A stretch of 21,105 nt of DNA, from IMG/VR virus record IMGVR_UViG_3300032278_000144, positions 1-21,105 of that record; one strand, 5' to 3'. A program made the translations under genes and the position numbers. This document shows positions 1-21,105 of the stretch, in pieces; positions within the stretch are counted from its first letter, which is position 1, and each line of letters begins with the position of its first letter. The notes below the pieces were generated by a model that was not told where the DNA came from, made no database searches, and saw nothing but the letters and a program-made list of their open reading frames with translations. The DNA comes from a virus.

Positions 1-1706
1 CCAGTTGAAGGATATCCATTAGTTTCTATGTAATTAAAATTAGTATCTATTGAAAGAGTTGGCGTTGATTGATAACCTTTTCCATAATCCATTATTTCTA
101 TAGTTTCAATTTTACCTACCGTAACATTTGAAAATGTAAGAGATTCTAGTGTTGATGTATTAGTATTTGAAAGAAATGTGGCCGTGTGTCCCACATTAGC
201 AGAAATTCCCCCGTAATCACCATTTATTGCGACAGAATTTGTATATAAATGATCACTTTCAATTTCAGAAATTAATGTGGGAGTAAATGCAAATCCATCT
301 CTTCTAAAAGCATAAACAGTATCATCTGAAGTAAAAGCTAGACTTGTATCTGCAGATGAATTTGCGGTGGAGGCATATCTAATAACCGTATTACTCAATA
401 CTTCAACTACAACTCCCCTCTTTGTTGATTGAGACGCATTATTCTGTATGAAATAATTTGAAAGTAAAAATTCCTCTCTTATAGGAATATCTGTTTCTGA
501 AGAGAGTGTCATAACATGAGTCTTCGCCAATTCAAAAATCTTCTCATTACTTATTTCTACAGTAGAAAGTGCAAATGGATCTAATTCTGTAACTTTCGCT
601 CTCGCGCTTTCCGTAGGAAGTGATAACGTATTATCAAAATCTACCCAATCTCCTACTTGATATCCTGAACCGTTATTAATTCTTCGTAAACTTGTGACTT
701 GATCCTCTGTAGTACTACCGACTTTTGCAACAACACCCACACCAATTCCACCAATTAAAGGAACAGTTTCCTCTTTTGTATATTGTCTACCCTCAGTAAT
801 CATAGTGGTTGTATTTGCGTTTGGATTAGAAGAAACCATTCCCAAAACTGCAGAGTTTGCATAAGAACCATCATCACTCAATGAGGTTGCTTGAACTAGT
901 TCTCCTATCTTAAAACTTCCAATTTGATTTTTTAAATATAACTCTGTAACATACGTAGTAGATACTTTATTAAGAGCTAATGAAGTTATAAATGCACTCG
1001 ATCCAGTAGTTTGCCCTACTATAGTTCTCCCTAAAAATTCACGATTTACAAAATCATCATTAACATGTAGAGTTATATTTCTAATCCAAGCTCCATGAGA
1101 AGGTTTAAGCATATCGACTTTTGGATAATAAAAGTCTACGCTTTCTGTTGACAATGCTGCTCTAAAGAGTGTTTGATATGATCTTTCATCACCCTTTTCC
1201 ATGTAAACTTCTTTAATTTTCGATGCGAATATTTTTTTATCAATATCTAAATCTTCTGGCCAGTTTTCAAAAAATTCATATCTAAAATTATAAAATAATT
1301 CATTATTAGGAGATGGAAATTCACTCCAATCAAGAGCAACTTTCGAAGCATTTAATGGATTTCTTCTATAATGATGTATTGTCCCTGTCGCACCATTACT
1401 ACCAGTTATAGTTTCACCAGCTTCAAATATTACATTATTAGTTTGTGACACATACAAGTATACTCCGGTTCCCAAATTCGTAGAAGTATCTATTGATAAT
1501 ATCTTAGCAGTGGCACTATTCGTGTCACTTGTAATTACCTCTCCCTCAGAAAATGCGCCAGTATTCGCGCTAAGATGTACTTGAATTGATTCTAAAAATT
1601 GATAATAGCTTTTTAGAAATTGAACAAACATTAAGTTTTCTTTTCGAAAACTCGCAGGAAGCTGATTTTCTACAATACAAGATATATTATTATTAACTGT
1701 AGCCAT
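1..1706 (-). CDS. Large baseplate structural protein in the gp7 position (3' end off the window)
   Basis: The frame is open without a stop from an ATG at 1706 to the left edge, giving 568 residues of an incomplete protein. An AAGGTGA ribosome site lies just upstream and overlaps the gp6 stop codon, so translation is probably coupled to gp6. The N-terminus (about residues 10-40) reads like phage tail proteins beginning with a QLP...F..F...YY.FLE pattern. Residues about 160-200 carry a KEVYMEKGDERSYQTLFRAA stretch followed by a YYP motif, which I associate with large virion proteins of marine T4-like phages. Glycine-rich beta modules of the GE.ITG..GA...I type recur near residues 50-75, 95-110 and 230-245. 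In T4, gene 7 follows gene 6, and the protein is a wedge component more than 1000 residues long. Position and size therefore favour a gp7-like wedge protein, but I do not see direct gp7 similarity. Confidence 0.72.
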   Translation of the reverse strand, partial: MATVNNNISCIVENQLPASFRKENLMFVQFLKSYYQFLESIQVHLSANTGAFSEGEVITSDTNSATAKILSIDTSTNLGTGVYLYVSQTNNVIFEAGETITGSNGATGTIHHYRRNPLNASKVALDWSEFPSPNNELFYNFRYEFFENWPEDLDIDKKIFASKIKEVYMEKGDERSYQTLFRAALSTESVDFYYPKVDMLKPSHGAWIRNITLHVNDDFVNREFLGRTIVGQTTGSSAFITSLALNKVSTTYVTELYLKNQIGSFKIGELVQATSLSDDGSYANSAVLGMVSSNPNANTTTMITEGRQYTKEETVPLIGGIGVGVVAKVGSTTEDQVTSLRRINNGSGYQVGDWVDFDNTLSLPTESARAKVTELDPFALSTVEISNEKIFELAKTHVMTLSSETDIPIREEFLLSNYFIQNNASQSTKRGVVVEVLSNTVIRYASTANSSADTSLAFTSDDTVYAFRRDGFAFTPTLISEIESDHLYTNSVAINGDYGGISANVGHTATFLSNTNTSTLESLTFSNVTVGKIETIEIMDYGKGYQSTPTLSIDTNFNYIETNGYPST

Positions 1707-1717
1707 TAAAAATCACC

Positions 1718-3556
1718 TTAATATGTTGTTGTCGTAGTTGTTGTTGAATTTGCGGTGACACTTCTTCTTTCTAAAATATTTACATCTGTAACATTAATTA
1801 TAACATCACTATCTAAAATTTGAAAAATTTGTTCTCTTACTGGAATCATGTCCTCCTCAACTGGTTCAAAATATATGTGAACAATATTATTTGTAATGGC
1901 TTGTGGGGCAAAAGCCACCAATGTTACTTGTCCTGTATCATAATCAATAGATCCAATATTATTTCTTACTATAGTTTTTATAGTACCCGTCATTCTATAT
2001 ACTCTTATAACATTATTATAATCTTCTAATTTACATCCACTATATAAAGTGCCAGCCGTGTCTGCATATGTAAAACTTGAACTAGATATGGCACCCAAAT
2101 ATCCATCAAATGGATGTGCTATCGCATTATTAAAATAAAATCTATAGGTTACTGCCGTAAGCAATGAGGGAATAAATGATGTATAAATTTTAAGTGTCAT
2201 AAGACTATTAGTAATAGCATCATCTGATTTGTCTATTTTTGTCAATAGTTTTGAAAATTTAAAATTAGTATCAAATAGTCTTAAATCTGTAGTATTATAA
2301 TTCTGCACTGTAGTTTTTACTTTTGCCGCAATCGCCGATGAAGATCCTGTAGTTAAAGCGGAATCATATTTTACTGTTATTGTTGGTTGAACTTTATAAA
2401 TGATTGGGTCAGTTATTACTGGTTCAATTGCTACCATTTTTCTATCAGACAATAACGCTATAACCGTTTTTCTTTGTGCAGTTGTTAAAAATTCCGCACC
2501 TTTTGGTTTTATCGCAATATATACTTTACCATAAACAGGAGTTGCGGAAGTTTCTCCTCCCCAAGACTGTATGCTTTCCGCATCTGGAAAATTTGCGAAT
2601 ATTAATGCTTTATAATCCTCTACTGTTACCGCTCGTCTTTGAGAAGAAAAAGTTTTTGGTGCATTAAATTTTATTGATTCAATTGATTCTCTTTCCGCGC
2701 CACCATATGCCGCGGTTGAGGTTGATATGGAAATATTATCAAATCCTCCTATCGCATCTCTTGCTTTAAATACTGCAGCTCCATTGGGGCCAGTTCCGTT
2801 ACACATTAATGCTCTAACTTGAACTTGATTTCCATGTGTTAATGCCCTTCCAATAGATCCGTCACCAAATTGAATTTCATATCTACCATTAGACACTTCT
2901 GAAGTAAAATATATATTTGCTGTGCCAGATATGGCTGTAAAATCTCCCGCCTTTTCATATACATAAGATGTTGCATCAGATGAAGATACTTTAACAGTGA
3001 CTTCTGCTGTCGATATATCTACATTTGAACTTGGTAACACAAATCTTTGTTCTGTATCTGAAGTGTCTTTAGTAAATGTATATACCGTAGGAACCCCCTC
3101 TTTTACATCCATTTGTTTTACATAAGCTCCAGCTAAATTTTTATCTATTTGAAATGCCTGTGTTGTTGCAAAAATAAATTCTTTTCCTCTGATTGTTGAA
3201 GTAAATTTTGTAAATTTATCACATGTAATAAAAGAAGGATCTCCTGTCGGGACAACAGTAACATTGATAACCGCACCGGCTCCAATTTGAGATCTTGGTG
3301 TATAATTTAACATTGCAGCTTTGGATGCAACTGAATTTCTTATAGAAGCACTGCCCAAATACATTTCATTCGCAACCATATTTAAATAAAATGAATTATA
3401 ATGTGTATTATAAGCCAGAACATTAAGAATCGTATTTATTCCTGAAGCTGTAAAATCATAACCAGAAAAAACAGTCTGATTACCTAAAAATGATTTTAGA
3501 TTATCTTTAATTTGATCAAAATCTAAATCTGTTACATCTATTTTCTCTGTTGCCAT
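1718..3556 (-). CDS. 6: Baseplate wedge protein gp6
   Basis: This 612-residue protein matches gp6, the wedge component whose dimers form the inner ring of the T4 baseplate and change shape when the tail contracts (T4 gp6 is about 660 residues). Recognisable parts are the N-terminal DLDFDQIKDNLKSFL helix (residues about 8-22), the asparagine- and tyrosine-rich NTILNVLAYNTHYNSFYLNM segment (about 41-60) and the YTPRSQIGAG stretch (about 85-94). A QRRAVTVEDYKALIFANFPD segment near residue 310-330 is typical of the baseplate J/gp6 superfamily. The gene starts one base after the gp25 stop, with a GGAAG ribosome site inside the end of gp25. The C-terminus ends in an unusual run of seven threonines and a tyrosine. 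The neighbouring gp25 and gp53 support the call. Confidence 0.88.
   Translation of the reverse strand: MATEKIDVTDLDFDQIKDNLKSFLGNQTVFSGYDFTASGINTILNVLAYNTHYNSFYLNMVANEMYLGSASIRNSVASKAAMLNYTPRSQIGAGAVINVTVVPTGDPSFITCDKFTKFTSTIRGKEFIFATTQAFQIDKNLAGAYVKQMDVKEGVPTVYTFTKDTSDTEQRFVLPSSNVDISTAEVTVKVSSSDATSYVYEKAGDFTAISGTANIYFTSEVSNGRYEIQFGDGSIGRALTHGNQVQVRALMCNGTGPNGAAVFKARDAIGGFDNISISTSTAAYGGAERESIESIKFNAPKTFSSQRRAVTVEDYKALIFANFPDAESIQSWGGETSATPVYGKVYIAIKPKGAEFLTTAQRKTVIALLSDRKMVAIEPVITDPIIYKVQPTITVKYDSALTTGSSSAIAAKVKTTVQNYNTTDLRLFDTNFKFSKLLTKIDKSDDAITNSLMTLKIYTSFIPSLLTAVTYRFYFNNAIAHPFDGYLGAISSSSFTYADTAGTLYSGCKLEDYNNVIRVYRMTGTIKTIVRNNIGSIDYDTGQVTLVAFAPQAITNNIVHIYFEPVEEDMIPVREQIFQILDSDVIINVTDVNILERRSVTANSTTTTTTTY
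1724..1744 (-). repeat. Threonine-codon triplet tract at the gp6 C-terminus
   Basis: Seven consecutive threonine codons (ACA, ACA, ACT, ACG, ACA, ACA, ACA) precede the final Tyr codon and stop of gp6. The tract is a slightly interrupted trinucleotide repeat, so length changes would keep the reading frame. Nothing shows that it varies. Confidence 0.6.
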
Positions 3557-3557
3557 T

Positions 3558-4013
3558 TTATTCTACTTCCAAAAATTCTGTAATAGTTATTGTTATTGGT
3601 TCTTTAACTGGTGTAACTGTAATTTGAACACTGTATCCATTTTGATCTGGTCGTGGAATACATTCAATACCTTGAAGTTCTACTATACCATCTCCATTCT
3701 CTTTAATTGCATCTGTAATAGTAGTTTTAATTGCTTGGGCAGTAACACTATTAACCATTTCAAACAAATGAGCTTCAACATCACAAAAAAATTGTGCATT
3801 AAAAGGAACTTCATATCTTCTTGTTTTTAATAAATGTTTTATACCCTGTGTAATAGCTTCTATTTTATCTTTCATAAGAACATCCCCCGTCACAGGATGT
3901 TTTGCGAAAGATAAAGAAACGTCATTAATCTCTACCTTGTACCCAAACTCGTAAGAGCGCAAAGCTTTTTCTAAATTAAAATCTCTTTCTGTTGATGAAA
4001 ACGTATATGCCAT
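3558..4013 (-). CDS. 25: Baseplate wedge protein gp25 (lysozyme-like fold family)
   Basis: At 151 residues this is close to T4 gp25 (132 residues), the wedge protein that contacts the first sheath ring and helps start sheath assembly. The family signature is the segment KIEAITQGIKHLLKTRRYEV followed by PFNAQFFCDVEAHLFE (about residues 50-87), corresponding to the conserved helix, GER-like turn and P-F pattern of gp25/TssE proteins. The C-terminal half has the IPRP strand and the repeated beta pattern ending in a VQITVTPV-like strand. The PR pair of the family's EPR core remains, but the position before it is isoleucine. The gene lies between the 1233-residue gene and gp6. I see no Shine-Dalgarno sequence before the ATG, and a perfect TATAAATA lies only eight bases upstream. 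Confidence 0.87.
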   Translation of the reverse strand: MAYTFSSTERDFNLEKALRSYEFGYKVEINDVSLSFAKHPVTGDVLMKDKIEAITQGIKHLLKTRRYEVPFNAQFFCDVEAHLFEMVNSVTAQAIKTTITDAIKENGDGIVELQGIECIPRPDQNGYSVQITVTPVKEPITITITEFLEVE

Positions 4014-4021
4014 AATACTAA

Positions 4022-4029
4022 TATTTATA
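4022..4029 (-). promoter_or_regulatory. Candidate T4-type late promoter box (TATAAATA) before gp25
   Basis: On the minus strand the 21-base gap between the 1233-residue gene and gp25 contains an exact TATAAATA, the T4 late promoter consensus. If used with T4 spacing, transcription would begin about 2-4 bases before the gp25 ATG and give a nearly leaderless message. In AT-rich DNA such an octamer can occur by chance, so this is only a candidate. Confidence 0.35.
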
Positions 4030-4034
4030 TGTTA

Positions 4035-7000
4035 TCAAACTAAACCTGCCCCTTCTAATACTTTTGAAATCATACGTGGATCCGTTCCTCCTAAAAGTAC
4101 CATCATTGCGTAGGTAAAGTCTAAATTTTCTGGTGGTGGATTAGCAGCGCTGGTTAATTTTTTCCTTATCATATCAGTTCCACCGGTTGCAGGAGGAATC
4201 CAAAGAAAATATATTCCAGCATCTACGATTCCTAATGTTATTAATTCCAAAAATTCTTCCATCATTTTTAATATTTTTTCTAATTTTGGTATAATTTTTT
4301 CTTCAATAAATTCAACCAATTCTTCTATTTTTTTAATTAAACCTGAACCAATTCCCTTTAATCCTTCTAAAAAATCTATTATTACTTCCAAAAAACCTCT
4401 AAGTCCAGGTATCATATCTTCTACATTATAACTCCAAAAATCAGGATAAACAGATTCAGGTAGATCTTCCTTTTTAGAAGTATTCTTATTAACCGCCCTA
4501 ACAGAACAAACTCTTGGTGCGGGAAGATTGGCGCTACCTTGATTTCTCCAGTTAGGAAGCCATAGATAACCATCTAACACAGCTTCAAAATATCTCAACA
4601 TATCAACATTCATGTCTGAGGGATTTAAACCAGACCCCTCTAATATCATTGCTGCGGCATACGCGCTTTCTTCATCCGTCAATTCATCCAACTCGTCTGG
4701 TTCTGGAGGATCTTTAGTTGGATATACTCCATCAGGATCATCAGTAGTTAATTTCATTAAAGCATTTTTCCATATCCTTTCTCCTTGAGGATCTGGTCCA
4801 CCAGACCATTTTAAATATGCCGCCTCCATTGGATTACCTGACTGCAATCCCCCCGCATCTTTGTCTGTATTAGCTTGCACATTTCCCCAAGCTATAGTAG
4901 GACGTCCTATTTTATCTACTTCCTTCATTGATTCAAGATAATCAATATATGTATCCTGGTGCTCTTCCTCTAAAGCATTAGATTTGGAATTTGCATTAAC
5001 AAGATCGACTTGTAAAGCTTGAATTTGATCCTCAAATCTGCTATGTTTGGATGCTATCTCTAATTCTAAAATCACAAGTTCTTGTTCAATTTTAGTTGCA
5101 CGCGCTTCCAACTCTTGTATTTTTGTTTGTTCTTCTTGTTTTAACTTCTCAGTAGTATTAATAGTTACTAGTTCTGCCTGTATCCATGCGTTATATTTTA
5201 CGACATCTGCAGGCAAGGGAAGAACAATATGAGCCAATTTATTTGCTTCTGTTGCATCATCAAGAATTTTTTGTGCTGAACTTTTCTTTGTTTTTAATTC
5301 GTCTCTTTCTTGAGTTATTTCTGCATAAGTTTCATCATCTTTTAATGCCTTTTGAACCAGAAGTGTAGTTGATTGTTCTGTAGCATAATTTTTAGCACCA
5401 GTGGCTGAATCAGCTTCAGAATTTTCATTAGCTTTCAATTCTATATATTTTAATTTGTAAGATTCATTATATATTTCTTTTGCCTTTGATGTTTCATAAT
5501 CTAATACTTCTTGCTCTTTATTAGTAAGGTCTGTTATTAATTCATTTAAATCTTCTTCTGCGTCTATTTGTTTATCTTGTGATTCTTCTACGTCAGCCTG
5601 ATCCTTTGAAAAATTTTCTAATTCTTTTGATTTTTGTCTCTCAAACAATGACATTTGTTTTTCTGATTGTTTAATCGTATCATTCAATCGTATAATCTCA
5701 CTTTTTCTGTCACCAATTTGATTTTGTACTCCCTTCAGTTCAGCTATCTTATCATTTTTTTTATCCATGCTGATCAGTTGTGCTTCACTAACGTCGAAAC
5801 TTCCCCCAATAGAGCCTGAAGTTTTTAACCCCTCTATTTTACTTTCAATTGATTTAATCAATTCTTCTTGTTCTGATCTTGCAGACTTCACTTTATTAAC
5901 AGAAGCTTCCAATCTCTCACGTTCACTCGATGATTCATCTTTTGTCAACGGTCGGTTATATGTCAATTCTTCATCATATTTTCCTTCTTTCATTTTATTA
6001 TTATAATATGAATATAACTCCAATTGTTTTCCAGCTGATTCTTGATTAGCTTTCCAGAATCTTATTTCCATAATTCTCTTCATTATATCTTCTTTTTGAT
6101 CATCTTCCCCAAATATTTTTGTTCCATTTTTTAATACAAAGGAATTCAAAATCTTAAATGCGTCACCTCCGCCTGGATCAGGTTTCGCCTCTTTCCCCTC
6201 ATCATCAAGTTGACCCATTCGATCATCAAGTTCGACCTCAACTAAAATATCACCAGGTCTAGTATTTGGAAATATGGACTCATGTAAAACATCAATCACC
6301 TGTTCATATCTTACTGTTTGTCCTTGAGTAAACATAGATATACTAGTTTCTGCTGCAACAGCATTCACGCCAGGAGTAATATGTTCATACCATTCCGCGT
6401 TTGATGTTTCATCAGTTCCCATAGTTGTCGGAGCATTAAATTGTCTCGCCGTTTCAGTTGAAAGTATTTGCATCGTTTCACGAGTTCTTAAATTTTTAAA
6501 AAATACTTTATCATCCTTATTGGAATTGATGTCATAACCTCTTCTTCTAAATTTTTCTTTATTATCACTATTTGTTCCTATTTTAAAAATACCTCGATCT
6601 GCCTTTAGGTTTGATTTTTTCCCAGGTTTTATAGGCCACTTTTCTATTGGTGGATTTATATTGCCAGGATTAGGTGCACATAAATTTGTAACAATAATCT
6701 TCTCTTCTCTTAAAGCATCCAAATCTTCCGTTAATTCTCGAGCTATATCCATCGCATCTTTAAGAGGCCTTATATCCGCAAAATAATTATAAAGTTTCGC
6801 TATTTTTCCTAATAATTTAGCTGGATCTGTTACACCAAGAAGAATTATTAATGCTCCGGCCATATTACCTCCTGATATTGACGGCCTACTCACATCTCCT
6901 TTATCATCAAAAGCGGCATTCATTATTTCTATCATTTTACTTGGTTTACAAATTTGCATTTGTCCGCCCATTTTCCATAAATAATCTTCTAAATTAAGAT

Positions 7001-7736
7001 CAAGATATTCTCCTCCCGTTTTATCTAAAACTGGTTTTCCTTGAGCTGATCCAGATACTCCAGGTATAGCTCTATTATAAAAAACCTTCCCATTCCAAAT
7101 TACATAATTTTTATGATTATTTTCAAATTGTTGCCAAGTACCTGCTGCCTCAGGCCCCTCTAGTGCATGTTTTGGATCTACATCAGCACCCATAAAGAAA
7201 CCTGCATCGGTTGCAAGCTCTTCCCCCGCTTTCAATTTATCAATATCAATAATTGGGTGGGCTGAAAATTCAATTCTATTCGTAAATGGATTAACATAAA
7301 TTCCAGCTGTTTTTATTTTCTTTAATCGAATTTTTGGTGTTCTAGCTTTGACACCATAGACTGATAATTTTGGATTTTGACCATCAATGAACAAAGTATA
7401 TATTCCTGATCCCATTAAATCATCAATTTGTCTTTGAACCTCCGAAATCATTTCATCTAGAATTAAAAATAATGGATTTATTGCTGCAATAAGAAAAACT
7501 TTATTTGCATTCAGCAATGTCTTACCAGTTTCCATTGCTGATTTATATGCTGATATCGTTTCTGTTACATTTTCTATCAGTGGTTCTAAAAGCTGGGGAG
7601 TCTTAACACTTGCCGCTAACCAAGATCCTTCAGCAGCAGCCTGTTTAAACAGAGCCACTCTATCAGCTGAATTTCCGTCTGTTATCGCTTGAGTTAAAGC
7701 ACTAACATCTCCACCTTTTCTAAATCTCTCAGGCAT
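4035..7736 (-). CDS. 1233-residue tail/baseplate structural protein with long central coiled coil, function unknown
   Basis: I do not recognise this protein by name. It is the largest complete gene in the window. Residues 1-130 are helical and hydrophobic in places (LLNANKVFLIAAINPLFLIL). Residues about 130-590 look globular, with many Gly, Pro and aromatic residues. Residues about 600-945 are very rich in Glu, Lys, Gln, Ser and Asp, with heptad-like spacing, as in a long coiled coil interrupted by short breaks. A mixed region with WLPNWRNQG follows. The last 130 residues hold amphipathic helices (IKKIEELVEFIEEKIIPKLE), then a hydrophobic IYFLWIPPATGG segment. Its place between hub genes and gp25, inside one operon, implies a virion part, possibly a fibrous or peripheral baseplate protein. 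The start overlaps the end of the 52-residue gene by eight bases, with GAGGAAG as ribosome site. Confidence 0.8.
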   Translation of the reverse strand: MPERFRKGGDVSALTQAITDGNSADRVALFKQAAAEGSWLAASVKTPQLLEPLIENVTETISAYKSAMETGKTLLNANKVFLIAAINPLFLILDEMISEVQRQIDDLMGSGIYTLFIDGQNPKLSVYGVKARTPKIRLKKIKTAGIYVNPFTNRIEFSAHPIIDIDKLKAGEELATDAGFFMGADVDPKHALEGPEAAGTWQQFENNHKNYVIWNGKVFYNRAIPGVSGSAQGKPVLDKTGGEYLDLNLEDYLWKMGGQMQICKPSKMIEIMNAAFDDKGDVSRPSISGGNMAGALIILLGVTDPAKLLGKIAKLYNYFADIRPLKDAMDIARELTEDLDALREEKIIVTNLCAPNPGNINPPIEKWPIKPGKKSNLKADRGIFKIGTNSDNKEKFRRRGYDINSNKDDKVFFKNLRTRETMQILSTETARQFNAPTTMGTDETSNAEWYEHITPGVNAVAAETSISMFTQGQTVRYEQVIDVLHESIFPNTRPGDILVEVELDDRMGQLDDEGKEAKPDPGGGDAFKILNSFVLKNGTKIFGEDDQKEDIMKRIMEIRFWKANQESAGKQLELYSYYNNKMKEGKYDEELTYNRPLTKDESSSERERLEASVNKVKSARSEQEELIKSIESKIEGLKTSGSIGGSFDVSEAQLISMDKKNDKIAELKGVQNQIGDRKSEIIRLNDTIKQSEKQMSLFERQKSKELENFSKDQADVEESQDKQIDAEEDLNELITDLTNKEQEVLDYETSKAKEIYNESYKLKYIELKANENSEADSATGAKNYATEQSTTLLVQKALKDDETYAEITQERDELKTKKSSAQKILDDATEANKLAHIVLPLPADVVKYNAWIQAELVTINTTEKLKQEEQTKIQELEARATKIEQELVILELEIASKHSRFEDQIQALQVDLVNANSKSNALEEEHQDTYIDYLESMKEVDKIGRPTIAWGNVQANTDKDAGGLQSGNPMEAAYLKWSGGPDPQGERIWKNALMKLTTDDPDGVYPTKDPPEPDELDELTDEESAYAAAMILEGSGLNPSDMNVDMLRYFEAVLDGYLWLPNWRNQGSANLPAPRVCSVRAVNKNTSKKEDLPESVYPDFWSYNVEDMIPGLRGFLEVIIDFLEGLKGIGSGLIKKIEELVEFIEEKIIPKLEKILKMMEEFLELITLGIVDAGIYFLWIPPATGGTDMIRKKLTSAANPPPENLDFTYAMMVLLGGTDPRMISKVLEGAGLV

Positions 7737-7887
7737 CGTTTTCTTCCTCAGTTTCTTTTAAAGTATCCACTTCTTTTTTCAAACTAACAATAGTTCCTTT
7801 TACAGTTTTAATCAAAGATTCTAATTGATTAACCATTGGATTTGGTGGTAATTCCTCTTCAGTTGTTTTCCATTTATTAGTTTCCAT
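7729..7887 (-). CDS. Small 52-residue acidic helical protein, function unknown
   Basis: A short minus-strand frame starts at the ATG at 7887 and ends with a TGA at 7729-7731. It begins MET NKW and has a proline break (ELPPNPMVNQ) at residues 11-20. A predicted helix with leucine/isoleucine/valine spacing follows (LESLIKTVKGTIVSLKKEV), then an acidic tail (EEEN). A very good GGAGGAG ribosome site precedes it. It overlaps the end of the 863-residue gene by eleven bases and the start of the 1233-residue gene by eight bases, so it fills the only gap between those two genes exactly. That tight packing and the strong ribosome site are why I call it real. The helix could pair with a helix of the neighbouring coiled-coil protein, or it could be a small assembly factor. 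Neither role is shown. Confidence 0.75.
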   Translation of the reverse strand: METNKWKTTEEELPPNPMVNQLESLIKTVKGTIVSLKKEVDTLKETEEENDA

Positions 7888-10468
7888 AATATTTACTCCT
7901 CCCTTTCAACATATCATATTCATTTCTTTTATCTCTAACTTCTTTATATTTAAACTGTAAAGAGTCTGCCTCTGCTACAACTTCATTAATTAACCCTATA
8001 TCATCACCTAAAGCAACATTTACCGCTTCATATATTGTTCTTCCATAAGGAACCAATGTCCCTGAAGCTTTAGCGGGAAGAGCTGAAACTCTTATACCAG
8101 GTGGGGAAATTGCAGCATTAATATCCCCACCAACTGATGGGCTTCCTGTATAAGTAGGATTTCCAATTCTAGCATTGAGTTCAGTTAGTCTTGTACCTAT
8201 GTCTGCATTACATGCATCTAATTCATCTGCTAAAGCAGTAGCATCCGTTTTACTATATGTTCGACCATCATAATTTTGACCATGATAAGTATCCAAATCA
8301 TCAAATTCAGCTTTGCAATCGGAAATCGCAGTATCAAATGTTTCCGCCGCCGTTTTCTTTGCTGCATCATATTCTCCTCCCCCGTCAACTTCTAAAAGAG
8401 GATCTCTATAAGATACTAATCCATCTAATGTATTAATTTTTCCTAGTACATATGGATAATCATTAGATGCTCCACCCTCATCTCCATTTATTATATGTTG
8501 AATATCATTCTCCAAACAATCTACTTCACTAATAGCATAAGTAATAGTGTGTCCATATGGGGGATTGCCAAAAGGTCCTCCGTAGCTACCTGAAAAAGAA
8601 TGTGCTTCTATCAAGCTCGCCGAATTTTTCCAATACATGGTAACACTAGTATATGTTTCTGTTGAAGCTGTATTAATGTTTTTACTATCTGCAACACCCC
8701 AAGTGAGGAATTGTGAAGAATATGTACCCCAATGACCCGCATATCCTGCATTAGTGGGCACGGTTCCTGCATTTGGGTGTTCTTTATTTTCCGCATGGCC
8801 GCCCGTAGAAGTTACTGAGTCTGTTCCATTAGAAGCACTGTTCAAACTCCCCGCCAAACTTGTCATTGCGGGTTGTAATTGTGGAGTGAATGTTGCTTGT
8901 GGTTCTGTTCCTCTAGCCGTTTCAGTATTTGGTAATGAAGTAACTGTTGGAGTATAATTATGAGCTCCCACAAATGGACTCACCAAATAAAAAAAATGAG
9001 CACTGAAATCTATCATATATCGATAATCACCAATCAAATTTCCAGCAGTATTTTTTCTTTTTTCTTCATATTTTACAAACCTTCCCGCAAATACATCTTT
9101 CATCCCCAATCCAGTCGGTTGTAATCCATTATCACTACTGTCATAATTATCTCTGGCTCCTTGAACAGCGGGAAAAAGTGGATTTAATACGTTACCACTA
9201 TAATCGCCCGTATCTTGTCCTATTTCTGAACTGGAGGAAACCAATTCTGTAGAAGCTGATTTAAATAAATCTAAAGAACTTGATTTCGCCGTTGGAGGAT
9301 TAAATACACTAAGAGCGGTTTCAAATGCGGATTTATCCATAACTGTTAAATCTTCAAATGATTCATTAGTTCCACCATAATTTCCATCATCATCACCAAT
9401 AGGTTTCCAGGATGAATCAGGAACCATTCCCTCAGGAACAATTTGAGCAATTGCGAACATTGTATTTTCTTCTCTTGTTGGCATAATTTGTTTTGATGTA
9501 ATCTCTAAATTAGTATATACCTTATCAACATTATCATTAAGTACTACCACATTTAAATCTGTATCAATTGCGACTACAGTAAGATTAGATGTCCATGCCG
9601 TACTTGATAATTCTGATCCCATTACTAATTTCGATGCATCAGAAGTGGTTATAGTATTTCCTGTAATATTTGTTACTAAATCTAATGTTGTATTAGCAGT
9701 TATAGTAAATGTTTCAAAATCATGAGTAAATCTTTTTAATCCAAAAAAATCTCCAATTTTAGGTGGAGAAACATCAACTTCTGCAGAACCTTGTTCTAAA
9801 GTATGAGATAAGGTAACAAACTGATCTAAGGTAGAATTAAATTCTACAGAACCGATATTAGCATATGCAAATTTTTCATTCCAGTTTCCCACTTCTGTAG
9901 TAACACTATCCCCAAATGTAACAGTGTTTCCAAATGCCATGTCGACTCCAGGATTGACATATGGAGTTGTATTAGCCATTAAATCTATTAATTTTCCCGT
10001 TTCTCTACTTCTAACAAAATAATAATCACCAATATAATTACTATAAGTATTAGACGTTCCATCCGCCTCAGTTGATGTTACGGTACTTCCAGGAGTATCA
10101 CTTAAAGAAATTGTATAATTAAGATCTTTATCTCGAATTAAAACACCGAATTTGGGGTTTCCTCCCGCTCCACCGGTTAAAGAAGGATATGTAAAAGATG
10201 TTACTCCTGCATAATCACTTGGAGAACCTAAATTAAATTTTAAAATATCACTACTACTTGCTCCCAAACAATTTGCTCTTATTTGGGCATTTGCTAATGC
10301 TAATGCAGGAACATCTACCGAAGCAGCTACACCTGCACATAAATTAGCAAACGCATCTTCAAATAATTCCAATTCTCCGATAATTCCCAATCTCGCATCT
10401 ATCAAACTTTGAGGTAGAGCTTCAATATCTTCTTTAGTTTCTAATATTTTTTCAACTTGAGATGTCAT
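7877..10468 (-). CDS. 863-residue virion protein, probably tail/baseplate periphery, function unknown
   Basis: I do not recognise this family. The first 75 residues are helical and alanine-rich. Residues about 75-300 are rich in Thr, Ser, Asn and Gly with alternating hydrophobic residues, as in beta-structured tail proteins (NTTLDLVTNITGNTITTSD near 258). A stretch about residues 480-640 is low in charge and rich in Gly, Ser, Thr, Pro and aromatics (for example GSYGGPFGNPPYGHT). The C-terminal 190 residues return to acidic helices (AAKKTAAETFDTAISDCKAE) and end in a basic KGRSKYYGN tail. The start codon overlaps the stop of the 160-residue gene in an ATGA arrangement, indicating coupled translation. 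The composition and the baseplate operon suggest a virion surface protein, possibly a fibre or spike attached to the baseplate. No receptor-binding motif is identifiable by eye. Confidence 0.78.
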   Translation of the reverse strand: MTSQVEKILETKEDIEALPQSLIDARLGIIGELELFEDAFANLCAGVAASVDVPALALANAQIRANCLGASSSDILKFNLGSPSDYAGVTSFTYPSLTGGAGGNPKFGVLIRDKDLNYTISLSDTPGSTVTSTEADGTSNTYSNYIGDYYFVRSRETGKLIDLMANTTPYVNPGVDMAFGNTVTFGDSVTTEVGNWNEKFAYANIGSVEFNSTLDQFVTLSHTLEQGSAEVDVSPPKIGDFFGLKRFTHDFETFTITANTTLDLVTNITGNTITTSDASKLVMGSELSSTAWTSNLTVVAIDTDLNVVVLNDNVDKVYTNLEITSKQIMPTREENTMFAIAQIVPEGMVPDSSWKPIGDDDGNYGGTNESFEDLTVMDKSAFETALSVFNPPTAKSSSLDLFKSASTELVSSSSEIGQDTGDYSGNVLNPLFPAVQGARDNYDSSDNGLQPTGLGMKDVFAGRFVKYEEKRKNTAGNLIGDYRYMIDFSAHFFYLVSPFVGAHNYTPTVTSLPNTETARGTEPQATFTPQLQPAMTSLAGSLNSASNGTDSVTSTGGHAENKEHPNAGTVPTNAGYAGHWGTYSSQFLTWGVADSKNINTASTETYTSVTMYWKNSASLIEAHSFSGSYGGPFGNPPYGHTITYAISEVDCLENDIQHIINGDEGGASNDYPYVLGKINTLDGLVSYRDPLLEVDGGGEYDAAKKTAAETFDTAISDCKAEFDDLDTYHGQNYDGRTYSKTDATALADELDACNADIGTRLTELNARIGNPTYTGSPSVGGDINAAISPPGIRVSALPAKASGTLVPYGRTIYEAVNVALGDDIGLINEVVAEADSLQFKYKEVRDKRNEYDMLKGRSKYYGN

Positions 10469-10947
10469 GCTGGTGGTCCTGTTACTACTACTGGTGGTGA
10501 ACCAGGAATCATTGCTGTTATTACTATTTGTGTTGTATAATTATTTATCGCATCTGCAATATCTGAGCCAAATTGTGCTCCAGATGCTGGCTGTTTTGAA
10601 AAAATTTTACCCATTTTTGTTAAAAACATTGGAAGACCCGCTGTCGTTACTATAGAAATTTGGTTTGAACATTGTAATGTCATAAAAGCTCCATCAATTT
10701 TCTTCGCAACCTTTTGCCCTATCAGTGCTGGTATTGGTGATTGCTTTTGCATAATTTTCCCTATTTCTAAATTTAATGTTTGTAATTTCGGCATAGCTGC
10801 GTAATTTCCCCCAGCCGGATCCATTGCATTAGAAATATACTGTTCTACTCCATCCTTAATTATCTTCCCTACATCTAATCCTGTTGTATTAGCTTTTGCG
10901 AATCCGGATTGTAATCCTGCTTTTATTTGTGGCATTCCTAAAGGCAT
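10465..10947 (-). CDS. 160-residue protein between gp5 and the unknown virion genes
   Basis: The start at 10947 has an AAGGAC ribosome site and lies seven bases after the gp5-like gene. The protein is Gly-, Ala- and Ile-rich with few charges. It contains predicted helices around residues 20-45 and 55-90 and a hydrophobic C-terminal segment, and ends with a proline-rich PPVVVTGPPA tail. It shares an ATGA overlap with the next gene, so the two are probably made together. Being immediately downstream of gp5 suggests a partner or assembly helper for the spike or hub. It has no obvious PAAR repeat or metal-binding His/Cys pattern that would mark it as a spike tip. No family name can be supported. 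Confidence 0.72.
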   Translation of the reverse strand: MPLGMPQIKAGLQSGFAKANTTGLDVGKIIKDGVEQYISNAMDPAGGNYAAMPKLQTLNLEIGKIMQKQSPIPALIGQKVAKKIDGAFMTLQCSNQISIVTTAGLPMFLTKMGKIFSKQPASGAQFGSDIADAINNYTTQIVITAMIPGSPPVVVTGPPA

Positions 10948-10954
10948 ATTGTCC

Positions 10955-12811
10955 TTACATTATACATTGCATAATTTTTGTTTTAACTAAATTTAGTGCC
11001 GCAGTATTTAATGGCATTCCACTATTTCCTGAACCAGTAGGCACTGTTATCTTTGTAATTTCATCTATTAAATCATCAAAACATGATTTTAAAGACTTTC
11101 CTGCGCCACTAATAGATAACGGTGCACCAGATTTTAAACTATACGTTCCAAACGTTCCTGCAAATGCGACGGGCGATTGCATTACTATACCTGCTGGAGA
11201 AATCACAATTTTTCCAAGAGTTCCAGTATTACCTAAAAATAAATTAATATAGCCTGTAGCACCAACCGCACTTTCTGCCGCATTGATCTCTATGGGTGCT
11301 AATCCTGTATGTAATTTAATTCCAGATCCCGCAATAAATGGCGTTCCTATTGTACTAATATCAATGGCTCCTATAGATGTAGTGAGATTGATATCACCAG
11401 ATCCAGATAATCCTACAACCCCCTCTGATCTTATCTTAATTTGTGAGGCGTCTGCAGTTAGAGGGCCATCTGAATCAAATGCCATTGTTCCTGTTGTATT
11501 TAATTTTAAACTACCATCACCAGAAATATTAGATCCCTTTTTTGTGCCCACCATAAAACTAGTTGTGTTTGATTCATATCTCGCAGAATTAATATAATAA
11601 TTTCCACCATCAACATTTGCATAATATGATCCACCCGTGCCAATTTTTAAAGAAAAGTTTCCTTGTGTAGATTGCTGATCTCTATTAACAAATAATTGAA
11701 AACTTTTATCAATTGTTTCAACCTTATGTGCTTCAATATGTTCATATGAATTTGAATGAACTATATTATATGCCTCATTTACTGATTTTGTTACTACAGT
11801 TCCATCAGGATGATATTCTATAAATGATCCTGATCTATGATATAAATGTATTCTTTCAGCATCAGGAGTATCATCAAATTCAAATACATGACCACTTTCC
11901 GTTTGTTGCACATGATTATATGGATATACCGCATTAAATGGTGGAAGAGGTTCTGAAAATCTATTTATTATTGGTTTAACTAACGCTTCTTTAAATTTAT
12001 CACCAGCGGCCTGAAGCGCAGTTAGAGTGAAATCTTGAAATTGTATCAACGTTCTTACATTTACTGTTGATCCAAAATCCCCACCAGTAGTTACGCCCAC
12101 TTGTCCTGCATTGCGTGAATTTTTCTTTCTTCTTAAAATAGAATATTGACTTTCTACTCTGCTTCCATCATCAGTACTTAACAATTTTGATGTTGGATCA
12201 CCATATCCTCTTGCTAATCTATTTGTAGTTGGTTCATTTAAATAATGATAAGAGGGAAAAGGAGAAATTTGTTCTTGTTCAGTAATTATTACACCAACAC
12301 CTGCACCAGAATAGGTGAGCATTTCTGCTTCTCGAGGAACTTTATCCTCTTGTCTTGTATCAGCACCAAGCAATAAAGATCTAATTCTTTTTTTAGCGGC
12401 ATCTAAACTAAATGGGTGCATGTCAGATGCAATTTTATTATCATACATCCTAGCATCGTAAAATCCAATTTGTGCGGTATAAATTTCTCTCACATCTTGT
12501 TCAGGCACTCCATGCAATGTACCCATCATTACTGGTTCTTGTGCTTCCTTTCCATCACGAAAAAATCCCATCACCCAAGATCCTTCTACAGGCCCAAGTG
12601 GTGTTTGACCAACCCCCGTTTGAGAAGCGGATGTTATTGGCATCAATGGAAAAGCCCACGGCAATTTTCCAGGAGGCATTAATTTTTTATCATCAGTATG
12701 CCACCCCAAACAGCGGACTTTACACCTACCTAGATACATTGGATCATGTCTATCTTCGACAACACCAACCCACCAAATAAATTCCATTCCCATAGAATCA
12801 GAAGTTAACAT
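10955..12811 (-). CDS. 5: Baseplate hub/tail spike protein gp5 without the lysozyme domain
   Basis: This 618-residue protein has the gp5/VgrG layout. Residues 12-110 form the OB-fold domain, with WWVGVVEDRHDPMYLGRCKV, LPWAFPLMPITSAS, and GPVEGSWVMGFFRDG, each closely resembling T4 gp5. From about residue 290 comes the hallmark PYNHVQQTESGHVFEFDDTP segment, leading into short repeated beta strands rich in Gly, Thr, Ser and Asn up to about 570, as expected for the trimeric beta-helix needle. T4 gp5 has a lysozyme domain between these parts; here residues 115-285 show no lysozyme-like sequence, so this spike probably punctures mechanically or relies on another enzyme. A GGGAGATAAG ribosome site precedes the ATG. 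The gene lies six bases after the gp27-like hub gene, its expected ring partner. Confidence 0.9.
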   Translation of the reverse strand: MLTSDSMGMEFIWWVGVVEDRHDPMYLGRCKVRCLGWHTDDKKLMPPGKLPWAFPLMPITSASQTGVGQTPLGPVEGSWVMGFFRDGKEAQEPVMMGTLHGVPEQDVREIYTAQIGFYDARMYDNKIASDMHPFSLDAAKKRIRSLLLGADTRQEDKVPREAEMLTYSGAGVGVIITEQEQISPFPSYHYLNEPTTNRLARGYGDPTSKLLSTDDGSRVESQYSILRRKKNSRNAGQVGVTTGGDFGSTVNVRTLIQFQDFTLTALQAAGDKFKEALVKPIINRFSEPLPPFNAVYPYNHVQQTESGHVFEFDDTPDAERIHLYHRSGSFIEYHPDGTVVTKSVNEAYNIVHSNSYEHIEAHKVETIDKSFQLFVNRDQQSTQGNFSLKIGTGGSYYANVDGGNYYINSARYESNTTSFMVGTKKGSNISGDGSLKLNTTGTMAFDSDGPLTADASQIKIRSEGVVGLSGSGDINLTTSIGAIDISTIGTPFIAGSGIKLHTGLAPIEINAAESAVGATGYINLFLGNTGTLGKIVISPAGIVMQSPVAFAGTFGTYSLKSGAPLSISGAGKSLKSCFDDLIDEITKITVPTGSGNSGMPLNTAALNLVKTKIMQCIM

Positions 12812-12817
12812 ATTTTC

Positions 12818-14539
12818 TTATCTCCCACTTTGACCTTTTCTTCTTCCAGATACCGCAATCGCCTCATCAGTATCTTTACCTTCCCATGTACCATAATTAG
12901 TTGGAGTGTAATCAGTTCCTGGTAATCTTCTAGATAAACCATCTTTCATTGCATGTAAACTCAAAGAGTGTCCAATAATTCCAGCACCCTTTCTTGTAAA
13001 AATATGTGATATTCTCGTTACTACAAATTTTCCACCAACCAAAGATGACTGCTTCATTTGTATTCTATCTGTTTCTTCACCCATTTGAGTTGGTAATTGT
13101 AAATTTATAACATCACCAACTTCTCTATGTGTATTTCCTGGAACCGCTACTTGATATATAAAATTATTTAATAATTGATTTTGCATTTTTCTCTTAGAAT
13201 ACCAATTCTCTATTTGTGTTTCTCTTAAAATTTTATCTTGAGGAGCTCCTTCACTATTAATATCCGCAAATCTTACATAACATCCATCATTTGTTGTTTT
13301 TAATGAAACGTGTGCTTGTGGTTTTCCTATTACGTCTGATCCTCTAGATATTACAGGATCATTAGATAAATGATATGTATCATCATCAATAACATATATT
13401 TGATGTTGATGTTTAGAATTATTATCAACCGTATTTCCAAAATCATTTGCTGTGGTGGGAGGTAATGTTTGAATCAACGCTCCGGTTTCAGAATCCGTAT
13501 GAATATTTCCAGCATCTTGATATCCTTTCTTATAATATAAATCATAATAATCATGTCTCATTCTTATAATATTATGAGTTATTAATCTATTTCCATACAT
13601 GCCATTTTTTAAATTAACATCAACAGCTATTGCAGAAGCTCTATTATAATCAGAAATCATATGACTTTCTACAGCTACTTGATCAAATGCATCTTTATAT
13701 TGTGTTCCCAATGGAGCATAGATATATGTAATTTGCTCTGGTGATTGCATTAATGTCTCTAAAGATTTAAATTTAAACCCACCTCTCATTGTTTCATAAA
13801 AACAATAAAATGCTCCCTTTGATCTGTCTCCTTGTTGCGTAGGAGTACCACCTGATGCAGATGGAGGCATTGATCCAGCTGCTTCAGCTCTGGATGCCAA
13901 AAATTTCATTGCTTGAAAGGGTGTTATATTTGGTATAGTTAAATTATGTTCACCTTTTGTAATTTCAATATCTAAAGGATCTCTCTCTGGAATTTCTATT
14001 GGAAGCATCGGTCTAAGGGGGCTGTGAGGATTGATATAATCTTCATATATATTTTCAGCCATATCACTAATTCTCATTCCAGAATAACATTTTTGAACTT
14101 TTGTTGCTAAATTAACAATATATTCAATACTAGCAAAATTTAAAGTATAAGTAATTAATCTATCATTTTTAGGATCTATATTAAAATTTGTTACTTTTAT
14201 AACTCTAAAATATCTATCTATTTTATCTTCAGGTATATCTGCCCCAACAGAATGAAAGGACATATGAAGAATCTCTTCTCCAATAATAGGCATTCTTTCA
14301 AATAAACCAGTTGCATCACCAATATCTACATATCCACTAATATAAGGAGAAAATATATTTTCAGTAATCTCACATCTAGTCATCATATTTCTAATATCAA
14401 TTGCCGTGGTAGGAAAATTATTAGGACTAAATAATGTGAATTTGAGGATACTGACTTCTCCTGCATAGTCAGGAACCTCTCTTGCCTTCTTTAGACTAGT
14501 ACCATCATATATAATTGAATCATAATTGTTAGATGCCAT
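12818..14539 (-). CDS. Baseplate hub protein, gp27-like
   Basis: The N-terminal region contains CEITENIFSPYISGYVDIGD (about residues 51-70) followed by ERMPIIGEEILHMSF, the typical first beta domain of gp27/gpD hub proteins that form the ring carrying the gp5 spike. Residues about 100-205 hold FRVIKVTNFN, the TYTLNFASIEYIVNLATKVQ helix, and SDMAENIYEDYI, all expected for this fold. The C-terminal part (about 450-540) has a GNTHREVGDVINLQLP segment and KFVVTRISHIF, resembling the last hub domain. At 573 residues it is longer than T4 gp27 (391), with an insert around residues 215-230 rich in Gly, Ser, Pro and Thr and a basic tail (RRKGQSGR). It lies directly upstream of the gp5-like gene. The call rests on pattern and position, so a generic hub label is safer than a strict ortholog claim. 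Confidence 0.8.
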   Translation of the reverse strand: MASNNYDSIIYDGTSLKKAREVPDYAGEVSILKFTLFSPNNFPTTAIDIRNMMTRCEITENIFSPYISGYVDIGDATGLFERMPIIGEEILHMSFHSVGADIPEDKIDRYFRVIKVTNFNIDPKNDRLITYTLNFASIEYIVNLATKVQKCYSGMRISDMAENIYEDYINPHSPLRPMLPIEIPERDPLDIEITKGEHNLTIPNITPFQAMKFLASRAEAAGSMPPSASGGTPTQQGDRSKGAFYCFYETMRGGFKFKSLETLMQSPEQITYIYAPLGTQYKDAFDQVAVESHMISDYNRASAIAVDVNLKNGMYGNRLITHNIIRMRHDYYDLYYKKGYQDAGNIHTDSETGALIQTLPPTTANDFGNTVDNNSKHQHQIYVIDDDTYHLSNDPVISRGSDVIGKPQAHVSLKTTNDGCYVRFADINSEGAPQDKILRETQIENWYSKRKMQNQLLNNFIYQVAVPGNTHREVGDVINLQLPTQMGEETDRIQMKQSSLVGGKFVVTRISHIFTRKGAGIIGHSLSLHAMKDGLSRRLPGTDYTPTNYGTWEGKDTDEAIAVSGRRKGQSGR

Positions 14540-14548
14540 TATAATACC

Positions 14549-15157
14549 TTAACTAAACATATTTCTTGCTGTTTCTAAAATTTGTTCAGCCCAAACATCT
14601 TCTATCAAATTAATTTCCTTTTTACTATCATTATGTAAGACCTCATAATCATAATTGGACACAGTTCTTTCCATACCATCACCTTCTGCTGCAACAATTT
14701 GATAACGGGTTTCATCTACTTCATAAAATCTCTCTTCTATTCTATCTTGCCCTTTACTCGCTGGAACTAATTTTTGTATTACTTCTTCATAATGATGAAC
14801 TCCACTATTAGCAGCATCTAAACTTCCATATTTACATATTATATGTTTTCGTAATTCGTCTTGAGATAATGGCCAATCAAAAATAGGATCAAAAATATTA
14901 TTTGCTAAAAATATAAGCCAAATATATTCAAATCCTCCATAATATCGATAAGATAATGTATCAGGCCTCTCTCCATCAGGAATGGTATAATTATATTTAG
15001 TATATGTGGCTGATTTTATAGTAGATTTTAATCTATGTCTTAATGATATATCAGTTACCAATTTTTGATGAACTAAATCTATTTTTTTTCCAGCATGGCT
15101 CGTGCCAGTATCAAATCTATAATATATTGCTGGCATATTTTTAAAATATTCTGACAT
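14549..15157 (-). CDS. 53: Baseplate wedge protein gp53
   Basis: This 202-residue protein agrees in length with T4 gp53 (196 residues), the wedge protein that clamps neighbouring wedges together in the baseplate. The diagnostic part is residues about 60-110: PDTLSYRYYGGFEYIWLIFL followed by NNIFDPIFDWPLSQDELRKH, the LysM-like module of gp53 proteins, where a YG..EYWW-type motif is followed by an N...D...WP pair. The N-terminus begins with a short Y-rich strand (FKNMPAIYYRFD). It has the best ribosome site in the block, AAGGAGATGA, inside the gap after gp48. The order gp48-gp53-hub-gp5 places it among baseplate partners. Confidence 0.88.
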   Translation of the reverse strand: MSEYFKNMPAIYYRFDTGTSHAGKKIDLVHQKLVTDISLRHRLKSTIKSATYTKYNYTIPDGERPDTLSYRYYGGFEYIWLIFLANNIFDPIFDWPLSQDELRKHIICKYGSLDAANSGVHHYEEVIQKLVPASKGQDRIEERFYEVDETRYQIVAAEGDGMERTVSNYDYEVLHNDSKKEINLIEDVWAEQILETARNMFS

Positions 15158-15169
15158 TAACTCATCTCC

Positions 15170-16273
15170 TTAAAGTCCAAATTGATCAATAGTGCCTTGA
15201 TTTGAATAATCCGCCCCACTATTATCTACATACACCCCAGGAGTTTCAGTTGAGGCTGATTGGTCTGACGTTTTACCGGTATCTAGATTATTTAAAATAA
15301 ATTCTGTTTCTTGAAATACTAATTGCATTTTTGTATGTATTGGAAGTGGTTGCTTGTACCCCATATTCGTTTCTGTATAAAATCCCGGTCCTTGAGCACT
15401 TGCATCAAAATTTATATCCATAGATGTTAATACAGATCTCCTAATTCCCATTTGATCAAATCTTATCGCTCCCGTCGGTCCACCAATATAATAATCAATA
15501 TAAAATTCATGCGGGAAATTAAAATATACACTCTGCATACCTGCAAACCCGTTCATTTTTGGTAACATTCTTTTTTTAAAAGTTTGAATAATATTTTTTA
15601 CCATTGATGCTTCTTGATAATCTCTTGGCCAGAAATCGAATGACATATCATGTGTTCTGAATGCTCCAGGGCCTTGATATGTCATGGCAATATGTGGATT
15701 TATCCCTATTCCTGCCATAGCTGAAATTGGTGCTAAAGCTCCACCGAAATTTGCTATCGCCAATGCTCCCACATTCCCCGTAAATTGTTTAGCCTCTTCG
15801 AGAAGCTTTGATTCTCCTTCTCCAGTTACTATTCCTTCTAAAAATGATCCTGCTTTATTTGACTCGCGGCCCAATCCCTCCATGATACCTTTTATTCCTA
15901 ATCCCGCCAAAACACCAACTACTGCAGCAGCTCCTTTGAATTTTGGTGCCAGTAAAGATCCAAGTGCGGCTCCGGTCATACCAGCGGCCATATTAAATCC
16001 CTCATTTTCAAAAAGTGCTCCGCCTGTTAAGGGTGTATAATTTCCTGTAAATTTAGTTTTCATCGATCCAGGTGGAATATATAATGCTATATCAGAAGTG
16101 TCATTACCATTTACTTTCGTGTTTTTTCTGGAATATGGTTTAGCATGAAATAAAATAAAATTTTGAGAATCGCCATTCATATCTCCTAAAGATAATGGAT
16201 ATTTCATTACGCTCTTACTAGTTTGGTCATTGACTGACATCGCTACATTATTCAGTTGATTTGGATCTGACAT
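15170..16273 (-). CDS. 48: Baseplate tail-tube cap/junction protein, gp48-like
   Basis: The 367 residues match T4 gp48 (364 residues) in size and general pattern. These proteins sit on top of the hub and connect the baseplate to the first tail tube ring. Useful parts are the HDMSFDFWPRDYQEASMVKN segment (about residues 208-227), equivalent to the tube-fold strand and helix where tube proteins show a W..R/tyrosine pattern, and the C-terminal PIHTKMQLVFQETEFILNN strand, like the end of gp48. Residues about 94-138 and 168-198 are Gly/Ala-rich and hydrophobic (AAGMTGAALGSLLAP), an insertion that looks like a glycine zipper. gp54, the other tube-junction protein, is the alternative. The gene is first in the minus-strand block, downstream of a TATAAATA box. 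Its own ribosome site is weak. Confidence 0.72.
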   Translation of the reverse strand: MSDPNQLNNVAMSVNDQTSKSVMKYPLSLGDMNGDSQNFILFHAKPYSRKNTKVNGNDTSDIALYIPPGSMKTKFTGNYTPLTGGALFENEGFNMAAGMTGAALGSLLAPKFKGAAAVVGVLAGLGIKGIMEGLGRESNKAGSFLEGIVTGEGESKLLEEAKQFTGNVGALAIANFGGALAPISAMAGIGINPHIAMTYQGPGAFRTHDMSFDFWPRDYQEASMVKNIIQTFKKRMLPKMNGFAGMQSVYFNFPHEFYIDYYIGGPTGAIRFDQMGIRRSVLTSMDINFDASAQGPGFYTETNMGYKQPLPIHTKMQLVFQETEFILNNLDTGKTSDQSASTETPGVYVDNSGADYSNQGTIDQFGL

Positions 16274-16330
16274 TCTGCTTTTCTTTCTAAATATAAATGT
16301 ATCTTAAAAAAACTATTCATTTCTATTTAT
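16274..16330. promoter_or_regulatory. Divergent intergenic region between the two late gene blocks
   Basis: These 57 bases separate the minus-strand baseplate block from the plus-strand head/tail block and must carry promoters for both, unless each is read from far upstream. On the plus strand TATAAATG (16292-16299) lies 31 bases before the gp4 ATG. On the minus strand an exact TATAAATA ends at 16324. The region is almost entirely A/T, with a run of seven T on the minus strand. Confidence 0.5.
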
Positions 16331-16331
16331 A
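16324..16331 (-). promoter_or_regulatory. Candidate late promoter (TATAAATA) for the minus-strand baseplate block
   Basis: The minus strand reads TATAAATA, identical to the T4 late promoter consensus, about 50 bases upstream of the gp48-like start. It would give a leader of roughly 40 bases. Its first base overlaps the first base of the gp4 start codon on the other strand. It is the right distance and orientation to drive the whole leftward block. Confidence 0.55.
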
Positions 16332-16786
16332 TGGCATACAAAGGAAAATACAAACCAAAGAATCCTAATAAATATAAGGGTAATCCCACAAAGATTATTT
16401 ATAGGTCTGGTTGGGAAAGAAAAGTGATGGAAAAGTTGGATTTAAGCTCTCAAGTAGAACAATGGGCATCAGAAGAAATCATAATTCCTTATAGATCACC
16501 GGTTGATAGAAAAATTCATCGCTATTTTCCGGATTTTTGGGTTAAGTTTGCGAATAAAAAGGTCGTAATTATCGAAGTCAAGCCTAACAAAGAGACAAAA
16601 CCGCCCAAAATGAAGGAAAAATCGAGAAAATTCATCAGGGAAGCCAAAAAATGGGGCGTAAATGAGGCGAAATGGAAAGCCGCGACCGAATTTTGTAAAA
16701 ATAGTGGATGGAATTTCATAATTCTAGATGAATATGACTTAGGAATCAGAAAAAGAAGGAAAAATGGCGGAAACACCGAAAAATAG
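16331..16786 (+). CDS. 4: Head completion protein gp4 (PD-(D/E)XK nuclease fold)
   Basis: The first residues, MAYKGKYKPKNPNKYKGNP, then IIYRSGWE, closely follow T4 gp4 (150 residues against 151 here), the head-completion protein needed before tails join filled heads. The sequence carries a TnsA-like endonuclease pattern: E29, P67-D68 in RYFPDFW, and E82-V83-K84 in IIEVKP, so the active-site residues of a PD-(D/E)XK nuclease look intact. The second half (KWKAATEFCKNSGWNFIILDE) matches the terminal helix and strand of that fold. It is the first gene of the rightward block. No Shine-Dalgarno is visible before the ATG, but the start matches the family N-terminus. Its end overlaps the next gene by 23 bases. 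Confidence 0.9.
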   Translation: MAYKGKYKPKNPNKYKGNPTKIIYRSGWERKVMEKLDLSSQVEQWASEEIIIPYRSPVDRKIHRYFPDFWVKFANKKVVIIEVKPNKETKPPKMKEKSRKFIREAKKWGVNEAKWKAATEFCKNSGWNFIILDEYDLGIRKRRKNGGNTEK

Positions 16787-17360
16787 TGGAAATTTAGTAG
16801 ATATTTTACAAGATGTGATAAAAAGGAAAAAAATTCCGCAAGAAAATATAAAATCTGCTCAATGGTTACAAAATAAAATTAGAAATTTTAGAAGAAATTT
16901 AAATGTTAAATTAGATGACTCTAGTATGACCGCTGATCAGTTTATGGAAGGGTCTAATTTGATACAAAAGAGAAGAATGACCAAAGCTAGATTAACATTA
17001 TTCTCATATAAGGCAAAACATGAAAAAACTTTACCATATTATGACAGATTTCCTTTATCAATGATCATAAGTAAAGAAGTTGACGGATTTATAGGATTAA
17101 ATTTTCATTATTTACCATATCAACATAGAGCAAGACTATTAGATGCTGTTGCATTTGGAAATATAATTAATTGGAATACATTAAAAAGAAATAAAGTGAC
17201 TCGCCCATGTATTAAAAGATATTTAATGAGTCATGTTCAAGGAGCAAATGGTATGGTAATAGAAGGAATTGAACAATTAAAATTTGCAATATTTTTACCA
17301 ATAGAACGGTTTAATACCAGAAAAGAAAAAGTCTGGGAAGATTCACAAAGGATAATATAA
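16764..17360 (+). CDS. Conserved-looking 198-residue phage protein of unknown function
   Basis: I do not recognise this protein with certainty. It is basic, beginning with a helical region (residues about 10-60), followed by KARLTLFSYKAKHEK and then a striking central block: LPYYDRFPLSMIISKEVDGF running into IGLNFHYLPYQHRARLLDAV (about residues 90-130). The YYDRFPL and GLNFHYLP motifs look like a conserved phage family signature that I have seen near structural genes. The C-terminus (about 150-198) has RPCIKRYLMSH and ends in a basic helix. A GAAGGA ribosome site before 16764 decides the start, and the gene overlaps gp4 by 23 bases. Its stop and the next ATG share one base (TAATG). In T4 the neighbour of gene 4 is gene 2 (DNA end protector), so a head- or neck-related role is possible but not shown. 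Confidence 0.78.
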   Translation: MAETPKNSGNLVDILQDVIKRKKIPQENIKSAQWLQNKIRNFRRNLNVKLDDSSMTADQFMEGSNLIQKRRMTKARLTLFSYKAKHEKTLPYYDRFPLSMIISKEVDGFIGLNFHYLPYQHRARLLDAVAFGNIINWNTLKRNKVTRPCIKRYLMSHVQGANGMVIEGIEQLKFAIFLPIERFNTRKEKVWEDSQRII

Positions 17361-18034
17361 TGCCAGCAGGATTTAAACAAGCAGAACATTTTATCGCAGC
17401 GATAAACAAACATAAAGGCCCCGCGAAGGCAAACAAATATCTATTTTTAGGTCCATTTTCAAGTGGCACAGGAGCACTTGTGGAAAATCTTGCCACCGCA
17501 TTGAGGGTTAATTTAAAAGATTTTAAATTTTTGTGTGATGCAACAAATTTACCTGGGCGGAACTTAGCGACCGTAGAATTTAGAACAGGTAGTGTATCTA
17601 GGTCATATATTCACTCTAACAATTTTAATCCAACAATTAATTTATCTTTTATATTAACAGATGACATGTTTGTTAAAAAACTTTTTGATGCATGGATGGA
17701 TGTAATCATACCCCTCACTGATGCAGGACTTGATGGTAATATGAAGCAAAACGTGAAGCTCTATCCCAATGATTATTGTGGAACTTTTGGTATAAAAAAA
17801 CTTGCGTCGAACTTATCTAGTAACGTGACTGACGGTTCTACAATTTCAGATGATTATCATGTAGAAATAATGGAAGCATTTCCCAAACAAATTAATCCTG
17901 TTGCATTAACTTACGGTTCTCAGGATATATTAAAATTACAAGTCGTGATGGCTTATTCCCGGTGGAGAATAATACGAAATGCTGGAATCGGTGAAGGCCA
18001 AGGATTCCAAGGTCATGATCAATTCGGCCTTTAA
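17360..18034 (+). CDS. 19: gp19-family tail tube protein
   Basis: The 224 residues follow the tail tube fold. FKFLCDATNLPGRNLATVEF (about residues 53-72) corresponds to the conserved F.C.AT.LPG strand of T4 gp19. FILTDDMFVKKLFDAWMDVI (about 95-115) is the matching helix with the aromatic W. Near the end, ALTYGSQDILKLQVVMAYSR followed by W is the closing beta strands and the Y..W ending. T4 gp19 is 163 residues, so this protein is longer, with about 30 extra residues at the N-terminus (KANKYLFLGPFSS) and a Gly-rich C-terminal tail (GIGEGQGFQGHDQFGL). A gp54-type tube initiator has the same fold and remains possible. The position just before the gp26-like chaperone and tape measure genes fits either. 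Translation is coupled to the upstream gene by TAATG. Confidence 0.72.
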   Translation: MPAGFKQAEHFIAAINKHKGPAKANKYLFLGPFSSGTGALVENLATALRVNLKDFKFLCDATNLPGRNLATVEFRTGSVSRSYIHSNNFNPTINLSFILTDDMFVKKLFDAWMDVIIPLTDAGLDGNMKQNVKLYPNDYCGTFGIKKLASNLSSNVTDGSTISDDYHVEIMEAFPKQINPVALTYGSQDILKLQVVMAYSRWRIIRNAGIGEGQGFQGHDQFGL

Positions 18035-18062
18035 AATAATAATTATATAATTAGGAGATATT

Positions 18063-18791
18063 ATGGGTTTACCTAAGATTGATATTGCAACATTTAGCAC
18101 TACTCAACCTTCCTCAAAAAATAAAAAACTTACATTTAGACCATTTTTAGTAAAAGAAGAAAAAATACTAATGATGGCAATGCAGGGAGAAAATTTAGAA
18201 GAACAAATAACTGCAATTAAACAAATTATAAACAATTGTTCACAACAAGAATTTGATGTTGATACAATTCCCTTATTTGATTTAGAATGGATATTTTTAC
18301 AATTAAGAATACATTCCGTTGGAGATCAATTAAATTTAAAATTTAAACACAGAGATGGAAAAAATACCAATGATGTAGAATGTGATCATGTATCAGATAT
18401 AAAATTAGATCTAAAAGAAGTTGAAATGGTATATGATAAATCACATAATAAAGAAATTGAAATAAATGATAAAATTACTATATTTCTAAAATATCCAAAT
18501 ATAGAAACTGCGGGTAAAATCAAAAATACTGAAGATGCTGAAGGTATTATAGACTTTTTATCCTCAGGAATAGAATTTATTAAAGATGATGAAAAAATGT
18601 ATGAAACAAAAGATTTTACACAAGAAGAAATAATAGAATTTTTTGAACAATTTAATCAACAACAAATGCTTAAAATTCAAAACTTTTATCGAACTCAACC
18701 TATAATACAACATGAAATAAATTATACTTGTGAAAAATGTAGTGGAGAAGAAAATGTTATTCTTAGGGGCTTACAGGATTTTTTAGAATAA
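18063..18791 (+). CDS. 26: Baseplate hub assembly protein / tail chaperone, gp26-like
   Basis: This 242-residue protein resembles the T4 gp26 baseplate family (T4 gp26 is 208 residues): an N-terminal LTFRPFLVKEEKILMMAMQG (about residues 23-43), then IIDFLSSGIEFIKDDE-type helices, and a C-terminal YTCEKCSG with one CxxC pair followed by LRGLQDFLE. The early FRPFLVKEEKILM block is typical, and a QITAIKQIINNCS helix follows it. gp26 helps assemble the hub around the tape measure and is not a major virion part. A TTAGGAG ribosome site lies six bases before the ATG. The frame ends two codons after a slippery heptamer, so ribosomes are expected to make both this form and a longer -1 product. It lies between the tube gene and the tape measure gene, exactly where tail chaperones occur in most long-tailed phages. 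Confidence 0.82.
   Translation: MGLPKIDIATFSTTQPSSKNKKLTFRPFLVKEEKILMMAMQGENLEEQITAIKQIINNCSQQEFDVDTIPLFDLEWIFLQLRIHSVGDQLNLKFKHRDGKNTNDVECDHVSDIKLDLKEVEMVYDKSHNKEIEINDKITIFLKYPNIETAGKIKNTEDAEGIIDFLSSGIEFIKDDEKMYETKDFTQEEIIEFFEQFNQQQMLKIQNFYRTQPIIQHEINYTCEKCSGEENVILRGLQDFLE
18779..18785 (+). promoter_or_regulatory. -1 programmed ribosomal frameshift slippery site (T_TTT_TTA)
   Basis: In the gp26-like frame the codons are GAT TTT TTA GAA TAA. The last T of GAT plus TTT TTA forms the perfect X_XXY_YYZ heptamer TTTTTTA, the same as the HIV-1 gag-pol slip site. The zero-frame stop follows after one codon. In the -1 frame, a TAG at 18764-18766 closes the frame upstream, while the frame after the slip is open to 18979. 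The two frames overlap only at 18767-18791, which contains the heptamer. Confidence 0.85.
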
Positions 18792-18979
18792 CTCTTTCTC
18801 ATGATTCTTTAGAGTCTCATTTTTTGGTTAATTTCGCATTAGTCCAACATCATAAATACTCTTTAACAGAGTTAAATGAGATGATTCCTTGGGAAAGACA
18901 AATTTATATTGAATTATTAAAAAATTGGATACAAGAACAAGAAACTGAAGCTAAACAAAGAGAAGCAGAAAGAGGTTAA
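18785..18979 (+). CDS. 51: gp51-like / tail chaperone T-domain extension made by -1 frameshift
   Basis: Read from 18785 in the -1 frame, 64 codons follow before the TAA at 18977-18979. They would extend the gp26-like protein after residue 241 to give a 305-residue fusion. The extension begins RITLSHDSLESHFLVNFALV, continues with HHKYSLTELNEMIPWERQIY and ends in a helical IELLKNWIQEQE and a charged tail. The HKYSLTEL and MIPWERQIYIELL motifs match T-domain proteins of tail chaperones and the short gp51 proteins of T4-like phages. There is no start codon for the first half: the only candidates are a TTG at 18824 and an ATG at 18881, the latter leaving only 32 residues. The frame therefore reads best as a fusion extension. 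Its last base is the first base of the tape-measure ATG. Confidence 0.82.
   Translation, partial: RITLSHDSLESHFLVNFALVQHHKYSLTELNEMIPWERQIYIELLKNWIQEQETEAKQREAERG
18791..18815 (+). other. Possible stem-loop downstream of the slippery site
   Basis: ACTCT at 18791-18795 can pair with AGAGT at 18811-18815 across a 15-base loop. The stem would start five bases after the heptamer, in the usual 5-9 base spacing for -1 frameshift stimulators. Five pairs with an open loop are weak on their own, so the stem may need the second copy of the same repeats. Confidence 0.4.
18858..18872 (+). other. Second ACTCT/AGAGT hairpin in the frameshift extension
   Basis: ACTCT at 18858-18862 and AGAGT at 18868-18872 form a short hairpin with a five-base loop. 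The arms are identical to those of the stem starting at 18791, so the four arms could swap partners and make a larger pseudoknot-like fold. Confidence 0.35.
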
Positions 18980-20979
18980 TGGCACAAGCACCGAAACCAG
19001 CTGGAGGAAGACGACCAGGACAATTTGGTACAACAGAACTTCGATTAGGAAGAGCGTCTGGTATTGGAGAATTTTATGATGTTTTAGAAGACGCGACCGC
19101 CAAAAGATTAGAAAGAACTATACGTGGATATGCACACGCCGCAGTAAGTGCCGCAGTTTCCCCATTACCAGCATTTTTACAAGCTGGTATATATGATGCC
19201 GTTGCTCATCCTTTTCGTGGTAGAGAAGACGGAGGAGCTTCTCAAGAGGATGTTCCCCAAGATCCATCTTCGTCTATAACAACAAGGGGTTCTGAAGGTG
19301 CTGGTGGTATTGCTAATGATGGAGGAACAGCTGTCAGAGTAGCGACTGAAATTGGAATGGAAGGGAGTCGGATTCCGGTATGGCAAAGTAATTTAGAAAA
19401 ATTATTTAAAGTTCCCTTACCTGTTACATTTAGAAAACAAGCATTAAACTTATTAGAAACAGAAAGAGAAAAAGGACCAGAAAAAGTAAAAGAAGAAAAG
19501 AGTGAAGAAGAAAAAGAATCGTCTGGTATCTTTGGTACTCTTTTAAGTGGACTTGGTTCTATAGGAAAATTTCTATTGGGCCCTCTTTTGAAAACGTTGG
19601 GAATTATTGGATTAGGTGCTATGAGATTTGCGGGAGGTCTTGGTATTATAGGTCTAATAGGAAGTTTGGTATTTAGTAAAGAAATTGTAGATCAATTTAG
19701 ATTAGATTTTGCAAAAGAAGCGAAAAATTTGGGAGCAAATAGTGGATGGGGAGCAAGAGTAACAAAATTTCTTGGTGGTGGCACAGAAAACGGTAAATCT
19801 TTTGCTGATGCAGCTCAATTAGGTATTACCGGAGGCGCGGTCACAGGCTTAGCAGGCTTGATGGTGGGTGGACCGTGGGGTGCTTTAATCGGATTCTTAT
19901 TGGGAACTGCACTTGTTGGAGTCGGTGCAGCTTTAGGAGAAGCAAGACTCACTCAGGGTACAAATTTTATTACAACGTGGTGGGAAAAGACTTGGGATAG
20001 TGCACGAAAAGAATGGGAAAAGGCTGAACAAGTTCAACTCAACAAACAATTAGATCAATTGCAAAAAAGAAAAGAATCTGGAAAAGTCACAGGATTCGAA
20101 CTATTAAAACTTAATAAACAAATAAGAGAAACGGAAAGACTAATTTTTCAATCTAGATTACAAGAATTAAAATCATGGCAAGGGGAACTTGATAATCAAT
20201 ATGCAGAAGCTGGAGAAAGAATTAGAGTTAGTAATATGATGAGTACAAAATTGACACAACTTAGTAAGGATATAAGCAGTGCAAAAGAAGGTGAAGATAT
20301 TAATATGATTTTAGATAAATTTATGGATGAGAATTTTGGACTCATGAATCCTGATGATAAAGTAATATTTCAAGATATAATGAAAGATGTTGGGCTATCT
20401 GAAGATTCAACTAAAGATCAGGTGACTAAAGCTTTAGCCGAGAAATATGGAAATTTAGCTGGGCCGCTAGGAACTTTAATGTCGAAATTTGGTGGTAGTG
20501 ATTATTTGGTAGATGTATTTGGAGAGGGGCCTGATGCGACAAAAGAAATGACACTTGAAAGCTTAAATACTGTGATCAAGTATTTTAAGGCAAAGGAAAG
20601 AAAGGATATAGAATGGCGGAAAGGTTTAGGGGGGGGCGCTCTTGAACAGCATGAGATAGATAAAGTCCGAAAATTGTTGAAACAAGACATTAAAGATCAA
20701 AATCTCGGTTCGCTAATGCTTGATGAGTCTAATATGATAGCTCAAACGAGTAATCTTACAAACGCTTCTAATTTCGCGGATTCCGCTGGCGGGATTTGGT
20801 CAGGTATGAAACCATACACAGATGGAACTATGGGAATTAGTTCTCATAATATCGACGCATCTTCTCCAACAGTAGTATCTAATACTACTAATAGACCAAC
20901 AATAACCACCAATACTTTCGCCCAGTGGTTTAAAAATGATTCTGATAATATGAATAACCACCTTAGTTTTGTGAGTTAA
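18979..20979 (+). CDS. 29: Tail tape measure protein, gp29-like
   Basis: Position is the main evidence: it directly follows the gp26/gp51 chaperone pair, and its ATG shares a base with the end of the frameshift extension (TAATG). The 666 residues are close to T4 gp29 (590), which fills the tail tube and sets its length. The N-terminus is Gly/Arg-rich (about 1-40), followed by an Ala-rich stretch. Two hydrophobic Gly-rich segments (about 182-237 and 282-327, with GLGAMRFAGGLGIIGLIGSL) look like the membrane-active regions found in tape measures. A charged helical coiled-coil region rich in Glu, Gln and Lys runs about 335-415. The C-terminal 250 residues are mixed and end with a Thr/Asn-rich TTNTFAQWFKNDS tail. 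No lysozyme or peptidase motif is visible. Another large virion protein is the alternative. Confidence 0.75.
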   Translation: MAQAPKPAGGRRPGQFGTTELRLGRASGIGEFYDVLEDATAKRLERTIRGYAHAAVSAAVSPLPAFLQAGIYDAVAHPFRGREDGGASQEDVPQDPSSSITTRGSEGAGGIANDGGTAVRVATEIGMEGSRIPVWQSNLEKLFKVPLPVTFRKQALNLLETEREKGPEKVKEEKSEEEKESSGIFGTLLSGLGSIGKFLLGPLLKTLGIIGLGAMRFAGGLGIIGLIGSLVFSKEIVDQFRLDFAKEAKNLGANSGWGARVTKFLGGGTENGKSFADAAQLGITGGAVTGLAGLMVGGPWGALIGFLLGTALVGVGAALGEARLTQGTNFITTWWEKTWDSARKEWEKAEQVQLNKQLDQLQKRKESGKVTGFELLKLNKQIRETERLIFQSRLQELKSWQGELDNQYAEAGERIRVSNMMSTKLTQLSKDISSAKEGEDINMILDKFMDENFGLMNPDDKVIFQDIMKDVGLSEDSTKDQVTKALAEKYGNLAGPLGTLMSKFGGSDYLVDVFGEGPDATKEMTLESLNTVIKYFKAKERKDIEWRKGLGGGALEQHEIDKVRKLLKQDIKDQNLGSLMLDESNMIAQTSNLTNASNFADSAGGIWSGMKPYTDGTMGISSHNIDASSPTVVSNTTNRPTITTNTFAQWFKNDSDNMNNHLSFVS

Positions 20980-21010
20980 TTAACTAACGGACTTTCGCCC
21001 GCTAGTTAAT
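20979..21010. terminator. Imperfect hairpin between convergent genes
   Basis: The inverted arms are ATTAACTAACGG and CCGCTAGTTAAT, with one A-C mismatch in the middle and an eight-base loop. The hairpin overlaps the tape-measure stop codon and ends just before the stop of the convergent minus-strand gene. Neither side has a strong run of U, so it could be a weak bidirectional terminator or a transcript end protector. Confidence 0.5.
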
Positions 21011-21015
21011 ATAAT

Positions 21016-21105
21016 TTATGCAGCTTCTTCAGCTAATTTCTGAAAATACGTCAATGATTCATCATTTTCATTTTCAGCTGTTGTAACACTTTCAACAACA
21101 GGTTC
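21016..21105 (-). CDS. C-terminal end of a convergent gene (5' part off the window)
   Basis: The minus strand reads 29 codons from the right edge to a TAA at 21016-21018. The peptide begins EPVVESVTTAENENDESLTY and ends FQKLAEEAA. It is acidic and helix-like, as at the tail end of many phage proteins. The frame is in the right orientation to stop just after the intergenic hairpin. Its function and full length cannot be judged. A scaffold, capsid or hypothetical protein would all be possible in this neighbourhood. Confidence 0.6.
   Translation of the reverse strand, partial: EPVVESVTTAENENDESLTYFQKLAEEAA

Follow-up and report, generated by a model that had tools for sequence, protein, structure and literature searches.

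According to a 2016 review, long-tailed phages other than T4 conserve the -1 frameshift of lambda G/GT (PMC5009743). A review of T4 counts both gp26 and gp51 among the hub assembly chaperones, gp51 being required yet absent from the particle. As cited in later papers, Vladimirov, Gautam and Davidson 2022 (doi 10.1016/j.virol.2021.11.003) described T4-like phages in which a short and a long chaperone gene stand in for the frameshift (cited in PMC10885494) and poly-T -1 signals in T4-like TAC-N genes (cited in PMC12846349), and PMC12846349 extends the poly-T argument to other phage families. The idea of a frameshifted T4-like tail assembly chaperone (TAC) is not new and, as far as these citations convey, the relationship has largely been described before. 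At the marine phage locus analysed here, sequence comparison makes it very likely that one gene yields two tail assembly chaperones through a programmed -1 frameshift at T_TTT_TTA.

The window, by which we mean the whole stretch of DNA analysed, is the 21,105-base IMG/VR virus record IMGVR_UViG_3300032278_000144, itself a fragment, and profile searches of its genes showed that it carries a tail and baseplate module of T4 type. The features around the chaperone gene are as follows.

17360-18034, plus strand: tail tube-like protein of the same module, 5′ of the chaperone gene (PF23849, 7.9e-12; phrog_45, 5.3e-23)
18053-18057, plus strand: AGGAG ribosome-binding site of the chaperone gene (sequence)
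18063-18791, plus strand: TAC-N, the 0-frame, gp26-like tail assembly chaperone of 242 aa, equivalent to T4 gp26 (PF12322, phrog_150)
18764-18766, plus strand: TAG shutting the -1 frame on its 5′ side (sequence)
18765-18769, plus strand: Shine-Dalgarno (SD)-like AGGGG, candidate stimulator 9 nt 5′ of the heptamer (anti-SD duplex calculation)
18779-18785, plus strand: slippery heptamer T_TTT_TTA, the proposed -1 shift site (sequence and conservation)
18785-18979, plus strand: TAC-C, the -1 frame extension, 64 codons and TAA (phrog_634, tblastn, alignment)
18979-20979, plus strand: putative tape measure protein of 666 aa (position, two hydrophobic segments)

The TAC-N body matches PF12322 (T4_baseplate) over residues 10-241 at 3.3e-50 (171 bits, cut-off 24.5) and TAC-N matches phrog_150 (baseplate hub) at 2.8e-54, while residues 2-62 of TAC-C match phrog_634 (gp51-like baseplate hub assembly catalyst) at 8.2e-26. 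Searches with tblastn matched the body in 635 phage records and the extension in 557 (E<=0.01). This 21-kb fragment holds one PF12322 gene, in contrast to the two-gene arrangement of T4 with separate 26 and 51. Elsewhere in the window, three structural-looking genes of 1233, 863 and 160 aa lie amid the baseplate genes (4035-7736, 7877-10468 and 10465-10947 (-)) and had no PHROG match at E 0.01.

The original prediction placed T_TTT_TTA one codon ahead of the gp26-like stop, and the sequence bears this out: the gene ends GGC TTA CAG GAT TTT TTA GAA TAA, with the heptamer in the correct phase at 18779-18785 and a single codon (GAA) between it and the TAA at 18789-18791. Preceded by the TAG at 18764-18766, which closes it so that the extension cannot begin further 5′, the -1 frame contains no stop codon between 18767 and the TAA at 18977-18979. 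Read after a shift it comprises 64 codons, the first being AGA at 18785, and it reaches the start of the next gene as claimed, its stop overlapping the ATG at 18979 (TAATG, 18977-18981). The only ATG, GTG or TTG codons in this frame are TTG 18824 and ATG 18881 (the M of MIPWERQ), both within the conserved domain; neither has a clear ribosome-binding site, whereas the gp26-like and downstream genes have one, in agreement with the claim that MIPWERQ is preceded by no usable start. Standard slippery heptamers number 60 across 6,232 in-frame positions in 14 genes of the window (four are T_TTT_TTN), and no more than two occur in the final 40 nt of a gene.

We compared the locus with eight named relatives, 80 IMG/VR loci and VmeM-32, Ah1, Mendera and Variovorax V45v66, which gave 89 readable junctions and 35 representatives less than 80% identical to one another. 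T_TTT_TTA, T_TTT_TTC or T_TTT_TTT stands at the equivalent place in 89/89 readable loci, mostly with a single codon between it and the stop; the phages concerned include those of Pelagibacter, Methylophilales, cyanobacteria, Caulobacter, Sinorhizobium, Vibrio, Aeromonas, Stenotrophomonas and Variovorax. All 35 representatives retain an intact heptamer, against the 13.5 that encoded residues and codon usage would predict (log10 P -15.7 if the representatives are treated as independent, the true P being less extreme owing to their kinship). By this comparison the slip heptamer is conserved beyond the needs of the residues that it encodes, and not by chance. An alignment of related loci was the check that the original prediction had proposed; besides the heptamer kept in every representative, it revealed that a start codon is absent ahead of the conserved block in 18 of the 35, the window included.

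The -1 frame is coding. In the relatives' alignments, homology in this frame starts at the first codon past the slip in every case, and conservation is higher in the extension (44-58% identity) than in the body (33-39% in the same relatives). Substitutions relative to close relatives show a synonymous bias in the -1 frame only (ratio 0.2-0.4 versus 0.6-2.7 in the other frames, on small numbers), a pattern by which the extension is under purifying selection. Annotated gp51 starts vary among related phages (loci L002-L009) and often fall within the conserved domain, probably because the frameshift was overlooked in annotation. Against the frameshift reading stands the Vibrio phage D528 lineage (locus L095, 4600-4850), where the extension is kept, the canonical heptamer is absent and the gp26 stop overlaps an ATG of the -1 frame (TAATG); here the extension may be produced as a coupled protein of its own.

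Under the proposed mechanism, most ribosomes would stay in the gp26-like frame as far as the TAA at 18789 and produce TAC-N. At the heptamer the tRNAs on TTT and TTA would re-pair one base back on TTT TTT, and a fraction of ribosomes would go on in the -1 frame from AGA 18785, adding the 64-residue TAC-C to residues 1-241 to give a shifted product, TAC-NC, of 305 aa. Slippage at a low level would supply much TAC-N and some TAC-NC, like gpG and gpGT (PMC5009743). By analogy with that lambda pair, the probable role of TAC-N is to coat the product of the next gene, the putative tape measure protein, and that of TAC-NC is to recruit tail tube subunits. From the sequences we infer the occurrence of the shift, its efficiency and the chaperone function; the predicted -1 frameshift fusion and its link to lambda G/GT draw strong support from comparative evidence, namely heptamer conservation, -1 homology and the gp51 alignment described below.

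No family match to a tape measure was found for the 18979-20979 ORF with phmmer, PHROGs or Pfam profiles. The gene at the equivalent place in HTVC008M matches tape-measure PHROGs (8e-12), and this counterpart's match, together with position and hydrophobic segments, is the basis on which we call the ORF a putative tape measure. A confident AlphaFold model of TAC-N (pLDDT 87) found its best viral structural matches among T4-type hub proteins; against the PDB, the HK97 chaperone 2ob9 ranked second (probability 0.63, E 0.79, not significant), and neither the TAC-N profile nor T4 gp51 retrieved a match when the PDB was searched by sequence.

Candidate stimulators were sought on both sides of the slip site. 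An SD-like element upstream of a slip site stimulates ribosomal -1 shifts in dnaX, and most relatives carry GAGGG or AGGGG about 9 nt 5′ of the heptamer. Among the 35 representatives, the mean anti-SD duplex was -5.8, compared with a gene mean of -1.3 (p 6e-11) and with -4.9 after synonymous resampling (p 0.0035); the window's own AGGGG did not differ significantly from synonymous resampling (p 0.77). The signal is mostly forced by the (E/R)-G residues, which are conserved, and exceeds synonymous resampling by only a little. Downstream, RNAalifold gave no consensus pair across 28 relatives and the window's own sequence folds weakly there (z -1.0 for 60 nt and -2.0 for 100 nt), so a conserved stimulatory structure was dropped as a candidate. 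Folding is strong in individual relatives (z to -5.8 over 60 nt), and one subgroup (L031, L038, L041, L044, L048, L054 and L072) has a long stem, GCTGAGTCA...TGATTCAGC, that starts about 8 nt 3′ of the heptamer, with z of -3 to -5.8 over 60 nt; it is a possible stimulator in that subgroup only.

The extension might instead be a separate small gp51, never fused to the body and translated from TTG 18824 or ATG 18881 or by re-initiation past the gp26 stop. In public annotations gp51 does begin close to the gp26 stop or within the domain, and Cr30, phiM12 and Vibrio D528 have a stop-overlapping ATG. Those annotated starts, however, are inconsistent between phages, and the window offers no start before the conserved block, its two internal starts truncating the domain and having no clear ribosome-binding site; the heptamer is also conserved in excess of residue needs, and T4 gp51 is itself the fused form. 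We therefore regard a separately initiated gp51 as improbable.

The T run itself invites two further explanations. Runs of T's are also used by transcriptional slippage, and since all relatives have at least six, RNA polymerase could add or drop U's so that the long form came from edited mRNA; six T's are nevertheless short for such slippage, the run always lies in the phase X_XXY_YYZ with Z being A, C or T and never G, and the SD-like element 9 nt upstream recalls the arrangement in dnaX, which makes slippage by the polymerase a slimmer prospect still than separate initiation. A homopolymer at a change of frame is also the classic signature of a sequencing error, or the gene might be decaying. 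The original prediction had named an error in the six-T run as a possible flaw, and comparison with relatives excludes it, because the run is identical in six near-identical contigs and about 12 at 85-89% identity from other samples; relatives from many laboratories, the most distant about 27-30% identical, moreover all have the T run, and the extension is under purifying selection. Error or decay is hence the least credible of these accounts, and we retain ribosomal frameshifting at T_TTT_TTA as the explanation for the locus.

Both products of the frameshifted gene are homologous to T4 gp26/gp51. T4 gp26 and T4 gp51 each match PF12322 over the body, and the in-frame C-terminal stretch of gp51 can be aligned to the -1 extension (hhalign E 2e-4, versus 0.61 for gp26), the 249 aa of T4 gp51 comprising a gp26-like body and an in-frame tail. 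Since gp51 has the extension in frame and gp26 lacks it, the alignments identify the two as paralogues, gp26 representing the short form and gp51, taken whole, the long one. The original prediction that gp51 is expressed as an extension of gp26 therefore holds as to fusion by a shift, but the extension is not the whole of gp51: complete gp51 corresponds to the shifted product and gp26 to the unshifted one. T4 gp26 also weakly matches phrog_1140 (E 9e-4), the family of gp28 (T4 gp28, L010:6349-6882), which hints that the hub has a third paralogue.

Genes 26 and 51 are divergent in T4, Aeromonas 31, Ac42 and kvi (RB49-type) and tandem on one strand in RB43, and the slip heptamer is absent from the gene 26 end in all five. 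In RB43 (L096:4001-5294), where gp51-like and gp26-like genes stand in tandem, the gp26 end reads G_TTT_TTA. As judged from these loci, both forms come from one gene in marine, KVP40/Aeh1-like and other T4-likes and from two genes in T4-type phages. In an unrooted tree of the body, a branch (93/93) has the frameshift genes all to one side of it, another (100/99) has gp51 all to one side, and gp26 is nearly together on long branches, a topology that fits a single duplication. We lean towards a reading in which the frameshift gene is ancestral in T4-likes and T4 26 and 51 arose by one duplication, each copy retaining one product, with Vibrio D528-like lineages perhaps taking a third route through a stop-start overlap; parts of this reading are probably already in print. 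If true, it would be a natural example of a programmed frameshift superseded by gene duplication.

Set beside the known systems, the locus resembles the T4-like pair (T4 gp26 and gp51) in its PF12322 body, its C-terminal extension and its short and long forms, but has one gene and a slip site where T4, Aeromonas 31, Ac42, kvi and RB43 have two genes and no slip heptamer. In hundreds of marine phage genomes, what is annotated as 'gp26 baseplate hub' and as 'gp51 hub assembly catalyst' would become one frameshifted chaperone gene. The TAC genes of Vandenendeviridae and Andersonviridae (PMC12846349) likewise have a poly-T -1 shift leading from TAC-N to an extension ahead of the tape measure and were recognised by a conservation argument of the same kind, although they belong to other phage families and use the motif GTTTTT rather than T_TTT_TTN. 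Lambda gpG/gpGT differs in slip sequence; no sequence homology to it was shown, and the match to the HK97 chaperone fold is weak. Two marks of the G/GT kind are found here: an in-phase X_XXY_YYZ close to where the short gene ends, kept more strictly than its residues require (35/35 versus 13.5), and a predicted long form in which the shifted frame adds a C-terminal domain to the short form. The exception that the 2016 review made of T4 (PMC5009743) can then be restated, in that the relatives of T4 follow the rule and T4 retains both products as paralogues, and the comparison of T4 with its relatives offers a path, open to testing, by which recoding could give way to gene duplication.
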